Source: Methanolacinia petrolearia DSM 11571 (GTDB taxonomy: Archaea; Halobacteriota; Methanomicrobia; Methanomicrobiales; Methanomicrobiaceae). From it: a DNA stretch of 64,000 nucleotides. Positions 1-64,000 of the stretch are shown piece after piece. The stretch covers positions 1,674,001 to 1,738,000 of the forward strand of contig NC_014507.1 of NCBI RefSeq assembly GCF_000147875.1. Direction: 5' to 3'. A program made the position numbers and the translations under genes. The notes under the pieces are model-generated. The model searched no databases and had not been told where the DNA came from. It was given only the letters and a program-made list of their open reading frames with translations. Within the stretch, counting starts at the first letter, position 1, and each line of letters begins with the position of its first letter.

Positions 1-4
1 AAAT

Positions 5-21
5 CCGGGACGACATCCCGG
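5..21 (-). terminator. Small hairpin just after the MMPL stop codon
   Basis: A six-base-pair stem (CCGGGA / TCCCGG) with a five-base loop directly follows the stop codon of the minus-strand transporter gene, and the minus strand then reads ATTT. It could be a terminator or a 3' processing hairpin. No long T-run is visible before the window ends. Confidence 0.3.
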
Positions 22-2286
22 TTATCCTGGTAGACCCTCCGGCCTAAACCTATCCATAACCGATATCACGGCAGGCATCACCACTATTGCACCGATGAGT
101 GAGAAGCCCACTGTAATCACCGTCACAAGTCCAAAGTTCTGGATTATCGGCGATGTCGAAAGCAGAAGAGCGGAAAATCCGAAAACGGTAGTCATTCCAG
201 AAACGGTTATCGCAGTTCCGATCTTCTGGATTGCGGTCTGTATTGCAGAATACAGATCATTTCCTTTATCTCTCTCTTCTTCATATCTCTCCATAATGAG
301 AATTGTGTACTCGGAAGCGACTCCTATTGTCATTGCCCCGAGAGTGGCAGTCAGAAGCGAGTAATTCAGTCCAAGGGAGTACATGATAAGACCGTTCCAC
401 CCGACAATCATTAAAATCGGAATGACGGGTGATATGGCTGTGAATCTCCGGTATACTGCGATCAGGAATATGGATATAAGAATCAGGCCAAAGTAGGTCA
501 TCGGATTTTTAGTATCGCTAATCCCGTTTATTAGATCTACAAACATCACAAGTTTACCTGTATATGTTATATCCATTCCGGGGTGCAGGACGTACCAGTC
601 AAGATCATCCTCCATATTGGATATCAGTTTCTGAGTTTCCGGAATTGTCAGGTCTTCCAGTGAAAATTCGATAACAGCCTCTGTGTTCCCGTTTACGTAG
701 CTGTCGACTATGTTCCCGGGAAGACTCTTCCAGATCTTTTCAAGGGTCTCTTTATCCTCCGGGAGAACTCCACCGTTGTATAGTTTGATGTACGTCACGA
801 TACTTTTCACACCGGTCAGCTCGGTATGTTTCGAGAGAGCATATTCCCCGAAATTATCCATGTATTTTAACGTGTTGTAGTCTTTAATCGAATCCGCTTT
901 TACATACGCTGTAATTGTGTTTGTGGACCCCATCACACTTGTGAGTTTATTCATCGAAACCATTGCAGGCATGTCCTGATCGACCATCATGTCCTCGTCG
1001 GTATCGATTATAACTTTTGAATCAAGTTGTATTCCGATTATTGCGAGCATTATTAGAATAAGCAGAACAGGTACAGGATTTTTCGCGATTTTTAACGCAA
1101 ACCTCCCGAGCAGATTATCATATTTTTCCATTATCGAAATCTTATTCCCGTTCTGTGCCGGGGAATCGAAACCGTCTGCCCCATTATAGTCATATTTAGG
1201 CCTGTATTTTACAATTTTTGCAAATACCGGTACGATTATCATTGCACATAGATAACAGCAGACGATTCCGACAATACATATCGTTCCAAAATCTGATATC
1301 ATCGGAGACGGAGCAAGCAGTGACAGAGCAACAAAACCAAGAGCCGTTGCAATCATCGCTTTAAGTATGGAAGGCCCCGAGCTTGTGATTGTGATCCATA
1401 TGGCTTTCTGAATTGAAGAGTGACGGACCTCCTCATCAAACCTCGACTGGAACTGTATGGCATAGTCTATACCTATGCCTATCAGAACCGGGAATGCGGC
1501 AACGACGACCATGCTTATCTGTATCCCGGTCAGTCCCATAACTCCGAAAGTAAGAATAATCCCGCAGAATACGACCAATACGGGAAGCATCCTGTACCTG
1601 ACATGTCCGAACATCAGTGCCATAGCAACGACCATAAGGATCATCGCCAGAGTTATGAGGTTCGTCATATTCTTCTGAATATCTTCTTTCATCTCCACGG
1701 CAAAAGCGAGTGTTCCGGTTTCGGTTATGGAAATACCGGGAGGCGGAGAAGAGATCCTGATAGCCGTATGAATATTATTTACAATATTTTCTTCCGAACT
1801 CTCGGGATAACCTGTTTCAAGAGGGATCGATACGAGCGTCATCATCTTTGACGGAAGAATTGAGTCGATGTAATCCCCGTAGCTGTAGGAGAGATAATCG
1901 ATGTAATTGTTGATCTCTGCCTGGGACTGCGGAATTTCCCCTCCGCTTACCAGTTTTAACAGATCGGGCAGTCCGGTGACGCTGCTGATATACCTTTCGT
2001 CGGATATGTCCTCTTCAAGCTCTTCAATATAATTAAGCACGTCGGGGGTTGTTACATCATCTCCTTCGATAATCAGTATTATTGAGTCTGCTCCGAATAT
2101 CTCTTCATAATGAACGAGGAGCGATCCCACGGGCCTGTCGGTAAAAAGATAGGTCTCCGTACCTGTCTCAATCGAAGTCATCGAAGCGCCATAGAGCGCC
2201 AGAAGCAGAATCCCAACCACAACTCCTGCAACTATAAAAGTATGTCTGTTGATAATACCAGCAATTAACTCATATGGTGATTTCAA
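22..2286 (-). CDS. RND-superfamily (MMPL/HAE3-type) membrane transporter
   Basis: Predicted RND transporter of the cytoplasmic membrane, of the hydrophobe/amphiphile efflux-3 type seen in archaea; its substrate cannot be read from sequence. The 754-residue protein shows the family's internal duplication. The first half has a TM segment at about residues 15-36, a large extracytoplasmic loop, then a TM bundle from about 205 to 355 containing GIGIDYAIQF. The second half repeats this plan with the equivalent GVASEYTILIME near residue 660. Translation starts at TTG (complement of 2284-2286), supported by GGAGG nine bases upstream. It stands alone, with no adjacent membrane-fusion partner, as expected for a cell with one membrane. 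The superfamily call is firm. Confidence 0.9.
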   Translation of the reverse strand: MKSPYELIAGIINRHTFIVAGVVVGILLLALYGASMTSIETGTETYLFTDRPVGSLLVHYEEIFGADSIILIIEGDDVTTPDVLNYIEELEEDISDERYISSVTGLPDLLKLVSGGEIPQSQAEINNYIDYLSYSYGDYIDSILPSKMMTLVSIPLETGYPESSEENIVNNIHTAIRISSPPPGISITETGTLAFAVEMKEDIQKNMTNLITLAMILMVVAMALMFGHVRYRMLPVLVVFCGIILTFGVMGLTGIQISMVVVAAFPVLIGIGIDYAIQFQSRFDEEVRHSSIQKAIWITITSSGPSILKAMIATALGFVALSLLAPSPMISDFGTICIVGIVCCYLCAMIIVPVFAKIVKYRPKYDYNGADGFDSPAQNGNKISIMEKYDNLLGRFALKIAKNPVPVLLILIMLAIIGIQLDSKVIIDTDEDMMVDQDMPAMVSMNKLTSVMGSTNTITAYVKADSIKDYNTLKYMDNFGEYALSKHTELTGVKSIVTYIKLYNGGVLPEDKETLEKIWKSLPGNIVDSYVNGNTEAVIEFSLEDLTIPETQKLISNMEDDLDWYVLHPGMDITYTGKLVMFVDLINGISDTKNPMTYFGLILISIFLIAVYRRFTAISPVIPILMIVGWNGLIMYSLGLNYSLLTATLGAMTIGVASEYTILIMERYEEERDKGNDLYSAIQTAIQKIGTAITVSGMTTVFGFSALLLSTSPIIQNFGLVTVITVGFSLIGAIVVMPAVISVMDRFRPEGLPG

Positions 2287-2571
2287 ACTGACTTTCCTCC
2301 TATACAGTTCCTTTCATGAGACTGGGACAGAATTTTGTGAAAATGTCAATATAATCCGTTTTATCGCCAGGTAAACGATCAATCTCCAGCATCATTCCCA
2401 ATCTCCAAGATAACAATAGATCATAGATTTTATGTTCCCTAAATAGGATACAACTTTTGGAGTTGCAGCGACGAAAAATTTATTTGGATCTGCAAAACTT
2501 TTTACGAATAATCCCAAAAGTTGAAAGCAATCGGTCTGCCATAACCTTTTTTATTTCTTTATTTCTATTTA

Positions 2572-2795
2572 GGGCGTAAGCCCCTTCGGGGCAGCCCGAT
2601 GCTCAATTCGCTTCGCGAATTTTCGCAAATCGTGATAACCCGGCCTGGATGCTACCCTCCGGGTAGTCTCGGCCGGGAAAAAATTCAGATATACTCGAAA
2701 AGAAAAAAGGAGCCGGAGGAACGCTTGCCCGTCCCGAGGCGACCTATCGCGACGAGGAGGAGGGTTGAAGGGAGGGTGAATCTTCCCCTCGCTCA
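2572..2795 (+). repeat. Family A structured repeat, copy A1
   Basis: GC-rich non-coding element in AT-rich surroundings. In order it carries GCCCC-TTCG-GGGC, AATTCGC-TTC-GCGAATT, a nested hairpin CCCGGCC...GGCCGGG enclosing CTACCC-TCC-GGGTAG, a ~45-base spacer, then a second half of short hairpins (around GACCTATCGC and the GGGAGGG block). The same order recurs at 36.0-36.6 kb and 50.9-51.5 kb. Reading frames through it are not conserved between copies, so I treat it as non-coding. Confidence 0.8.
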
Positions 2796-3213
2796 ATACG
2801 TAAAAAAGTAAGCTCAAATTGGGGTTATTTTCCGGATTAGACACCCATAGATCATACATGAAAAATTAAACGACGGATTGCGATTTATTTTCCCAAAAAA
2901 GGAAGAATCGAAGAGATATAACGGCCTTATATTCAACTCTTTTTTCAGGACGATGTTTTACCTTAACGAAGATGAGATCGCCCCTCTCCGTGCTTCTGTG
3001 TGGATTGAAAAAACGATGATTTGGGCTTGGATTTGGGGTATTTAAGGTTTGCTTTACTGTAATAGGGTTTGATAGGCATCCTTTCTCGCAGAAGAAAGAG
3101 GGTGCAAGAAGGTAAGGGTTGTTAGAGAGCGGGTTGGATTTGTGCTAGCTCTTCGAAAAATTGATATTTTTGAAAATAAATTCGCCCATAATTTAAATTA
3201 TGGCACAGAATAT
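2796..3213. other. AT-rich intergenic stretch, no gene recognised
   Basis: About 400 bases between the family A copy and the TIR gene. I see no coding region above chance. An 18-base perfect palindrome (CCATAATTTAAATTATGG) lies at 3186-3203, ten bases past the TIR stop codon, and may be a terminator or protein-binding site. A 30-codon reading frame at 2953-3045 has no support. Confidence 0.4.
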
Positions 3214-3897
3214 TTAAATTACTCTCAAATATTTCAGCTTTTGGTAAATTAAATCTGCAAACTGTTCTGCTGAAATTTTTTTCAAATCAATATATTTGAT
3301 AGAAGGAGGGATTCCTGGTATTTGAGTTTCATCAAATTTGCCTATTAAGATGTATTCCTTTTTTGAATTTATTGCTGTTACTAAAGCAGCATCTTTCTCT
3401 AAGCAAGGATATGCCTTTTCTACATAATTTTTTGAAGCAAAAATAACAACACAACTTGCTTCATTTGAAAAAATTTCTTCAAGATGTATAATTAAATTCT
3501 TACCCCACATATTGACTTCCTCATATTCATCGTAAAAAACATTTATTTTATTTTTAATTAAAGAATCAGCTACTATTTTTACATAATCTCGCTCATTTCC
3601 AGAGAAAGAGAGTGCAACGTCATATTTTTTTTCAGGAAGAGCCCCATAAAATATTTCAAGCCTTCTTAATGTACTGACAGAAATCTCTAATTTTTCTGCA
3701 GCTCCTTTTTTTGTCCCACATTCTCTTATAAATGACTCCATTTCATTAATTGCACTTTTTTTTCCTACAACATTTCCCCAATTTCTTAACGCATTGAATT
3801 GTCTTCCTCTTGCCATGACACCGTTACCTCTATAAAAAGCGTATGCGGCTTCAACAGCCTCTAAAAAACTCCAGTTGGGATCAATATACATTGCCAA
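3214..3897 (-). CDS. HTH-TIR domain protein, candidate anti-phage NADase or sensor
   Basis: 227 residues. An N-terminal segment ends in a helix-turn-helix-like stretch (about 61-80, GTKKGAAEKLEISVSTLRRL). A TIR domain fills residues 91-227: the beta-A strand YDVALSFSG, the FYDEYEEVNMWGKNL region, and YVEKAYPCLEKDA, where E167 sits at the position of the catalytic glutamate of TIR NADases. Prokaryotic TIR proteins usually cleave NAD or make a cyclic ADP-ribose signal in defence; that role is inferred here. The gene is strikingly AT-rich compared with its neighbours, suggesting transfer. The start is either TTG (3897; AGGGG nine bases upstream) or ATG (3891). It is divergent from the 311-residue membrane protein gene. 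Confidence 0.8.
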   Translation of the reverse strand: MAMYIDPNWSFLEAVEAAYAFYRGNGVMARGRQFNALRNWGNVVGKKSAINEMESFIRECGTKKGAAEKLEISVSTLRRLEIFYGALPEKKYDVALSFSGNERDYVKIVADSLIKNKINVFYDEYEEVNMWGKNLIIHLEEIFSNEASCVVIFASKNYVEKAYPCLEKDAALVTAINSKKEYILIGKFDETQIPGIPPSIKYIDLKKISAEQFADLIYQKLKYLRVI

Positions 3898-4170
3898 TTT
3901 TTATTCCCCTTTATATTTAATTAGAAAGTGATTTTTATAAAAATATCTTTCTTTAATATAATATCAAAAAGAATAACAAAATAAAGATTTTTTTAATTTT
4001 CAGGCCCCATAATTATAATGCTTAAACATAATTTTGTGTAGAATTTTGAAACTTTGGATATTAATCAATAGAATTCAAAATTTAATATACACCCTGTTAA
4101 AGGAAATTAAAAATTTATAATCTAAGGTTATTTTTATAATTTATGACCAATCCAATATTGTATATAAATT

Positions 4171-5106
4171 ATGTCAGAATTACTGTTGATGGAAATTGGA
4201 ATATCAACTTGGGCAAATATTGGAGTAGCTTTAGCTACGGTAATATTAGCTTTATGTACAGCAGTTATGGCATTTTTTACTTACAAATCTGTGAAAGCAT
4301 CCACAAAACAAACTGAATTATCAATAAAGATGATCGAAAAACCCAGAATACTTGAACAAATTAATAATTTAAACATTCTTGAAGATGAATTAAATCGTGA
4401 AATAATAAAAATTGAAAAGCAAGATCTAAACTGGTCTAAAAAAAGCGAAAAAAGTAATTCAGATTTCTCCCCTCTAATGTTCCCAATATCTGAAAGAAAG
4501 CCATTCTCCTTGGATATACACAATATATTTGTAGAACCTGATAAAAAAGACAACAGGAATTATTCACATTTCATAGATAATATCAATAACAACTTAAAAG
4601 AAAGGCGTAGATTATATCTTTCGATAGATGGTGAACTCTATTGCATAGAAAAAAAGATATTAAGCAATAATTTTCACAAAATGATTGATAATATTTTTTC
4701 AGAATTACCTCAGTATTCTTTTAATATTAATAATGACTTTGAAAATAAAGATTCATTTTTAGGAGATAACCATGGAGGTTATGTATTATCAAATCCTGAA
4801 CTTTGTGATGTTATTTTAGGGATGATAATTGTATTAACTATCGATCCCTTTAGAACAGCTCAGGAAATTTCTGTCTATGAAGGATATTCAAAATTGATCG
4901 AAGAATTATATCCTAATATTATTAATATCTTGAAAAATCAGGCTATTCCTGATGTTGATAGGCGCATTAACGAAATTTCTGGGGACTTGAATGAGTTGGA
5001 TGCGATAGATAAAATAATCCTTAAGGATATAAAAGAATTGAAGGATTTATATGCAAAAAAATATATCCTGACGAATGGAGAATTAAATCCCTTTTGTTTG
5101 AAATAA
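4171..5106 (+). CDS. Unknown membrane-anchored coiled-coil protein
   Basis: 311 residues of no family I recognise. One N-terminal transmembrane helix (about residues 13-37) is followed by a charged, Lys/Glu/Asn-rich, probably cytoplasmic region with helical, partly coiled-coil character at about 52-80 and 260-300. The DNA is as AT-rich as the neighbouring TIR gene, which is transcribed away from it across a 270-base AT-rich gap, so the two may have arrived together. TATA-like sequences occur upstream at about 4110-4118 and 4155-4164. Single-TM plus coiled-coil proteins next to TIR proteins can be effector or sensor partners, but this is only a contextual guess. Confidence 0.6.
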   Translation: MSELLLMEIGISTWANIGVALATVILALCTAVMAFFTYKSVKASTKQTELSIKMIEKPRILEQINNLNILEDELNREIIKIEKQDLNWSKKSEKSNSDFSPLMFPISERKPFSLDIHNIFVEPDKKDNRNYSHFIDNINNNLKERRRLYLSIDGELYCIEKKILSNNFHKMIDNIFSELPQYSFNINNDFENKDSFLGDNHGGYVLSNPELCDVILGMIIVLTIDPFRTAQEISVYEGYSKLIEELYPNIINILKNQAIPDVDRRINEISGDLNELDAIDKIILKDIKELKDLYAKKYILTNGELNPFCLK

Positions 5107-5215
5107 AACGTAATTAGGATTCTTTAATCTAATAAAACATCTTCATGGAAAAAATATCGAAAAATATCAACCACTCACAATCCTACATACTAATCATTTC
5201 TAATCTCCCAACCAC

Positions 5216-5226
5216 CCTTTTAAATC
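5216..5226 (+). promoter_or_regulatory. TATA box of the lemA-DUF2207 operon
   Basis: The sequence CCTTTTAAATC lies about 50 bases before the lemA ATG and would place transcription start near 5245-5250. AACAGGAGA follows as the Shine-Dalgarno site at 5257-5265. Confidence 0.45.
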
Positions 5227-5271
5227 CCCAAAAGCACAAAAGTACCTCATCAACAAACAGGAGAAAATCCC

Positions 5272-5832
5272 ATGATCGGATACATAATACTAGGAATAAT
5301 AATTGTTGTAATAATCGTGCTGGTGCTCTGGTTCGTCAGCATCTACAACAAATTCTTCAGCCTGAAAAATTCGTCCGAGGCAACACTCGGCCAGATAAAA
5401 GTCGCGATGAAGAAGCGCCTCGACATGATCGACCAGCTCCTCGGCTCCGTCAAGAGCTATGCAAAATTCGAGAAGGAGACGCTCGAAGGCGTAACAAAGA
5501 TGCGCAGCAGCGTCGGCAGTGCAGGAGTAGGCGACCTGAACAAGATCGAAGCCGAATCCAGGTCTGTCCTCGGCCGCCTCTTCGCGGTGATGGAGAACTA
5601 TCCCGACCTGAAGACCTCGCAGACCGTCAAAACCCTGATGGACTCGATAAAGGACATCGAGGACGAGATCGCCCGCCAGCGCTACACCTACAACAACATC
5701 TCGCAGCAGTTCAACACCATGCTCGAGACGATCCCGTCGAACATCATCGGAAACATGATCCACCTAAAGAAGCTCGACTACCTCGAGTTCGAAGACGAAA
5801 ACCTCGAAAAGGCCCCGAAGATAGAATTCTGA
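5272..5832 (+). CDS. lemA: LemA family protein
   Basis: 186 residues, the usual LemA length. The N-terminus is a short extracytoplasmic tail and one TM helix (about 4-25), followed by a long four-helix-type domain beginning IYNKFFSLKNSSEATLGQIK and ending in the family's YLEFED region. LemA proteins are membrane-anchored helical bundles found across bacteria and archaea, with no settled biochemical activity. The start ATG is preceded by AGGAGA. The next gene (DUF2207) begins four bases after the stop, and lemA-DUF2207 pairing is a recurrent arrangement, suggesting a shared envelope complex. Confidence 0.93.
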   Translation: MIGYIILGIIIVVIIVLVLWFVSIYNKFFSLKNSSEATLGQIKVAMKKRLDMIDQLLGSVKSYAKFEKETLEGVTKMRSSVGSAGVGDLNKIEAESRSVLGRLFAVMENYPDLKTSQTVKTLMDSIKDIEDEIARQRYTYNNISQQFNTMLETIPSNIIGNMIHLKKLDYLEFEDENLEKAPKIEF

Positions 5833-5836
5833 GAGC

Positions 5837-7684
5837 ATGGAAGAAAAAACCCAGATTGCAGCAGTCTTTATCGTAACGCTCATAATCGGGATCATCGCCA
5901 TTTTCGGCCCGGGACTCGTCGGATCGGATCTCACCGGGTTCGCCGACGATCTCGTCGCCGACTCCTACGAGGTCACATGGTACGAGAACGGAACCCTTAC
6001 CGAACGCTACGTATACGACGTCAGGATTTCAGGGGACTACAGGATGCTCTACCGTGTCTGGTCGGCCTCCCTCTACTCTGCCGAAAACTCGCAGAACATC
6101 CCCGTATCGTCCCGCATCGAACTTACCGGGATGACGGTACCCGAAGGGACGGCAGGATACATCAAGACCAAAAACGGCGAAGTATATCTCTTCAACTCCG
6201 ATAGCAGCCAGGTCGAATCCTTCGTCAGCCAGAAGGCTTATACAAACGAAGCGGGAATCGTCGACACCGGGTACTTCGATGCCGGACAGTACACCGTCGA
6301 ATTCACATACGTAATCTACCCGCCGATCGAATACGACGAAGAGGCCGCCCACATCAGCCTGATGTTCGCAAGCGAGCACATCCCGTATAAGAACGTAAAG
6401 ATCGTCCTCGATTCGGACCTGATAACCGACACATTCACGCATCCCCCCGGATACGAAACCACTGAGGAAGACGGAAAGGTAATCATCACCGGAAGCTCCC
6501 CCGAAGACGAGCTGATCGAAGTAGAGATGCTGCTCAAGCCCGAAGCCGCGGACATAATCCCCGGCGACAAGGAATACGTTCCCGGAGTTATCGAAGAGAC
6601 CGAATCGGCGAACAACAGCTATTACCTCGGGTTCACAGTAGCTGACATCACCGGAATAATCGCGAAGATAATCATAATCCTGACACCGTTCCTCCTCCTG
6701 TTCCTCTATTTCAGGGTGGGAAAAGAGAACAATTACACGGTCCCCGAATATCTAAGCACAATCCCCAATCCCAAACTCAGGCCGTGGGAGGTAAACCTGC
6801 TCTTCAAAGGCGACGCATTCGAATCCGACCAGGACGCCTTTTACGCGACTCTCCTCAGCCTTCATAAGCAGAAGAAGATCAGGATCACGGAAAAAGACGA
6901 CAAAAAAGGAATCGTGATCGAAGTCCTCGACACAACCGTAGACGACCGGTACGAACAGAAGGTCCTGAACTTCATCAGTGCAAACACAAAGGACGACAAC
7001 AAACTCGATACCGGCTACTTCAATGAGATCTCCAAAAAAGCAGCGGTATCAAAGGCGGACGAAAGGATCGCAGTAGCACTCAGGGACAGTCTCAGCAGCC
7101 TGATGTCAAATACCGATGCATCCCTCTCGGAAAAATACGCAACCGACGGAAGGGTCTACCTGATCCCGTTCTACATCGCCGGCGCCCTGGTCATCGTCGC
7201 CTCGATAGGAGTGCTCTTCCTCTTTTCAGATGCGGCAACACAACTGTTCTTCTCGGCAGCTCTCGGCGGAGTCATCATAGTCCAGGCAATAGTCGCAACA
7301 CTGTTCCCCACCACTCTCTTCGGACGCTGGAAGGAGGACTATTACAAGGAAAAACTGGAATGGAACTCATTCAAAAAATTCCTCTCCGACCTCAGCCAGA
7401 TAAAAAAATACGGGACCGAAGACCTCAACATGTGGGGCGAATGGCTCATCTACGGAACCGCTCTCGGGATCGGCGACAAGGTCGAAGAGGCGATGAAGAC
7501 CCTTGACCTCGACGTGTCCGAAGGCGGCGGAGTATACTTCTACCCGCACTACACCTCGTGGTACATGGGCTTTTACGCGATGAGAACCTTCACACCCTCG
7601 TCACAGGGCGGGGGGCCCGGAGGAGTCGGAGGAGGCTTCGGCGGTGGCGGCGGATTCGGCGGCGGAGGTGCAGGCGGGAGATAA
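5837..7684 (+). CDS. DUF2207 membrane protein with glycine-rich tail
   Basis: 615 residues. Domain order: an N-terminal TM or signal anchor (about 6-27), a beta-rich extracytoplasmic DUF2207 region (about 30-260), a TM helix near 268-292, a soluble region starting PEYLSTIPNPKLRPWEVN, a hydrophobic pair at about 443-495, and a soluble stretch ending in an almost pure Gly tail (GGGFGGGGGFGGGG, last ~25 residues). The tail is typical of the family. Function is unknown; the tight coupling with lemA implies they work together at the membrane. A family B array starts 57 bases after its stop codon. Confidence 0.88.
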   Translation: MEEKTQIAAVFIVTLIIGIIAIFGPGLVGSDLTGFADDLVADSYEVTWYENGTLTERYVYDVRISGDYRMLYRVWSASLYSAENSQNIPVSSRIELTGMTVPEGTAGYIKTKNGEVYLFNSDSSQVESFVSQKAYTNEAGIVDTGYFDAGQYTVEFTYVIYPPIEYDEEAAHISLMFASEHIPYKNVKIVLDSDLITDTFTHPPGYETTEEDGKVIITGSSPEDELIEVEMLLKPEAADIIPGDKEYVPGVIEETESANNSYYLGFTVADITGIIAKIIIILTPFLLLFLYFRVGKENNYTVPEYLSTIPNPKLRPWEVNLLFKGDAFESDQDAFYATLLSLHKQKKIRITEKDDKKGIVIEVLDTTVDDRYEQKVLNFISANTKDDNKLDTGYFNEISKKAAVSKADERIAVALRDSLSSLMSNTDASLSEKYATDGRVYLIPFYIAGALVIVASIGVLFLFSDAATQLFFSAALGGVIIVQAIVATLFPTTLFGRWKEDYYKEKLEWNSFKKFLSDLSQIKKYGTEDLNMWGEWLIYGTALGIGDKVEEAMKTLDLDVSEGGGVYFYPHYTSWYMGFYAMRTFTPSSQGGGPGGVGGGFGGGGGFGGGGAGGR

Positions 7685-7741
7685 ATTTCCTTCCCCCCTC
7701 ACGAGAAAAGATAGCACTGCCGGATTGCTAGCATATCTGAT

Positions 7742-8026
7742 TCAGGCAACCCCGGCACTGGCGGCCAGGCCGCCGGACGGCCCCTGCCCAGGGGCCTTGC
7801 CCTGAGATAGTTCTCTCATGCACGCCCGGGGACCGGCAAGGGTCCCCCGGGCTGTTTAATTTATTCTGCTATGACATGTTCCATTCCATACACGCCTTGA
7901 GTACACCGCGTTCCGCCACGCAGGGGATACTTGTCTATCCCCGGAGTGGCCTATCGCAAGGAGAGGCCCCGCGGTAGGGGCCGGTCCGCGAGCCTGCAGT
8001 GCGGCTCGCGGCGAGGGGTCGCCTGA
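7742..8026 (+). repeat. Family B structured unit B1 (reference description)
   Basis: About 285 bp, GC-rich, bounded by a terminal inverted repeat (TCAGGCAACCCC at the left, GGGGTCGCCTGA at the right). Inside, in order, are hairpins with stems GGCGGC/GCCGCC, GGCCCCTG/CAGGGGCC, GGGGACC/GGTCCCC, GGGGATA/TATCCCC, GGCC/GGCC, GGCCCCG/CGGGGCC and CCGCGAGCC/GGCTCGCGG. Together with the closing stem they could fold into one multibranch structure. Copies at five loci keep the stems while loops change (CGGT, AGGT or GGGT; CTTGTC or CTCGTC). No promoter or conserved reading frame is evident. B1 carries a T-G pair at the base of its first inner stem (CTGGCGGC...GCCGCCGG). Confidence 0.85.
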
Positions 8027-8056
8027 TTTGGATATGTTAGTATATTTAGATCTCAC

Positions 8057-8343
8057 TCAGGCAACCCCGGCACCGGCGGCCGAGCCGCCGGACGGCCCCT
8101 GCCCAGGGGCCTTGCCCTGAGATAGTTCTCTCATGCACGCCCGGGGACCGGCGAGGGTCCCACGGGCTGTTGAAGTTAGTTTTCTTCTCCGGTACCCCGT
8201 ACCGTACACGCCTTGAATACACCGCGTCCTGCCACGCAGGGGATACTCGTCTATCCCCGGAGTGGCCTATCACGATAGAGAGGCCCCGCGGTCGGGGCCG
8301 ATCCACGAGCCTGCTGTGCGGCTCGTGGCGAGGGGTCGCCTGA
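8057..8343 (+). repeat. Family B unit B2, with a compensating stem change
   Basis: Complete unit, joined to B1 by a 30-base linker that ends AGATCTCAC. Its last hairpin reads CCACGAGCC...GGCTCGTGG (8303-8328) instead of CCGCGAGCC...GGCTCGCGG: both sides of one base pair changed, G-C to A-T, keeping the stem. Confidence 0.85.
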
Positions 8344-8366
8344 TTTGGGTTGGTACGTTTAGATCT

Positions 8367-8503
8367 TCCCACGGGTTGTTGAATTTAGTTTGTTACGGTA
8401 TATTCCATTCCGTACACGCCTTGAATACACCGCGTCCAGCCACGCAGGGGATACTCGTCTATCCCCGGAGTGGCCTATCGCAAGGAGAGGCCCAGGGGTC
8501 GTC
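8367..8503 (+). repeat. Family B unit B3, internally deleted remnant
   Basis: The linker AGATCTT runs straight into the middle of a unit, so the left terminal repeat and first three hairpins are missing. The final two hairpins are also lost, CCCAGGGGTCGTC joining the right end directly. The 93 bases from here to the next gene hold nothing recognised. Confidence 0.75.
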
Positions 8504-8596
8504 AAAAATAGTAAAACACACATTTCATAATTAACGAAGAACCTGCCGGAATAATTATTTCAAACAAAAAAGTCAACTAACAGGAACACCGATAAC

Positions 8597-9223
8597 ATGG
8601 ATGCCCAAAAAAAAGATCAGGACAAAAAAAGACCCCGCCTGCCTCCCTCGTTAAAGGACATAGTATATATCGCCGTAATCTCGAATCCGGCCCCGGGAAA
8701 GTCGAGCAATTTCGAAGTATACGCGATCACCATGTCCGCGTTTTCGATAATAAAACTGAAATATTCGAGAAAGACCAGACTCAGCCCGGGAATGGTCATC
8801 GACCTGAGAGATTTCGGTGAGATGAGCCATTATACGATCGAAGACGACATACCATTCGATAAAATCGCGGAACGAGACAGAAACTTCATCGGCAAGGCAC
8901 TGGTGTCGGCAGGTGAAAAACACCCCATAGGACTTCTTAAAGCACAGACGATGGCCGAAGAAGGAATCGAAAACCTCTTCCGGCTTCTCAATATGAACGA
9001 TCCGGAGCGGCTCGCCGTCTTCCTGAAAGGAGTACAGGAATCGTCATTCGAAGGCGAGGTCACCCACAGGGACCTGTTCGCAATATTCATCCGGGCATTC
9101 TCGGGAGCAAAAAAACCTCCCGATGTAAGGCAGCAGGAAGCACTGATAAGCATATGCGGGAATAATCCGGCGGTTATAATCGAACTCGCGGAAGCATACC
9201 TCGACTACGCCGGGAAAAACTGA
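8597..9223 (+). CDS. Protein of unknown function (208 residues)
   Basis: I do not recognise the family. After a Lys-rich N-terminus, residues 18-75 look like a small beta-barrel (VYIAVISNP, FEVYAITMSAFSIIKLKY, LSPGMVIDL). The rest is mainly helical, with ISICGNNPAVIIELAEAYLDY at the C-terminus. No signal peptide, TM segment or cysteine motif is seen. AACAGGA lies upstream of the ATG. It converges on the PAS sensor gene; the two stop codons are one base apart. The beta-barrel followed by helices hints at nucleic-acid binding, without firm support. Confidence 0.7.
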   Translation: MDAQKKDQDKKRPRLPPSLKDIVYIAVISNPAPGKSSNFEVYAITMSAFSIIKLKYSRKTRLSPGMVIDLRDFGEMSHYTIEDDIPFDKIAERDRNFIGKALVSAGEKHPIGLLKAQTMAEEGIENLFRLLNMNDPERLAVFLKGVQESSFEGEVTHRDLFAIFIRAFSGAKKPPDVRQQEALISICGNNPAVIIELAEAYLDYAGKN

Positions 9224-9224
9224 T

Positions 9225-11204
9225 TCAGCTTCTTCCGTATCTCTTCAATGTAATTACCAGGGATTTTTCCGCTTCTCCATCCTCTTCCGATTTCAGAATA
9301 CCGATTGTTCCGTTATAAGCCGCAACCAGCATCCTCGTTGCATACATCGCGATATTCGAGGGCCGGAGAGCCTCTTCAGGCTGAACATCAAGCAGGCTTT
9401 CAATATTATCAATTATTCCCGACCTGTCCCTGTCGGATATGATTATGGAGATCTCACCGTTCCTGATGCTATGCCTGATATTAAGGGAGAAATCCTCGCG
9501 GTTGAGACTGAACATATTCAGGATATTTATAAAAACATAGGAGAGATTGTCATCAGCAAAGACGAAATAAAGAGCACGATCGTATTCGATAGTCGCACCT
9601 GCGAAATGATAGATTGCGCTTCTTATAACCGAATCGATACATATCGGTTTTAAACACCTGTTTTCGTCTATGAGAAAGTCATAGACGACACGCAGGTTGT
9701 TTATTATGTCCATCCTCGAGCCGATCTCATTTATCAGATCCATCCGGCAGTCGGAAACGTCCGCAGAATCACCTCCTCTGTCCCACCTGGAGCTGATGAT
9801 CGTATTCCAGATCCTGTCATTCTCTTTTAGGGCAATACCCAGGAGATCCTTTATCGCATTATACTCCATTCCGAACTTTTCCTCGACTAAACCTTTAACA
9901 ACGGCAGAACCGACCTCTTTTCCGATCTCTTCAAGAGTGGCCTTTTCAAAGGGAGTGAAACAGCAATTATCGCCTTTTGTGACGTAAAATACCCCTACGA
10001 CATTTTTTTCGGAAAAAACCGGGATTCCCGCATACGATATCGCCCCCAGATCTTCGAGTATCTTTACATCGAAGACCCCCGGAGGTCTGTCGGGGAGATT
10101 TTCGATATACCTCGGCTGCCCGCCATAAAAAATTATATTGTAGGGCCATTCACGGATATTGATCAGGTTGTATCGCTCTTTAAACCAGATCGGAACATTC
10201 AGCGATGATGCCAGCCGTGCAGTCGAAGGATCGTTATTCTTCAGATAGACCAGACAGGACTGGATCTCAAAACTGTCAAGTATCTTTTTCAGGACATTTT
10301 CAAGAATTTCAGGAAGCGAAAAACCGTATACCGTTGATTCAAGGACAGAATTTACAATCTGAATCTGCCGGAGCCTTAAAACGGCCTGCTCCTCAGATCT
10401 CTTCCTGGAAGTTATATCCCGGATCTGGTACTGAGAACCTGCAATCCCTTCATAAATAATAGGTACCGATGAGATCTCAACATCAATTAACTCACCTCCT
10501 CTGACCCTGAAGGACTCTTCCACCGGATGACTGACCTTCCCGGCATTCATACCTTTAAATAACTTTATTATCCTTTTTTGTGTTTCCTTATCCAGGAAAT
10601 CATACGGTGATTTTCCTATGATATCATAGCGGTTGTCCTTGCCTAAGAAACGAATTCCCGCCTCGTTTACATATACAATGACATCCCCCACCAGTACAAA
10701 AACCGGTTCGTGCTGGTGCTCGACGAGATAACTGAAATGAAAATACTGGTCGGACAGCCTTCCGGGGCCGCCGGTGCTATATTTTTGTCCTGCATCGTGG
10801 CTCGTTTCACCCCCGGTTTCACGAATATCTCCCTGGGGAAGATTCATCCCGAGTTCAAGGGAAGATATGAATATCTTCCTTGTTTCCGGGATCCTTGCGG
10901 CAGTCAAAATTAATTTATGCTCGTTCTTATCGGAATCAAGAACTCTGAACTCTGACGTTTTCGGGGAGTTGTAAGGATCGTCCAGGCGTTTTTTAAAAAA
11001 ATTCATGAAAAGCAGAACTTCATCATCAGGAACCAGGGACAGGAAATTCAGATTATCTTCCATAATCGCATAATCCAGCCCGGTTATTGCGAAAAATGAT
11101 GAATTTGCCGCAAGCAGCTGATGGTTTTCATCAAGAATAAAATTCGCTCCTTCGGACATATCATAAATACTCTCTTCAGTATCGCCCGGAAAACCGGATA
11201 TCAT
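9225..11204 (-). CDS. PAS-PAS-GAF sensor with degenerate kinase-like C-terminus
   Basis: 659 residues, cytoplasmic (no TM segments). PAS 1 spans about residues 14-115 (NFILDENHQLLAANSSFFAITG), PAS 2 about 155-270 (VIVYVNEAGIRFLGKDNRYDIIGKS ending in the PAC-like YQIRDITSRKRSEE), and GAF about 290-440 (DLGAISYAGIPVFSEKNVVGVFYV). The last ~200 residues resemble the dimerisation and ATP-binding layout of methanogen histidine kinases. I do not see a clear phospho-accepting His or an intact N/G1 box, so catalysis is doubtful. It is probably a signal-input protein for a cytosolic or redox cue. No response regulator is adjacent. Confidence 0.8.
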   Translation of the reverse strand: MISGFPGDTEESIYDMSEGANFILDENHQLLAANSSFFAITGLDYAIMEDNLNFLSLVPDDEVLLFMNFFKKRLDDPYNSPKTSEFRVLDSDKNEHKLILTAARIPETRKIFISSLELGMNLPQGDIRETGGETSHDAGQKYSTGGPGRLSDQYFHFSYLVEHQHEPVFVLVGDVIVYVNEAGIRFLGKDNRYDIIGKSPYDFLDKETQKRIIKLFKGMNAGKVSHPVEESFRVRGGELIDVEISSVPIIYEGIAGSQYQIRDITSRKRSEEQAVLRLRQIQIVNSVLESTVYGFSLPEILENVLKKILDSFEIQSCLVYLKNNDPSTARLASSLNVPIWFKERYNLINIREWPYNIIFYGGQPRYIENLPDRPPGVFDVKILEDLGAISYAGIPVFSEKNVVGVFYVTKGDNCCFTPFEKATLEEIGKEVGSAVVKGLVEEKFGMEYNAIKDLLGIALKENDRIWNTIISSRWDRGGDSADVSDCRMDLINEIGSRMDIINNLRVVYDFLIDENRCLKPICIDSVIRSAIYHFAGATIEYDRALYFVFADDNLSYVFINILNMFSLNREDFSLNIRHSIRNGEISIIISDRDRSGIIDNIESLLDVQPEEALRPSNIAMYATRMLVAAYNGTIGILKSEEDGEAEKSLVITLKRYGRS

Positions 11205-11407
11205 AATGGTTCCTCCGGTTTTTGTCCGTAATTAATTTGCATGTCTGACCCCCCGGAATTTGATTCCTGAAATAAAACTCTATGGCTACATTAAAAAAAT
11301 TTACTTTTTAAAACAGAGAATGTCCGGATCACTTTACAGGAAGAAATCATTCTCTTGCAATATTGTAAATAATATTATAAATTCACGACAAACCTGACTG
11401 ACAAGAG

Positions 11408-12100
11408 ATGAGCGATATAAAAGAACCTCTACCCGGACCTGTAAAAGGCATAATCTTCGATATGGACAATACGCTCTATAACTTCTTCGATGCCAAAATC
11501 CTTGCATGTGAAAGGGTTTGCGAAACGATCGGTGCAGGGAACGGGCAGGAGCTGTTCAGGTATTTTCTGTCGGGAAAACGCGGTTTTGAAAATCCTGAAA
11601 ATATCAGGGATTATATGACCGATCTCGGTGTATCGGACGAATCCGAATCCCTGTTCAAAAATGCCTCATGTATCTACGAAGACGTCAAACTCTCTTCGAT
11701 CACCCTGTATCCGGGAGTACCGGAATTGATTAGGGAACTTCACGAATCGGGTATGAGGCTTACAATCGTCACCGATGCAGACAGCATACAGGCAAAAAAG
11801 AGGCTGACAAAACTCGAATTATATGACTATTTCGAGTCTGTAATAACCCCGGATGTAACAGGGAAGAGAAAACCTGACCCTTTGAATTTTTTCAGCGCGA
11901 TGGAGGTCATGAACACGACCCCGGAAGAGACGATGGTCGTCGGCGACAGCCCGAAAAGAGAGATCGAGCCGGGAAACAAGCTCGGCCTCACTACAGTATA
12001 TGCAAAATACGGCGACTGGCTGAAGACGCCGTTTCCGTCGATCAAGCCGGACCATGTTCTCGAAAAATTCTATGACCTGAGAACAATACTCGATCTCTGA
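11408..12100 (+). CDS. HAD-superfamily hydrolase (phosphatase)
   Basis: 230 residues. HAD motif I is FDMDNTLY, with nucleophile D18 and acid D20. Motif II lies in TIVTDAD, the motif III lysine in KRKPDP, and motif IV in VVGDSPKREIEPG. A helical C1-type cap sits between motifs I and II, as in the pyrimidine-nucleotidase and phosphoglycolate-phosphatase subgroup. It should hydrolyse a small phosphorylated metabolite; the substrate cannot be assigned. A TATA-like ATTATAAAT at about 11373-11382 gives a very short leader. It is divergent from the PAS sensor. Confidence 0.88.
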   Translation: MSDIKEPLPGPVKGIIFDMDNTLYNFFDAKILACERVCETIGAGNGQELFRYFLSGKRGFENPENIRDYMTDLGVSDESESLFKNASCIYEDVKLSSITLYPGVPELIRELHESGMRLTIVTDADSIQAKKRLTKLELYDYFESVITPDVTGKRKPDPLNFFSAMEVMNTTPEETMVVGDSPKREIEPGNKLGLTTVYAKYGDWLKTPFPSIKPDHVLEKFYDLRTILDL

Positions 12101-12256
12101 ATCCTGCCGTACCGGGAGATCAGATCACTCTTTTTACGGCCAAACCGGGGAGGCAGTAGAGATTTTTTCCATAAATTCCCATATTAGATTTCCGGGAACC
12201 GATAGTCAGGAATAATTTCTTCCGGCACAAATTAACCCTTAAGGTTTTTGATCAGT

Positions 12257-13012
12257 ATGAACAACGGGACAGTTACAAGAAGAATCCCCGAGATCGATCT
12301 GTTCAGGGGAACTGCAGTAATGATGATGATCCTCTTTCATACCGTCTTCGACCTTTACTATTTCGGCCTCTTCAATATCGATATACATTCAGGCTTCTGG
12401 GGCGGTTTCGGGTATATCACCGGGTTCCTTTTCGTCTTCATCGCGGGAATATCGGCATGGATCAGCCGGATGAGAGCAGAGAGCAGGCTCGATGAAAAGG
12501 GAATCCTTATCAAATTCCTGAAAAGAGGCCTTTTCATATTCTCGATAGGGCTTGGAATAACTGCCGTGACCTGGTTCTTCGCGCCGAAAAGTGCAATAAT
12601 CTTCGGGACGCTTCACCTGATCGGTCTTTCAATAATCCTTGCACCACTCTTTTTCAGGTTCTCTGTTAAGAATATCTACATCGCAGCTGCGATAATCCTC
12701 GCCGGGCTGCTGATACAGGGCGTAAGCGGAGATCCTGCATTAACAATCATCGGAATACATGCACCTGACTTCTCCACTCTTGATTATAAACCGCTGATCC
12801 CGTGGTTCGGATATTTCCTTGCGGGCATTGCATTCTCGGCCTTCATGTACCCGAACGGAAGAGAAAGGAGCCGCCTGAGATCCGTAAAGATCCCGGCCCC
12901 GGAATTCATACAGTTGATCGGCAGGCACTCGCTTATCATTTACCTTGTTCACCAGCCGGTGATCATACTCCTGCTTTCGCTAATCTCCGGAAAAATGCTG
13001 TTGTCTTTTTAA
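12257..13012 (+). CDS. DUF1624 / HGSNAT-like multipass membrane protein
   Basis: 251 residues from ATG 12257; an in-frame TTG at 12248 would add three. It opens with the family signature RRIPEIDLFRGTAVMMMILFHTVFDLYYF, read as an acidic/basic motif running into TM1, with the histidine of LFHT in the membrane. Six or seven further hydrophobic segments follow. The family is related to heparan-alpha-glucosaminide N-acetyltransferase and YeiB-type transmembrane acyltransferases, so acyl transfer to an envelope glycan or lipid is plausible but unproven. Its 3' end overlaps the convergent adenine deaminase gene by four bases. Confidence 0.82.
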   Translation: MNNGTVTRRIPEIDLFRGTAVMMMILFHTVFDLYYFGLFNIDIHSGFWGGFGYITGFLFVFIAGISAWISRMRAESRLDEKGILIKFLKRGLFIFSIGLGITAVTWFFAPKSAIIFGTLHLIGLSIILAPLFFRFSVKNIYIAAAIILAGLLIQGVSGDPALTIIGIHAPDFSTLDYKPLIPWFGYFLAGIAFSAFMYPNGRERSRLRSVKIPAPEFIQLIGRHSLIIYLVHQPVIILLLSLISGKMLLSF

Positions 13013-14643
13013 TCAAAGACAGGCACATCAGTAAAAGAATTCACGTCGAATAAGCCCCGGTCTGTTATCCTCAGTTCGGGGATTACCGTCAGTGCAAGGA
13101 AGGAGAGATACATGAACGGATCCTTTAATGACGTCATTTTCTCAACCAGTTCGTTTATACGGGCAAGTTCGTCCACAACAGATTCGTAGGGGAGATCCGA
13201 CATTATCCCGCCGCATTCGAACGGAAGAACTGCTGTTTTTTCACCGCAGACTGCCGCCATTCCGCCTCTGCCGGAGGCCACGCATCTTATCGCTTCGATG
13301 ATCTCCTCATCGGACACGCCGACGGCGACCACATTATGGCAGTCGTGGGATACGCTGGATGCGATCGCACCTCTCTTCAGCCCGAAGCCTTTTACCAGCC
13401 CGGTGCCGAATCCCCCGCCCCTGTACCTGTCACATACAACGGCCTTCAGGATATCGTTCTCCAGATCCGGAACAAAATCCCCGTCGAGTTTGATGTCGAG
13501 CCTCTTCGTGAGGATCTCGCCTTCGACGATCGAGATGACCTTTGCCGTCCCCGCTCCTTTGATCCGCATTCCGCTCTTTTCCGGCACACGAAGGTTGAAA
13601 TCATATTTGATCCTGCCCGGAGGAGAATGGCCAGGATCGGTGAATTCTTTGCCGCCGATATATGTCTTTCGGACTTCAAACTCATTAGAGTCATCGATGA
13701 TACAGAAGTCAGCCCTCCTCCCCGGAGACACCGCACCGCGATCGTACAGGCGGAAATGATCAGAGGCGGATAGCGTCGCCATCCTGTAGGCAAGCTCCGG
13801 CCTGACACCGTATTCAACCGCTTTTCGGATACAGTCGTCGATATGCCCCGAATTACAGAGCATATCCGCATGCCTGTCGTCGGTTGCAAACGAGCACCTT
13901 GAAACCGTAATATCGTCGACCAGTGGAGCAAGAGCCTTCAGGTTCTTCTCGGTCGAGCCTTCCCTCATGAAGATGTGCATACCCGCCTTCAGCTTTTCAC
14001 GTGCCCCGGAAAGATCCGTGCATTCGTGCTCGCTTCCTATACCCTGCATGACATACGCATTGAGCTCCTTTCCTGTCAGGCCCGGGCAGTGTCCGTCGAT
14101 AGTATCGAAGATCTCCAGCTTTTCGTAGACATCATCCTGGCCGGATATCACACCGGGGTAGTTCATCATCTCCCCGAGACCGATAATGTGTCTGCGTCCC
14201 GAAAATCTCCTGATATCCTCCGGGCCGAGTACTGCACCGCCCATATCGGCAGGCGTCGCAGGCACGCATGACGGAACCATGTATTCGATATTCAGGTCCG
14301 TCTTGTTCGCTTCCGACAGCATATATTCTATTCCCGCAGAACCCGCAACATTGGCGATCTCGTGCGGGTCCGCGATAACAGTCGTCGTCCCGTGGGGGAT
14401 TACAAGGCGGCCGTATTCGGAGGGTGTCAAAAGAGAGCTTTCTATATGAACATGAGAATCGATGAGTCCGGGAATCACCCTCGCACCTTCGAGGTCGATC
14501 TCTTCTCTCCCTGAATAGTCCCCCTTACCAATGACGATTCCGTCACTCACCGCAAAGTCGCACAGGTCCCATTTGCAGTCGAACGGACAAAAAAGCTCGG
14601 CATTCAGGAATACGATATCCGCAGGCGCTTTCCCCAGCGCCAC
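13009..14643 (-). CDS. ade: Adenine deaminase
   Basis: Converts adenine to hypoxanthine and ammonia for purine salvage. 544 residues with amidohydrolase metal motifs: DSHVHIESS, PHGTTTVIADPHEIANV, GHCPGLTGKELNAYV, GIGSEHE and FATDDRHADML, followed by the C-terminal ade domain. The given start is GTG (14643), but it has no Shine-Dalgarno site. GAGGTG lies ~30 bases upstream, and the in-frame codons between encode AAKDLLPVALGKAPADIV, which resembles the usual family N-terminus. The true start may therefore be an ATA codon at 14667 or 14670. It follows the lipoprotein gene on the same strand with almost no gap. Confidence 0.93.
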   Translation of the reverse strand: MALGKAPADIVFLNAELFCPFDCKWDLCDFAVSDGIVIGKGDYSGREEIDLEGARVIPGLIDSHVHIESSLLTPSEYGRLVIPHGTTTVIADPHEIANVAGSAGIEYMLSEANKTDLNIEYMVPSCVPATPADMGGAVLGPEDIRRFSGRRHIIGLGEMMNYPGVISGQDDVYEKLEIFDTIDGHCPGLTGKELNAYVMQGIGSEHECTDLSGAREKLKAGMHIFMREGSTEKNLKALAPLVDDITVSRCSFATDDRHADMLCNSGHIDDCIRKAVEYGVRPELAYRMATLSASDHFRLYDRGAVSPGRRADFCIIDDSNEFEVRKTYIGGKEFTDPGHSPPGRIKYDFNLRVPEKSGMRIKGAGTAKVISIVEGEILTKRLDIKLDGDFVPDLENDILKAVVCDRYRGGGFGTGLVKGFGLKRGAIASSVSHDCHNVVAVGVSDEEIIEAIRCVASGRGGMAAVCGEKTAVLPFECGGIMSDLPYESVVDELARINELVEKMTSLKDPFMYLSFLALTVIPELRITDRGLFDVNSFTDVPVFD

Positions 14644-14666
14644 GGGCAGTAAATCTTTTGCGGCTA

Positions 14667-15032
14667 TTATTTCACCTCAATATTCCTTATCACCGCAGAG
14701 CTGCGCCTGCCGTCTTCAAGGATATACAGGTATAATTTATAATTCCCCGGCTCCAGCTCGACAGGAAGGCTGTAGGTGTTGTCGCCCGGCTCCAGTGAGA
14801 CGAAATTGATATATCTGCCTGCCTCAACCTGCCTGAACCCGGCGAGATCGAAGACCGTAACCTGCACCGAAACGTCAACCGGCTCTCCGTCATTGATAAT
14901 CTCGATATCGAGAGAGCCGTTGTCGTATGCCACGTCGCCGAATGAATATGTAAGACAGCCGCAGCACAGAACAGCAGTCGCTACCAGGAGAACGGGAATT
15001 GCAGCTTTCATACCAACCTTACTCAAAGACAT
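14667..15032 (-). CDS. Small secreted lipoprotein with beta-sandwich-like domain
   Basis: 121 residues. A signal peptide with hydrophobic core VLLVATAVLCCGC ends in a lipobox-like cysteine near residue 26. The remaining ~95 residues form an all-beta domain (DIEIINDGEPVDVSVQVTVF, FVSLEPGDNTYSLPVELEPGNYKLYLY) like a Big/CARDB-type module. It is likely anchored outside the cell. Function is unknown. It sits immediately upstream of ade on the same strand; a functional link is not obvious. Confidence 0.7.
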   Translation of the reverse strand: MSLSKVGMKAAIPVLLVATAVLCCGCLTYSFGDVAYDNGSLDIEIINDGEPVDVSVQVTVFDLAGFRQVEAGRYINFVSLEPGDNTYSLPVELEPGNYKLYLYILEDGRRSSAVIRNIEVK

Positions 15033-15129
15033 TATGTGAATTATCTCCAGAATCTTTAAAATTCTTTTTATGGGAATGCCGGGCGGATCTACAACCGAAG
15101 CTGATATTTAACATGAAAATCCGGATCAG

Positions 15130-15193
15130 GACACCTTAGATCCCCTGTCCTGATTCCAATAAACTTTTTGGCTCTTTGCTGTTCATGTTTCTC
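15130..15193 (+). repeat. Conserved leader of the second family B array
   Basis: The stretch from TTAGATCCCCTGTCCTG through AATAAACTTTTTGGCTCTTTGCTG is nearly repeated before the third array (20388-20448) and, reversed, beside the array at 54.2 kb. It always lies immediately before the first unit. No canonical TATA box is clear in it. Confidence 0.6.
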
Positions 15194-15477
15194 TCAGGCG
15201 ACCCCGGCACCGGCGGCCGAGCCGCAGGACGGCCCCTGCACAGGGGCCTTGCCCTGAGATAATTTTCTCATTGCACGCCCGGGGACCGACGAGGGTCCCG
15301 GACTATTTTATTTATTTTGCTACGACAGGTTCCTTTCCGTACACGCCTTGAATAAACCGCGTCCCGCCACGCAGGGGATACTTGTCTATCCCCGGAGTGG
15401 CCTATCACAATAGAGAGGCCCCGGGGTCGGGGCCGGTCCGCGAGCCTGCAGTGCGGCTCGCGGCGAGGGGTCGTCGA
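15194..15477 (+). repeat. Family B unit B4
   Basis: Complete unit. Its first inner stem has one mismatch (GGCGGCCGAGCCGCAGG), and the second loop is CAC rather than CCC. It is followed by a ~36-base insert (15478-15513) that also follows unit B8, before a second copy of the right-end sequence TCGTCTGA. Confidence 0.85.
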
Positions 15478-15543
15478 CAATGCACCTGATAAATATTTGA
15501 TCAGATCGTCTGATTTAGATATGTTAGTAAGTTCAGACCTTAC

Positions 15544-15825
15544 TCAGGCGACCCCGGCACCAGCGGCCGAGCCGCTGGACGGCCCCTGCCCAGTGGCCTT
15601 GCCCTAAGATAATTCTCCCATTGCACGCCCGGGGACCGGCAGGGGTCCCCGGACTGCTGAAGTTAGTTTTTTTTCCGGTACTTCTTTCCGTACACGCCTT
15701 GAGTACACCGCGTCCCGCCACGCAGGGGATACTTGTCTATCCCCGGAGTGGCCTATCGCAAGGAGAGGCCCCGAGGTCGGGGCCGGTCCGCGGGCCTGCA
15801 GTGCGGCTCGCGGCGAGGGGTTGCC
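15544..15825 (+). repeat. Family B unit B5, with a compensating stem change
   Basis: Complete unit. The first inner hairpin reads CAGCGGC...GCCGCTG where other copies have CGGCGGC...GCCGCCG: a G-C pair replaced by A-T on both sides. The second hairpin has one mismatch (CAGTGG). The right end is the alternative type GGGGTTGCCAAAG. Confidence 0.85.
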
Positions 15826-15874
15826 AAAGATGTGATCGAGGGATACCACAGTTCTTTGCTGTCTCATGTATTTC

Positions 15875-15991
15875 TCAGGCGACCCCGGCACCGGCGGCCG
15901 AGCCGCCGGACGGCCCCTGCACAGGGGCCTTGCCCTAAGATAATCTTCCAACGGCACGCCCGGGGGACCGGCAAGGGTCCCCGGGCTGTTT
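15875..15991 (+). repeat. Family B unit B6, truncated terminal unit
   Basis: Only the first three hairpins are present; the unit stops after GGGCTGTTTATT. The next ~100 bases (to about 16110) contain a tail, GATTCTTTAGATCCCTTGTCC... and ...CGCCCGTCATGAGG, matched at the ends of the arrays near 22.0 kb and 53.8 kb. Confidence 0.8.
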
Positions 15992-16110
15992 ATTCGCTTT
16001 TGTTTTGAAATCCTGATTGAGATTCTTTAGATCCCTTGTCCTGGTTCCGATAGACGTTGTAGATTATTATCGGTTTTTGTGTGACGGAGCCGCCCGTCAT
16101 GAGGGTTTAA

Positions 16111-16137
16111 CATGAAAATCACGTCGTGATTTACATG
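16111..16137. promoter_or_regulatory. 27-base dyad upstream of parA
   Basis: Two arms CATG-A-AAATCACG and CGTGATTT-A-CATG flank a single central T; the core at 16116-16132 is perfect. It is about 80 bases before the parA start, so it is a candidate operator or partition (centromere-like) site for the ParA system. Confidence 0.4.
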
Positions 16138-16185
16138 AAACAGTGCATGAAACCTTTGTTTCATAAACGCTTTTATTAAAGTTCC

Positions 16186-16203
16186 CATATAATGATTTAT
16201 ATG
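16186..16203. promoter_or_regulatory. Inverted repeat overlapping the parA promoter
   Basis: Arms CATATAA and TTATATG around TGAT form an 18-base dyad whose TATA-rich right arm lies 15 bases before the parA start. It could serve as TATA element and operator together. Confidence 0.4.
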
Positions 16204-16217
16204 AAGGGGGAATCTGA

Positions 16218-17057
16218 ATTTCCATAATTACATTTGCCCATCATAAAGGAGGAACAGGAAAAACCACATCCTGTATAAATATTGCAGGATTTTTACAGAA
16301 GAAAGGGGAGAAGGTTCTTGTTATCGACTGCGACCCGCAGGCCAACGCCACCTCGGGTCTCGGAATAAACCCTGACGAATGCAGCGTAAATATGTACGAT
16401 GTATATATGAACGCATTCGAGGGTTTTCCGGACGTATCCATAAAGGATGTCATCGTCGATACCGAATCGGGGATATCACTCGCTCCTGCTTCCCTCGATC
16501 TCGTAGGCGTAGAGCCGTATCTCTACAGTATCGACGACAGGCTGACTGTGCTGAAAGAATCGCTGAAACCGGTAGAAAACGAATACGATCACATCCTTAT
16601 AGACACTCCGCCGAGCCTGGGCCAGTTCGTCCTCAACGGCTTCATTGCTGCGGACCGGATCATAATCAACCTCGACAGCGGGATGTTCGCACAGAAAGGA
16701 GTAGACAACCTGAAAGCGATCTTTGAAGATATTAAAGAGATTACAGGACGGAGGAAGAGCGCCGACATGGCAATCATCACGAAGACCGGAGATCTTCACG
16801 AGACGAGATCATCTTTCCAGGAGATCGCCCTGATAATAAAAAAGATGCTGAAGGCGGCAGGTGAAGATGAAAATAGCGAAAGAGAGAAGGAGATCGAATC
16901 CATGCTCTCATCATTTGCAGGCAGAACATGCTCCGTGCCCTACGACTACAATATAATAAAGGCACAGCTGAAAGGGCTGCCGATATCGCATCTTTTTCCC
17001 GACAGCCCCGCAGCAGCAGCCTACAGGGAGATTGCAGAAATAATCAGCGTTTGGTGA
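16218..17057 (+). CDS. parA: ParA/MinD-type partition ATPase, AUU start codon
   Basis: 279 residues. The start is read as ATT at 16218: an in-frame TGA lies directly before it (16215-16217), no ATG occurs in frame until 16392, and GGGGG lies seven bases upstream. From there the frame reads [16 protein letters not shown], the deviant Walker A motif with its signature lysine, then [13 protein letters not shown] (Walker A') and HILIDTPPS (Walker B). The in-frame ATG at 16392 would delete the whole nucleotide-binding motif. ParA-type ATPases dimerise on ATP and position DNA or protein cargo. No parB is next to it; a soluble chemoreceptor gene starts five bases later, suggesting the cargo is a chemoreceptor cluster. 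Confidence 0.9.
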
Positions 17058-17061
17058 TATT

Positions 17062-19503
17062 ATGGAAAAAGAATATAATAATTCCAAAAGACCGGGAAGA
17101 AAGGCACTCTTTGTCGGTGCTACAGCCAGACCTGCCTCCGCACCTGAGATTAAGAGCGAAGATCCGGGTAAGGAATTTACCGCCCTGGTCCTTGAGACGA
17201 TAGACAAATTTTGTTCGGGAGAAAAAGAGGCCAGGATTCAGGCTGAGAATATCCCCGGAGAATATACCCCTGCGGCAGATTCAATAAACGGTTTGCTCGA
17301 CACCCTCGCATCCGCCGCCCCGGGAACAGGAGAAGAAAATTCCGGCGAACTCGAATCGCTGTTAAAAGATCTCGAGGAAAAACTCGGCTCTTCAGAAGAG
17401 GAACTGGAAACCGCAAGAGAAGAAGTCTCCAGGCTGAACGATATAATAAAGCAAAAAGAAGACGAGATACCGGAGACCCCCGAAGCGGACCTGAAGGAAC
17501 TTGAAGACAGGTATAATTCCGAGATTGAAGAATTAAAACAAAAGATCCTCCTAAAAGAAGAAGAGAGCCTGAAAAGAGCTGAAGAGATCCGGGCTGAACT
17601 CGAAGAGAAACTGCAGGATGCCGAATCCGGATTAAAAAGGGCGGAGGAAGAGAAAGAACAGCTTTCCGGTCGATACGAAGACAGGTTAAAACAGCAGACT
17701 CAGAAGGCTTCCGGACTTGAAGAGACCAACGGAAGGCTCTTAAAAGAGATAGAGAAATTAAAATCGGAATCCGGAAAGATCGACGAATTAAACAAAAAGA
17801 TCTCTCAGAAAGAGGAAGAGAAACGTGCCCTCCATGCCAGAATAACGCAGGCGGAAGAAGACAAAAAGAAACTTGTCAGGCAGAGCGGAGAGAAGATCGA
17901 ACAATACACGAACCGGATCGCCATTCTAGAAGACGAGAATAAAAAACTCTCTGAGAAACTCAACGAACTCTCCCTGAAAGAAAAAACAGAAAAGGAAGAG
18001 ATAAGAGCAAAAATCGCCGAAGTCGAAGTTTTGAAACAGAGATCAGAGACGATCGTCCAGCAAAACCCGATGCCTATCCTCCTGATGAACGCGGGATTCG
18101 ATATACTCGTTGCAAACTCGGCATATGAAGAGATGAGCGGAATATCCCTGCATAAAATCACGAAGATGAATGCGAGAGATTTCAAGATATTAAAGCAGGA
18201 AGGCGAAGGTCTCGGGTATGCAGTCAAGAACAAGACCCGTGCCAAAGGCGAGATAGAGATTGAGATGCCGTCCGGGATCCATATTCTCGAACAGTACTCA
18301 ATTCCCATATTAAACAATAATAAAGAGCTCAAAAATATCCTGGCGGTCTACAACGATATTACCGAAATAAGAAGAAAGGATGCAGAAATAGAGGAGATCA
18401 GGCAAAAAGAGAAAGAGGAGGCAAAAATACTCTCGGAAAGCGCCGATATTATCACCGAAAAGATGATCGGTATGACATCAGGCGACCTGACGGTAAAAGC
18501 AGAGATATTTAAAGGAGATCCCCTCGCAGTCCTGAAGACCAACTTCAATAAATCGGTCGAAGAATTCAGTAATCTGATCTCCGACATAAATGAAAAGGCA
18601 AATATCCTTGAAGGAACATCCGAAGAGCTCAGCACGAACAGCGACGATATAGCGAGGGCAAATGAAAACCTTGCCCTGGTTTCAGAAGAATCCGCCGAGT
18701 TCCTCAAAGACCTGATGGACAGGTTCGAAAAGATCAACCTCAGCATCTCCGACCTCTCGGCTTCTATAGAGGAGATCTCGAGCACATCCCAGGAGGTTAC
18801 AAAACAGGCGAACCAGGCGGCGGTCGAAGGAAAAAATGCAGCTGAAATAGGCAGGGAAGCCTCGGAAAAGATGGAAAATGTCGGAAAGATCTCACAGCAG
18901 AGCGTAACCGAGATCAATCTCCTCAACCAGGAGATGTACAAGATCAACGAGATCATAAAGCTCATCCGGGGCATTGCCGAACAGACGAACATGCTGGCTT
19001 TAAATGCAGCTATCGAAGCCGCGAGGGCAGGAGAACACGGACGCGGATTTGCTGTTGTTGCAGGAGAAGTCAAGAATCTTGCCGGCGAATCAAAGGAAGC
19101 GACGCAGAAGATCGAACAGCTTATATCCGGAATTCAGCAGAACAGCGACAAGACTGTAGAATCCATGAGACATGCCGACGAAGAGATCCAGGCCGGCATT
19201 ACAAGTGTAAACCAGGCTGTAGAAGCGCTCAACAACATAGCACGGGACATTGAAGTGGCTTCAAGAGGCATCACGGAGATCTCGCACGCGACCGAAACGC
19301 AGGCAAACGATATCAATGCATTCATGAGAAACATCGAGGAGGCCAATGCCCTCGCCAGCGGCAACCTTGAAAAGCTAGAAGGAATGGCCGCTATGGCAGA
19401 GGAGATCAGCGCAACAACCGAGGAAGTGGGAAGCATATCCCACGAAATGCACGATCTTTCCTCGGACCTGCAGAACACGATGAAAAAGTTCAGGATGGAT
19501 TAA
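17062..19503 (+). CDS. Cytosolic methyl-accepting chemotaxis protein with long coiled coil and PAS
   Basis: 813 residues, no TM segment, so probably a cytoplasmic receptor. Order: a short HAMP-like N-terminal unit (about 33-90), a very long Glu/Lys coiled coil (about 95-335), a PAS domain (about 340-440, [25 protein letters not shown]), a HAMP-like segment (about 460-510), and the MCP signalling hairpin with tip [20 protein letters not shown] and [15 protein letters not shown]. Gln/Glu pairs in the signalling helices are potential methylation sites for the CheR encoded next. It is co-transcribed with the ParA gene (five-base gap). The PAS domain may sense redox state or a ligand. Confidence 0.93.
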
Positions 19504-19566
19504 ATTCGTGTCAAAATTCCATAACTTATTATTTTTAAAAGCATAACTAAAACTAAAGGTTCTTTC

Positions 19567-20364
19567 ATGGAGGATAACGATTTTCTTTTGCTCAAGAGAA
19601 GTATTGAAAGGCTTCTCGCAATACAGTGCGGATCATACAAGGAAGATTACATAAAACGCCGTGTGCTGTCCCGGATGAGGATTCGGGGAAAAGAGAACTA
19701 TAAAGATTACAACACCGTCCTTGTCGCGGAAAAAGACGAGCAGGAGGCGCTCAGAAACGCACTTACAATAAATGTCACGAAATTCTGGAGAGACAAAGAG
19801 GTCTTCGACCTGATAAAGAGCGACATTATTCCCGATATAATAAGAAGAAAGGGAAAAGCGAGGATATGGAGTGCAGGATGTTCGACGGGAGAAGAGCCTT
19901 ACACTCTCGCCCTGATCGCATACGATCTCACACGCCTCAAACCCGACTCGCAGGTTACGATATATGCAACCGACATCGACAGGGAAGTCCTGAAAAAGGC
20001 CAAAGAAGGGATATACGACTCCAAATCTCTCGAAAACCTCTCGGAAGGCCAGATAAGGAGGCACTTCACCCAGATTGAAGACGGAAAATTCCAGGTCAAG
20101 CAGCACCTGAAGGACATGGTGCGGTTCTCATGGCACGACCTCATGAGCGGAAAACCTGCGGCGAATTACCTGGATATCGTTACATGCCGCAATGTGACAA
20201 TTTACTTTACGGAGCAGCAGAAGAACGATCTCGCAAAGATGTTCCACCCGGCGCTTGTAATGGACGGCTATTACATCATGGGAAAAACAGAATTCATGGC
20301 AAGAGAGCTTGAAAGCCTCTATAAGCCGTACAATGCGCTTCAAAAAATATACAAGAAAGCATAA
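19567..20364 (+). CDS. cheR: Chemotaxis methyltransferase CheR
   Basis: Transfers methyl groups from S-adenosylmethionine to glutamates of chemoreceptors. 265 residues: helical N-domain (1-65), the INVTKFWRDKEVF motif at 69-81, SAM-binding ARIWSAGCSTGEEPY at 98-112, ATDIDREVL, and the family's CRNVTIYF segment. ATG at 19567; TTTAAAAGC at about 19533-19541 could be a weak TATA element, so it may have its own promoter 63 bases after the receptor gene. With ParA and the receptor it forms a compact chemosensory module that lacks CheA/CheW here; those must be supplied from elsewhere. Confidence 0.95.
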   Translation: MEDNDFLLLKRSIERLLAIQCGSYKEDYIKRRVLSRMRIRGKENYKDYNTVLVAEKDEQEALRNALTINVTKFWRDKEVFDLIKSDIIPDIIRRKGKARIWSAGCSTGEEPYTLALIAYDLTRLKPDSQVTIYATDIDREVLKKAKEGIYDSKSLENLSEGQIRRHFTQIEDGKFQVKQHLKDMVRFSWHDLMSGKPAANYLDIVTCRNVTIYFTEQQKNDLAKMFHPALVMDGYYIMGKTEFMARELESLYKPYNALQKIYKKA

Positions 20365-20387
20365 ATTTGCTATAAACGGGTCCAATC

Positions 20388-20448
20388 CTTTAGATTCCCT
20401 GTCCTAACTCCGATAACCTTTTTAGCTCTTTGTTCTCTCATGCCTTTC
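20388..20448 (+). repeat. Conserved leader of the third family B array
   Basis: TTTAGATTCCCTGTCCTAAC and TTTTTAGCTCTTTGTTCTCTC closely match the leader at 15130-15193. Parts of it (CTCTTTG...CTCTCATGCC) recur as linkers between later units in the array. Confidence 0.6.
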
Positions 20449-20484
20449 TCCGGCGACCCCGGCACCGGCGAGGGGTCGTCTGAC
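20449..20484 (+). repeat. Family B unit B7, 36-base deletion remnant
   Basis: Only the two ends remain: the left terminal sequence GGCGACCCCGGCACCGGCG is fused to the right end GAGGGGTCGTCTGA, removing all inner hairpins. The closing inverted repeat itself survives. Confidence 0.75.
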
Positions 20485-20496
20485 TTGGCCATTTTA

Positions 20497-20779
20497 GCGA
20501 CCCCGGCACCGGCGGCCAGGTCCGCCGGACGGCCCCTACCCAGGGGCCTTGCCTTAAGATAATTCTCTCATTGCACGCCCGGGGACCGGCGAGGGTCCCC
20601 GGACTGTTGAAGTTAGTTTTTTTTTCCGGTACTTCTTTCCGTACACGCCTTGAGTACACCGCGTCCCGCCACGTAGGGGATACTCGTCTATCCCCGGAGT
20701 GGCCTGTCACGATAGAGAGGCCCCGCGGTCGGGGCCGGTCCGCGGGCCTGCTGTGCGGCTCGCGGCGAGGGGTCGTCGA
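20497..20779 (+). repeat. Family B unit B8
   Basis: Complete apart from the first few bases of the left terminal repeat. The first inner hairpin has an enlarged loop (GGCGGCCAGGTCCGCC), shared with B9-B11. The last stem is CCGCGGGCC...GGCTCGCGG, with a G-T pair where other units have A-T. The ~36-base insert seen after B4 follows it. Confidence 0.85.
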
Positions 20780-20846
20780 CAATGCACCTAATGAATATCT
20801 GATCAAGGTCGTCTGATTTGGCCATTTTAGTACGTTCAGATCTTTC

Positions 20847-21132
20847 TCAGGCGACCCCGGCACCGGCGGCCAGGTCCGCCGGACGGCCCCTCCCCAGGGG
20901 CCTTGCCTTAAGATAATTTTCTCATGGCACGCCCGGGGACCGGCGAGGGTCCCCGGACTGTTGAAATTAGTTTTTTTTCCGGTACTTCTTTCCGTACACG
21001 CCTTGAGTACACCGCGTCCCGCCACGCAGGGGATACTTGTCTATCCCCGGAGTGGCCTATCACAAGGAGAGGCCCCGGGGTCGGGGCCGATCCGCGGGCC
21101 TGCTGTGCGGCTCGCGGCGAGGGGTCGTCTGA
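20847..21132 (+). repeat. Family B unit B9
   Basis: Complete unit with right end GGGGTCGTCTGA and linker ending CAGATCTTTC. The last stem has the G-T pair version (CCGCGGGCC / GGCTCGCGG). The second hairpin loop is CCC with the T lost (CCCCTCCCCAGGGG). Confidence 0.85.
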
Positions 21133-21162
21133 CTTGCCCATGTTAGTACGTTCAGATCTTTC

Positions 21163-21445
21163 TCAGGCGACCCCGGCACCGGCGGCCAGGTCCGCCGGAC
21201 GGCCCCTCCCCAGGGGCCTTGCCTGAAGATAATTCTCTCATTGCACGCCCGGGGACCGGCAAGGGTCCCCCGGGCTGTTTTATTTATTTTGCTACGACAG
21301 GTTCCTTTCCGTAGACGCCTTGAGTACACCGCGTCCCGCCACGCAGGGGATACTCGTCTATCCCCGGAGTGGCCTATCACAAGGAGAGGCCCCGAGGTCG
21401 GGGCCGGTCCGCGGGCCTGCTGTGCGGCTCGCGGCGAGGGGTTGC
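21163..21445 (+). repeat. Family B unit B10
   Basis: Complete unit. Its middle is of the second type (TTTTATTTATTTTGCTACGACAGG rather than the TTGAAGTTAG version), and the right end switches to GGGGTTGCCAAAG. The third hairpin is extended by pairing GCCCG with CGGGC. Confidence 0.85.
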
Positions 21446-21495
21446 CAAAGATGTGAGCGAGAGAGACCACAGCTCTTTGCTCTCTCTTGCCTTAC

Positions 21496-21780
21496 TCAGG
21501 CGACCCCGGCACCGGCGGCCAGGTCCGCCGGACGGCCCCTGCCCAGGGGCCTTGCCCTGAGATAATCATCTCATGGCACGCCCGGGGGACCGGCAAGGGT
21601 CCTCCGGGCTGTTTTATTTATTTTGCTACGACAGGTTTCTTTCCGTACACGCCTTGAGTACACCGCATCCCGCCACGCAGGGGATACTCGTCTATCCCCG
21701 GAGTGGCCTATCGCAAGGAGAGGCCCCGGGGTCGGGGCCGGTCCGCGAGCCTGCCGTGCGGCTCGCGGCGAGGGGTTGCC
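21496..21780 (+). repeat. Family B unit B11
   Basis: Complete unit with the second-type middle and the GGGGTTGCC right end. It is joined to the next unit by the CTCTTTGTTCTCTCATGCC linker that also forms part of the array leader. Confidence 0.85.
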
Positions 21781-21828
21781 AAAGATGTGATCGAGAGATA
21801 ACACAGCTCTTTGTTCTCTCATGCCTTT

Positions 21829-21979
21829 TTCGGCGACCCCGGCACCGGCGGCCGAGCCGCCGGACGGCCCCTGCCCAGGGGCCTTGCCTTAAGATAATCT
21901 TCTCATGGCACGCCCGGGGACCGGCAAGGGTCCCCTGGGCTGTTTTATTTATTTTGCTACGACAGGTTCCGTTCCGGTT
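21829..21979 (+). repeat. Family B unit B12, truncated terminal unit, with tail
   Basis: First three hairpins plus the start of the middle region; it stops at GACAGGTTCCGTTCCG. The following tail to about 22045 contains CGCCCGTCATGAGGATTTT, matching the tail after B6 near 16090. Confidence 0.8.
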
Positions 21980-22040
21980 CCAATAAAAAGTGTGGATTTT
22001 CATTAATTTTTATGTGACTAAATCGCCCGTCATGAGGATT

Positions 22041-22298
22041 TTATATGAGGTATTTTTCCTCTTCAGGCTCAGCGACTTTTTCTTCCTTTTGTGTAAACTT
22101 CCTGAGCATCTCCTTCTTCTCGTGAATCCTCTTTATCTCGGCACGAACAATCAGGAAATTAATTGCAATCACGACTATAACAAGCGTCAGGCCGACTCCG
22201 AGCATGACGCCCTGTGTCGTAAAAAAGAGCGCCAGCAGCAGGACTACAAATGAGATCAAATAGAAAATAACCCATGTTCTTACTTCATCAAATTCCAC
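22041..22298 (-). CDS. Small two-helix membrane protein
   Basis: 85 residues with two TM helices (about 8-28 and 32-52) and a highly charged C-terminal tail (AEIKRIHEKKEMLRKF, then EKVAEPEEEKYLI), probably cytoplasmic. Length, hydrophobic pattern and codon use support a real gene; I recognise no family. Its stop codon lies in the tail of the third family B array. It is divergent from the gene at 22418. Confidence 0.65.
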   Translation of the reverse strand: MEFDEVRTWVIFYLISFVVLLLALFFTTQGVMLGVGLTLVIVVIAINFLIVRAEIKRIHEKKEMLRKFTQKEEKVAEPEEEKYLI

Positions 22299-22417
22299 CT
22301 GAAACCCCTTCCCGGCAATTTATCTTCAAAACTACAATTTGTATTCTGACTTTTTAAATAATTTCTGTTTGAAATATTTATAGAATCTTTTTTTAATTTT
22401 CAGGAACATCAACTATT

Positions 22418-23206
22418 GTGGATAAAAAAGACTTTCTGACTTTCCTGGCTGCAATTATTTTTGTCCTGATAATCGCAATCGTGACACATCCTCCTGATTT
22501 CGGTTCACAGGAGCCGGATCTGTCGCAAAATACGAATCCTGGAAGCAGTCAGTCGGATTACTGCAGCGAATCTTCCTGCTGCTATGACAACGTTCAGTAT
22601 ACCTATATCGTTGAAAGAACCGATCCCCCGTATACCATCAGTTACAATACAAACCTCGATGAGATATATGCGGCCGGTGCAAACGGCTATCCCCGGCTCC
22701 GTCTTCCCGGAAACGATTATGTTCCTGTAGGAAATTATTATGCCCCCGATAAATACGCCAACAGCCAGCCGACGAATATGGACGGCTTTACCACTTCGGA
22801 TCTCTTTTCGTCCGACATCTGGGGAGGAGAAACCGGCGATGTCATGACAATCGCATATATGAACGGCAGCAAGAGCGGATTTTCAGAGATCTTCGGCGTC
22901 CCTTACTTTCTATGGAGGATAAACTGCACCATGACGCCCAGCGGAAACCCGGCCTATTCGAGGCTCATGTGGGTTCTTGTCGACTCTGCAACCGGCGATG
23001 TCATAACTGGCGGAAATCTCTTTCCCGAAGGCCGGATTGTAATGGATGCCTCGGTGGCGAACAAAGAGATGTACTTCATAATCGAGGCGAAGAACGTGAA
23101 GTCGTTCACCCTCGAGCTCCAGACGCCCGGGATCTCTTATAAAAATGCATACCCGAAACCAGCCGAAGCATCGCTTATGAGCTTCCTGAATACGATGGAA
23201 AATTGA
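22418..23206 (+). CDS. Membrane-anchored extracytoplasmic protein, unknown
   Basis: 262 residues starting at GTG. One N-terminal hydrophobic helix (about 7-24) acts as signal anchor. A Ser/Asn/Pro linker and a Cys cluster (DYCSESSCCYDN, about 47-58) follow, then a beta-rich domain with many Tyr, Asn and Gly residues and a lone Cys in WRINCTM. It is probably exposed outside the cell. TATA-like ATATTTATAG lies at about 22374-22383, giving a short leader. The family is not recognised. Confidence 0.68.
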   Translation: MDKKDFLTFLAAIIFVLIIAIVTHPPDFGSQEPDLSQNTNPGSSQSDYCSESSCCYDNVQYTYIVERTDPPYTISYNTNLDEIYAAGANGYPRLRLPGNDYVPVGNYYAPDKYANSQPTNMDGFTTSDLFSSDIWGGETGDVMTIAYMNGSKSGFSEIFGVPYFLWRINCTMTPSGNPAYSRLMWVLVDSATGDVITGGNLFPEGRIVMDASVANKEMYFIIEAKNVKSFTLELQTPGISYKNAYPKPAEASLMSFLNTMEN

Positions 23207-23213
23207 TTATTGA

Positions 23214-23822
23214 TTAGCTGAGAACCTTTGCATATTCTTCGGCAAGATTTGTCATAAGAATATTCATCTGTTCGATCTCAACCTTCAGTTCTATAATATC
23301 GGCCTGCATGAAGAGCGGGACCAGGTTCATATTAACTCCATTGATCCTGGTCTGCGCCGAATGCAGTTTGTTCCTTGCGGATGCCAGTGCGGCGTCGCTG
23401 GCTTTCATCTCGTTCAGCCAGTTCTCCTCTTCATAATACGCGGCATAATAATCGGCATTGTCCCTGTGCTCCACCACATTGGCAAGCTCCCTCATGGATG
23501 TAACAAGCTCGAGATACGTGCAGGACATCGTCCTTAACGCATAGATTCTTCTCGTATCATCTTCATTATCGGGATTTGCTTCGGAGAGAGTATCGAAGAC
23601 AGTCGAAAACTGAAGTTCGGCCGCCGACAGCTGGGCACGGATATTCCCCGGGCTTTCGCTGTTCCAGTCTATAGAAGAGACCCTCGACTCCGCATCCTTC
23701 ATCAGAAGTTCCATCTGGTCGATATCGACCGTATCCCCGCCGCCCAGGACGGAACACCCCGCAGTAAAACAAAATAAAAAAACTGTTATCAAAAGCGACA
23801 AAGAAAGCATTTTTTTCAGCAT
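23214..23822 (-). CDS. Helical lipoprotein
   Basis: 202 residues. The signal peptide (core LSLLITVFLFCF) ends in a clear lipobox, FTAGC, placing the lipid-modified Cys near residue 23. The mature part is almost wholly alpha-helical with regular heptad-like spacing (AELQFSTVFDTLSEAN, LELVTSMRELANVVEHRDNADYYAAYYEEENW), suggesting an extended helical bundle. Its stop codon is eight bases from that of the convergent gene at 22418-23206. Function is unknown. Confidence 0.72.
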   Translation of the reverse strand: MLKKMLSLSLLITVFLFCFTAGCSVLGGGDTVDIDQMELLMKDAESRVSSIDWNSESPGNIRAQLSAAELQFSTVFDTLSEANPDNEDDTRRIYALRTMSCTYLELVTSMRELANVVEHRDNADYYAAYYEEENWLNEMKASDAALASARNKLHSAQTRINGVNMNLVPLFMQADIIELKVEIEQMNILMTNLAEEYAKVLS

Positions 23823-23944
23823 AACAACAATATCCCCAATACCCGCTTGTTTGTTATATAAAGAATATAATTTTGATTCTTAAATATATTGGCAGGAGTC
23901 CGACCGTCCTGCCCGATCGTTTTTATCCCCGCACCGTTACGGGA

Positions 23945-24160
23945 TCATTCCGCCTTTTCTATGATGATCCTGATCCGGTCACCCTCTTTTAACCCGTGAC
24001 CTTTGGGAATATCGATATTGAACCAGAGACCCTTTGGATTTCCCTCATCGGCCTTTGCATTGTCCTGGTGCGTTCCCTGGTTCATCAGGCAGTCTTTTTC
24101 CGAATTGATATTTGCGACGAATTCTATATCGGATACGAACTCCAAAATTCTTTCAGACAT
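23945..24160 (-). CDS. Small acidic protein, unknown
   Basis: 71 residues with a C-terminal beta-strand pattern (LWFNIDIPKGHGLKEGDRIRIIIEKAE) resembling the end of an AbrB/SpoVT-like or small-barrel fold. Single cysteine at C24. No RNA or membrane motif. The gene is weakly supported by codon pattern and by lying in line with the next small regulator on the same strand. Confidence 0.5.
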   Translation of the reverse strand: MSERILEFVSDIEFVANINSEKDCLMNQGTHQDNAKADEGNPKGLWFNIDIPKGHGLKEGDRIRIIIEKAE

Positions 24161-24219
24161 CAGGAATTATTCGCAAAAAAAATATTTTAATTTAACGAAA
24201 AAGGAAAGATAATGATTAT

Positions 24220-24471
24220 TCAGGCTGTTCTGGCAGTAACCCGCCATGTGGTGCTGTTCGAATAGCTCCACCGCGAAATCTCAAGTTCGTCGCAGATCTC
24301 AGCAAGGATTGCAAGATTGGTACCCACTTCTTTGGGAGACAAACCCAAATCTTTGGCGATATATTTCGATTTGAAGTAATGTTTGCCTTTTTCCAAACCC
24401 GATTTCAGATAATAGAGGATTTTATGCTGAGTGCCCGAATATTTTTCAAGCATATCGATTTTAGAGCTCAA
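24220..24471 (-). CDS. Small winged-helix DNA-binding protein (DUF7123-like)
   Basis: 83 residues. The pattern KILYYLKSGLEKGKHYFKSKYIAKDLGLSPKEVGTNLAIL, described as helix, strand and recognition helix, is that of the short archaeal winged-helix proteins (DUF7123-like), and the C-terminal WSYSNSTTWRVTA forms the wing strand. It is probably a transcriptional regulator; its targets are unknown. The 200-base upstream gap is AT-rich, with several possible TATA boxes. Confidence 0.75.
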   Translation of the reverse strand: MSSKIDMLEKYSGTQHKILYYLKSGLEKGKHYFKSKYIAKDLGLSPKEVGTNLAILAEICDELEISRWSYSNSTTWRVTARTA

Positions 24472-24670
24472 ATTAACTACCTCCGAGAGACAACACCATA
24501 TTAGTCATCCACATATATATACTTTCCTGTATAATTTTACAAATTTCTGCCCTATCCATAATCCAATTATGAATATAAACCGTAATTATTGAGATCAGAT
24601 TTAATTATGATCCAAAAATATACTCTCTTCAATATTTTAGATAAGAATTATTGGATAAAATAATAATAGA

Positions 24671-26518
24671 TCATTCAATTGGGAATTTCCCTATTTTTTC
24701 AATCAGGCCCGCTATAACGGTATCTCTCATTCCTTCAACGAATTTTATAGAGCCGACTACGAGGTGACCCCCACCGTTTACACCGCCTCCGATGATCTCT
24801 TCACGAAGCTCCCTGACCATCCGGGGTATGTTCATAAGGACGCCTCTTGAACGGATTACTGCAAAATCCGGCCCGACACCGAGTGTTACCACAGGGCTGC
24901 CTTCGTTTTCCTTACAGAGAATATCGTGTATCTCGCCTGAGGTCTTGCCGGGCGGAGGGAACGTAAACCTGTGCGCATAGATCTCGACATCGATCGTGAA
25001 AAGGCGGGCATCGTTCTCAAGAACGGACCTCTCCACGTGCGGCATCGAGGTCTCGATCTGCTCCTTGATGGCGAGATTCGCCTCTGCAACCAGAAGGGAT
25101 ACAAGCCTCTTGTGTCTCCCGGTGTTGTCGTTCAGGTTCAGGATATCCTTTACGATCTCTCTTCCGTCATTGAACCTCAGCCAGAACTGTTCGTAATCCA
25201 GGGCAAGCGCGATATCCTTGCAGTCGTCTTCGGAATAGGTATCCTCGACAAGCTGAAGGTATTTCGCTCTCTCCGGGGCCTCGCTTCTGTCACCTACGGC
25301 AGCAACCGCAGGGAAATGGCGTATGGACTCTTCGACCGGAGGATAGATCATCCTTGCAAGTTCAGCCCCGAGCATTCCGGCGGTAACCCCGAAATCTCCT
25401 CCGACGTGGTAAGGATTGACATGGGCGGTCAGGAATGCATCGGTCGACTCGTCCGGGTGGTGGTGATCCACGACAAGTATAGTCAGGTCGTACACCTTTG
25501 CCATCCTGTATGAAGGTTCGTCCTCTTCGGTCGAACCGTTGTCCATCATCAGGATCAACGGCAGTTTCTGCCCGTATTTGATATTGTCCTTCAGTGCGTA
25601 ATCGAGGTCCCTTGTAACATCCTCGATCTCGTAGAACGGCGCCTTTGACGGAGCACGCTTGAACAGGTGGCTCTCAAGGTCCGGGTCGCCGCCTTCGTCA
25701 CGGATAAGAGAAGTTATCGCCCTCTCAACAGATACTGCGGCTACGATACCGTCGGCATCTGCGTGGTGGCGGAGAATGACAGGCTGGTTCGTAAAGATCG
25801 CCTTTCGTATGTGAAACGCCACATCCTTCATCGCGGGCTTCAGCATTTCAAGGACCTCGCTCTCTATCATGAACGGAAGGTCCTCGGGGTATGCCCTGTC
25901 GTCGAGAGCCTTCTCGATACGCTTCAGGACCAGATTCTTATCCTCTTCTGAAAGAACCTCCATATGGCTGACTTCAAGCTGGAGCTGGTCGTTTCTCATC
26001 ATGACCTCTCCGCTGACATGCACTATGTCACCGAGTTCGACCTCGGGATACGCTCTCTTGCCTGCCTCTATGAAAGCCGCCGCATTCTCCTTTCCGGTCT
26101 CGTCTATAAGCGTGAAGATAGTAGGCCCGCTCGTCTGCTTGATCTGGGCGATCTCCACGTCGAGGCTGACATTGTTGCCGACCCTGCTCCTGAGATCGCC
26201 GAGCCTTGTCTGGGGCCTTTTGCAGGCGACATTGCTTACCTCGTAATTCCGGATCGTTACCTCTTCGAGATCGATATTCCCGTTGTCCCGGATATTCCTC
26301 ACGAGGACAAGAAGTTTGTCGCCTTCATTATGCTCGGTTTTTACGTTGCTTATATGAATCAGGCCTTTGATATGGCTGTTTAAGTAAACGAAAGTTCCGA
26401 ATTTTGCAAATCCCTGCACCTTCACTTCATATACGTTTCCGGTTACGATATCGCTCAGTTCGCATCCCGAACCGAGACGATAGACCATGTTATCGCTGTT
26501 TTCCATTGAATTATTCAC
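24671..26518 (-). CDS. RecJ-like DHH phosphoesterase with S1 and OB domains
   Basis: 615 residues in the archaeal RecJ-like arrangement. An S1 domain covers about 22-90 (GNVYEVKVQGFAKFGTFVYL) and an OB-fold nucleic-acid-binding domain about 105-190. The DHH catalytic domain starts near 225, with HHADADG at 251-257, MMDNGST at 324-330 and VVDHHHPDES at 349-358. A DHHA1 domain ends in GGGVNGGGHLVVGSIKF. Such proteins are single-strand-specific exonucleases or partners of the archaeal replisome (GAN-type). Its start overlaps the end of the PhoU/TrkA-C gene by eight bases, so it is the last gene of the rnz-mgtE-phoU set. Confidence 0.88.
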   Translation of the reverse strand: MNNSMENSDNMVYRLGSGCELSDIVTGNVYEVKVQGFAKFGTFVYLNSHIKGLIHISNVKTEHNEGDKLLVLVRNIRDNGNIDLEEVTIRNYEVSNVACKRPQTRLGDLRSRVGNNVSLDVEIAQIKQTSGPTIFTLIDETGKENAAAFIEAGKRAYPEVELGDIVHVSGEVMMRNDQLQLEVSHMEVLSEEDKNLVLKRIEKALDDRAYPEDLPFMIESEVLEMLKPAMKDVAFHIRKAIFTNQPVILRHHADADGIVAAVSVERAITSLIRDEGGDPDLESHLFKRAPSKAPFYEIEDVTRDLDYALKDNIKYGQKLPLILMMDNGSTEEDEPSYRMAKVYDLTILVVDHHHPDESTDAFLTAHVNPYHVGGDFGVTAGMLGAELARMIYPPVEESIRHFPAVAAVGDRSEAPERAKYLQLVEDTYSEDDCKDIALALDYEQFWLRFNDGREIVKDILNLNDNTGRHKRLVSLLVAEANLAIKEQIETSMPHVERSVLENDARLFTIDVEIYAHRFTFPPPGKTSGEIHDILCKENEGSPVVTLGVGPDFAVIRSRGVLMNIPRMVRELREEIIGGGVNGGGHLVVGSIKFVEGMRDTVIAGLIEKIGKFPIE

Positions 26519-27731
26519 ATCCGGTTAAATTTTCAGATCCATTGTTATGACCGGCTTTCGAGAGCGTATAAAGTCTGCACTCGCCGTCTCTTCTGCCCTT
26601 CGCTATGATCACATCCCCGGCGTTAAGAACCGTGTTCTTGCCGGGCCTGTATTTCCACCTGTCTCCGCTCTCTATCGCAAGTACGACCATTCCCGTTATC
26701 GTACCCAGGGAGGCTTCCTTAAGCGTCTTTCCTGCAAGAGACGAAGACTCGTCGATACTTACCTTTGAAATTATTTCATCGGACTCCCTGACGATCTTTT
26801 TGAAGACCGGGGGTATCTCTATATCCCTGAGAATAACATCGACTATAAGAGAGGCCGCATTGCTTATCCCCTCTGCAAAAGAGGACATGTAAAGCATTCC
26901 CCTGAGATATTCCACGTTTGAAATTCTTTTTGCGGCTTCGAGGATCCAGAGATCGAGCTTGTACCTCATATCGTCCATTCTTGAATCGAGGGATACGACC
27001 TCGTCTGCCACCTCGCGGTTGTTGAACATAAGCGAGGTATATGCAAGGCCGACGGCAAGTTCGCTGAGGTCTTTCATCTCGATTATGAGGGAGACCGCCC
27101 TGTCGAGATCGGATACTACCGCCCCGGCGGCCTCTTCTTCGCCGGATCTCGGGTCGTTGCCGGTGATCTCGTAAAAAGGCTTTATACCGACTTCGAGTCC
27201 CTTTGCAATGAGGATATCGCCGTCGAGGATTCTTGTCTCCCTGTCGGGATCGTACATCCACGAGACACCTCTCCTTATGGCAATCACCCTCATGCCGGTC
27301 GTACTCTGGAGTTTCTGTTCGCCGAGGGTCTTGCCGTCGATGGAACTGTTGTCCCTGACCTTTACCCGGAAAGTAACCTCCTCGGCTTCGGGGAGCGCCT
27401 GCTTCAGCCTCGAAGGGAACTTTACATCCTTTAAAATAATCTTGGCGATCTCGGAGGCGGAGTTGGAGATCTTCTCGGCCGCTTCTGCGACCTGGAGCAT
27501 CCCGCTCATCGATTCCGCCTCTTCGACTCTCCTTGCACCGAGAATGCTCTGGATTCTCGCCTGGTACACAAGCTGGTTCATACTCTCTTCGAGGCTGACT
27601 ACCTCTCTGGCAATCTCTTTATTTTCAAAAAGAATTGCAGAATATGCAAGATCAACCATAAGCTCCGCAATATCCTTCATCTCAATAAGAACATCTTTAA
27701 AACTTACAGGCTGATATTCAAGTTCAGTCAT
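26511..27731 (-). CDS. Tandem PhoU-TrkA_C regulatory protein
   Basis: 406 residues formed by an internal duplication, each half a PhoU-like helical domain followed by an RCK-C (TrkA_C) domain. Half one starts VSFKDVLIEMKDIAELMVDLAYSAILF and half two AVSLIIEMKDLSELAVGLAYTSLMF; the RCK-C parts contain SSIDGKTLGEQKLQSTTGMRVIAIRRG and SSLAGKTLKEASLGTITGMVVLAIESG. RCK-C domains bind small ligands and gate cation transport, so a regulatory subunit for the MgtE-like transporter encoded 55 bases upstream is a reasonable inference. No TM segments. Confidence 0.85.
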   Translation of the reverse strand: MTELEYQPVSFKDVLIEMKDIAELMVDLAYSAILFENKEIAREVVSLEESMNQLVYQARIQSILGARRVEEAESMSGMLQVAEAAEKISNSASEIAKIILKDVKFPSRLKQALPEAEEVTFRVKVRDNSSIDGKTLGEQKLQSTTGMRVIAIRRGVSWMYDPDRETRILDGDILIAKGLEVGIKPFYEITGNDPRSGEEEAAGAVVSDLDRAVSLIIEMKDLSELAVGLAYTSLMFNNREVADEVVSLDSRMDDMRYKLDLWILEAAKRISNVEYLRGMLYMSSFAEGISNAASLIVDVILRDIEIPPVFKKIVRESDEIISKVSIDESSSLAGKTLKEASLGTITGMVVLAIESGDRWKYRPGKNTVLNAGDVIIAKGRRDGECRLYTLSKAGHNNGSENLTGCE

Positions 27732-27786
27732 AACTTAATTAATCCTTAAATCGTGCGTCCAAAATATTTATCATTATATGTTCTTT

Positions 27787-29016
27787 CTACAAGAGTAAAT
27801 TAATGACGGTTACAAGCAGTGCGGCTCCCGTGAGGTCGATGAAACTTGTGATCACGGGTATGCCGAAATTATCGGGATCGAGACCGTACCTGAAGGACAT
27901 GCTCGCCGCAAAATAACCGATAAAGTTCACGAGGGTAATGACAAGCAGCCCGGTCGTTATGCATATTACCATCAGCAGCGAAAGCGGGGGCGAATCGAGA
28001 CCGAGCATCATCGATGCATAGTACACCGTCAGCACCAGTACGGGTATGAGGATAAACGAGTACAGGTAACTCTGCCCGAAATGCCCGAAGACCTCGCGGG
28101 TGGGAATCACTGACGGTGAAAGCTCTCCCATATGCATTCCTGTCGCAAGCCTGGAGCAGAGAATGCCCCCGATCGAACCGCATCCCCCCATGAAAGGCGG
28201 GATCAGCACCAAAAAGACCGCATAGGTTATCAGTGTCCCGATATCGGTTACATACGCGATTCCTGCCAGGACCCCGAGGAAGGACAGGGGGATCAAGAGA
28301 GGGACGATCTCTTTCAGTATCACGTACGAGGAGCCACGCAGTTTGCAGAGATAAAATATGAATGCTGCAACCGTAACTGCAATAACAGCCGTCAATACCA
28401 GGAAACGGATCTGCGGATCGATCCCGATTACCAAAACCGCCGTCATCACGAGGATCGGGATCGTAATGATATCTCCAGCGGTCGTTACCGTCGGGGATGC
28501 GATCATATCGAGGTCAATTCCTTTTTTATAAGATACAGCTGCGGTAACCAGTGCGATCAATATTACAAGAATCCCCGACAGGATCCCGGACAAAACAGAG
28601 ATCAGTATAAAGTCCGCAACTCCCATTCCCTTAATTCCAAGCAGGCCGGATATCGCCCATGCAAAGAAGCCCAGGACAAACGACAGTAGAACTGTTGCAA
28701 GGAAGGAAGCGCTCGTATTCGCCCCGAGGACGCTGTCCCTGTGAAAATCGATCTCGAATTCGCCGAGATGCATAGAGGATGAAAGCCTGGATGCCATCGC
28801 CCCGGAGATGCTTCCCCGCATATTTATCGAGGGCGGGACCAGGACCATTAAGCCCGGAATTAATGCAATCAGGTCACTTGCGGAACCTAAGTATATTCCG
28901 GCCGCACATGCCGCAAATGAGCTCAACAGGAGTGCGGTCAGACCGACAAGGAACAGTCTTCCCTGATGACCAATTACTGCCGGAAACAACATCATCACCT
29001 TCCACCATGTTATCAC
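27787..29016 (-). CDS. MgtE/SLC41-type divalent cation transporter
   Basis: 409 residues with about ten TM helices in two homologous MgtE membrane domains. The repeat is visible as VPPSINMRGSISGAMASRLSSSMHLGE and IPPFMGGCGSIGGILCSRLATGMHMGE. The cytosolic N and CBS domains of bacterial MgtE are absent, as in archaeal and SLC41-like forms; the downstream PhoU/TrkA-C protein may supply gating instead. Likely cargo is Mg2+ or a similar ion. The start is GTG within GTGA overlapping the RNase Z stop, indicating translational coupling. Confidence 0.88.
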   Translation of the reverse strand: MITWWKVMMLFPAVIGHQGRLFLVGLTALLLSSFAACAAGIYLGSASDLIALIPGLMVLVPPSINMRGSISGAMASRLSSSMHLGEFEIDFHRDSVLGANTSASFLATVLLSFVLGFFAWAISGLLGIKGMGVADFILISVLSGILSGILVILIALVTAAVSYKKGIDLDMIASPTVTTAGDIITIPILVMTAVLVIGIDPQIRFLVLTAVIAVTVAAFIFYLCKLRGSSYVILKEIVPLLIPLSFLGVLAGIAYVTDIGTLITYAVFLVLIPPFMGGCGSIGGILCSRLATGMHMGELSPSVIPTREVFGHFGQSYLYSFILIPVLVLTVYYASMMLGLDSPPLSLLMVICITTGLLVITLVNFIGYFAASMSFRYGLDPDNFGIPVITSFIDLTGAALLVTVINLLL

Positions 29017-29939
29017 TCATCCCGAAACGGCAGCTCCGTCATCGTAAGATCGTCAGGAGCAAAAATATTTCCCTCATAGTATTTTCCGGCATCCTCTATA
29101 TGGCTTGCCATGTGGACGTATCGCGAACTTATATGCACCAACGCGAGGCTTTTTGCCGATATTTCAGATGCAATCCTGCCGGCATCACCCGCAGTCGAAT
29201 GACATACCTCCATAGCCCGCTCCTGTTCCGAGTCGTCGAAGGTCGCGTCATGGATCAGGAGATCGCAGTCGCGTGCCCAGTCCATCCATTCTCCGGATTT
29301 CGGACGCGTATCGCCGGTATAGACGACCTTTCGCCCGGGACGCGGCTCGCCCATGACATCGGAGGGCAGGATCGTGATCGTCCGGCCGTCCTTCTCCACC
29401 TCGACAGGACTTCCCCTCTGGAGTCTCCCGAAGAGAGGCCCCGGACTGATCCCCAGCGATATCGCCTTCTCCCGGTCGAACCTTCCCGGCCGTTCGTCCT
29501 CGCACAGGATGTACCCGAGCGACGGCATGCCGTGATCTGTGGAGAACGCACGTATCGTATAGCCGCTGAACGGGACGAACGAGCCATGGTTAAGTTCGAC
29601 GGGGATCATCTCGAAACCGAGATTGTTCCTCGATATCGATATTACGGACCTGACGAACTCGGAGACCCATCTCGGGCCGTAGACATACAGGGGCTCCTTC
29701 CTGCCCATAAACGACATCGTCTGGACAAGACCCGGAAGGCCGAGATAATGATCCGCATGCCAGTGGGTGATGAATACCGCGTCGACGGTGAACCCGGTCT
29801 TCGCTCTCATCATCTGCTGCTGGGCTCCTTCCCCGCAGTCGAAGAGGAGCGTATCCGATCCTCTCCTGATCATAATACAGGCGGGATTTTTGTTGGGCGT
29901 GGGCAGTGCACCCGATGTCCCGAGGAAATACACCTGCAA
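29013..29939 (-). CDS. rnz: Ribonuclease Z
   Basis: tRNA 3' endonuclease that removes 3' trailers from pre-tRNAs. 308 residues, typical of the short form. The metal motif ITHWHADH (H59, H61, D63, H64) sits in the metallo-beta-lactamase fold. LGTSGALPTPNKNPA forms the N-terminus, VVYTGDTRP carries the second-metal aspartate, and VHISSRYVH the late histidine motif. First gene of the mgtE-phoU-recJ set on this strand; its stop overlaps the MgtE start. It lies 11 bases after the stop of the sugar isomerase-like gene. Confidence 0.95.
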   Translation of the reverse strand: MQVYFLGTSGALPTPNKNPACIMIRRGSDTLLFDCGEGAQQQMMRAKTGFTVDAVFITHWHADHYLGLPGLVQTMSFMGRKEPLYVYGPRWVSEFVRSVISISRNNLGFEMIPVELNHGSFVPFSGYTIRAFSTDHGMPSLGYILCEDERPGRFDREKAISLGISPGPLFGRLQRGSPVEVEKDGRTITILPSDVMGEPRPGRKVVYTGDTRPKSGEWMDWARDCDLLIHDATFDDSEQERAMEVCHSTAGDAGRIASEISAKSLALVHISSRYVHMASHIEDAGKYYEGNIFAPDDLTMTELPFRDE

Positions 29940-29950
29940 AGTCTCTCCGG

Positions 29951-30724
29951 CTATAGATCATACCCCCTGATAAATTTCAGGCTGACGGCGGCTTCATCTA
30001 TGCTTCTTCCTTCGACGACATAAATTCCCCGGTAGTTCCCGTTGAGTTTTGAAAAGACCATGTCCCAGTCGATATTGCCCCTGCCGAGAGGTGCGTGATC
30101 GTCGTGCACCCCGTTGTTGTCATGGAGATGAAGATGAGACGCCTCACCTATTCGTCCCAGGAAAGACCGGAGTTCCTTCGTAGTATTCGCATGCCCGATG
30201 TCCACGGTCGCAAACACATTTTCGATCCCGTCGATCATCCCGAAGAGTTCGTCGGGACACATGCAGAGAAAACCGGGAATTGCAGGCATGTTCTCAAGCC
30301 CTACCCTCACGCCGTAATCCTCAGCGAACTTTCCGATCTCTCCCAGGGCTTCCTTATGCAGCGACCATACCTTGTCCGGGACCAGCCTTGCCTCCGGGGA
30401 CATATAACCCGGATGAACTGTCACGAAGTCGGTTAATTCGGAGGCATGGCGTATGCATTCGCAGAGCTGCCTTATCGATTCCTTGTATATAGGATAGTTC
30501 AGGGATGCGAGGTTTAAGTCGGAGAACGGAGCATGAACGGTCGCCTTCAGTCCCGTAGTCTCAAGAGTCGCGACGATCGAATCGAATGATTCCTTGTTGT
30601 CGAGCCTGTAGTTTCCTTCGGCAGAGATCTCCCATCCGTCGTAGCCTGTCTCCTCTATCCCGTAGACCCATTCAATCGCAGACCAGACCTTTGCCGAGGA
30701 TGAGAAGTATATATCATGAGACAT
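29951..30724 (-). CDS. Sugar phosphate isomerase/epimerase-like TIM barrel
   Basis: 257 residues of the xylose-isomerase-like (AP endonuclease 2) superfamily. Visible features are GYDGWEISAEGNYRL, VHAPFSDLNLAS, VTVHPGYMSPE, VGLENMP, VDIGHANTT, HLHLHDNNGVHDDHAPLGRG and VVEGRS, giving the expected Glu/His/Asp metal ligands at strand ends. The substrate is unknown. Its start overlaps the end of the UPF0200 gene by 11 bases. Confidence 0.87.
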   Translation of the reverse strand: MSHDIYFSSSAKVWSAIEWVYGIEETGYDGWEISAEGNYRLDNKESFDSIVATLETTGLKATVHAPFSDLNLASLNYPIYKESIRQLCECIRHASELTDFVTVHPGYMSPEARLVPDKVWSLHKEALGEIGKFAEDYGVRVGLENMPAIPGFLCMCPDELFGMIDGIENVFATVDIGHANTTKELRSFLGRIGEASHLHLHDNNGVHDDHAPLGRGNIDWDMVFSKLNGNYRGIYVVEGRSIDEAAVSLKFIRGYDL

Positions 30725-31271
30725 CTTTTCGCATCTCCAGTTTTTTTATCAGGTCCCTTGCCTTTTCCCCGAACTCTTCCATCGTTCCCTCGTTTGTGAT
30801 GACGCAATCGGCCATATCCATGGCGTTGTCAAGACCCCAGCCGTTCTCGCGATCGTCACGGGCCGAGAGACCGTCCGCATCCAATATATCGTCGGACCGT
30901 CCCCTCTCCATCAGCCTTCCGAGCCGGGTCTCAAATGACGCCTCGACCGCTATGAGCCTGAAGTCCTTAAACTTCTCCGCAAAAGTATCGACCTCCGCAT
31001 CGCCCCTTATGCCGTCAACCAGGACGACCTTCGACTTCTGCTCTTCGATCAGGGGAATGCTCAGTTGGGCGAGTGCGTCCATCCCCATGCCCTGCCTCAG
31101 GCATTTCGACATCTCGCCCATATTCTTATCCGTCTGCTTCAGGCCGGCATTTTCAAGCTCTCTCCTGATGACATCCCCCATAACGACTATCGGGATTCCC
31201 ATCTCCCTGGCGATTGCCGAAAATTCGCCTTTCCCGCTGCCGGGATATCCTACTACGCCAATAACAAGCAT
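30714..31271 (-). CDS. UPF0200 family P-loop kinase-like protein
   Basis: P-loop protein related to dephospho-CoA and adenylate kinases. Walker A GYPGSGKGEFS lies near the N-terminus and VLVDGIRGDAEV fits Walker B; the C-terminal NEGTMEEF region is typical of the family. I choose ATG 31271 because AGGTG lies five bases upstream of it; the in-frame GTG at 31277 would add two residues and overlap that site. Substrate is unknown. It sits between the radical SAM and isomerase-like genes in a tight minus-strand run. Confidence 0.85.
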   Translation of the reverse strand: MLVIGVVGYPGSGKGEFSAIAREMGIPIVVMGDVIRRELENAGLKQTDKNMGEMSKCLRQGMGMDALAQLSIPLIEEQKSKVVLVDGIRGDAEVDTFAEKFKDFRLIAVEASFETRLGRLMERGRSDDILDADGLSARDDRENGWGLDNAMDMADCVITNEGTMEEFGEKARDLIKKLEMRKDVS

Positions 31272-31279
31272 TGTCACAC

Positions 31280-32038
31280 CTATTTTCTCCGTGCCTGGTT
31301 TATATCGGTAAGGACCATCGAACCGGCGATGGTTATCCGGTTCCGGTCGTAGATCACTTCGCCGTCCTCACGTGTTCTTATACGGACTTCTCTCTTTATC
31401 TTATCTGCAATCTTCTTCAGGTCCTCGAACTTCAGCGGGGGTATCGATCCCCATACTCCCTGCTGGAGAACGAGCTCGGCGCCGTTCGCCTCGCGGGCTA
31501 TGACATCGACGTCCTCCTCTCTTCCGGGGAATAATGTAACGACGACCTGGAACTCGGGCAGTGTTCCGTCCGCATACGCCTTTTTGCAGATCTCAAGAGA
31601 TCTCTTTATATTCGAAACGGTCTCGTCGCCCACCTTCAGCATCCTCGGGTAATGCTCCCACCTCGTCTTTATATCGAGGTGAACGAGATCGAGGAGTCCC
31701 TCGTCTATCATCTCTTTGAGAGTGTCGGGAAAGACGCCGTTCGTCTGGACGCCCACCGCGAGGTTCATCTTCCTGCATCTCCGGGCGAGCTCCATCAGCC
31801 CCTCTTTCTGCATCGTCGCCTCTCCGCCGGAGAAGATCACTCCCGATATGGCAAGACGCGACTGCCTGATCATATCCTCTATTTCATCTATTTCGCGGAG
31901 TTCTTCGCCCGTCTGGATCTCACGGTTATGGCAGTAGTAGCATCTTACCGGGCAGCCCCTGAAAAAAACGGTGCATACGGCTCTTCCACGCCAGTCGACC
32001 GTACTCAATGGAACAAAACCGCCAAAATTTATCTTCAA
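31280..32038 (-). CDS. Radical SAM protein, anaerobic ribonucleotide reductase activase-like
   Basis: Belongs to the NrdG2-like group that generates glycyl radicals in class III ribonucleotide reductase; that partner is not in the window. Motifs are INFGGFVPLSTVDW at the N-terminus, the radical SAM cluster motif GCPVRCYYCHN (CX3CX2C), then FSGGEATMQ and VQTNG. I start it at TTG 32038 (252 residues) because CGGAGG lies six to seven bases upstream and the protein then begins at the conserved KINFGGF; an upstream ATG at 32065 would add nine unsupported residues. Confidence 0.88.
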   Translation of the reverse strand: MKINFGGFVPLSTVDWRGRAVCTVFFRGCPVRCYYCHNREIQTGEELREIDEIEDMIRQSRLAISGVIFSGGEATMQKEGLMELARRCRKMNLAVGVQTNGVFPDTLKEMIDEGLLDLVHLDIKTRWEHYPRMLKVGDETVSNIKRSLEICKKAYADGTLPEFQVVVTLFPGREEDVDVIAREANGAELVLQQGVWGSIPPLKFEDLKKIADKIKREVRIRTREDGEVIYDRNRITIAGSMVLTDINQARRK

Positions 32039-32174
32039 AAAAAACCTCCGTGCTGACAGTATCATTTCTCTTCAGTTAACATCAAGGTTTCAATTGATTG
32101 CGGCGGGAAACGGGGAAAAAATCAGAGGCAAAGATAATAGAGTTAGAATATAACCATAATACAGGACAGGCACG

Positions 32175-32837
32175 ATGAAGCCCAGGTTGATAATATCCGT
32201 CTCGTCGGAACAGGATTATATAAATGCAAAAAAATATGCCCCGGACCTGATCGAGATACGGATAGATCTCCTGGGAGAAGGGGAGGACAATATCCTGGAA
32301 GAGTGCAGGGGGAACTGCGATATTCCCCTGATAGGGACGATACGATCGCTTGGTGAGGGCGGACTCTTCGATGGTTCCGCCGACGAGTGGTACGAGAGGA
32401 TCGAGCCCTGGATTCCTGTCTGCGATTACATCGATCTCGAAATGCCGTATTCGGGATTCTCGCGGGGAATCAGGGACTGCGGGAAGAAGGTGATCCCGTC
32501 CGTCCACCTGGATTACATGCCGGACGACGACGAGCTTACCTCTTTAGAGAGGAGCATGAGGAACTCGGGAGACATCCCGAAGATCATCGTCACGCCGGAG
32601 GATCACGGGGACGTGATCAGGCTCTCCGAATTTACGCTCAAATGTGCCAAACCGGTTATAACCGGGGTGATGGGGGCGGAGTTCAGGTGGGCACGGGCCT
32701 TATGCTGCCTCTTCGGTTCGTACGGGGTCTTCTGCCATGCGGGAAATCCGGCTTCACAGGGCCAGTACCATATAGACGAGATGAGAGAGATCCTCTCGCT
32801 TCTCGACGTTAGCGACAATACCGGGATACCGGAATAA
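32175..32837 (+). CDS. aroD: 3-dehydroquinate dehydratase, type I
   Basis: Shikimate pathway: 3-dehydroquinate to 3-dehydroshikimate through a Schiff base. 220 residues, usual for the type I enzyme. Visible are LIEIRIDLL, IGTIRSLGEGG, the catalytic His region IPSVHLDYMP, the Schiff-base lysine in GDIPKIIVTPE, and the C-terminal FCHAGNPASQGQ loop. Archaea with the aminodehydroquinate route use this type I AroD. It is divergent from the radical SAM gene; no other aro gene is adjacent. Confidence 0.9.
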   Translation: MKPRLIISVSSEQDYINAKKYAPDLIEIRIDLLGEGEDNILEECRGNCDIPLIGTIRSLGEGGLFDGSADEWYERIEPWIPVCDYIDLEMPYSGFSRGIRDCGKKVIPSVHLDYMPDDDELTSLERSMRNSGDIPKIIVTPEDHGDVIRLSEFTLKCAKPVITGVMGAEFRWARALCCLFGSYGVFCHAGNPASQGQYHIDEMREILSLLDVSDNTGIPE

Positions 32838-32936
32838 CACAGCCCGAATTCGCGGGGAGTTCCGGCAGGAAAACGGATTTAACCGTCACGAAAGACGAGA
32901 AGGCCGGAGTTTACCGGAACATGCCCCCAACATCAA

Positions 32937-32964
32937 TTTTATATACTAATGACACTTACTAATG
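32937..32964 (+). promoter_or_regulatory. cdc48 promoter: TATA box and ACTAATG direct repeat
   Basis: TTTTATATA at 32937-32945 is a good archaeal TATA box; transcription would begin near 32970. ACTAATG occurs at 32945-32951 and again at 32958-32964, 13 bases apart, inside the promoter; it could be a regulator site for this chaperone operon. CAGGAGG at 32977-32983 is the Shine-Dalgarno site. Confidence 0.55.
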
Positions 32965-32992
32965 GTAAACATACATCAGGAGGTTCACCATT

Positions 32993-35488
32993 ATGTCAGA
33001 TAATAATTCTTATGAAGTCACAATCCAGGAAGCGGCGCATGAAGATGCAGGCAGGGGAATCGCCAGGCTAAGCATCGATGTAATGCAGAAACTCGGCCTT
33101 AGAAGCGGTGATGTGATCCAGATCTCCGGGAAGGCCAAGGCAGCTGCTATAGTCTGGCCGGGATACAGCCAGGATACCGGAAAGGCAGTCATACGCATCG
33201 ACGGAAACACGAGATCCAACCTGCGGACGGGAATCGACGAAAGAGTCAGGATCTGCAGGGTCGACGCGAAATATGCAGATAAAATAACGATACAGCCGAC
33301 CCAGCAGATCACCCTGAGAGGCGGCGAGGAGTATATGGCAAGACTCCTGAACGGACGTCCGGTTATCGAAGGACAGATCTTCAGGGTAAATATCATGGGC
33401 AACGCCCTCAGTTTTGCAATATCGAAGGTGAAACCGTCGGGAGTTGCGATAGTCGGGCCCCAGACCTCGATCGAGATCAAAGAGACGCCTTACGTACCGG
33501 AAGAAGGGAAGAAGGATGTTCCCGACGTCCATTACGAGGATATCGGCGGTCTCGGAAGAGAGCTGGACCAGGTCCGCGAGATGATAGAGCTGCCCCTGAG
33601 ACACCCGGAACTGTTCAAGAAGATCGGTATCCAGCCGCCGAAGGGAGTTCTCCTGTACGGTCCGCCCGGAACGGGAAAGACCCTGATCGCAAAGGCGGTC
33701 GCAAACGAGGTCGACGCCAACTTCATTACGCTCTCCGGCCCGGAGATCATGAGCAAGTACTACGGCGAGAGTGAAGGCAAACTGAGGGAGGTCTTCGAGC
33801 AGGCAGAGGAGAACGCCCCGACGATTATATTCATCGACGAGATCGATTCGATCGCTCCCAAGAGGGAAGAGACGAAGGGCGAGGTGGAGCAGAGGATCGT
33901 CGCACAGCTGCTGGCACTGATGGACGGCCTGAAGGGACGCGGAGAGGTTATTGTAATCGCGGCCACGAACCTTCCCGACAATATCGACCCGGCCTTAAGG
34001 AGGGGCGGAAGGTTCGACCGCGAGATCGAGATCGGAATCCCGGACAGGAAGGGACGCCTCGAGATCTTCCAGGTACATACAAGAGGTGTGCCTCTCGACC
34101 TCGACGAGATCGTCATCACGACGGACGAGAGCGAAGAGCTGGGAAAGACTTTTACCGAACTCGGGGAAGAGGAAGGCAAGAAGTACGAGAACGAGATCAA
34201 GCGCAGGAAGTTCCTCGAGCCTTTCGCTGCAAGAACTCACGGGTTCGTGGGAGCGGACATCTCGCTCCTGGTCAAGGAAGCGGCGATGCATGCCCTGCGG
34301 AGGGAGCTGAAGAATATCAAGTCGCTCGACGATATCCCGCCGGAGATCATCGATAAGATCAAGGTAACGATCGACGACTTCGAGGAGGCCTTAAAGCACG
34401 TCGAACCGTCGGCGATGCGTGAGGTGCTCGTCGAGGTTCCGAATATCTCGTGGGAAGATATCGGGGGACTTGAGGATGTCAAGGAGGAGCTTATGGAGGC
34501 AGTCGAATGGCCGCTGAAGTACCCGGACATATTCACGAGGCTCAAGACATCTCCGCCGAGCGGAATCCTGCTCTTCGGACCGCCGGGAACGGGTAAGACC
34601 CTGCTGGCGAAGGCTGTGGCGAACAAGTCGGAGGTCAACTTCATCTCCGTGAAGGGACCGGAGCTCCTGTCCAAGTGGGTGGGAGAGTCGGAGAAGGGTA
34701 TCAGGAACATCTTCCGCCGTGCAAGACAGGCGGCTCCGTCGATTATCTTCTTCGACGAGATCGACGCCCTGCTCCCGAAGAGGGGATCGTTCGAGGGATC
34801 TTCGCACGTGACCGAGAGTGTCGTGAGCCAGATCCTGACCGAACTCGACGGTCTTGAGGAGCTGAAGAATGTCATCGTCCTCGGTGCGACGAACAGGCCG
34901 GACCTGCTCGACGATGCGCTGATGAGGCCGGGAAGGCTTGACCGTGCGATATATGTGCCCCCACCGGATGCGGAGGCGAGGAAGAAGATCTTCGAAGTGT
35001 ACCTGAAGGATTCGGAGTCGGTGATCTCGAAGGATATCGATCTCGACGAGCTTGTCAAAAAGACTGAAGGCTACGTGGGCGCCGATATCGAGATGCTGGT
35101 TCGCGAGGCGAAGCTTGCCTCAATGAGGGATTTCATCCTGAAAACGGCGGGTATGAGCGACGAGGACCGCGAGAGGGCGCTTTCGAACGTGATGGTCACG
35201 AAAGACCAGATCTTCGAAGCGATGAGAAAGGTTCGCGGAACTCTGGACAGGACGACTATCGAGGAGTACGATAAGAAGTCATGGCCGATTCTCTTCCACG
35301 GCGACGAGAGGGACGTCCTTGAAAAGGCGGCGACCCTGGTGAAGAGAGCTTCTTACGGCGTCCTGAGCGAAGAGATCGACAAAAAATCCGAAGAGCTGAA
35401 GAGAGAAACCTACAAACCGAAGAAGGATTTAAAGAAGGTTAAAGAATTATCAGAAGAGCTTGAAAAACTGATGAGCGAACAACAGTAA
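32993..35488 (+). CDS. CDC48/VCP-like AAA ATPase with two AAA domains
   Basis: Archaeal p97/VAT homologue, a hexameric unfoldase that feeds proteins to the proteasome or remodels complexes. 831 residues: N-domain (1-175), D1 with Walker A GPPGTGKT at 223-230 and Walker B IIFIDEID near 278-285, then D2 with GPPGTGKT and FFDEID followed by [15 protein letters not shown], and a Glu/Lys-rich helical tail. Unusually, the D1 lid has an insertion of about 40 charged residues between [11 protein letters not shown] and [12 protein letters not shown]. The Hsp20 gene follows after 17 bases, a proteostasis operon. Confidence 0.97.
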
Positions 35489-35505
35489 ACGAGGAATAAT
35501 CTACA

Positions 35506-35940
35506 ATGAGTGAAGACGGCGACCAGGGCGACGAGCGGTTCAGGAGGATGATCATGGATATGATCTCCGAGGCGATGAAGACCGGAAAGTTTCCGGGCGA
35601 GGGAAACTTTTCGATAACGATTGCCGGAGGGAATCTTCCGATAGATATCATACCGCCGGCATCGATGAGTCCTGATGAAGACGATCCGAATGCAATACGG
35701 GATATCAAGCCTCATACCGAGGTCCACAAATTAGACGACCGGATAATTATCGCAGCCGATCTGCCGGGTGCGGGAGAGGAGAGTACTGCGATAGCAGTGG
35801 AGGATGACGATATCATCATCACTTCTCTTGCGGACAGGGTCAGGTATTCGGCAAGGATCAAAGTTCCCCCGATAAAAAAAGAGACGCTGAAATATTCTAT
35901 CAAAAACGGCCTGCTCGAAGTTTCGGCTTCGGAGCTTTAA
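35506..35940 (+). CDS. Hsp20/alpha-crystallin family small heat-shock protein
   Basis: 144 residues. The flexible N-terminal part (1-65, EGNFSITIAGGNLPIDIIPP) precedes the alpha-crystallin domain (about 68-144), with HKLDDRIIIAADLPGAGEE, DDDIIITS and the terminal VPPIKKETLKYSIKNGLLEVSAS, whose GLLEV is the family hallmark. A holdase chaperone co-transcribed with the CDC48 ATPase. The long C-terminal IXI tail of many sHSPs is lacking, as in GvpH-like archaeal members. Confidence 0.85.
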   Translation: MSEDGDQGDERFRRMIMDMISEAMKTGKFPGEGNFSITIAGGNLPIDIIPPASMSPDEDDPNAIRDIKPHTEVHKLDDRIIIAADLPGAGEESTAIAVEDDDIIITSLADRVRYSARIKVPPIKKETLKYSIKNGLLEVSASEL

Positions 35941-35951
35941 TTTTTTTTTTT
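35941..35951 (+). terminator. T-run terminator of the cdc48-hsp20 operon
   Basis: Eleven consecutive T residues immediately follow the Hsp20 stop codon, the usual archaeal termination signal. Confidence 0.7.
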
Positions 35952-35965
35952 GGATAATTATTTTA

Positions 35966-36045
35966 TGGGGGCGTAAGCCCCTTCGGTTAGTCTCAGGAAA
36001 AGAAGCAGGAGACGGAGCGCCCTCTCCGCGGAGATTTAACTGAAT
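35966..36045 (+). repeat. Family A copy A2, degenerate
   Basis: Starts GGGGGCGTAAGCCCCTTCGG as other copies do, then diverges (GGTTAGTCTCAGG) and keeps only fragments of the second half. Confidence 0.6.
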
Positions 36046-36069
36046 TAAAATCACATGTTATTTTAGAAA

Positions 36070-36319
36070 GGCATAAGCCCCTTCGGGGCAGCCCTCTGCT
36101 TAATTCGCTTCGCGAATTTGCGCAAAGATGATAACCCGTCCTGGGCGCTACCCGTTCGGGTAGCCCCGGCCGGGGGGAAAAAACTTACTGGGAACGTAAA
36201 ATAAGTTTTAGAAGGTGGTCCAAAAATTCACGGAGCCGGAGGGATGCCTGTCCATCCCGACGGTGACTATCGCCACGAGGGGGAGGGTTCAAGGGAGGGG
36301 GAAACCTCCCCCTCCCTGT
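36070..36319 (+). repeat. Family A copy A3
   Basis: Full copy: GGCATAAGCCCC-TTCG-GGGC, AATTCGC-TTC-GCGAATT, GCTACCC-GTTC-GGGTAGC inside the CCGG arms, spacer, GGGATGCCTGTCCATCCC, GGCGACTATCGCC and the terminal GGGAGGGGG/CCCCCTCCC hairpin. The inner stem closes with G-C here, against G-T in A1 and A-T in A7. Confidence 0.82.
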
Positions 36320-36340
36320 ATCTATTTCAAATTTTTTAAT

Positions 36341-36613
36341 GTCATAACCCCCTTCCGGGCACCCCTCTGCTTAATTCCTTTCGCGAATTTTCGCAATGGC
36401 GATAGCCCGTCCTGGGCGCTACCCATCCGGGTAGCCCCGGCCGGGGGAGAAAACGTGAGATAAGTTGTAAAAGGTGGCAAAGGATCATCCCGGCTTTTGA
36501 AACGTTAAAAAAGAAAATTCACGGAGCCGGAGGGATGCTCGCCCATCCCGACGGCGACCTATCGCCACGAGGGGGAGGGTTCAAGGGAGGGGGAAATCAT
36601 CCCCCTCCCTGTA
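36341..36613 (+). repeat. Family A copy A4
   Basis: Full copy in tandem with A3, with a slightly decayed first half (CCCCCTTCCGGGC, AATTCCTTTCGCGAATT) and an intact second half ending GGGAGGGGG...CCCCCTCCC. A 35-base fragment with CAGTCCTTCGGTTGCC follows at 36646-36680. Confidence 0.8.
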
Positions 36614-36691
36614 AATTATCTGTCCATTAATTTATCCAAAGTCTCGAAAGGGCAACAGTCCTTCGGTTGCCTCCCCGTCGTTCGAAAATTT

Positions 36692-37195
36692 TCACGCAAG
36701 AGCGGCGATCGTGTCCGCCCATGTCTCGACTTTTGCAAGGATTGAATCGTCCTGGTATGAACTGACTCTTACGGTTTCGCGGCTGAACGTGACGTAGTAG
36801 ATCTCGGTGTTCGTATCATGGCACTTGAGCTGACAGGAATATGTGTCGTTCTCTGCATCGCGGACAGGGTCTCCGCCAACGGCGACGGCAAGATCGGCAT
36901 CTGCGAGGATTGCACCGGTCGCACTGTTCATCGAGGAGACTGTCGGGCATTTGATCGAGAGTGATCCGATCTTCTCCGCCGCATTGTCCTCGAAGACGAT
37001 CTTTGCGGTGTAGCTCTCGCGGTTGACTTCGACCCCGCTGTGCGTTGCATTGTTCTGGATGTAATCGGTACATTCGAAGGGGTTGTTGTCGATTACAGAC
37101 TGGATGATGCCCTGAAACGATGCTGCGTCTGCAATGGGCGATGCAAGTTTACGTGTCGCTGTTTTAGTGTTGGAAGTTTCTATGAAATCCGCCAT
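36692..37195 (-). CDS. Unknown 167-residue protein at the island edge
   Basis: No signal peptide or TM segment. Alternating beta-strand pattern (YTAKIVFEDNAAEKIGSLSIKC, EIYYVTFSRETVRVSSYQDD) with a helical start. Cysteines at about 42, 83, 120 and 124, the last two as CQLKC. ATG start. It is the first gene inside the family A repeats at the left edge of the accessory island, and the only minus-strand gene before the R-M locus. I recognise no family; a virus- or plasmid-related structural protein is one possibility. Confidence 0.6.
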   Translation of the reverse strand: MADFIETSNTKTATRKLASPIADAASFQGIIQSVIDNNPFECTDYIQNNATHSGVEVNRESYTAKIVFEDNAAEKIGSLSIKCPTVSSMNSATGAILADADLAVAVGGDPVRDAENDTYSCQLKCHDTNTEIYYVTFSRETVRVSSYQDDSILAKVETWADTIAALA

Positions 37196-37535
37196 TGTTT
37201 TTTCTCCTGCCTGACTTTCCCCGGGGACGGAACAGGCAAATAATTAATCGCTGTTTAAAGAAATTGGCGTGACTGTATGGGATACCGGTGGGTTTTTATG
37301 GGAGTTTTTTTTGGTACGAAATCGCGGGTTCAGTTCCCGCCTGAGGCTTCAGAATATCAGGTTCGCACCATCACAGAAATTTTATTGAGACGAGTGAAAG
37401 ACGTACGGTTTCCTGCTCTTATACTTCCCCGGACACTCAAAAATATCCGCAATTTTTTCGATTGATTTAAGCAGATCCAGCCACCATAAACAAATACTAT
37501 TGTAATTTCCGGCCACATGGGAGATATCGATATTA
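37196..37535. other. Intergenic region before hsdM with a tRNA T-arm-like hairpin
   Basis: About 340 bases. GCGGG-TTCAGTT-CCCGC at 37325-37341 resembles a tRNA T-arm, but no matching acceptor 5' strand, D-arm or anticodon arm is found upstream. TATA-like AACAAATACTATTG lies near 37488-37501, before hsdM. Nothing else is recognised. Confidence 0.4.
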
Positions 37536-39038
37536 ATGGCAGAGAATAATTCCGCAAATATAGGATTCGAACAGGAGATCTGGAGTGCGGCATGTGTCCT
37601 CCGGGGAAACATGGACGCATCGGAGTACAAGCACGTCGTCCTGGGCCTGATCTTTCTGAAATACATTTCCGATAAGTTCGAGCAGAAATATAACGCCCTT
37701 AAAGAGGAAGGCGACGGGTTCGAGGAGGACGAGGACGAGTATCTTGCCGAAGGTATATTTTATGTTCCTCCCGAAGCCCGGTGGGATGCAATTGCAAAGA
37801 AAGCCCACACTCCCGAGATCGGGACTACTATAGACGATGCGATGCGGGCGATCGAGAAGAAGAACAAGCGTCTCAAAGATATTCTGCCCAAGACGTTCGC
37901 CCGCCCGGAGCTCGACAAGAGACGGCTCGGCGAAGTTGTCGATCTTTTCACGAATATCCAGATGGCCGATCACGGGGACAGCAAGGATATCCTCGGAAGG
38001 GCATACGAATACTGTCTTGCGAAGTTCGCCGAGCAGGAAGGAAAGCTGGCCGGCGAATTCTACACTCCCGCGTGTGTCGTGAAGACGATTGTCGAGGTTC
38101 TCCAGCCGTGCCAGGGGAGGGTTTACGATCCCTGCTGCGGGAGCGGCGGGATGTTTGTCCAGTCGGCGATTTTCATCGAGAACCATCGCGGGAATATCAA
38201 TAACATATCGGTCTACGGCCAGGACTCGAACCCGACGACGTGGAAGATGGCGCAGATGAATCTTGCAATCCGCGGCATAGAGGCTGATCTCGGGAAGTTC
38301 AGTGCGGATACGTTCTACAACGATCTTCACCCGACGCTGAAGGCCGATTTCATCATGGCGAATCCGCCCTTCAACCTCTCGAACTGGGGAGCGGACAAGC
38401 TCGCAGACGATCCCCGCTGGAAGTACGGAATCCCGCCTTCGGGAAATGCGAACTTCGCGTGGATGCAGCACATGATCTACCACCTCGCCCCGAAAGGAAG
38501 GCTCGGCCTGGTTCTCGCGAACGGTTCTTTGTCTTCGCAGTCGGGAGGGGAGGGAGAGATCCGGAAGAACATCGTTGAGGCCGATCTCGTCGAGTGCATC
38601 GTCGCGATGCCCCCGCAGCTCTTCTACACGACCCAGATCCCGGTCTCCCTCTGGTTCATCAACAGGGACAAGAAGCAGAAGAGGAAGACGCTTTTCATCG
38701 ACGCCCGGAACAAGGGCGAGATGCGGACGAGAAAACTCCGTGAGCTGACACAGGAGGAGATCGAGCTTATCGGAAAGACTGTTTCTCAGTTCGAGGCCGG
38801 AACGCTTGAGGAGAAGAAGGGATTTTCCGCCGTTGTTTCGACCGAAGATATCGCAAAGCAGGACTATATTCTGACGCCGGGGCGTTATGTCGGGATTGCG
38901 GATGTCGAGGACGACGGGGAGCCGTTCGAACAGAAGATGGAGAGGCTGACCGGGGAGCTGTCGGAGCTTTTTGTTGAGAGTAAAAAGGCGGAGGAAGAGA
39001 TCCGCAGGCAGTTGAAGAGTGTCGGGTTTGAGGTTTGA
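37536..39038 (+). CDS. hsdM: Type I restriction-modification methyltransferase subunit HsdM
   Basis: N6-adenine methyltransferase subunit that, with HsdS, methylates the recognition site. 500 residues: N-terminal helical HsdM domain (GFEQEIWSAACVLRGNMDASEYKHVVLGLIFLKYISDKFE, about 9-50), SAM-binding motif I DPCCGSGGMF near 193-202, catalytic motif IV NPPF in MANPPFNLSNW near 271-281, and a C-terminal helical HsdS-contacting part. Composition is like the host genes and like hsdR. hsdS follows after 41 bases. Confidence 0.96.
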   Translation: MAENNSANIGFEQEIWSAACVLRGNMDASEYKHVVLGLIFLKYISDKFEQKYNALKEEGDGFEEDEDEYLAEGIFYVPPEARWDAIAKKAHTPEIGTTIDDAMRAIEKKNKRLKDILPKTFARPELDKRRLGEVVDLFTNIQMADHGDSKDILGRAYEYCLAKFAEQEGKLAGEFYTPACVVKTIVEVLQPCQGRVYDPCCGSGGMFVQSAIFIENHRGNINNISVYGQDSNPTTWKMAQMNLAIRGIEADLGKFSADTFYNDLHPTLKADFIMANPPFNLSNWGADKLADDPRWKYGIPPSGNANFAWMQHMIYHLAPKGRLGLVLANGSLSSQSGGEGEIRKNIVEADLVECIVAMPPQLFYTTQIPVSLWFINRDKKQKRKTLFIDARNKGEMRTRKLRELTQEEIELIGKTVSQFEAGTLEEKKGFSAVVSTEDIAKQDYILTPGRYVGIADVEDDGEPFEQKMERLTGELSELFVESKKAEEEIRRQLKSVGFEV

Positions 39039-39079
39039 AATGATTTCGGTTACCAATAATTTTTTGGGAGGGATTAATT

Positions 39080-40321
39080 TTGAGCCTTAATAAAAATAAT
39101 TGGGAGGAAGTAGTTTTATCTGATGTGTTATTGCCTAAAGGCTATATCCGTGGGCCTTTTGGTTCTGCATTAAGAAGAAATGAATTATTAGCGTCCGGAA
39201 TTCCAGTTTATGAGCAACAACATGCAATATCTGAATCTCGTGATTTTCGTTTTTTCATCAGTGAAGAAAAATTTCAATCCATGAGACGTTTTGCAATTAA
39301 GACTGATGATTTGATAATCAGTTGTTCAGGAACATTGGGAAAAGTATCAATTATTCAAAAAAATGATCCTTCTGGAATTATCAGTCAGGCTTTATTACTT
39401 CTAAGAGTTGATAAAAAGAAAATTTTACCAAAATATCTAAAATATTTTTTTAATACAAAGGAGGGATATAATGCTATTGTATCCCGTTCTAGTGGTTCAG
39501 TTCAAGTAAATATCTCAAAAAGAGCTGATATTGAACAAATTCCAATAAGACTTCCTCCTCTAATTATTCAAACAAAAATTGTCGACATTATTTCAGCTTT
39601 AGATAACAAGATCGAACTCAACACCCGTATGAATAAAGTGCTCGAAGATATTGCCCATGCCCTCTTTCACCGGTGGTTCGTGGAGTTCGAGTTCCCCGAC
39701 GCCGAAGGAAAGCCGTATAAATCGTCCGGCGGGAAGATGGTCGGGTCTGAGATGGGGAGTGTTCCTGAGGGGTGGGAATCATTATCATTTAAGGATTTTT
39801 TGAAAATCAGAAATGAAAAAAGCAATGATCCAGCTATACCTGAATATTCTGTGACTAATTTGGGGATTTATCCCAGAGATGAAAAATACAAAAAGAAACT
39901 TTCCTCCTCTTCAAGTAAAAATAAAATTATTCATAAATTTGATTTAGTCTTTGGCATGAGTCGTGAAATCCTCAACTGGGGAGTGATGAAAGATGAAATT
40001 GGGGGTGTAAGTTCGGCTTATAATGTATTTATTATAGATAAAGAAGTAAATCCATTGTTTCTTGAGTCTTTCATGAAAAGTTATCTCCCTTATTTTAAGG
40101 ACATAATCAAACCGTCTGCACGGGAAGGACAGGGAATTGATAAGGCGGCTTTGTTTTCAAAAAACATCTATCTACCGCCTAAGGATATTTTGGATCAGTA
40201 TTACGACATGGAAAATACTATTTTGTCAGTTGTAAGGAATTTTGAAAAAGAGAATGAGAACCTGATTGAAATTCGCGATACTCTATTGCCAAAATTAATG
40301 AGTGGAGAGATCGAGGTTTGA
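39080..40321 (+). CDS. hsdS: Type I restriction-modification specificity subunit HsdS
   Basis: 413 residues, TTG start with GGGAGGG eight bases upstream. Two target-recognition domains (about 5-160 and 228-380) each read half of a bipartite DNA site, separated by the conserved helical spacer IISALDNKIELNTRMNKVLEDIAHALFHRWFVEFEF and repeated at the C-terminus (NLIEIRDTLLPKLMSGEIEV). The recognition domains are clearly AT-rich, while the central spacer DNA (about 39605-39775) is GC-rich like hsdM: a mosaic expected when recognition domains are exchanged by recombination. Confidence 0.95.
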   Translation: MSLNKNNWEEVVLSDVLLPKGYIRGPFGSALRRNELLASGIPVYEQQHAISESRDFRFFISEEKFQSMRRFAIKTDDLIISCSGTLGKVSIIQKNDPSGIISQALLLLRVDKKKILPKYLKYFFNTKEGYNAIVSRSSGSVQVNISKRADIEQIPIRLPPLIIQTKIVDIISALDNKIELNTRMNKVLEDIAHALFHRWFVEFEFPDAEGKPYKSSGGKMVGSEMGSVPEGWESLSFKDFLKIRNEKSNDPAIPEYSVTNLGIYPRDEKYKKKLSSSSSKNKIIHKFDLVFGMSREILNWGVMKDEIGGVSSAYNVFIIDKEVNPLFLESFMKSYLPYFKDIIKPSAREGQGIDKAALFSKNIYLPPKDILDQYYDMENTILSVVRNFEKENENLIEIRDTLLPKLMSGEIEV

Positions 40322-40893
40322 TAATAGACGAATTAAAAGATCTTCTTACTGAATCGCTGAAAGAGACATTTGTTAATGATGTTCACTTATACCAAAACAA
40401 CCTCTGCGAGCGTTCAAAAGTATTCAGGATTGGGCTGATTCTCTCGCAAAAAATTAAGGATAATCCTGAATATTCAGGATATTCTGTTGATTGTGAATAT
40501 AATAAAAGAGGAGATCATCCGAAAATTATCTCAAACAAAAATCCACAGTCTCCTGATTTAATGCTTCACAGGAGGGGAGATTTTCCCGAAGATAATTTAC
40601 TGGTCGTTGAATTTAAGGTTCTGTGCAAGGGTTTTTACAAAAAAGGCTTTTATAACGATATTGAAAAATTAAAAATTCTCACAAAAGACGGAGAATATAA
40701 TTACAGACTAGGTGCACACGTTTTCCTGTGCTCTTCAGGCTATATTATCAAATGGTATGAGTCCGGTAAAGATGAACCTGATTTTTATATCTACTCTGCG
40801 ATTCAGGAAGAAGAGTTGAATAAAGATGATAAAAGACTTCGGGCTAATAAATTTTTAAAAGAATATGAGAACATATCTCTTTCGTGTAAATGA
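40318..40893 (+). CDS. PD-(D/E)XK-like protein coupled to hsdS
   Basis: 191 residues. The centre reads SPDLMLHRRGDFPEDNLLVVEFKV: the Asp of PDLM and the ExK of VVEFKV fit the PD-(D/E)XK nuclease active site, with an upstream helix around residues 17-35. The start is TTG overlapping the hsdS stop (TTGA), so translation is coupled. AT-rich like the hsdS recognition domains. It may be an accessory nuclease of the R-M system; alternatively the fold is used only for DNA binding. I know no settled name for it. Confidence 0.72.
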   Translation: MIIDELKDLLTESLKETFVNDVHLYQNNLCERSKVFRIGLILSQKIKDNPEYSGYSVDCEYNKRGDHPKIISNKNPQSPDLMLHRRGDFPEDNLLVVEFKVLCKGFYKKGFYNDIEKLKILTKDGEYNYRLGAHVFLCSSGYIIKWYESGKDEPDFYIYSAIQEEELNKDDKRLRANKFLKEYENISLSCK

Positions 40894-40925
40894 TTTTTTT
40901 AAAGTTCTTTATCTGAACAATAACT

Positions 40926-40986
40926 CAAAACACACACCCCTTATATCAATCGAAAACCTTCTATAAATTAATAAACCGCGAAAAAA
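40926..40986 (+). repeat. Left direct repeat of the PIN-GNAT/ASCH cassette
   Basis: Runs from CAAAACACACACCC to ATAAACCGCGAA. The first 55 bases match 43027-43081 at all but one position, and similarity continues for ~10 more bases. It contains TTATATCAATC and CTATAAATTAATAAACC, TATA-like, so it is probably a duplicated promoter and leader. Confidence 0.85.
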
Positions 40987-40997
40987 AGGTGAAATAG

Positions 40998-41408
40998 TTA
41001 TTGTTTTTTATCCCGACAGAACTCCTCGATTTCGTTATCCACATAACAAAAGGACTGAGGGGGAACGAAATTGTCATAATGAAGTCTTGGATCGATTGGA
41101 TTCTTGAAAGGTGTGAACTCATCAATTCCTATTGCATACCCCTTCGATCTTCCCTCGAAATAATTGAAAAATTCCGATTCGTCAAGTCCCGACTGATCCT
41201 TAACGGCGTCCCACAGATTATCGGGGCGATCCTCCAGTATGTCACCGATTGTAAATTTGCCTACGATCTTTTTTACCGGATGGCTTGAATAAATATATAC
41301 CAGGTCCACGGATTTCTTCTTGAAAATTGATTTCCGGAATTCATACTTCTTCGTTCCCTCAATTATTTTCGACGTATATACAGGTTTAATGGACAGTAAA
41401 ACATTCAT
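40998..41408 (-). CDS. ASCH-domain protein
   Basis: 136 residues from ATG 41408; an upstream in-frame ATG at 41450 is less likely because the conserved domain starts exactly at MNVLLSIKPVYTSKIIEGTKKYEFRK, the classic ASCH opening, with GGTAAG just upstream. ASCH domains have a PUA-like barrel, bind RNA, and some are ribonucleases or modified-nucleoside amidohydrolases. YIYSSHPVKKIVGKF is the central strand pair. The start lies inside the end of the PIN-GNAT gene (23-base overlap), so the two are coupled. AT-rich. Confidence 0.8.
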   Translation of the reverse strand: MNVLLSIKPVYTSKIIEGTKKYEFRKSIFKKKSVDLVYIYSSHPVKKIVGKFTIGDILEDRPDNLWDAVKDQSGLDESEFFNYFEGRSKGYAIGIDEFTPFKNPIDPRLHYDNFVPPQSFCYVDNEIEEFCRDKKQ

Positions 41409-42900
41409 TGATCTTACCAACTTCTTTGAGTTTAATAAATTTTTTATCATCTATCTGATGTATGGATTGGGGGTGGCTTTTCAAAATACCAAGTCTTATC
41501 AGATCGGATAATTCTACTGGCTTCTTAATATTCAAATGGTGTCTGAAAAGAATTATAGTAAGCGGTTTTTGAAATGATTCGATTTCATATTTAGAATAAA
41601 CACTCCTTTTTCCGATAATTTCTCTTATTTCCTCAGGGTCGCTCAGAGAATAATAAACGTCATCAATTACCCCGAGAGATGTAATAGCTTTCAGATCCCC
41701 TGACCTGTAGAAAAGAATAACATCGCCTTTATTCAGCATTTGTATTCTGCTGTTGGTGAGATACGCCTTCTTTATAGTATTTCCTTCTACTATGAACTCG
41801 CCTCTCATCTCCATGATTGTTGCCTGCCTGCCTTTGGGACCATAAAAATCCGTGAACAGGCGATCGTGGAATCCCGGCTGGATTGGTATAACGAATTTCT
41901 TAACCCGACTCCCATCATAAAAGGAAGGATAATAATCCTCAGAGACCTTAAGCGGTGTAAGTTCTTTATAATCCTCTGCACCCGGACATAATTTCTTAAT
42001 GTAAACATCTTCGTTATTATTATCAGGTTTTATACCGGCGTGTTTAAATCCGAATTGTGATATCAGAAAAACAAGTTTATCCTCTTTCTCTGTAAAATGT
42101 GTAAGATAGACTTCCGAAAGATTATTTTCGGCTGCAATTTTAAATGCAACCTTCAATAGCAGTTCACCAATCTTATGACCTTCATGTGATACCTTTAGAG
42201 TTGCAATCTTCAGGCGTTTTTGATTGGGATACGGCGGATTCGAGGGGATAGGCTCCTCTTCGAATTTATATATCATTATTGCGCCTAATGTCCCGTCACT
42301 TTTTTTGCTATAGAAGCATTCTCTTCCCTGCTGTGCGATCTTAGTAAACCACTTCTCAAAATCATAATCCTGCTTTAAACTGTCAAAAAGTGGATCATCA
42401 GGATCAATATCGCTGACATATCCTTTTAGCAGGGGAATCGGTTTAGCTATATAATCCGTTGAAGGCAAATCTTTCTTAAAAAATTCAGTTGCTTCATCCG
42501 GATAAAGAACTCTGTCGGATATATTCAGTTTTAGAGCTTTTGAATGGATTTTAACATCATTGGTAATTAAAAATCCAACTGCATTTTTGTATACCGAATA
42601 TAAGATCAGGTTATCGATCTTGTCGTTAATTCGCTTTGGTTCTCCGATTTTTGTAAAAAAATCATCTTCTTTATCAGGAATTGGAGCATTCTCAAGAATT
42701 TGATAAGCTTCCACTTTGGAAAGGATTATTTCTTTTCTCTTTTGGTTTTTATCTCTTCGAATATCATCAAGTGAAGCAGGATGAAGTAATACGTCGGTAT
42801 GAGTCTGATTCAGGATTCTCATTAAGATGCTGATGTCAGGTGAAACGTTTTTATCGTCTTCCCGGTAGATGAAAATATTCGTATCAATTAAAACTCTCAT
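41386..42900 (-). CDS. PIN-GNAT-PUA-like fusion protein
   Basis: 504 residues with three apparent domains. A PIN nuclease domain (1-145) has acidic residues D6 (IDTNIF), D45-D46, D93/D96 (INDKIDNLIL) and D115 (LITNDVKIH). A GNAT acetyltransferase domain (about 165-305) has acetyl-CoA loop ATLKVSHEGHKIGELLLK and LISQFGFKHAG. A C-terminal PUA/EVE/ASCH-like barrel (about 365-490) contains KGDVILFYRSGDLKAI. PIN domains are ribonucleases, GNAT toxins acetylate charged tRNAs, and PUA-like folds bind RNA, so an RNA-targeting toxin or effector is plausible but inferred. TATA-like sequence at 42957-42967 and GAGGGG before the ATG. Lies inside the R-M locus on the opposite strand. Confidence 0.78.
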   Translation of the reverse strand: MRVLIDTNIFIYREDDKNVSPDISILMRILNQTHTDVLLHPASLDDIRRDKNQKRKEIILSKVEAYQILENAPIPDKEDDFFTKIGEPKRINDKIDNLILYSVYKNAVGFLITNDVKIHSKALKLNISDRVLYPDEATEFFKKDLPSTDYIAKPIPLLKGYVSDIDPDDPLFDSLKQDYDFEKWFTKIAQQGRECFYSKKSDGTLGAIMIYKFEEEPIPSNPPYPNQKRLKIATLKVSHEGHKIGELLLKVAFKIAAENNLSEVYLTHFTEKEDKLVFLISQFGFKHAGIKPDNNNEDVYIKKLCPGAEDYKELTPLKVSEDYYPSFYDGSRVKKFVIPIQPGFHDRLFTDFYGPKGRQATIMEMRGEFIVEGNTIKKAYLTNSRIQMLNKGDVILFYRSGDLKAITSLGVIDDVYYSLSDPEEIREIIGKRSVYSKYEIESFQKPLTIILFRHHLNIKKPVELSDLIRLGILKSHPQSIHQIDDKKFIKLKEVGKINECFTVH

Positions 42901-43026
42901 TGCCCCTCACAATCCACAATTTTTAAAATTCTCTTTATTAAATGACTTTTCGTATGAATATAAAAACATTCTGAGGGGTGTGAAAGTGGATCTCAGTTAT
43001 TTTGGGCTTTACAGACAATATCCATT

Positions 43027-43087
43027 CAAAACACACACCCTTTATATCAATCGAAAACCTTCTATAAATTAATAAACCGCGAGAAAG
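43027..43087 (+). repeat. Right direct repeat of the PIN-GNAT/ASCH cassette
   Basis: Near-identical partner of 40926-40986. Here it leads directly into GGGGGAAATG, the Shine-Dalgarno site and start of the small gene before hsdR, so this copy probably keeps the original promoter function. Confidence 0.85.
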
Positions 43088-43093
43088 GGGGAA

Positions 43094-43339
43094 ATGTCAC
43101 TGGATTCACCGGACGGCCTGTTAAAAGATATAAGCGAAACAACATTTTGCGAATACCTCGGCCGTGACGAACTCATCGGAAATGTGGCCTTGGAAGTGAA
43201 GCCTGCGGTTCTTATGAGTGAAGCTGAATCCCTGGAAGTGAAGCCTGCGACTCTTATAAGTGAAGCTTCGCCCGTTAAACATGAAGCTGATCCTCTTAAC
43301 ATGAACCCTCGACCACTAAACATGAAGCTGAATCCTTAA
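43094..43339 (+). CDS. Small protein with degenerate repeat tail, before hsdR
   Basis: 81 residues, ATG with AGGGGG six bases upstream. Residues 1-33 (MSLDSPDGLLKDISETTFCE...) look like an ordinary helical start. The rest is repetitive, LEVKPAVLMSEAES then LEVKPATLISEAS, then runs of NMNPRPLNMKLNP, because the DNA is a decayed array of ~21-base repeats that continues past the stop codon. It may be a real small gene whose 3' part was replaced by the repeats. Function is unknown. Confidence 0.45.
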   Translation: MSLDSPDGLLKDISETTFCEYLGRDELIGNVALEVKPAVLMSEAESLEVKPATLISEASPVKHEADPLNMNPRPLNMKLNP

Positions 43340-43425
43340 AGGGGAAGGCAGGCCCTCAGGCGTGCCCTTAAAGGGGAAGCCTGACGCTCTAAAAGGGGAA
43401 GCTGAATCTTCGGAAAAAGAAAGCC
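43196..43425 (+). repeat. Degenerate ~20-22-base tandem repeats upstream of hsdR
   Basis: About ten units of the form (GT/CAT/GGG)GAAGC-YTGA-...-CTCTTAAA follow each other, for example GTGAAGCCTGCGGTTCTTATGA, CATGAAGCTGATCCTCTTAA and GGGGAAGCCTGACGCTCTAAA (each quoted in part). Unit length varies and is not a multiple of three, so the array is not kept for protein coding. It ends about 40 bases before hsdR. Confidence 0.7.
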
Positions 43426-43465
43426 AGAAATACAGAACAGTACTATCCCAAAAGGAGGAAAACCC

Positions 43466-46400
43466 GTGACATTCACCGAAGCCGACTTTGAAAACTCCGT
43501 AATCGAGATCTTCCGGGACAACCTCGGCTATACATACCGGTACGGTCCCGAAGTAGACCGGGACTATCACAATCCGCTCTATGAAGAGCAGCTCCTCTCC
43601 TCCCTTGAAACAATCAACCCCAAACTCCCCCAAACCGCCATCGAAGAAGCCGTCTACAAGCTCAAAAATATCGGAACAGGAACCCTCGTCCAGAAAAACT
43701 TCATCTTCACCGACTACCTCCAGAACGGAATCCCCGTAAAATACTACGACGGAAAAGAAGAACGTTCGGCCATCGTCTACCTCGTGGATTACCAAAACCC
43801 CGCGAACAACACATTCCACGTCATAAACCAGTGGACAGTCGTCGACGAAGTTGAAAAACGCCCCGACATCGTCATCTTCGTAAACGGACTCCCTCTCGTC
43901 GTCGTCGAACTCAAATCCCCCTCACGCGAGGAGACCGACGTATCCGAGGCATACCGGCAGCTCAGGAACTATCTCCACGACATCCCCTCCCTCTTCGTCT
44001 ACAACGCATTCTGCGTTATGAGCGATCACGCGACATCCAAGGCGGGAACAATCACGGCAGACGAAGACCGCTACATGGAATGGAAGACAGTCGACGGAAG
44101 CTACGAGAACACCCAGTATGCAGCATTCGACGTCCTCTTCGAGGGAATATTCGAAAAAGAAAGATTCCTTGACATCCTCAAAAACTTCATCTGCTTCTCG
44201 AAGGAAACCCCCGAAGACAAAAAAATTCTCGGGGCCTACCACCAGTACTTCGCCGTAAAAAAGGCCCTCCAGTCCACAAAAGAAGCAACCCTCACAGACG
44301 GAAAAGGAGGAGTCTTCTGGCACACGCAGGGAAGCGGAAAGTCACTATCAATGGTCTTCTACGCAAAACAGCTCCGGGAAGTCCTCGACAGCCCGACAAT
44401 AGTCGTAATCACCGACCGAAACGACCTTGACGGCCAGCTCTTCGGCCAGTTTTCGGCATGCGAAGACTACCTGAGACAGACACCCGTCCAGGCCGAAAGC
44501 AGGGCCGACCTTAAAATGCTCATCCTGAACCGGGAGGTAAACGGCATCATCTTCACCACGATGCAGAAGTTCGAGGAGTACGACGCCCCGCTATCCAAAC
44601 GAAGAAACATAGTCGTAATCGCAGACGAAGCCCACCGGAGCCAGTACGGGTTCGAAGAAAAAGTCCACCCGAAGACCGGCAAAATCCGGATCGGGTCCGC
44701 CAGGAAGGTAAGAGACAGCCTCCCCAACGCCACATACATAGGATTCACCGGAACCCCCGTCTCCCTCGCCGACCGCAACACCCGGGAGATATTCGGCGAC
44801 TACATCGACATATACGACATGACCCAGTCGGTCGAAGACAATGCAACCGTCCCCATATACTACGAAAGCAGGGTCGTCGCCCTCAAACTGGACGAAAGCA
44901 TCCTTCATGAGATCGACGATGAATACGACCGCGTCGCAGAAGAAGCCGAAGAATATATCGTCGAAAAAAGCAAGCACGAACTCGGCCGGCTTGAAAGCAT
45001 ACTCGGGGCGCCTGAAACAATCACGACCCTCTGCGAGGATATCATAAAACACTACGAGACCTACAGGCAGTACGAGCAGACCGGAAAAGCGATGATCGTC
45101 GCCTATTCAAGACCAATCGCCATGAAAGTCTACCGGCGCATTCTCGAACTCAGACCGGAATGGAAAGAAAAACTCGGCGTCGTCATGACTTCCGACAACA
45201 ACGACCCCGAAGACTGGCGGGAGGTCATCGGCAACAAGAAGCACAAAGAAAACATGGCGGGGAAGTTCAAGGACAACAACGATCCCTTAAAGATCGCGAT
45301 CGTCGTCGACATGTGGCTGACAGGCTTCGACGTCCCCTCCCTCTCCACGATGTACGTCTACAAACCGATGACCGGCCACAACCTCATGCAGGCCATAGCC
45401 CGCGTAAACCGCGTCTACAAGGACAAGCAGGGCGGCCTCATAGTCGATTACGTAGGAATCGCAGGCGCCCTCCGGAAAGCGATGAAAGACTACACCGGCC
45501 GCGACCGGAAGAACTACGGCAACCCCGACATAGGAAAGACAGCATACCCGAAATTCCGTGAAAAGCTGGAAGTATGCCGCGACCTCTTCCACGGCTTCGA
45601 CTATTCCGTGTTCGAAACCGGCACCGACCTTGAGAGGGCGAAACTCATCACCGGCGGAGTAAACTACATCTCCCATCCCTCAAAAGAAGAGAAAAGAAAC
45701 GCATTCGTCAGGGAATCACTCCTCCTCCGCCACGCAATGTCCCTCTGCCGCAGCCTGCTCGATCAGAACGAAAGATTCGAGGCGGCATATTTCGAAGCCG
45801 TAAGAACACTTCTCACCAGGATCGAAGGGAAAGGGAAACTCTCGCTGAGAGAGATAAACAACCGCATAAACGAACTCTTAAAGCAGAGCATCCGGAGCGA
45901 GGGCGTGATAAACCTCTTCTCGGACGTAAAAGAAAAATATTCCCTCTTCGACCCCGCGTTCCTCTCCGAGATCGCCCGGATGAAGGAGAAGAACCTCGCG
46001 GTGGAGCTGCTCAAAAAACTGCTCATGGAACAGATCAGGGTCTATTCAAGGACGAATGTAGTTAAATCCGCGAAGTTTTCAGAACTCCTGGCAGAAGCGA
46101 TGAACAGCTACATAAACGGCATGTTGACAAACGAGCAGGTCATTGAAGAGCTGCTCAAAATAGCAAAGGATATGGCTGAGGCCCATAAAGAGGGAGAAGA
46201 GCTCGGCCTTAATCCCGAAGAGATGGCATTCTACGATGCCCTGACAAAACCGGAAGCCGTCAAAGACTTCTACGAAAACGACGAACTTGTCGCGATCACG
46301 AAAGAGCTGACCGAACTTCTGCGGAAGAACAAAACAATCGACTGGCAGAAGAAAGAGACGGCGAGGGCAGGCATGAGAAGACTCGTCAAGCGCCTGCTGA

Positions 46401-46498
46401 AACAGCACAAGTACCCTCCTGAAGGAATGGAGGACGCCGTAAGCACGGTCCTTGCCCAGTGCGAGATGTGGACCGACAACACGGAATTTGACGAGTGA
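43466..46498 (+). CDS. hsdR: Type I restriction-modification restriction subunit HsdR
   Basis: ATP-driven DNA translocase and endonuclease of the type I complex. 1010 residues: PD-(D/E)XK nuclease near 130-155 (RPDIVIFVNGLPLVVVELKSP), SF2 helicase motor with Walker A HTQGSGKSLSM near 290-300, DEAH box VIADEAHRSQYG near 383-394, TGTP motif III, and motif VI in MQAIARVNRVYKDKQGG, then a long helical C-terminus. GTG start with AAAGGAGG upstream. Intact, so the system may be active. Confidence 0.96.
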   Translation: MTFTEADFENSVIEIFRDNLGYTYRYGPEVDRDYHNPLYEEQLLSSLETINPKLPQTAIEEAVYKLKNIGTGTLVQKNFIFTDYLQNGIPVKYYDGKEERSAIVYLVDYQNPANNTFHVINQWTVVDEVEKRPDIVIFVNGLPLVVVELKSPSREETDVSEAYRQLRNYLHDIPSLFVYNAFCVMSDHATSKAGTITADEDRYMEWKTVDGSYENTQYAAFDVLFEGIFEKERFLDILKNFICFSKETPEDKKILGAYHQYFAVKKALQSTKEATLTDGKGGVFWHTQGSGKSLSMVFYAKQLREVLDSPTIVVITDRNDLDGQLFGQFSACEDYLRQTPVQAESRADLKMLILNREVNGIIFTTMQKFEEYDAPLSKRRNIVVIADEAHRSQYGFEEKVHPKTGKIRIGSARKVRDSLPNATYIGFTGTPVSLADRNTREIFGDYIDIYDMTQSVEDNATVPIYYESRVVALKLDESILHEIDDEYDRVAEEAEEYIVEKSKHELGRLESILGAPETITTLCEDIIKHYETYRQYEQTGKAMIVAYSRPIAMKVYRRILELRPEWKEKLGVVMTSDNNDPEDWREVIGNKKHKENMAGKFKDNNDPLKIAIVVDMWLTGFDVPSLSTMYVYKPMTGHNLMQAIARVNRVYKDKQGGLIVDYVGIAGALRKAMKDYTGRDRKNYGNPDIGKTAYPKFREKLEVCRDLFHGFDYSVFETGTDLERAKLITGGVNYISHPSKEEKRNAFVRESLLLRHAMSLCRSLLDQNERFEAAYFEAVRTLLTRIEGKGKLSLREINNRINELLKQSIRSEGVINLFSDVKEKYSLFDPAFLSEIARMKEKNLAVELLKKLLMEQIRVYSRTNVVKSAKFSELLAEAMNSYINGMLTNEQVIEELLKIAKDMAEAHKEGEELGLNPEEMAFYDALTKPEAVKDFYENDELVAITKELTELLRKNKTIDWQKKETARAGMRRLVKRLLKQHKYPPEGMEDAVSTVLAQCEMWTDNTEFDE

Positions 46499-46565
46499 AT
46501 CAGTTTTCAGGATTCCAACAGATTATAATAATCGATACCCCCTTTTAACTTAGCGGACTCCTGCC

Positions 46566-46603
46566 GTTTGAACTATTCGGAAATTTCGAATAGTTGCCCC
46601 CGC
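46566..46603. repeat. Left flanking palindrome of the toxin-antitoxin pair
   Basis: TTTGAACTATTCGGAAATTTCGAATAGTT followed by CCCCCGCC (quoted in parts): a hairpin with arms AACTATTCG / CGAATAGTT around GAAATT. It pairs with a related element at 47180-47217 on the other side of the module, and lies ~40 bases before the antitoxin start, where an autoregulatory operator would be expected. Confidence 0.65.
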
Positions 46604-46640
46604 CAACATCTTTATGCCCTATACCTCCCCATAGGTAGCT

Positions 46641-46871
46641 ATGGCAACAACGATCCAACTTCGTCCGGAGACAAAAGCCCGCATCGACGGCCTGAAGATA
46701 CACCCCCGGGAAAGTTATGACGAAACGCTCAACCGCCTCCTGGACGCGGTATACGATCCCGAGCCGTTGAGTGAAGAGACGTTGCAGCGGATAGAGGAAG
46801 GGATTGCAGACATCCGGGCCGGCCGGGGTCGCAAACTCTCTGAAGTCGCCAAGGACCTGGGCCTTGAATGA
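46641..46871 (+). CDS. Ribbon-helix-helix antitoxin (RelB/VapB-like)
   Basis: 76 residues. N-terminal ribbon-helix-helix MATTIQLRPETKARIDGLKI followed by ESYDETLNRLLDAV, then an acidic helical toxin-binding tail (LQRIEEGIADIRAGRGRKLSEVAKDLGLE). It should neutralise the RelE-like toxin and repress the operon. The stop overlaps the toxin start (ATGA). TATA-like ATGCCCTATACC is about 30 bases upstream. Family assignment by pattern. Confidence 0.85.
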   Translation: MATTIQLRPETKARIDGLKIHPRESYDETLNRLLDAVYDPEPLSEETLQRIEEGIADIRAGRGRKLSEVAKDLGLE

Positions 46872-47140
46872 CCTGGGAAATAATCCTTACACCGGGAGCG
46901 GAACGCGATTTAAAAAACCTCCCGAAAGCCGACGGAAAACGGATCGTAGACGAACTGACCGGTCTCGCAAATGAACCCTACCCCAGGTCGTGTGTCAAAA
47001 AACTAAAGGGACACAAGAGTATGCCCCTGTACTCTTACCGGGTGGGTCAGTACCGCATTATCATGACCATCGAGGACAACGTTATGGTTCTCTTCATCAT
47101 CGAAATCGGCGGTCGTGGCAAAATATACCGGAAATATTGA
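46868..47140 (+). CDS. RelE/ParE-family toxin
   Basis: 90 residues. Typical fold: TWEIILTPGAERDLKNLPKADGKRIVDELTGLA (beta1, two helices), then CVKKLKGHKSMPLYSYRVGQYRIIMTIEDNVMVLFIIEIGGRGKIYRKY. The YRVGQYRIIM strand and final Arg/Tyr are family hallmarks. RelE members cut mRNA on the ribosome; ParE members poison gyrase. The Arg/Lys/Tyr-rich end favours RelE-like action. Coupled to the antitoxin by a four-base overlap. Confidence 0.88.
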   Translation: MTWEIILTPGAERDLKNLPKADGKRIVDELTGLANEPYPRSCVKKLKGHKSMPLYSYRVGQYRIIMTIEDNVMVLFIIEIGGRGKIYRKY

Positions 47141-47179
47141 TCGGGATCATACCCCTGGTGACTTTGCGAATCCATTCAC

Positions 47180-47217
47180 TTTGAGCTATCCGGAAATTCC
47201 GGATAGCTCCCTCCGCC
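47180..47217. repeat. Right flanking palindrome of the toxin-antitoxin pair
   Basis: TTTGAGCTATCCGG-AAATT-CCGGATAGCTC then CCTCCGCC: a perfect hairpin with 11-base arms. Compared with the left element, two stem positions differ on both arms (G-C against A-T, C-G against T-A), so pairing is conserved. Confidence 0.7.
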
Positions 47218-47235
47218 GGAAATTTCAAAACACCT

Positions 47236-50163
47236 TCACGTTTTTATCATCTCACCCCCTCCTCTCAAATCCTCCTTCAATATCCTCCCGAAACATCCCT
47301 CACAAACACTCATCTTCAGTTCCTTCGAAGAAAAAACAGCCTTCCCCTTACCGCACAGATCACACCTCCCGAGATCCTTATTCACTCTCTCGAAATCCCG
47401 GTGGTCGAGAACACCCGGAAGAGGAAGAGTCGAACCTCTCACACTCGCAGCTTTGCGGAGTTCGCAGTAGTTTGCAGCAGTTTGCAGCAAGTCTCCGCAA
47501 ACTAAAGAATCATTATAACCACACGCTTTTTCATTTTTTAATATATCCGGGCGTTTTTGATCTATCTTTGCAGCAGATCCCGGCGCACACACACAACACG
47601 ATAAGGATAAATCCTTACGATCGGCTTCCTGTGCCCCGGTATTTTTCCGCAAACTACTGATCGCAGAGTGAAGATCTCCATCATCTGCGAAACATTCGGT
47701 AAAAGAAACATCCTCCTCCTCTTTTTTACTTTGCAGCACGCTGCTGCAAACCGGCTGCAAAGTTGCTGCAAAGCTGCAAACACAATCCGACTCCGACTCC
47801 GACCCCGGACCGCCGTCGTCACCAGGCCCGTCGCTGTCATCATCATTGCCTCCTTCCTCCTCGTCGAGCCAGACGGCATTCCCGGAATTCCATTCACGGT
47901 AAATCTCGTAATTAAATGAATACCGGCTCTCCCGCTGCCGGAGCATGAACCCGTCGACCTCCTGTGAAACCGTCGCGTCGATAAAGCTGATTGCAGGACA
48001 TTTTTCCAGGAGGCCGGAATACGAACACCCCCTGCTCAGATAACCGTGGAAAATTCTCCTCGCCTGGTGATACGAGATCCCCATGACATCCTGGAGCATC
48101 TTAATCGTCACGAGGTCCCAGCCCATTTTGCATATAACATCCAGGGCGTCCGCCTCGTTCTTCGTCAGTTTCGTCTCCTGGCTTCCCGAATCTCCGTTGA
48201 TCGCCGCATAGATCCTTACGGCCGCATTAAAATCTTCAACCGTCGCCCGGATTGCCGCAATATTTTCCACGGAATTACCATCCTCGTCCACCGGCGTGAA
48301 CCTCTCCCTCTGTTCTTTGAAAAGAAGGGCGTGACACTTGACAAGATCGAAGAAGATCGCCGGGTTCCTCCTGTTTGCAGAGGATGAAAACTGCACCCTC
48401 TCCGCGAACGGAATCGAGACATAAGTCGTCTCCTCCTTCAGCATCGTCCAGATGCAGCGGCATATGCCGACTTCGGCCGGCTCCCCGATGACTATTGTCT
48501 CCCGTGCCTCGGACTTCTTCGTGTTGTCGAGTACCTTGTCGTCCTGTTTGGAGGAATCATCGATCCAGACCGTGAGCATCCGGTTCAGCACCTGGTCGTC
48601 GCCGATCGACTCGACCTTCGCCACCCACCAGATGCACCGCTCCGGGATATTGTATATCCTGAGCTGCCTGTCGGTAGTGAGCGTCTGGTACTGGATTTTT
48701 TCACGGAAGTTGGTGGTCGCGGACTTGAGGATCTCGCAGACATCTTCCGAGAGGTGGGAGTCGTCGAAGAGGAAAACGGTCTCCGGTTTGAGGTCCCGGT
48801 TATAGTAGAGCGCCTTGTCGCTCACCTTCCCCCTGAGCCTGTAGTCTTCGGGAACGAGGTTCATCATGGCCCTGCACGCAACGGATTTTCCTTTTCCCGA
48901 TCCCCCGGATACGAATACATGGAGACCGTTTGTGTTCATGACCGACTGGGAGGCGATGGACATTATGAGGCATTCGGCCAGCGTCTGGTCGCCGACGTGG
49001 AATTTCGAGAAGGTGTCGAGTATGAATTTAACGGGGTCGCCGTTTTTGAGGATTTCGGCGGCCTTCTCCCGTGTCTTTTCGGGGAACGAGTTTCTCCTGC
49101 GCCGGGTGTTCTCTTCGTCTTCGTCGGGTTTTTGATTTTGTCGTCCGGCTTTTCTTTCCTTCCGGCCGGATTTGATCTCGTACATCGCCTTAAGCTCGCT
49201 CCATCTCTGTTTTCCTCCTCCGCAGGAGTTGTGGTGGCATCCGGCATAGATCGCACCGTTTGAAAACTGGATGGCAAAGGCCCCGTCCTTATGAGAGGAG
49301 GAGAACGGGCACTCTTCGAGGACGTAGAGTGTTCCTCCCTGCCAGGGCCTTTCGTTTGCGACTGCGATCCCGTGGTCGGAGAGCCATTCGGAGAGGTCGA
49401 TCTTTTTGTCGCCGCTCTTGGCCTGCGGTTTTTCATCGTCTTTGGGAAGGAGGTCTGCGAGTTTCCGGAGCGTTTCAGGTGCGACGGTCTCCCTGCTTTC
49501 AGGAAAATCGATGATCTTTGCCCTGCGGTGCGGGCGATCGGGTGTGTCGTCTCCCTTCCGGGATATTGTTCCGTAGAGTTTCCAGATCCGGGCGGCGTTG
49601 TAGTTGGCCTTATCGACTGTTACGGTTTGGTCGGAGAAGAGGGCGTCGAGTGTGGTGAGGCAGTCTTTGACAAGGGCGGTTGTGTCGTCGTCGTTGGGGA
49701 GGTCGACTGCATATAGTATATGTGCACCGTTGCCGGAGTCGGCGAGGATCGGGCGGGGGAAGCCGAGTGTCTGAAGGAAGCGGGCGATCTTTTTTGCTTT
49801 CGTTATGGCGGCCTGGTGCTCTTCTTCGGTGGATGATACACCGCTTGGACGGACGGGGTCGAGGTCGACGGGGAGCCACTTCCGGCGGATGATGTCCGCA
49901 TCCGCAGTCGTCGCGTCTTTTCGCCCGAGTTTCATCTTGATCCTGTTGGCCCTCCGGGAGAGGAGTGCGGGATTGACCTGGTTGAGGGTTACGTATACGC
50001 CGGATACATCGGAGAGGCGGGTGATACTGCCCGCTTTTTCCGCGAGCGTGTCGGAATTGTCGAAGTACCCGCTGTGGATGTTGTAATCGGAGATGGCCCG
50101 GAGTTCGACGACTCCTCCGCCCGGAAAGAGAGTGGCGAGGGCCTTTCGGATCTCTTCGCTCAT
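47236..50163 (-). CDS. Archaeo-eukaryotic-type primase fused to P-loop ATPase (replication protein)
   Basis: 975 residues, probably the replication initiator of an integrated plasmid or virus. The N-terminal AEP primase/PrimPol-like domain (about 20-220) has WLPVDLDPVRP with D100 and D102, ADSGNGAHILY with H148, and VDKANYNAARIWKLYGT with D184. A zinc motif follows at about 275-307 (CPFSSSHKDG...GCHHNSCGG). A P-loop ATPase/helicase-like domain starts near 420 (FVSGGSGKGKSVA; FLFDDSHLSED). The C-terminus is an acidic linker, a Cys-rich region and a last zinc pair (CDLCGKGKA...CEGCF). Its start overlaps the end of the upstream small gene. The 3' part of the gene carries TTTGCAGC repeats. Confidence 0.82.
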   Translation of the reverse strand: MSEEIRKALATLFPGGGVVELRAISDYNIHSGYFDNSDTLAEKAGSITRLSDVSGVYVTLNQVNPALLSRRANRIKMKLGRKDATTADADIIRRKWLPVDLDPVRPSGVSSTEEEHQAAITKAKKIARFLQTLGFPRPILADSGNGAHILYAVDLPNDDDTTALVKDCLTTLDALFSDQTVTVDKANYNAARIWKLYGTISRKGDDTPDRPHRRAKIIDFPESRETVAPETLRKLADLLPKDDEKPQAKSGDKKIDLSEWLSDHGIAVANERPWQGGTLYVLEECPFSSSHKDGAFAIQFSNGAIYAGCHHNSCGGGKQRWSELKAMYEIKSGRKERKAGRQNQKPDEDEENTRRRRNSFPEKTREKAAEILKNGDPVKFILDTFSKFHVGDQTLAECLIMSIASQSVMNTNGLHVFVSGGSGKGKSVACRAMMNLVPEDYRLRGKVSDKALYYNRDLKPETVFLFDDSHLSEDVCEILKSATTNFREKIQYQTLTTDRQLRIYNIPERCIWWVAKVESIGDDQVLNRMLTVWIDDSSKQDDKVLDNTKKSEARETIVIGEPAEVGICRCIWTMLKEETTYVSIPFAERVQFSSSANRRNPAIFFDLVKCHALLFKEQRERFTPVDEDGNSVENIAAIRATVEDFNAAVRIYAAINGDSGSQETKLTKNEADALDVICKMGWDLVTIKMLQDVMGISYHQARRIFHGYLSRGCSYSGLLEKCPAISFIDATVSQEVDGFMLRQRESRYSFNYEIYREWNSGNAVWLDEEEGGNDDDSDGPGDDGGPGSESESDCVCSFAATLQPVCSSVLQSKKEEEDVSFTECFADDGDLHSAISSLRKNTGAQEADRKDLSLSCCVCAPGSAAKIDQKRPDILKNEKACGYNDSLVCGDLLQTAANYCELRKAASVRGSTLPLPGVLDHRDFERVNKDLGRCDLCGKGKAVFSSKELKMSVCEGCFGRILKEDLRGGGEMIKT
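47471..47780. repeat. TTTGCAGC/GCTGCAAA iteron-like cluster within the primase gene
   Basis: TTTGCAGC occurs at 47471, 47481, 47567 and 47730; its complement GCTGCAAA at 47743, 47754, 47765 and 47773, three of these 11 bases apart. Such clustering near a replication gene is what an iteron-type origin looks like. In the protein it falls in the low-complexity C-terminal linker. Confidence 0.5.
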
Positions 50164-50495
50164 TGTCTTTCCTCCGGCAGGTCGGGTTCGAGGGGGAAGA
50201 GCGGAGCGGATACCGCCTCTCTTCCTGTAACTCGTTGAAGGGATACGAGCGGAACGATGTAGTGGCCCGCCGTTGTGAATATTTTCACCGCCTTTCCGCC
50301 GGGGGAGATCGCGGCGTGGCCTTCGATCGAGAGTGCATCCTCTTTTCCGGGGACCGGTTTAGTTACAGGGACGACACAGCCGGAGGAGACGAGATCATCA
50401 ACGTCTTCTTTTAGAATGAAGAGACATACTCCGCCAGCTTCGATCCTCAGCGAATCGTCATCACTTAATAAGATCCTTCCCGGTTCAGGATTCAC
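50160..50495 (-). CDS. Small protein upstream of the primase
   Basis: 111 residues, beta-rich (GRILLSDDDSLRIEAGGVCLFILKEDVDDLV, AVKIFTTAGHYIVPLVSLQRVTG), with a proline-rich acidic C-terminus. It overlaps the primase gene by four bases and the 107-residue gene by 11 bases, so all three form one operon. No family recognised; possibly a replication accessory protein. Confidence 0.68.
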   Translation of the reverse strand: MNPEPGRILLSDDDSLRIEAGGVCLFILKEDVDDLVSSGCVVPVTKPVPGKEDALSIEGHAAISPGGKAVKIFTTAGHYIVPLVSLQRVTGREAVSAPLFPLEPDLPEERQ

Positions 50496-50808
50496 AGGTC
50501 GCCGCCTCCTTTGCAGTTGAGATCAGGTTTATCAGGTAATTGTGACCGCTTGTCCTGTTGATCTGGATCTCGACGATCGCATCTTTCAGTTCGCGGATCT
50601 CTTTGGAGAGTGCCTGCGGGATGAGGTATAGCGGAACCGGACCGGACGCTTTGCTTATCTGTCTGGAGGTAGATTTTCTATCGGCAGTTCTCAGGCAGCA
50701 TGTGGTGGTACACGGTTTGTTCAGGGGGCTGCCGTTTTCCTTTTCGGGCATCAGGCAATAATAATAGTCCCCGTTTATTCTTTCGTTTGTATCTTTCATT
50801 ATTATCAT
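50485..50808 (-). CDS. Small helical protein, first gene of the primase operon
   Basis: 107 residues. A Cys-rich N-terminal part (CLMPEK..., CTTTCCLRTADRKSTSRQISKASG) precedes a helix (ALSKEIRELKDAIVEIQI). The RKSTSRQISKASG stretch may bind nucleic acid. ATG 50808, with a second ATG at 50799. TATA-like TTTTATAAC (complement of about 50856-50864) would give transcription start near 50830. Unknown family. Confidence 0.6.
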   Translation of the reverse strand: MIIMKDTNERINGDYYYCLMPEKENGSPLNKPCTTTCCLRTADRKSTSRQISKASGPVPLYLIPQALSKEIRELKDAIVEIQINRTSGHNYLINLISTAKEAATCES

Positions 50809-50937
50809 CAGGTGCGATTTTGGTACCTGTTTAGGGTAGGGAGGGGAGTTGTTATAAAATTAAATCGGAATTCGGGGGGTCAATTGAAAATTAGATTTAA
50901 TGGTGGGGGATTTTTTTGAATTTTCAGGAATTTGTTT

Positions 50938-51060
50938 GGGCATAAGCCCCTCCGGGGGAGAGAAGAAAACCGGAGCCGAAGGGATGCCTGTCCATCCCGA
51001 CGGCGACTATCGCCACGAGGGGGAGGGTTCAAGGGAGGGGGAAATCATCCCCCTTCCTGT
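50938..51060 (+). repeat. Family A copy A5, internally deleted
   Basis: GGGCATAAGCCCC-TCC-GGGG joins directly to the second half (CGGAGCCGAAGGGATGCCTG...), skipping the two middle hairpins; the terminal GGGAGGGGG / CCCCCTTCC hairpin is present. It marks the right edge of the accessory island. A second fragment (GGGCATAAGCCCCC) lies at 51082-51097. Confidence 0.75.
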
Positions 51061-51138
51061 ATCTATTCCAAAACTTTGAGAGGGCATAAGCCCCCTTACC
51101 CTGTATAATTTAGATTTGGAATTTTTCAGGAATTTATT

Positions 51139-51486
51139 TGGGCATAAGCCCCTTCGGGGCAACCCTCTGCTTAATTCGCTTCGCGAATTTACGCAATTGC
51201 GATAGTCCGGCCTGGACACTACCCTCCGGGTAGTCTCGGCCGGGGGGAGAAAACTTCTGGTAAACGTAAAATAAGTTTTAAACAGTAGCCAAAAAAATTC
51301 ACGGAGCAGGAGTGACATTCGCCTGTCCCGGCCGGGGAAGAGATCTATTAGAAAACGTAAAGTAAGTTATAAACAGTAGCCAAAAAAATTCCCGGAGCCG
51401 AAGGGATGCTTGTCCATCCCGACGGCGACCTATCGCCATGAGGGGGAGGGTTCGAGGGAGGGGGAAATCATCCCCCTCCCTGTATA
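51139..51486 (+). repeat. Family A copy A7, expanded
   Basis: Full copy with a duplicated spacer: GTAAACGTAAAATAAGTTTT...AACAGTAGCC and its near-repeat AAACGTAAAGTAAGTTAT...AACAGTAGCC. The inner stem is ACTACCC-TCC-GGGTAGT, the A-T version of the pair that is G-C in A3. Confidence 0.8.
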
Positions 51487-51559
51487 ATAAAAAAATCCCG
51501 AAAAAAATCTATAATAATCAATAACCAATTATAACCCATCATACCAGGAAGGATATCAT

Positions 51560-52456
51560 ATGACAACGCTTAGGGAATATCTTGATTCTGCGGGCTGCGA
51601 ACCTGCACTTTCCGATCTGATAGTTCTGATCTCCGCACAGGCCGCACCAATACGCGATGCATTCATCAGCAACCAGTCGTACGCCGGAACGGAAAACTCA
51701 TCGGGAGAAGAGCAGGCCGCTCTCGACGTCTGGTCGGACGAACACATTACAAAAATCCTGGAAGACTCGGGACTCGTGAAGGAACTCGCATCCGAGGAAA
51801 AACCCGACATCCTCAAATTCCCCGGCGCAACGGAGAACTATGCGGTCGTCATGGACCCGCTCGACGGGTCATCACTCATCCAGGTCAACCTCTGCGTCGG
51901 GACGATCGTCGGCATCTATGACAACGGCGATGCGCTCAGCAAAGGCGAAGATCTGAGAGCCGCAATGTATATGCTCTACGGACCCATGACCGTATTAACC
52001 ATAACCGTCGGAAAAGGCGTCTTCACCTTCGCAATGGACGAAACCGGTGAATACAGGATGCTTGACGGCCCCGTAAAGATGCCCGAAGGCAAGATCTACG
52101 GCAGCGGCGGACTCAACAAAGACTGGACCGAAAAACACAGGAATTTCATAGAATCGATCGAAAAGGAGGGCGGAAAACTAAGGTACTCCGGATCATTCGT
52201 CGCCGACTTCCACCAGATCCTGAAATACGGCGGCGTATACTGCTATCCTGCGACCATAGACAACAATACCGGCAAACTGAGGCTCGCATTCGAGGCAAAC
52301 CCGATCGGTTTCATCGCGAAACAGGCCGGAGGCGCTATATCCGACGGACATACCAGCCTGCTGGAGATCAAACCCGAAAAACCGCACCACAAGACGCCGA
52401 TATATGTCGGCAGCAGCGGTTTGATCAAAAGACTCGAAGAAATCTACAGAGAGTAA
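51560..52456 (+). CDS. fbp: Fructose-1,6-bisphosphatase, class I
   Basis: Gluconeogenic hydrolysis of fructose 1,6-bisphosphate. 298 residues with the metal-binding VVMDPLDGSSLIQVNLCVGTIVGIY (about 95-119), an upstream Glu-rich switch (ATENYAV), YSGSFVADFHQIL and YCYPATIDNNTGKLRLAFEANPIGFI, and the late GGAISDG loop. Class I is bacterial- and eukaryote-like and occurs in some methanogens beside the archaeal class V enzyme. First core gene right of the accessory island. GGAAGGA precedes the ATG. Confidence 0.93.
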   Translation: MTTLREYLDSAGCEPALSDLIVLISAQAAPIRDAFISNQSYAGTENSSGEEQAALDVWSDEHITKILEDSGLVKELASEEKPDILKFPGATENYAVVMDPLDGSSLIQVNLCVGTIVGIYDNGDALSKGEDLRAAMYMLYGPMTVLTITVGKGVFTFAMDETGEYRMLDGPVKMPEGKIYGSGGLNKDWTEKHRNFIESIEKEGGKLRYSGSFVADFHQILKYGGVYCYPATIDNNTGKLRLAFEANPIGFIAKQAGGAISDGHTSLLEIKPEKPHHKTPIYVGSSGLIKRLEEIYRE

Positions 52457-52519
52457 GCTAATCCCAAATTCGGGATTTATGGAAATTATTAATTACATTA
52501 CGGCCCCATATAAAGGCAG

Positions 52520-52756
52520 ATGGTTAACAGTATAGTATTGCCCATAAAAAAGGTCTATGCTCTCATAGATTCAAAAATTATCGTTGAAATAAAGGACGAA
52601 CCGAAAACACTCCGCGGCAGACTCGTTGCAGTAGACGAGCACCTGAACATACACATGGATCAGGCATGCGAATACGAGGGCGAAGAGAGAGGAAGAAATC
52701 TCGGAACGCTCGTGATCAGGGGCAGCAATATCCTGACCATTGCACCCGAACTTTAA
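52520..52756 (+). CDS. LSm (Sm-like) RNA-binding protein
   Basis: 78 residues, a complete archaeal Sm fold. Sm1 motif: KIIVEIKDEPKTLRGRLVAVDEHLNIHMD, containing the G and LNIHMD signature. Sm2: RNLGTLVIRGSNILTIAP, containing IRGSNI. It forms heptameric rings binding U-rich RNA. TATA-like CATATAAAG lies just upstream, so the transcript may be leaderless or nearly so. The winged-helix Cys4 gene follows 11 bases later. Confidence 0.92.
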   Translation: MVNSIVLPIKKVYALIDSKIIVEIKDEPKTLRGRLVAVDEHLNIHMDQACEYEGEERGRNLGTLVIRGSNILTIAPEL

Positions 52757-52767
52757 ATTAAATCCTT

Positions 52768-53121
52768 ATGGAACCCATGACAGATACGGAAGAAGAGGCC
52801 CTGAAACTAATCCAGTCAAATCCCGAGGGAGTGCTCCAGAGCGAACTCTGGAAACTCCTGAACATCGACAGCAGAAAATGCTCAAGAGTAGTAAAAAAAC
52901 TCGTCGACTCCGAGAGGATAGACAGGATAGAATTCAAATCGAACGGTGTCAAGACCTATCTTCTGAAAGCAAAAAAAAGCGCGGTAAATCCCGATCTTCT
53001 CCTTGCCGGAGGAGAACTCATCCCCTGCATCGGCTGCGAAGAGGAATGCAGCGTCCAGGACTGTTCGCATCTCATGGACTGGATGTACCAGCTGGCAATC
53101 GAAGAATTTACAGACCAATAA
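52768..53121 (+). CDS. Winged-helix protein with a four-cysteine C-terminal motif
   Basis: 117 residues. Winged helix at about 5-70 (EEEALKLIQSNPEGVLQSELWKLLNIDSRKCSRVVKKLVDS as helices, IEFKSNGVKTYLL as wing), then CIGCEEECSVQDC near residues 87-99 (C-X2-C-X3-C-X4-C), suited to a Zn or 4Fe-4S site. This layout recalls archaeal Lrp/MarR-like regulators and the RPC34/RPC39-type RNA polymerase III subunit, whose archaeal relatives bind a 4Fe-4S cluster. Function may be transcriptional. It follows the LSm gene after 11 bases and is probably co-transcribed. Confidence 0.8.
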   Translation: MEPMTDTEEEALKLIQSNPEGVLQSELWKLLNIDSRKCSRVVKKLVDSERIDRIEFKSNGVKTYLLKAKKSAVNPDLLLAGGELIPCIGCEEECSVQDCSHLMDWMYQLAIEEFTDQ

Positions 53122-53210
53122 TTATTTTCACATTTTTTCCACAAACACAATAAAAAATTTTATTCCATTATTAGAGGAATATGCCCTTAATTTTTGATAT
53201 AAATCATAAT

Positions 53211-53220
53211 ACTTATAAAT
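53211..53220 (+). promoter_or_regulatory. TATA box of the pilin gene, probably leaderless
   Basis: ACTTATAAAT lies 25-34 bases before the ATG at 53245, so transcription should begin almost at the start codon; no Shine-Dalgarno site is present. Confidence 0.6.
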
Positions 53221-53244
53221 TCAGATATTATAATAAAAATATTG

Positions 53245-53754
53245 ATGGCGGGGCGCAACCGGGATGACGGCTCATCCGGTACTATCGGCACAATACTGCT
53301 TGTTGTAATAACTGTCATACTTGCAGCGCTGCTCGCATTATACCTGTTAAGCTACCAGTTCCCGGAACTGCAACAACCAAAAGAGATCCCTACGATTTTC
53401 GAGATACAGACAATATTAAGTGAAAACCCCGATTATGACAGCAGGATAGTCCTGAAAAATATAGGAGACTGTCCCTACGAAAACCAGTACCTTTCATGCA
53501 GGATCTATATCAACGATGAATTGGCCGGCTGCAGGATAAAGACCCTGAACGGCCATGACTTCATATCGACACATCATTACGGCGTCCAGACGGTCGGAGG
53601 AATGGGATGCAGCGACATTTCATGGAAGCCATCTGAAAAACTCGCGATAGATCTCTCGGACTCCACGATCAGAGACGGGAGTCATGTCAGGGTGGATGTC
53701 ATATGGGAACCCACAGGTACGACCATATCAACCGACGAATACTATCTGAGCTGA
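53245..53754 (+). CDS. Archaeal type IV pilin-like protein
   Basis: 169 residues from ATG 53245. Charged N-terminus MAGRNRDDGSSG is followed by the hydrophobic helix TIGTILLVVITVILAALLALYLLS: a class III signal peptide typical of PilA-like archaeal pilins (DUF1628 type), cut after the glycine by a PibD/FlaK-like peptidase. The exported domain contains six cysteines (including DCPYENQYLSCRIY and GCRIK), likely disulfide-bonded. It is an extracellular adhesion or surface-structure subunit. Confidence 0.82.
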   Translation: MAGRNRDDGSSGTIGTILLVVITVILAALLALYLLSYQFPELQQPKEIPTIFEIQTILSENPDYDSRIVLKNIGDCPYENQYLSCRIYINDELAGCRIKTLNGHDFISTHHYGVQTVGGMGCSDISWKPSEKLAIDLSDSTIRDGSHVRVDVIWEPTGTTISTDEYYLS

Positions 53755-53865
53755 CAACCCGGATAGGTTAAGACAGCAAGCTACGATCGAACCGAAGACC
53801 GGGAATCTGAATTCAGGTGCAGGGATCTAAAGGGTCTCAACCCGGATTTCCAAACAAAACCAGAT

Positions 53866-53984
53866 AAACAGCCCGGGGACCCTTGCCGGTCCCCTGGCGT
53901 GGGGTGAGATAATTATCTTAAGGCAAGGCCCCTGGGCAGGGGCCGTCCGGCGGCCTGGCCGCCGGTGCCGGGGTTGCCCGGTGA
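53866..53984 (-). repeat. Family B truncated terminal unit, minus strand
   Basis: Reading the minus strand, it starts CCGGGCAACCCC, carries the first three hairpins and stops at CTGTTTATCTGG, exactly as B6 and B12 do. The array tail (GGAAATCCGGGTTGAGACCCTT...AGATCCCTG, in parts) lies at 53815-53865. Confidence 0.8.
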
Positions 53985-54011
53985 GATCTTAACATACCAA
54001 CATGGACAAAT

Positions 54012-54206
54012 CAGACGACCCCTCGCCGCGAACCGCACAGCAGGTTCGCGGACCGGCCCCGACCCCGGGGCCTCTCTTTGCGATAGGCCACTCCGGGGAT
54101 AGACGAGTATCCCCTGAGTGGCGAAACGCAGTGGATTCATGGCGTGTACGGAATGAAACATGTCGTAGTAAAATAAATTAAACAGCCCGGGGCCGCCGGA
54201 GAAAGA
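54012..54206 (-). repeat. Family B internally deleted unit, minus strand, with leader
   Basis: The right half is intact. The last stem reads CCGCGAACC...GGTTCGCGG where others have CCGCGAGCC...GGCTCGCGG: another two-sided G-C to A-T change. The left end is a deletion joining CTCCGGCG to GCCCCGGGCTG. The array leader lies beyond it at 54207-54262. Only here is an array on the minus strand. Confidence 0.82.
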
Positions 54207-54283
54207 CACGAGACAGCAAAGAGCCAAAAAGTTTATTGGGGTCAGGGCAGGGAATCAAAGGAAATTAAAACAAAAGGATACGA

Positions 54284-54850
54284 TCACTGAACCATCGATC
54301 TCATAGCAGCACGGGCAACGATCCCCGCAACCCTCAGCGGCTCAGGAATTCTCCCTTCTTTTGTAAATGAATCGCATACAAAACAGGCTTCATCATTATC
54401 CACGCCCCATGAACGAAGATAGACATCATACCCCGTCTTCAGGATAACCTTCTCCCTTGTCCCCAGTTTTTCATATGCAGACAATCTCTCTTTATCGCCG
54501 GGGAAATGATGCATGATGTCATCCGCCAGCCCTTCGGAGTCCTCATATGTCACCCCGATAACCGGGATTTTTAACTCCGAGTAAACTCTTCCGGGATCGA
54601 TTATATTGAACCACGAGATTACGCACCCCGAGAGCATTATGTAATTGATATCCTTTCTCTGAAGGGAGGCAAAAATATTCAGCACCGCATCCGTCGCATC
54701 CGTCCCCCCTATAGTCGAAAACCCGAAAGCCGTTCCGTCGATTACCATGTCTCTTCTCATCACAACACCTGCCAGGACGGATTTTTTTGCGCCCTGAACA
54801 AAGCTTTCCGCAATACCGAGAACACGGACCCCTGGTTTCAGAGTTTTCAT
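54284..54850 (-). CDS. DUF99 (UPF0215) family protein
   Basis: 188 residues. GVRVLGIAESF, GVVMRRDMVIDGTAFGFSTIGGTDATDAVLNIF, MLSGCVISWFNIID and IPVIGVTYE follow the DUF99 pattern. DUF99 is structurally related to endonuclease V and is found in archaea; its activity is not established, though its nuclease-like fold suggests nucleic-acid metabolism. It is divergent from the aglJ-like gene over only 39 bases, so promoters are tightly packed. Confidence 0.88.
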   Translation of the reverse strand: MKTLKPGVRVLGIAESFVQGAKKSVLAGVVMRRDMVIDGTAFGFSTIGGTDATDAVLNIFASLQRKDINYIMLSGCVISWFNIIDPGRVYSELKIPVIGVTYEDSEGLADDIMHHFPGDKERLSAYEKLGTREKVILKTGYDVYLRSWGVDNDEACFVCDSFTKEGRIPEPLRVAGIVARAAMRSMVQ

Positions 54851-54889
54851 GAAAGGTCTTATGAATGTGAATTTAAATATAATGTAGCA

Positions 54890-55816
54890 ATGGATATAAA
54901 CAAGGATGAAGTCTGTATTTTCATCCCGACCCTAAATGAAGCCCCTACAATAGGAGAACTCGTCCGCTCTTTTAAGGAGATGGGTTATAGAAATATTCTT
55001 GTCCTCGACGGAAACAGCAGCGACAATACCGCCGGGATCGCAGAAGAGGAAGGTGCATCGGTATTTCTTCAGAAAAGAGGCAAAGGCAAGGGAAATGCAA
55101 TAATTGAGGCTTTGGATTATATCAGTCAGCCCTACGTCCTCATGCTCGACGGTGACGGGACCTATCTCCCGGAAGACGCCGAGAAGATGCTCGAACCGCT
55201 CTTCGAGGGATACGACCATGTAATCGGAAACCGCCTCGACACCTTTGAACCGGGTGCACTGAGCAGGTTCAACCATTTCGGGAACCAGATCATCAATTAC
55301 CTGTTCAAGGTTGCCCACGGCACTTACCTGAACGATATCCTGTCGGGATACCGGGCATTCACCCTCAAATCGATGAAAAATCTCAACCTGAAGGAAAGCG
55401 GTTTCGAGATAGAAACCGAAATCTCTGCCGAGAGCGTGAGAAACGAACAAAAAATTAAGGTAGTAGATGTTATCTACAAAAAACGGCCGGGCACTGAGAC
55501 AAAATTAAGGCCTATGAGAGACGGGGGAAAGATCATCGCGGCCGTATGGCGACTCGCCAAGATCAGCAACCCGATATTCTATTTCGGCGTTATAGGTCTC
55601 TTCATTGTATTGATTGGAATTATCCTGGGCGTATTCGTTTCGATAGACTGGGTAAAAGGCATAACACATACCGAACTGACGATACTCACGGTTCTCCTGA
55701 TTTTGATAGGATTCCAGATCTTCATGTTCGGGGTCATAGCCGACATGCTCGTCTCATTCAACAGGGAATTAAGGATGGAGATTCAGAAGCTCCGTCCTCC
55801 GAACCCTCCGAGATAA
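54890..55816 (+). CDS. aglJ: AglJ-like polyprenyl-phosphate glycosyltransferase
   Basis: GT2-family enzyme likely adding the first sugar to dolichol phosphate for N-glycosylation. 308 residues: cytosolic GT-A domain (about 1-225) with CIFIPTLNEAPTIGELV, LVLDGNSSDNT, the DGDGTY DxD motif, and LSGYRAFT. Two C-terminal TM helices lie at about 232-254 and 267-290. Length and order match AglJ of haloarchaea and methanogens. Its 3' end overlaps the convergent aldolase gene by 34 bases. Confidence 0.88.
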   Translation: MDINKDEVCIFIPTLNEAPTIGELVRSFKEMGYRNILVLDGNSSDNTAGIAEEEGASVFLQKRGKGKGNAIIEALDYISQPYVLMLDGDGTYLPEDAEKMLEPLFEGYDHVIGNRLDTFEPGALSRFNHFGNQIINYLFKVAHGTYLNDILSGYRAFTLKSMKNLNLKESGFEIETEISAESVRNEQKIKVVDVIYKKRPGTETKLRPMRDGGKIIAAVWRLAKISNPIFYFGVIGLFIVLIGIILGVFVSIDWVKGITHTELTILTVLLILIGFQIFMFGVIADMLVSFNRELRMEIQKLRPPNPPR

Positions 55817-56331
55817 TATAATATTTTGCAGCAGTGTTCTGCAGTCGATGTAAGAAGGTAGGCCTCCTTCAGGTCTTTGCCTTTTGCAAACGTCCCGTGG
55901 CCCTTTGCAACGACTACGGGATTCGAGACCAGAGCTTTCGCAACATTCTCCGCCAGCTCATCTGTTCCGGGTTCACCGTCGACCACAGGTATAACCGGAC
56001 AGAGCATCTTCCCTTCACTGTCCTCCGGAATTATTTCATCGTATACAAGCGATGCGGCTACGGAGAGCGGAGGGTGGGCATGAACGATCGCCTCCGCATC
56101 ATCACAGGCCAGGTATGCCCTGTAGTGGACCCTCCACTCGCTTGAAGCACCATCTTCGGGAACCCCGTCCATCGTAACGAACTTCAGGCTTTCTTCTTCA
56201 TCAAGGAACGACCCGCTGGAAGTTATAAGAAACCCGCCCCGGACCCGGACACTCATATTCCCGAAATTGCCCGCAACAAGGCCCTCATTAAAAAGGCGCC
56301 TGCCAGTCAGTTCAAATTCTTTATTCTGCAT
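55783..56331 (-). CDS. Class II aldolase/adducin-family protein
   Basis: 182 residues. Zinc ligands are visible in AIVHAHPPLSVAAS and late in VVVAKGHGTFAKGKDLKEAY; GNFGNMSVRV is the family's substrate-phosphate loop. Family members cleave or isomerise sugar phosphates (fuculose-1-phosphate aldolase, methylthioribulose dehydratase). The substrate is not assignable. Its start overlaps the end of the HhH glycosylase gene by 25 bases. Confidence 0.88.
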   Translation of the reverse strand: MQNKEFELTGRRLFNEGLVAGNFGNMSVRVRGGFLITSSGSFLDEEESLKFVTMDGVPEDGASSEWRVHYRAYLACDDAEAIVHAHPPLSVAASLVYDEIIPEDSEGKMLCPVIPVVDGEPGTDELAENVAKALVSNPVVVAKGHGTFAKGKDLKEAYLLTSTAEHCCKILYYLGGFGGRSF

Positions 56332-56942
56332 TCATCACACCTCTTTTTTATACAAAATTCCTTTGCATATTCCACAAACCAGCCGTGGCAGGTCTGGTAT
56401 TTTTCCACCGAACAGGGGAGAATTTTTTCGAACAGATCCTTAAGCCGGTCTTTTTTAGCTGTAATCCCGGCACACCCGGATATCCTCTCCGTATAGGAAT
56501 CGATCACATAACTCGGCATGTTCAGCGCATAACACAGGATACTGTCGGCAGTTTCCGCACCGACTCCTTTCACGCCCAGCAGATCTCTTCTAAGTTCATC
56601 AACCGGAACATCATATAATGCATCGACACCTCCTTTTCCCGCCACAAAAGAAGACAGCTCTTTCAGGCGTCCGGTCTTCATCCTGTAGTAGCCGGTACAG
56701 CGTATATTCTCCATGACGATCTCATCGTCGGCGGCAAGCACATCGTCAAGCGTTTTTATTCCTACAGATTCGAGATTTGAAAGGGCCTTTTCAACATTCT
56801 CCCACCGGGTCTGCTGGGTCAGTATTGCACCGATCATCACCTGATCGGCATCCCCGGGCCACCATCCGGCATCACCGTAAATATCCTGAAGACAGGAAAT
56901 TATCCGTTTCAAAATTATTTCCGGTGGATTTTCGGAATCCAT
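56307..56942 (-). CDS. HhH-GPD DNA glycosylase (endonuclease III / MagIII-like)
   Basis: Base-excision repair enzyme. 211 residues with helix-hairpin-helix LLGVKGVGAETADSI and the catalytic Asp region in PSYVIDSYTERI. The lysine of bifunctional EndoIII is not evident at the hairpin (GVKGVGAET), favouring a monofunctional 3-methyladenine-type glycosylase. C-terminal cysteines (CHGWFVEYAKEFCIKKRCDEC) suggest a 4Fe-4S cluster. ATG start; thioredoxin gene upstream, aldolase gene downstream. Confidence 0.88.
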   Translation of the reverse strand: MDSENPPEIILKRIISCLQDIYGDAGWWPGDADQVMIGAILTQQTRWENVEKALSNLESVGIKTLDDVLAADDEIVMENIRCTGYYRMKTGRLKELSSFVAGKGGVDALYDVPVDELRRDLLGVKGVGAETADSILCYALNMPSYVIDSYTERISGCAGITAKKDRLKDLFEKILPCSVEKYQTCHGWFVEYAKEFCIKKRCDECRIKNLN

Positions 56943-56952
56943 ATAATAATAT

Positions 56953-57222
56953 TTAGAGAAGAGGTTTTAACAGGCTTTCAAGTGTCTCTGCAGGAGTCAC
57001 GCCTTCAAGACGGTGCTCGATCTTTCCCGACTTCTCTATAACGAGTGTGGGCACTACCTGGATACCGTATTTCATAGCGAGGTCCATATTCTCATCAACA
57101 TCGACCTTCTTGATCTCGATCGAATCGCCCATCTTATCCTTCAGCTGATCAAGGATGGGGGACTGCATCTTGCACGGCCCGCACCAGTCCGCATAAAAAT
57201 CAATTAAAACAGGTTTTGACAT
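56953..57222 (-). CDS. trxA: Thioredoxin
   Basis: 89 residues, the short archaeal form. FYADWCGPCKMQSPI holds the redox active site WCGPC; KVDVDENMDLAMKYGIQVVPTLV has the cis-proline, and GVTPAETLESLL ends the fold. A thiol-disulfide reductant in the cytosol. It is 79 bases after the secD stop on the same strand, and its own stop is 10 bases from the next gene start. Confidence 0.95.
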   Translation of the reverse strand: MSKPVLIDFYADWCGPCKMQSPILDQLKDKMGDSIEIKKVDVDENMDLAMKYGIQVVPTLVIEKSGKIEHRLEGVTPAETLESLLKPLL

Positions 57223-57301
57223 AATACATCAATCCTCAGATAGAGAAAAGGTCAAACGAAATTATAAATTTTATCCTTTTGCAAAAAAATTGGTAAAAAA
57301 A

Positions 57302-58771
57302 TTATTTGGCCGGCTTCTTTGAAAGAATTGCCATGATAATCTTACCATATGCCGGACGGGTAAAGATTACCCCGATTAATACTCCGAGAATGGTTATTAT
57401 GGCAAATCCCTTGAGAGTCGACAGATCCATGAGTGCAAGCGGCAGCATTGCAAATATAGTCGTGGATGCCGAGACGGTTATTATCCCAAGGGCGCGCTTG
57501 AATCTCTTTAGATAAAGACTCGGAGACGGCACACGCCCCTCATGAAGAACTTCATCGGTTATTACGACGAGTTGATCGATTCCGGTACCGATAACGGCAA
57601 TAAGTCCGGCTATACTTGCAAGATCGAGCTGCTGGATATACCTGGCTATTCCGAGAAGAATTATAATCTCGGAGAGATTGACAAGTATCATCGGAACCAC
57701 AATGGACGGTTCCCTGTACCTGTAATAGACCATGAACGCAACGGCCAGAAGTCCGAGTATCGCAGCCGCAATACATACGATTTGAATAAATTCGCCACGT
57801 TCTGCGGTAACACTGCTCGAACCTGCGATCTCGACATCTACAGGAAGAGCTCCTGCACGAAGATGGATCTCGAGAACCTCTGCGTCATTGTATCCTTCCT
57901 CGCCGTAGCCTGTTGATGCACTGAGATCATTTACCGGACCCTTTGAGAGCTTCGCCGCAAGATCGGATGAAAGAGGTGCACTGTATACCTGTTCCCCGTC
58001 AAGGAGCATGACAAGATTATGTGAATCCGGATCGGTTACGGCTCCGTATTGTATACATGCATCACGCAATGCTTCGGCACCTTCGGCGCTCAGGGTGAAG
58101 CCGACACCCCAGTAATTGTTACGCTGGGAAGGTGTACTGACACTTGTAACCGCATCTCCGGAGAGGACACGTTCTGTTTCATTTCCGGATGTTACGATCC
58201 TGATCTCGAATTTACCCTGCGAACTGACGATCTCCTGTGCGGTATTGATATCGGTTCCGGCAAGCTCCACGCGGACGTATTTTGTGACATCGTTCGCGCC
58301 GGTAAGCGTATTTATCTGGACGTCCTTTGTGCCAAGCGTATTGACTTTGTCTTCAAGGATGCCCTTTACCGTATCTGCGGTTTCTTTGGATATTCCCTGC
58401 TCGTAAGTTACCAGTTTGGCACCCATTCCGGCAAGGACGCTTTCAAGTTCCTCCTTCGTATAATATTCCCTTATCTCTACCGAACTGGAAGTAACAGGGA
58501 TTACATCTGCATCGAGTTTTTCGGACAGTTGCGTGATAAAGTCGGACTGGGACATATCCGATTCATAGCCGATGACCTCCGACTTGAAGGATAACTGGAT
58601 CCATGATCCGCCGACAAGGTCCAGACCAAGCTGGAGATTTCCGCTTATACCTTTATCGAGTGCAGGCGGAATTGCATATATGCTCAAAACCGAGAGTATT
58701 ACCAGAACCAGCACTATGAGAACCTGCCAGTCGGTGAATATCTTCCCCAGTGTGCTCTTTTCTTCGGCCAT
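57302..58771 (-). CDS. secD: Protein-export membrane protein SecD
   Basis: Accessory subunit of the SecYEG translocon, pulling exported proteins with the proton gradient. 489 residues: TM1 near 17-35, QLGLDLVGGSWIQL motif, two large extracytoplasmic P1-type regions (to about 290), then five TM helices from about 315 containing GLIAVIGTGIDQLVVITDE and a final FTRPAYGK segment. The start shares one base with the secF stop. Order here is secF then secD, opposite to the usual bacterial order. Confidence 0.95.
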   Translation of the reverse strand: MAEEKSTLGKIFTDWQVLIVLVLVILSVLSIYAIPPALDKGISGNLQLGLDLVGGSWIQLSFKSEVIGYESDMSQSDFITQLSEKLDADVIPVTSSSVEIREYYTKEELESVLAGMGAKLVTYEQGISKETADTVKGILEDKVNTLGTKDVQINTLTGANDVTKYVRVELAGTDINTAQEIVSSQGKFEIRIVTSGNETERVLSGDAVTSVSTPSQRNNYWGVGFTLSAEGAEALRDACIQYGAVTDPDSHNLVMLLDGEQVYSAPLSSDLAAKLSKGPVNDLSASTGYGEEGYNDAEVLEIHLRAGALPVDVEIAGSSSVTAERGEFIQIVCIAAAILGLLAVAFMVYYRYREPSIVVPMILVNLSEIIILLGIARYIQQLDLASIAGLIAVIGTGIDQLVVITDEVLHEGRVPSPSLYLKRFKRALGIITVSASTTIFAMLPLALMDLSTLKGFAIITILGVLIGVIFTRPAYGKIIMAILSKKPAK

Positions 58772-59619
58772 TATTTACCACCCTTCTTAACATACCATTT
58801 CAACAATCCTGCATTCAGCATCCAGGTATTCATCATATCGATAATAAGGCCGATAATCAGAACAGCCGAGATGTCCCTTATCAGTGTGACCTGACCCAGG
58901 GAGAACACGATAAACATAACGACTACCGCTGCAAGCGTCGTCGTCGTCATGATGATACCTGTCCTGAAAGCACCCCTGAATTTCTCGTCGACCTTGCCCT
59001 GCCTCTTCAGAAGACGGGTAGTGAGAAGTACGTCGCTGTCGACTGAATAACCGATGAGCATCAGCAGTGCCGCAGTTGTCCCCAGCGAAAGAGTGAGGCC
59101 GAATACATCCATGAAGGCGGCGGTTATTACAATATCCGAGAATGCCGAAAGAACGACAGCTACCGAGGGGATGAATATCCTGAAGGCGACAAAGACTACA
59201 ATCGCCATCAGTACAAAGGCGAAGAGGAGCGCCCAGATAGCCTGTGACTGGAGCGTCTTTCCGAAGGTCTCTCCCATCTGGTATATTGTAGCGTCGGGGT
59301 ACCTCGCAGTTATATGCTCGGTTAAGTCTTTGAAGCTGTCGCCTTCGAGATAATTAAAGACCAGATATCCGGCGGCAACATCACTTTCTGAAATTTTGAG
59401 AGGATAATCTGCAAAATAATCCTCTATTACGTCGACCGAATCAGATGTTGACAGTGTAACCGCAACTCCGCCTGCGAAATCTATTCCAGGTTCAACCGGC
59501 ATCCCCGTCGAGACGGTATTGAACGCAAGAAAGATTACAGACAGGATCAATAGACAGAGCGGTAATGCAACCATCTGCTTTGGTTCGTATCTGTTAATAT
59601 CATAGGTAAATTTACCCAT
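58771..59619 (-). CDS. secF: Protein-export membrane protein SecF
   Basis: 282 residues, partner of SecD. TM1 (about 16-36), PGIDFAGGVAVTLS motif near 42-57, a small extracytoplasmic domain, then five TM helices with SDIVITAAFMDVFGLTLSLGTTAALLMLIGYSVDSDVLLTTRLLK, the transport signature, and RTGIIMTTTTLAAVVVMF. First gene of the secF-secD-trx run; ATG 59619. The upstream 260-base AT-rich gap is shared with the divergent DUF2551 gene. Confidence 0.95.
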   Translation of the reverse strand: MGKFTYDINRYEPKQMVALPLCLLILSVIFLAFNTVSTGMPVEPGIDFAGGVAVTLSTSDSVDVIEDYFADYPLKISESDVAAGYLVFNYLEGDSFKDLTEHITARYPDATIYQMGETFGKTLQSQAIWALLFAFVLMAIVVFVAFRIFIPSVAVVLSAFSDIVITAAFMDVFGLTLSLGTTAALLMLIGYSVDSDVLLTTRLLKRQGKVDEKFRGAFRTGIIMTTTTLAAVVVMFIVFSLGQVTLIRDISAVLIIGLIIDMMNTWMLNAGLLKWYVKKGGK

Positions 59620-59850
59620 ACCTAAAATTTGTCCATGAAATTGATTAAAGGATTTGGTCCGCCTTACAAATTCATGAGGAAAATCGGGAAAATTTTTGAA
59701 TTATAAAAATGAATAATTCTAATGATAATATATGCACAATATTTTTATAATTAATTCGTATTTATGTTAAATCGTGAAAAATACAGATAATTTAGTTATT
59801 ATTTCATCTGTTTTGACCGAATAAGGGCAAAACGACAGAGAGAAGAAAAT

Positions 59851-59860
59851 TTTATATAGA
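59851..59860 (+). promoter_or_regulatory. TATA box of the DUF2551 gene, leaderless
   Basis: TTTATATAGA begins 31 bases before the ATG at 59882 and no Shine-Dalgarno site is present, so the mRNA is probably leaderless. Confidence 0.65.
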
Positions 59861-59881
59861 ATTCAAAATAATCAGTTCATC

Positions 59882-60196
59882 ATGAGATCAGCGGCTGATC
59901 TAAAAAGAGAGATTGAAATGCGTCTCAGGAATTACCTTTCGAGAGACAAAAACGGCATCCGCCGTGAGCTGCTGAAGATTTTCGTCAGGGCGAAATCCCT
60001 GACAGTGGCCGAGACGCATAAAAAGTTAATGGAAAAGTTCTCCGTTACGGTCCAGTCTGTTGCATCGATGGTAGGAACCATTGCTTCAAGAATCGGCATC
60101 TTTCATATAATCAAGGAAAAAGACAACGACCAGACACGCTATGAGTTAAAGGAGCAGTATGCAGATTTGGTCGCGCGGCTGGTAGTACCGGCATAG
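59882..60196 (+). CDS. DUF2551 winged-helix protein
   Basis: 104 residues, all-helical with a wing: LKREIEMRLRNYLSRDKNGIRRELLKIFV, SLTVAETHKKLMEKFSVTVQSVASMVGTIASRIGIF, then a short wing with YELKEQYADLV. DUF2551 is, to my knowledge, a small family of methanogens of presumed DNA-binding regulators. A T8 run at 60213-60220 is the probable terminator. Confidence 0.88.
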   Translation: MRSAADLKREIEMRLRNYLSRDKNGIRRELLKIFVRAKSLTVAETHKKLMEKFSVTVQSVASMVGTIASRIGIFHIIKEKDNDQTRYELKEQYADLVARLVVPA

Positions 60197-60247
60197 ACCA
60201 TTCAGGCAAAACTTTTTTTTATTATTTTTAACTAATATATCTGGAGA

Positions 60248-60508
60248 ATGGAGTATCAGCAGTGTCGGTCGAATACAATTGAAGTAACCGACGAAGTAAA
60301 ACAATACGTTCTTGATAAAGAAAGAAATTTCAGGATTTGTACCTCGTGCGGAGGTCCTATTCTTCTCTCGACAAGTGTCAAGCCGCCAAAGTCGACCGAT
60401 ATTGAGATTTATGTAGGGGATTACATCATTTATGTTTCAATGTACCAGGCGCGCTTCATGGACACCATCAATATGGATATGATCCCGCAATACTGTGACT
60501 TTTTTTAA
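60248..60508 (+). CDS. Small zinc-ribbon-like protein
   Basis: 86 residues. FRICTSCGGPILLSTSV gives one CxxC pair; a lone late cysteine (QYCDFF) and an early one (QQCRSN) might complete a metal site. The rest is beta-rich (IEIYVGDYIIYVSMYQARF). Function is unknown. It lies 51 bases after the DUF2551 gene in the same orientation. Confidence 0.65.
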   Translation: MEYQQCRSNTIEVTDEVKQYVLDKERNFRICTSCGGPILLSTSVKPPKSTDIEIYVGDYIIYVSMYQARFMDTINMDMIPQYCDFF

Positions 60509-60583
60509 GGCTCTTCGCTGTTTTTTACGTAGGCAAATAATTTTGGGACATATATGGCACTGCTGTATTGCCCATAGATCTCA

Positions 60584-60870
60584 CCGGGGCAACCCCGGCA
60601 CCGGCGGCCGGGCCGCCGGACGGCCCCTGCCCAGGGGCCTTGCCTTAAGATAATCTTCTCACGGCACGCCCGGGGACCGGCAAGGGTCCCCGGACTGTTG
60701 AAGTTATTTCACTACGACATGTTCCGTTCCGTACATGCCTTGAGTACACCGCGTCCCGCCACGCAGGGGATACTTGTCTATCCCCGGAGTGGCTATCGCC
60801 ATAGAGAGGCCCCGGGGTCGGGGCCGGTCCGCGAGCCTGCTGTGCCGGCTCGCGGCGGGGGGTCGCCCGA
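60584..60870 (+). repeat. Family B unit B15, single copy
   Basis: A complete lone unit with left end CGGGGCAACCCC and right end GGGGTCGCCCGA. The last hairpin has one extra C (GTGCCGGCTCGCGG). The middle is a mix of both types (TTGAAGTTATTTCACTACGACATG). The linker ...GTATGTTTAGATCTTATTCAGG follows, as if another unit were to begin, but the archease gene starts instead. Confidence 0.85.
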
Positions 60871-60954
60871 TTTGGCCATGTTGGTATGTTTAGATCTTAT
60901 TCAGGGGATTAACGAAGAGCCTTTTTTTAATACAAATCACACAATAATATCAGG

Positions 60955-61362
60955 ATGCCATTTCAAGAACTGAACCATACGGCAGATTACCTCTACAGGT
61001 GCTCGGGAGACACCATAGAGGAACTGTTCACATCGGCTGCAATGGCAATGTTCTCTCTCATGTTCGACGAAAGAGAGGAAGATTCGGTAAAGATCGGGAT
61101 AAAACTCGAGGCAGGGGATTCTGAAACCCTGCTCTATGATCTTTTGTCAGAACTGCTGTTTTTGTCTGAAGTAGAAAGGGTTGTTTTCTCAGGCATAGAT
61201 ATTACTATACACGATCATTCCCTTGAGGCTGTAGCTTCCGGGGAGAAATTCGATATGGAGAGACACCGGGGCGGAACGGAGATCAAGGGTGTCTCCAGGT
61301 ACGGGACGGAGATCAGGCAGGAAGACGGAAAATTCCTGGTGGAAATAATATTCGATGTATAA
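60955..61362 (+). CDS. Archease
   Basis: Activates the RNA ligase RtcB by speeding guanylate transfer. 135 residues: FQELNHTADYLYRCSGDTIEELFTSAA holds the conserved HTAD, with SETLLYDLLSELLFLSE in the middle and HRGGTEIKGVSRYGTEI plus a final EIIFDV, as in archease. Its stop lies 11 bases before the rtcB ATG and overlaps the Shine-Dalgarno region AAAGGTGGTG, so both are one operon. Confidence 0.95.
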   Translation: MPFQELNHTADYLYRCSGDTIEELFTSAAMAMFSLMFDEREEDSVKIGIKLEAGDSETLLYDLLSELLFLSEVERVVFSGIDITIHDHSLEAVASGEKFDMERHRGGTEIKGVSRYGTEIRQEDGKFLVEIIFDV

Positions 61363-61373
61363 AGGTGGTGAAG

Positions 61374-62807
61374 ATGCTCGAAGGACTGAATAAAATATCC
61401 GATATCGAATGGGAGGTCCGAAAAGGTTACGTGGACGATATGGCGGTGCCGGGAAGGATCTTTTTATCGGAGGGCCTCGGGGAAAACCTCGAGGATGGCG
61501 CGGTAAAACAGCTCGCCAATGTCGCGACCCTTCCGGGAATAGTAAAATATTCACTTGGAATGCCCGACATTCACTGGGGCTACGGGTTCCCGATAGGCGG
61601 TGTCGGGGCATTCGATGTCGAGAACGGAATTATATCTCCCGGCGGTGTAGGCTTCGATATAAACTGCGGCGTCAGGCTGATCACGACACCCCTGAAAAAG
61701 GATGAATTTTCCGGGATCAAGAGACTGATCAATACATTGTTCTCGACCGTTCCAACTGGTGTCGGGAATGTGGCCCCGAAAAAATTCTCGGACAGCGAAC
61801 TCGAGGACATCATGAGGGAGGGTGCGTCATGGGCGGTGAAAGAGGGATACGGAATGCCCGACGACGTGAAATCCTGCGAAGAGTCCGGGATGATGAAGGA
61901 GGCCAGCACCGAGCATGTCAGCACAAAGGCGAGACAGCGCGGCAGACCCCAGTGCGGGACACTCGGATCGGGCAACCACTTCCTCGAAGTCCAGTACGCG
62001 GCAGAGATCATGGATGACGAAGCCGCAAAAGCATTCGGGATCGAAAAGGACCAGATATGTTTCATGATCCACTGCGGTTCAAGAGGGCTCGGGCACCAGG
62101 TCTGCACGGATCATCTCGGGACCATCGAGAACGCGACGAAGAAATACGGGATAAAGATTCCCGACCGGCAGCTCGCATGTGCACCGGTGAAGAGCCCGGA
62201 GGGAGAGGCGTACTTCGGGGCGATGGCAGCCTCGGCAAATTATGCGTGGGCCAACAGGCAGATGATCACCCACATGGTGAGGGAGGTCATCGAAAGGGAC
62301 TTCGGCGTGGACTACAACGAGATGAAACTTGTCTATGACGTAACCCATAACGTGGCCAAGATCGAAACTCATGTTGTCGACGGAAAAAAGATGGAGCTAT
62401 GTGTCCACCGCAAGGGCGCCACGCGTGCATTCGGCCCGGGTTCACCTGAAATACCCAAAGATCTGAGTGCGATCGGACAGCCCGTGATCATCCCGGGGAG
62501 CATGGGGACGTCGTCGTATCTCCTTAAGGGAACGCAGACTGCCATGGAGAAGACGTTCGGGAGCACATGCCACGGGGCAGGAAGGCTCGCGTCGAGATCG
62601 AGTGCGAAGAAGAGCCACAGCGGTGCGGATATCAGGCAGGACCTCCTCGACCGGGGGATCTTCGTGAGGGCGACAAGCAACAAGGTGATCGCCGAAGAGG
62701 CGCCGGAGGTCTATAAGCCGAGCAGCGAAGTGGTGGATATTGTTCACAGGGCCGGCCTGTCGATGAAGGTGGCAAGGCTCGAACCAATCGGAGTGATTAA
62801 AGGATGA
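61374..62807 (+). CDS. rtcB: RNA-splicing ligase RtcB
   Basis: Joins RNA 2',3'-cyclic phosphate or 3'-phosphate ends to 5'-OH ends using GTP and Mn2+; essential for tRNA splicing and RNA repair. 477 residues from ATG 61374, preceded by GGTGGTG; GTG codons at 61365 and 61368 are in frame but lie within that site. Metal and GTP motifs: GVGFDINCGVRLI, LGSGNHFLEVQ, IHCGSRGLGHQVC, YDVTHNVAKIE, HRKGATRAFGPG, GSMGTSSYLLKG and TCHGAGRLASRS. No intein is present. Confidence 0.97.
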   Translation: MLEGLNKISDIEWEVRKGYVDDMAVPGRIFLSEGLGENLEDGAVKQLANVATLPGIVKYSLGMPDIHWGYGFPIGGVGAFDVENGIISPGGVGFDINCGVRLITTPLKKDEFSGIKRLINTLFSTVPTGVGNVAPKKFSDSELEDIMREGASWAVKEGYGMPDDVKSCEESGMMKEASTEHVSTKARQRGRPQCGTLGSGNHFLEVQYAAEIMDDEAAKAFGIEKDQICFMIHCGSRGLGHQVCTDHLGTIENATKKYGIKIPDRQLACAPVKSPEGEAYFGAMAASANYAWANRQMITHMVREVIERDFGVDYNEMKLVYDVTHNVAKIETHVVDGKKMELCVHRKGATRAFGPGSPEIPKDLSAIGQPVIIPGSMGTSSYLLKGTQTAMEKTFGSTCHGAGRLASRSSAKKSHSGADIRQDLLDRGIFVRATSNKVIAEEAPEVYKPSSEVVDIVHRAGLSMKVARLEPIGVIKG

Positions 62808-63382
62808 TAAAAAAGGCGGGGGTAATATGGGACTGCGACTGTTACATCAACAAATACATCTGCGACAACGACATCGGCGGCGAGATCATTACGCCGCAGA
62901 TGCTCGCGACGCCTTTTTACAAGGGGAGGCTTGTTGCGGTACTGATCCCGACCGGGTTCGGGAATCCCGCGTATTCGGGGCTGATGCCCGCACTTAAGGC
63001 CACATCGGGCAGGATACGAAAATTCGTCGAGAAGGGCGGCCGGGCGCTTGTCTTCGGTGCGATGTATGAAAAAGAGGGATGCTACGACTGGCTCCCGTTC
63101 AAAGTGAAATACACGCACGAGTACTTCAATTCGCCTGTCATAACGAAAGGGGATTCGGATTATTGCGGTATCGTAAAGGATTTCAACGAGAACGGGATCG
63201 AATGCGACGGCTACTTCCCGGAGTACGAGGGTGAATGCATTGCGGAGACTGCGGACGGCAGGTGTATCATGATCGAGAAGAAGATGGGTGACGGATTCTT
63301 TATCGTGACTTCCATACATGAGTTTCCTTCACGGGATTTTCTGACCGGGATCTGTTCGGGAGATTCGGAAATTATTTTTTAA
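62804..63382 (+). CDS. Unknown protein, glutamine-amidotransferase-like fold
   Basis: 192 residues, start overlapping the rtcB stop (ATGA). The pattern AGVIWDCDCYI, RLVAVLIPTGFGNPAYSG, RKFVEKGGRALVFGAMYE and MGDGFFIVTSIHEFPS resembles class I glutamine amidotransferase or ThuA-like flavodoxin folds (glycine-rich turn after a beta-strand, 'GGRALVFGA'), but I see no clear nucleophile elbow. Several cysteines sit near the N-terminus (CDCYINKYIC). Linked to RNA ligation only by operon position. Confidence 0.68.
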   Translation: MIKKAGVIWDCDCYINKYICDNDIGGEIITPQMLATPFYKGRLVAVLIPTGFGNPAYSGLMPALKATSGRIRKFVEKGGRALVFGAMYEKEGCYDWLPFKVKYTHEYFNSPVITKGDSDYCGIVKDFNENGIECDGYFPEYEGECIAETADGRCIMIEKKMGDGFFIVTSIHEFPSRDFLTGICSGDSEIIF

Positions 63383-63417
63383 TAACAGCATAAATACACA
63401 ATACACAGGTGATCCGG

Positions 63418-63837
63418 ATGGGTGAATATATAATCTCGGCCGATTCAAAGGCCGCCGATTTCAAACCTCTTGCGATGGCGATAAATGCAATGATAAAAAT
63501 GCCTGTAACAGCAAGATCGAAGAACCGGAAAGGGATACGCGTCGAGGAAGGAAAGATTGTCGACGAGGAATACAGCGGCCCGGTTCTCGAAGAGGTTATA
63601 CTAAAAAACATGATGATGAGCGTGACCCCGGCCGAAGGCGGATTTAAGGGGGTTCCCGTTATCGTCGCACCGATCAGAAACGAAGCAGGGGATGCGATTG
63701 GTGCGTTCGGGATTGTGGACTTCACAGGTGTCTTCGATCTCGCCACCCTCATGGAGCACCAGTCAGAGATAATCAAACAGGTATGCGGAACCGACCCGTG
63801 CCCGCTTCCGGGGGAAGCAATCGATGCGAAAAGGTAA
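63418..63837 (+). CDS. DUF2111 family protein
   Basis: 139 residues from ATG 63418 (AGGTGATC just upstream); in-frame GTG 63409 is possible. GEYIISADSKAADFKPLAMAINAM, then VTARSKNRKGIRVEEGKIVDEEYSGPVLEEV, VPVIVAPIRNEAGDAIGAFGIVDFTGVFDL. The last stretch resembles a PAS/GAF-like sensor strand pair. DUF2111 is a family I know from methanogens, of unknown role. The birA gene follows after four bases. Confidence 0.88.
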   Translation: MGEYIISADSKAADFKPLAMAINAMIKMPVTARSKNRKGIRVEEGKIVDEEYSGPVLEEVILKNMMMSVTPAEGGFKGVPVIVAPIRNEAGDAIGAFGIVDFTGVFDLATLMEHQSEIIKQVCGTDPCPLPGEAIDAKR

Positions 63838-63841
63838 TCCT

Positions 63842-64000
63842 ATGAATGAGACTTCGGAAAAAATACTTGAGATTCTGGAGAGGCAGAGCGGCCCTATCTC
63901 CGGGGAAAAGATTAGCGAGATGACAGGAATTACCAGGTCGGCAGTCTGGAAGAATATCAACGAGCTGAAGGAACTCGGATACTCGATCGAATCAACCAAG
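63842..64000 (+). CDS. birA: Biotin ligase/repressor BirA, N-terminus only (cut by window end)
   Basis: 53 codons are visible, open to the window end. They encode the N-terminal winged helix of BirA: SEKILEILERQSGPISGEKISEMTGITRSAVWKNINELKELGY. The RSAVWK recognition helix and GYSIES wing are characteristic. The catalytic biotin-protein ligase domain should lie beyond the window. Confidence 0.85.
   Translation, partial: MNETSEKILEILERQSGPISGEKISEMTGITRSAVWKNINELKELGYSIESTK

Follow-up and report, generated by a model that had tools for sequence, protein, structure and literature searches.

The repeated unit of the streptococcal BOX element is about 45 bp long. It lies between two fixed modules, in the order boxA-boxBn-boxC, and the number of units varies between strains at one and the same locus (PMC3049150). 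Three other kinds of described repeats are relevant here: the prokaryotic MITEs (PMC10969869); the enterobacterial REP/BIME sequences; and the intergenic G-quadruplex repeats of the Methanomicrobiaceae, Methanolacinia included, about half of which are tail-to-tail and 11% head-to-head (PMC8044849).

We analysed a 64,000-bp stretch (the window, bases 1,674,001-1,738,000) of the closed 2,843,290-bp genome of Methanolacinia petrolearia DSM 11571 (PMC3035365; formerly Methanoplanus petrolearius, PMC4149034), hereafter G000. It contains several arrays of a repeat called family B. Loci were compared with those of G001, the genome of a sister species within Methanolacinia. The closest known analogue of the arrays, judged by architecture, is the BOX element. 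Both have fixed left and right modules, variable internal tandem units, dispersed intergenic copies and predicted folding (PMC3049150), and a BOX-type order can be read in family B, with n = 0 in stand-alone elements, n = 2 in array 1 and n = 4 in array 2. The likeness is one of how the elements work, with no claim of sequence relation or membership; unlike BOX, family B has a ~334-bp unit, a palindromic core made by inverted duplication, direct repeats around its frame and an archaeal host. One set of its members resembles the prokaryotic MITEs (terminal inverted repeats or TIRs, target duplications, many copies, gene-free, intergenic), from which the family departs by a GC-rich multi-branched core, a second frame bounded by direct repeats, tandem core arrays and the fact that no partner IS was found. 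Like REP/BIME, it is a mosaic of palindromic modules between genes, but its units are about ten times longer (~334 nt versus 20-40 nt) and one of its frames displays DDE-type TIRs with target duplication. The G-quadruplex repeats correspond to another repeat of the window, family A, which has one hairpin type in common with family B; their description (PMC8044849) covers the G-run/C-run motif, and family B, its frames, TIRs and arrays are absent from it. No earlier description of family B was found in the literature accessible without subscription.

Results

TRF gave, for the array at 20.4-22.0 kb, a score of 1591 with a period of 334 and 3.5 copies, and the 334-nt unit used as a query had 52 matches in G000, which excludes chance as the origin of the arrays. 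The same query matched 51 places in G001. Profile iteration brought the count to at least 59 units or fragments per species within the genome stretches examined; almost every copy matched the profile on both strands because the second half of the core repeats the first in inverted and diverged form. Among 60 relatives searched with the unit, only G001 and, as weak pieces, G009 gave matches; there was none in the third congener, G002 (84% complete). The copies are nearly all single and intergenic. A coding role was ruled out: no reading frame is conserved across the units, and the array unit spacings (353, 316, 333 and 333) break the frame. Viral carriage was also rejected, the hairpin pattern being absent from viral contigs. 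Taken jointly (two frames, arrays as expanded short frames, selfish or neutral role), the explanation that we regard as probable is that the genus Methanolacinia possesses a modular, MITE-like family of non-autonomous repeats, of which the arrays are expanded members.

The core, ~290 nt long, is non-coding, multi-hairpin and GC-rich, and is bounded by a GGCRACCCC / GGGGTYGYC closing stem. It is a giant imperfect palindrome, in which a half with three hairpins precedes a diverged version of itself in inverted orientation (local alignment score of 30 between the halves versus 13 ± 2.3, maximum 22, for shuffles). The original prediction recognized two kinds of core middle; both are present and there are others, among them a ~62-bp repeat (TTACATGAAAATCACG...AAACG) that at least eight copies carry at core position ~130. 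MITEs are typically AT-rich, and the GC-richness of the core weighs against a MITE-like reading.

Several properties of the core would be expected of a structured non-coding RNA gene, or of a regulatory element, amplified for use and raised in dose by the arrays. The fold is strong (RNA z of -6.0) and, across 65 full copies, seven structural pairs figure among the 50 best-covarying of 42,207 column pairs (for example 88-113, with C-G 31 and U-A 25, 256-269 and 181-210). However, the DNA strand folds well too (z of -4.9), the core is reversed at four sites shared by the two species and is often truncated, and Rfam gave no match at gathering over the 64-kb window, nor any up to E 1 over 15050-22100. 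A strand-specific RNA detected through G-U/A-C asymmetry was considered and rejected: the pooled count of 287 to 143 stems from few columns and, once split by helix, the direction is inconsistent, the closing stem and hairpin 6 having more G-U than A-C, hairpin 3 and others more A-C than G-U, so that no single transcribed strand is picked out. Strand-switch repair of palindromes is, moreover, a neutral source of compensatory changes, and the core covariation may have arisen in this way. We therefore hold the RNA gene to be quite improbable. The covarying hairpins could mean a function for the core, which would count against a selfish or neutral role.

A scan for end modules separates two frames around family B sequences, the TIR frame and the short frame. 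The TIR frame has the layout GGCTCTTCGCTGTTTCATGTGGGTA...core...TACCCACGCAGATTAACGAAGAGCC, and its ends are terminal inverted repeats of ~25 bp (GGCTCTTCG...GAAGAGCC), both present in the 15 tested copies. The 8-mers flanking these 15 elements are identical at 93 of 120 positions, versus 51 ± 6 (maximum 72 in 2000) for re-paired ends, and in seven of them the agreement is at least 7/8. The copy at G000:997637 has ATAAAATT on both flanks, and its orthologue at G001 C46:15115 has ATAAAATT and CTAAAATT. In G000, the orthologous sites are empty for two G001 insertions of the TIR frame, one of which possesses both TIRs. From the TIRs, the target duplications and the empty sites, it follows that the TIR frame is a MITE by the defining features: it has TIRs and an 8-bp target duplication, is short (331-539 bp) and carries no transposase gene. 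In the window, this frame is represented by array 0 (7741..8501, + strand; three units by profile matches, two of them full and one partial, with the right end ATTAACGAAGAACC) and by a single unit (60588..60898, + strand; profile matches and end modules). Both had been missed by the original prediction, which listed the arrays at 15, 20.4 and 53.8 kb. Hybrid elements, made of a short-frame leader, a full core and a right TIR, also exist.

For type II MITEs, a partner IS with matching TIRs is usual, yet not defining. None was found in G000 or two congeners, an observation that goes against the overall explanation; the TIR pattern search returned only core-bearing copies or isolated ends, and ISL3, IS1595 and Mutator-type transposases were absent from the Pfam profile search. 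The IS5-family copies of G000 (NF033579) have the ends GGCCTTGTAGAAATCC / GGCTCTGTAGAAAACC and 8-bp duplications; what they have in common with the TIR frame is limited to the GGCTCT end and the 8-bp duplications, so that a link is only suggestive. The TIR form would have been mobilized in trans by a DDE transposase that may since have been lost.

The short frame consists of a ~43-bp direct repeat, CTTTTTGGCTCTTTGCTGTCTCATG, a three-hairpin half core, a second direct repeat and a tail extending to CGCCCGTCATGAGG. It occurs alone, with zero full units, as at G000:538049 and G001 C11:9632. When the full units are removed from arrays 1 and 2, the remaining leader, last unit and tail align end to end with these stand-alone elements, which means that the truncated last unit is the short-frame half core and that the full units lie inside the frame. 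On this alignment, the arrays at 15, 20 and 54 kb appear to be short-frame elements holding extra full cores, with the leader on one side and the last unit and tail on the other as the two ends of the frame.

Array 1 (+ strand) starts with the short-frame left end at 15118..15183, formed by the direct repeat (15118-15160) and the CTCTTTG module; it was delimited by the module scan and the alignment with stand-alone elements, and is kept in G001. Two full units with their linkers follow at 15192..15862 (profile matches 15192-15505 and 15542-15862), then the three-hairpin half core at 15873..16002, which is the same as that of the stand-alone elements, and, by module scan and short-element alignment, the second direct repeat (16008-16048) with the tail to CGCCCGTCATGAGG (16008..16104). 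Beyond the tail, the module scan places a ~62-bp repeat at about 16110-16170. In array 2 (+ strand), the leader (20388..20480; sequence and module scan) comprises a partial direct repeat, the CTCTTTG module and a collapsed closing-stem stub, GGCGACCCCGGCACCGGCGAGGGGTCGTC; it is as originally described save for this stub, which had been left unlisted. The four full units and their linkers (20492..21818; TRF and profile matches) start at 20492, 20845, 21161 and 21494, and 21827..22037 holds the truncated last unit with its tail, which runs to CGCCCGTCATGAGG (profile and short-element alignment). Array 3 (53815..54262, - strand; profile and module scan) contains a leader, the 3' part of a unit (53989-54192), a truncated last unit (53846-53979) and the second direct repeat; the predicted inverted array at 53.8-54.3 kb is real and amounts to about one unit in total, a 3' part then a 5' half. 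The leader, two kinds of linker, two kinds of middle, truncated last unit and tail that had been reported were all recovered from the sequence, and the two linkers match the two leaders, CTCTTTG... being the end of the short-frame leader and ...GTTCAGATCTTACTC that of the TIR-frame leader.

It had been argued that such an order does not result from random tandem duplication, and we reach the same conclusion. Random local duplication of ordinary intergenic sequence, with a coincidental truncated end, leaves unexplained the joint presence at other loci of the leader, half core, direct repeat and tail with no full unit among them. Local tandem duplication does happen: within array 2, unit 3 is 94% identical to unit 4, versus about 80% on average between array units and dispersed copies, which fits a recent tandem duplication. 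As the origin of the arrays themselves, however, it is hardly credible. Rather, for arrays built as short-frame elements, recombination with copies that hold a full core would bring full cores into the frame, and unequal exchange or slippage between units of near-identical sequence would add or remove units without altering the ends. Outside the arrays, there was no distance-dependent homogenization of copies (Mantel p 0.71). The short frame is bounded by direct repeats and its sole candidate empty site is not clean, a point against the overall explanation; we reserve MITE status for the TIR-frame members and set the short frame apart, as at most a candidate for mobility.

The original prediction viewed the whole array as a heritable element that grows or shrinks internally, to be checked on orthologous intergenic regions. 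G001 does have arrays at the loci orthologous to those of G000, between the same neighbouring genes and with a different unit content. At array 1, the flanks and leader are conserved and G001 retains the last full unit at about 95%, but its version is 299 bp shorter and has lost the beginning of unit 1 as well as the greater part of the final half core; the retention of the leader and flanks and the change in units support inheritance with internal gain and loss. The rule that the last unit always stops after three hairpins applies to the three G000 arrays, and is broken by this G001 orthologue, which ends in a closing-stem stub. The G001 orthologues of the 20.4 kb and 7.7 kb arrays contain runs of N and were left out of the unit-number comparison.

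Most of the family B sites compared are occupied in both species, with contents that can differ. One intergenic site (G000 1328438 / G001 C27:34142) carries a full core plus right TIR or a short element depending on the species, and another (G000 958170 / G001 C28) one core versus two. Both species have full cores at 16 of the shared sites, and nine of these sites are not reciprocal best matches (a count that leaves out the pairing G000 1570133 / C43:8984, the true orthologue being C43:10244), which indicates that replacement or recombination among copies is common. Core orientation is reversed at four shared sites. At L031/L070 only the core enclosed by the closing stems has switched; at the other three the leader turns as well, and independent insertion is possible. 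Change is thus not internal only: units are gained and lost, but at many loci the core has also been exchanged, replaced or inverted from one species to the other, and the basic entity that is inherited and moves is the single element, present in ~60 copies, rather than the array.

Of 79 family B clusters, 35 lie in convergent and 11 in divergent gaps (rough ORF calls). This bias, the occupation of most compared sites in both species and the presence of one hairpin in other repeat families across the order would all suit a REP/BIME-like role, in which cores are bidirectional terminators, mRNA-end stabilizers or protein sites selected downstream of genes. Yet promoter avoidance alone gives such a gap bias for any tolerated insertion, and several orthologous sites show presence in one species and absence in the other. 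We consider this role unlikely; most likely, family B is selfish or neutral DNA that genomes tolerate, chiefly in positions downstream of genes.

The core hairpin GGGGATACTYGTCTATCCCC has exact matches in Methanospirillum and Methanoregulaceae records, within other GC-rich repeats. Searched as GGGGATRCYYGTCYATCCCC, it is found in 11 of 150 Methanomicrobiales genomes, with 0 matches for the reversed pattern; an 18-nt form is present in 13 of 393 genomes of the phylum, all within the order (0/310 outside it). Family A of the window carries a G-C version of the hairpin and matches the published G-quadruplex/hairpin repeats, down to the Methanolacinia central loop TTCAA (PMC8044849). A generic GGGAT-8-ATCCC palindrome occurs in nearly all genomes of the order, and hence the restricted part is the loop and the R-Y pair, not the stem. 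The shared hairpin may descend from one ancestral repeat module, or it may be a recognition site that has been maintained. We tentatively raise the possibility that GGGATRCYYGTCYATCCC, with its covarying R-Y pair, is an order-wide Methanomicrobiales signal recognized by a conserved protein or transposition machinery, in which case the cores would be a selected structure, of DNA or RNA, and not inert filler. The proposed carriers of this signal, namely the family B core, family A and the repeats of Methanoregulaceae and Methanospirillum, are otherwise unrelated.

Discussion

A known kind of element resolves the puzzle posed by the order of the arrays. Family B provides an archaeal counterpart of modular repeats of the BOX type, and its two ends and its form with zero units are identified. 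With the two Methanolacinia species as a pair, one can trace locus by locus how units are gained and lost, cores are replaced and orientation changes. The order-wide hairpin is what is most worth following: occurring in unrelated repeats, it could be used as a bait for the binder or mobilizer of structured intergenic repeats in methanogens.

Core orientation and associated repeats

At the sites shared by the two species as the sequence stretches L031/L070, L018/L126, L037/L136 and L040/L068, the family B core was found to be reversed from one species to the other, and comparison of L031 with L070 showed that the closing stems delimit this switch in orientation. A repeat of ~62 bp (TTACATGAAAATCACGTTGTGATTTACATGAAACAGTGCATGAAACCTTTGTTTCATAAACG) recurs at core position ~130 and also in tails (window 16110-16170; M. 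petrolearia genome, 765769 and 1570133; sister genome, C30:30095, C32:85230 and C41:56789); possible readings are a very small mobile element in its own right or a module of the short frame.

Other repeated sequences were also seen. Two copies, 97% identical, of a 61-bp direct repeat, TCAAAACACACACCCCTTATATCAATCG... (window 40925-40985 and 43026-43086, spacing 2.1 kb) bracket the ORFs at 40998-42900. M. petrolearia carries IS5-family insertion sequences (L175 and L176, on C1 at about 283 kb and 381 kb), with 8-bp duplications CAATTTTT and AATTTTTC; the transposase profile used for these copies gave no match in the sister genome.

Similar hairpins outside family B

A second dispersed intergenic family, family A (window 2563-2860, 36060-36620 and 50971-51490), contains GGGGGAGGGTTCAAGGGAGGGGG...TCCCCCTCCCT and corresponds to the repetitive G-quadruplex sequences described in PMC8044849. 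In its hairpin, GGGATGCYYGTCCATCCC, family A shows the G-C form of the one found in family B. Long GC-rich intergenic repeats with multiple hairpins also occur in Methanospirillum, Methanoregulaceae and other Methanomicrobiales, which have repeats of their own (L178-L181, L187, L188, L191 and L192); these surround the shared hairpin, with the pattern GGAGAGGAGGAGCC...GGGGATACTYGTCTATCCCC....

Follow-up and report, generated by a model that had tools for sequence, protein, structure and literature searches.

We found that a parA-like gene, a gene for a soluble chemoreceptor (MCP) and cheR form one cassette in the archaeon Methanolacinia petrolearia DSM 11571, and we believe, with a probability of roughly three in four, that it serves to position cytoplasmic chemosensory arrays by a ParA-type mechanism in which a short N-terminal tag on the receptor contacts ParA. 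Our best reading of the sequences is a PpfA/TlpT-like, in some relatives ParP-like, system that would place or segregate these arrays. The observations behind this reading are the linkage of the genes, the clade identity of the ParA, the conservation and specificity of the tag, the exchange of domain type in the partner, the soluble receptors and the absence of ParB.

Organization of the cassette

The window analyzed here is a 64,000-nucleotide stretch of contig NC_014507.1, and the positions of the features within it are given in Table 1. All three products of the cassette are recognized by Pfam (AAA_31 for the parA product, 3e-48 and 164 bits; MCPsignal for the receptor, 1e-43; CheR, 5e-55), which bears out the linkage of ParA, receptor and cheR described in the first-pass annotation of this DNA. 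That annotation put the gap between parA and the receptor gene at five bases, but it is actually four (the parA stop occupies 17055-17057 and the MCP ATG is at 17062), and a gap of 63 bases separates the MCP gene from cheR. It had also described the receptor as free of transmembrane segments and the ParA as lacking a parB. Both descriptions hold, as no 19-residue window of the receptor has a mean hydropathy of at least 1.6, no parB adjoins parA, and there is no match to ParB_N (PF02195) anywhere in the genome, which is 99.9% complete. None of its 10 MCPs has a transmembrane segment, and archaellin-family genes and a che cluster are present elsewhere in it.

Table 1. Features of the parA-MCP-cheR cassette, with positions in the window
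Feature	Position	Strand	Basis or remark
Shine-Dalgarno-like GGGGGA	16206-16211	+	6 nt 5' of the parA ATT start; sequence
parA-like gene, 279 aa	16218-17057	+	deviant Walker A; in-frame TGA immediately precedes the ATT start
Soluble MCP gene, 813 aa, ParA partner	17062-19503	+	Pfam and hydropathy
N-terminal tag KRPGRKALF, MCP residues 9-17, predicted ParA-binding peptide	17086-17112	+	compared with ParB N-termini
Coiled-coil-like stretch, MCP residues about 93-329	17338-18048	+	SMC-type profile matches below cut-off; sequence
Weak PAS-like region, MCP residues about 327-437	18040-18372	+	under Pfam cut-offs
MCP signalling domain (PF00015), residues 595-763	18844-19350	+	Pfam
cheR	19567-20364	+	sole CheR match in the genome

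The codon at 16218 is ATT, and the first in-frame ATG, GTG or TTG lies only downstream of the Walker A motif. Throughout the Methanomicrobiales the parA start is ATT, ATA or ATC, and no standard start codon is available in 31 of 65 parA genes (counting ParAs with at least 360 bits). GGTG-type boxes are found a few nucleotides 5' of the start in most relatives.

A ParA clade with chemosensory partners

The ParA has the features of deviant Walker A ATPases of the ParA/MinD type, namely KGGxGKT with the signature lysine, DxDPQxN and a DxPPS Walker B motif, and K10, K15, D37, D39, D129, P131 and P132 are invariant. Soj/ParA structures were the top Foldseek matches to a model of a relative's ParA, and the archaeal MinD model TIGR01969 gave 83.5 bits, under its cut-off of 201.75. 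The protein belongs to a distinct clade, marked by a ten-residue deviant Walker A motif and found in Methanomicrobiales, ANME-1 and a small number of bacterial and other genomes; the chemosensory ParAs form a single clade with 100/100 support. Our set of 96 loci comprises 83 distinct ParAs; the generic ParA loci L155-L187 and L069, a weak homologue, are not part of it.

In the typed clade loci, the downstream partners are MCP or CheW proteins. The first-pass annotation had recommended a search for the same gene pair in other archaea, and the pair does recur through a whole archaeal order and beyond, so the ParA-MCP linkage is far beyond chance. It had also held that ParA homologues consistently paired with parB/parS would tell against its proposal; wherever there is enough sequence to judge, a clade ParA has a chemosensory partner and never parB. 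Several chemotactic Methanomicrobiales are without the parA cassette, so chemotaxis in the order can do without it.

A conserved N-terminal tag on the partner

The partner downstream of parA begins with [K/R]PGRKALF in 79 of the 83 distinct clade loci. In the position-by-position tally of these tags, the search pattern fixes six tag positions, so that conservation at these is partly by construction, and leaves positions -2, -1 and +7 free. At position -2, K or R occurs in 71 of the 79, and the hydrophobic half of the tag (ALF) is near-invariant. The four exceptions are L136/L229, at contig ends; L149, which is frameshifted (APGRKAY); and L225 and L226, which read GRMALF. The partners range from 354 to 1420 aa in length, and the tag is their only common feature. 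In 15 of 60 typed loci the partner is a PAS-CheW protein rather than an MCP (the CheW domain was confirmed by Pfam in 10/10 tested), and the tag is therefore portable between array components. In Methanoregula, parA and the tagged partner are set apart by a cheW and an untagged MCP gene, and it is still the partner that carries the tag. A single hydrophobic window, of 1.69, lies close to the N-terminus in one partner, L127 (L058 is the same protein).

Among 522 other ORFs of at least 200 aa from the same loci, the loose tag pattern occurs in one, a chemoreceptor-like protein that carries the tag; two strict matches among the control ORFs are taken by their pattern to be the GRMALF partners of L225/L226 and a Methanogenium MCP. 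With this control count, and with the tag lacking from the other nine M. petrolearia MCPs, we rejected chance or a general MCP feature as its origin. At the genome level, the DNA pattern for PGRKALF was found in 41 of 57 parA-positive genomes and 3 of 335 parA-negative ones. A GRKALF match in one parA-less genome (G002, L188) was dismissed, as it is not inside an MCP.

These results recast an earlier suggestion that the receptor N-terminus supplies a ParB-like stimulus, possibly through a 240-residue coiled coil. There is a conserved ParB-like peptide at the N-terminus, but the candidate is the nine-residue tag near residue 10 and not the coiled coil. A coiled-coil-like stretch does exist, although its role as the stimulus is disfavoured: receptors differ widely in length and the tag also occurs on PAS-CheW proteins, so the coiled coil is not required.

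Comparison with ParB peptides and the ParA surface

In the same scan, the protein encoded next to ParA on its downstream side has a ParB-like N-terminus (GRGLxAL) at 27 of 31 generic ParA loci, and both of the two partners tested were ParB. The ParB peptide of these ordinary loci, GLGRGLxAL(I/L/F), is related to the tag. On the ParA side, the residues of the ParB-arginine pocket (positions after PMC12462528) are kept in the clade, with Y60 in 68/68, D61 in 64/68 and D94 in 65/68, while the neighbouring Q136 and D171 are changed and fixed (both 68/68). At four compared pocket positions the clade carries other residues than ParABS (V116 to P, E117 to Y/F, L152 to Q and L187 to D), and the ParB analogy is therefore not residue for residue.

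The columns of the DNA-binding arginines, which would be expected in a PpfA/TlpT-type ParA, are replaced in the Methanomicrobiales clade. Column 242 is Y or F in 65 of 68 clade ParAs and R in 12 of 13 generic ones; column 245 is mainly E, A or N, as opposed to R in 11/13; and column 193 is R in 13/13 generic ParAs, with R not among the common residues of the clade. Judged from the alignment, the missing canonical arginines would tell against a simple nucleoid-surfing model.

An AlphaFold2 model of a natural ParA-partner read-through (L108, TAA read as Q, 46 rows) had a mean pLDDT of 84.6 over the ParA; the tag was undocked and the tail disordered (pLDDT below about 61) in this model, which is of a monomer only, the ParB pocket lying at the dimer interface. 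We also considered a membrane-anchored ParA, and nothing of the kind was seen.

Proposed mechanism and alternatives

We suggest that the soluble receptor, or the PAS-CheW protein in some relatives, would be built by its C-terminal domain into the CheA/CheW array, with the basic-hydrophobic tag displayed at its N-terminus. The tag may act as the ParB N-terminus does, binding the ATP-bound ParA dimer and stimulating ATP hydrolysis. Repeated cycles of binding and release could then move or space the array relative to a surface carrying ParA-ATP, and daughter cells would thereby inherit receptors. That surface may be either the nucleoid, engaged through non-canonical contacts, or another landmark. 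For this scheme we infer the interaction of tag and ParA, the ATPase stimulation, and the localization and segregation of the arrays.

The most serious competitor, which we regard as distinctly possible though not probable, is anchoring of the ParC/ParP kind, in which ParA is located at a cell pole or some other landmark and the array is tethered there by the tag, on an MCP or CheW protein, perhaps near the archaellum, without involving the nucleoid. The loss of the DNA-binding arginines fits this, although it is not decisive, given a report that MipZ binds DNA without these arginines (PMC7229837). The CheW-type partners resemble ParP, whose N-terminus is described as binding ParC and whose C-terminus integrates in the array (PMC5706961), and the archaellin-family genes and che cluster elsewhere in the genome are also compatible with anchoring. 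However, no additional membrane-targeting tail is evident, as the last helix reaches the end of the ParA in the relative's model.

It is unlikely that the tag itself binds DNA and that ParA has another role, such as regulation. FrzCD reportedly binds the nucleoid through a positively charged N-terminal tail (PMC5716589), and the tag is likewise basic, as the residue at -2 illustrates, but its hydrophobic half, its near-restriction to parA-positive genomes and parA loci, and its parallel with the ParB peptide of neighbouring ParA families all speak against this. More improbable still, and already disfavoured, is that the ParA segregates a replicon and stands beside an unrelated gene by accident. 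DNA segregation is the usual job of ParA proteins, and the locus is syntenic in the order, with adenine deaminase upstream in 37 of 83 loci, so shared descent alone could keep the neighbours together; yet the genome has no ParB, and the pairing persists in ANME-1, bacterial and other genomes with different surroundings, despite intervening insertions and a different type of partner domain.

Relation to known systems

Array positioning remains our preferred reading, and the proposed system resembles PpfA/TlpT of Rhodobacter sphaeroides (CheOp3) in several features. Here too, the ParA gene is linked to a receptor without transmembrane segments, a putative ParB-like peptide stands at the receptor N-terminus, and cheR belongs to the cassette, just as CheR has been described as part of the cytoplasmic cluster (PMC3964821, PMC5706961). 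In contrast, PpfA reportedly binds DNA by arginines homologous to those of Soj (PMC7229837) that are absent here, the present host is an archaeon with an archaellum, and the partner in its relatives can be a CheW protein. The ParC/ParP system of Vibrio is described as an ATPase with an adaptor that binds it by an N-terminal part and integrates into the array by a C-terminal domain (PMC5706961), an arrangement that the relatives' PAS-CheW partners, with their predicted ParA-binding tag, resemble; however, the partner in M. petrolearia is a receptor, and no HubP-like landmark is known here. Bacterial ParABS shares the ParA fold, the conserved arginine pocket and a basic-hydrophobic N-terminal activator peptide on the partner, but in our case there is no ParB, the partner is chemosensory, and the pocket hydrophobics and DNA-binding arginines are replaced.

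The first-pass annotation knew of no archaeal example of such a system. This needs qualification, because the archaeal ParA/MinD-superfamily protein MinD4 (and MinD2) of Haloferax volcanii is reported to influence where chemosensory arrays and archaella lie (PMC11588486). These proteins are of the MinD type, though, and differ from the present system; the parts of that report available to us mention no tagged receptor partner for them. The literature we searched, drawn mostly from outside subscription journals, describes no archaeal ParA-chemoreceptor pair and no such tag.

Significance

A 2023 paper notes how little is understood about the part that archaeal ParA/MinD ATPases play in subcellular organization (PMC10241942), and the placement of large protein machines in archaea is a largely open field. 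As a candidate ATPase and cargo with a defined peptide, the ParA and its tagged receptor in this methanogen order can be put to the test, and they raise the questions of what surface serves a ParA without the arginines and why a non-AUG start is retained in its gene. As a tentative and rather less probable extension, the ParAs may constitute a dedicated chemosensory clade across archaea and bacteria, with a portable nine-residue “array address tag” that has been exchanged over evolution between scaffolds of the receptor and CheW types; in Methanomicrobiales, such a ParA might position wholly cytoplasmic arrays on a surface not bound via the canonical DNA-contact arginines, its level lowered by the conserved AUU/AUA/AUC start. 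Our findings suggest that the cell has an active means of positioning or distributing its sensory clusters. They also suggest that a ParB-style logic of a short activator tag plus ParA, with the tag movable between scaffolds, serves chemosensory arrays in both domains.

The ParA cassette and its genomic setting

Within the closed 2.84-Mb genome, of which the window covers positions 1674001-1738000, parA, a receptor (MCP) and cheR are all recognised by Pfam and run in the same direction, bearing out the linkage proposed in the first-pass annotation. The first two genes are nearly adjacent, as described there, with a gap of 4 bases rather than five, and 63 bases separate the receptor from cheR. 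The receptor has no transmembrane segments: its short basic N-terminus leads into a long, charged stretch resembling a coiled coil, after which come a weak PAS-like region and an MCP signalling domain. A GC-rich sequence, repeated in units of roughly 330-350 bases, forms arrays on either side of the cassette and elsewhere in the window (8000-8501, 15137-16002 and 20456-21958). Across 83 parA loci, many of them too short to show the flanking genes, adenine deaminase lies upstream of parA in 37, and on the downstream side relatives of window gene 24220 are present in 25 and those of window gene 24671 in 21.

Coordinates of the cassette and its upstream neighbour in the window
Feature	Position	Orientation	Remarks
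adenine deaminase-like gene (name presumed)	13009-14643	minus strand	upstream of cassette
parA	16218-17057	same direction as receptor and cheR	recognised by Pfam
receptor (MCP)	17062-19503	same direction as parA and cheR	recognised by Pfam
cheR	19567-20364	same direction as parA and receptor	recognised by Pfam

A TGA codon immediately precedes the ATT that opens the window parA, and no ATG, GTG or TTG lies ahead of Walker A. Among 65 Methanomicrobiales parA genes, the start position holds ATT, ATA or ATC in 56, ATG in 8 and ACG in 1. The stretch from the upstream stop to Walker A contains no standard start (ATG/GTG/TTG) in 31 of the 65; another 21 have one at most six codons away, often a TTG one codon later or the GTG within a GGGGTG box, and five have one further upstream only. 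This retention of a non-AUG start across genera suggests that ParA synthesis may be kept deliberately low.

The genome encodes 10 MCPs, 7 small CheW proteins and one CheA. A cluster of cheF, a CheY-like gene, cheB, cheA, cheC and cheD is located at about 2.066-2.078 Mb, near archaellin-family genes, and the only CheR match genome-wide is that of the cassette. Although the genome carries archaellin genes, no 19-residue window in any of its 10 MCPs reaches a mean hydropathy of 1.6, a setting at which a control membrane protein gave six such segments, and all recognised receptors of this archaeon therefore look cytoplasmic. There is also no ParB_N match anywhere in the genome, in agreement with the earlier description of the ParA as parB-less.

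Distribution and phylogeny of the chemosensory ParAs

ParA was found in 29 of 40 relatives searched, with one weak match, and a profile search recovered it from 57 of 392 genomes of the phylum (47 in the same order, nine in family f10 and one in family f32). Further matches from a named scan came from Methanomicrobiales, Methanophagales (ANME-1) and Methanospirillum, as well as a few bacterial and other genomes (Scalindua, Omnitrophota, Troglogloeales, a deltaproteobacterium and a groundwater euryarchaeote), with ordinary ParAs ranking below the chemosensory ones. In the tree, 82 chemosensory ParAs stand apart from five generic ParAs with support of 100/100; the deep branching order is unsure because of long branches, notably those of loci L147 and L187. 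The first-pass annotation knew of no archaeal example, and the pairing of ParA with a tagged partner in fact recurs in Methanomicrobiales, ANME-1 and some bacterial and other genomes.

A conserved tag in the partner protein

The tag, which reads KRPGRKALF in this receptor, the only one of the genome's 10 MCPs to carry it, was sought as [G/A][R/K][K/R/Q][A/G/V][L/I/M/F][F/L] within the first 75 residues of the downstream protein. It was present for 79 of 83 distinct ParAs (96 loci). The exceptions are one protein at two loci whose contigs end early (L136/L229), a frameshifted frame still giving MTRPERAPGRKAY (L149), and two partners with KPGRMALF (L225 and L226). The tag glycine has a median position of residue 10 and falls within the first 30 residues in 78 of 79 proteins; flanking residues not fixed by the pattern are also conserved, with K/R preceding in 71 and P in 57. 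Of the 522 remaining ORFs at these loci, just one has the pattern: an additional receptor-like protein of Methanogenium cariaci that carries the tag (L151:587-1706). One parA-positive genome also has a second match to the tag pattern, at G381:C51:527-547. A 21-base PGRKALF pattern is found in 41 of 57 parA-positive versus 3 of 335 parA-negative genomes; KLGRKALF, KPGRQALF and similar variants escape it. In Methanoregula (L063, L131, L133, L135, L137 and L220), an untagged MCP and cheW lie between parA and the tagged MCP, which is followed by cheR; it is therefore the tag, not adjacency, that is conserved.

The 60 tagged partners that could be typed comprise 45 MCPs and 15 proteins with a CheW-domain end, a label requiring two changes on the ParA tree. 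All 10 CheW-type partners checked with Pfam were over the cut-off, and most have PAS domains ahead of CheW. In loci of the bacterial type, cheW and cheY-like genes come after the tagged MCP, joined at some loci by cheB-like or cheA-like genes; the cheY, cheB and cheA names come from sequence reading rather than a scan. The groundwater, Scalindua and Omnitrophota loci (L147, L148 and L154) have the tagged MCP first in a cheW/cheY-like gene set, and the receptors of L148 and L154 have about ten HAMP repeats. The tag keeps its link with ParA across changes of the array-binding domain, which would be difficult to account for if ParA did not recognise it.

Comparison with ParB and DNA-binding residues

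The same scan returned 31 loci with ordinary NQKGGVGKTT ParAs, and in 27 of these the next protein has a peptide of the ParB type at its N-terminus, for example RRGLGRGLDALI; one more has GQGLDALF, and the two downstream proteins tested are ParB. By our reading of the letters, KRPGRKALF is two residues shorter than the ParB peptide but has the same G-R step and ends likewise in A-L-hydrophobic. Such ParB-like letters, conserved in the partners at 79 of 83 loci, favour the earlier idea that the receptor N-terminus may supply a ParB-like stimulus. Pocket residues were mapped through the printed alignment to PDB 8ray, probably a Myxococcus protein, with the offset hand-checked at D58, D60 and N64. 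In the 68 Methanomicrobiales ParAs, Y81, E82 and D110 of 8ray correspond to Y60 (68/68), D61 (64/68) and D94 (65/68), and V116, E117, L152 and L187 to P100, Y/F101, Q136 and D171, the last two being invariant. The arginine site of the pocket thus appears retained and the rest rebuilt, which would fit the recognition of another peptide.

In generic ParAs, alignment columns 193, 242 and 245 are occupied by arginine (13/13, 12/13 and 11/13). By motif rather than by printed alignment, these columns appear equivalent to R195, R221 and R224 of Caulobacter, which have been implicated in DNA binding; homologues of such arginines are reported to be important in PpfA and PomZ (PMC7229837). In the Methanomicrobiales ParAs, column 242 is Y/F in 65 of 68, column 245 is mainly E/A/N, and arginine is not among the common residues of column 193. 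This replacement counts against a simple nucleoid model and makes a landmark mechanism like that of ParC a serious rival to use of the nucleoid. On the other side, R/K at column 189 (59/68) might compensate, and MipZ binds DNA without such arginines (PMC7229837), so that these ParAs may still use the nucleoid.

Proposed mechanism

In the likeliest mechanism, an array component would bind ParA-ATP through its tag. Linkage, tag, partner swap, soluble receptors and lack of ParB are observed, whereas binding, stimulation and positioning are inferred. The cassette would then work like PpfA/TlpT (PMC3964821 and PMC5706961), although we do not class its ParA as a PpfA because the DNA-binding arginines, a PpfA feature, are missing. 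Binding of the tag would trigger ATP hydrolysis by ParA, and the cytoplasmic array may thereby be moved, spaced or shared between daughters.
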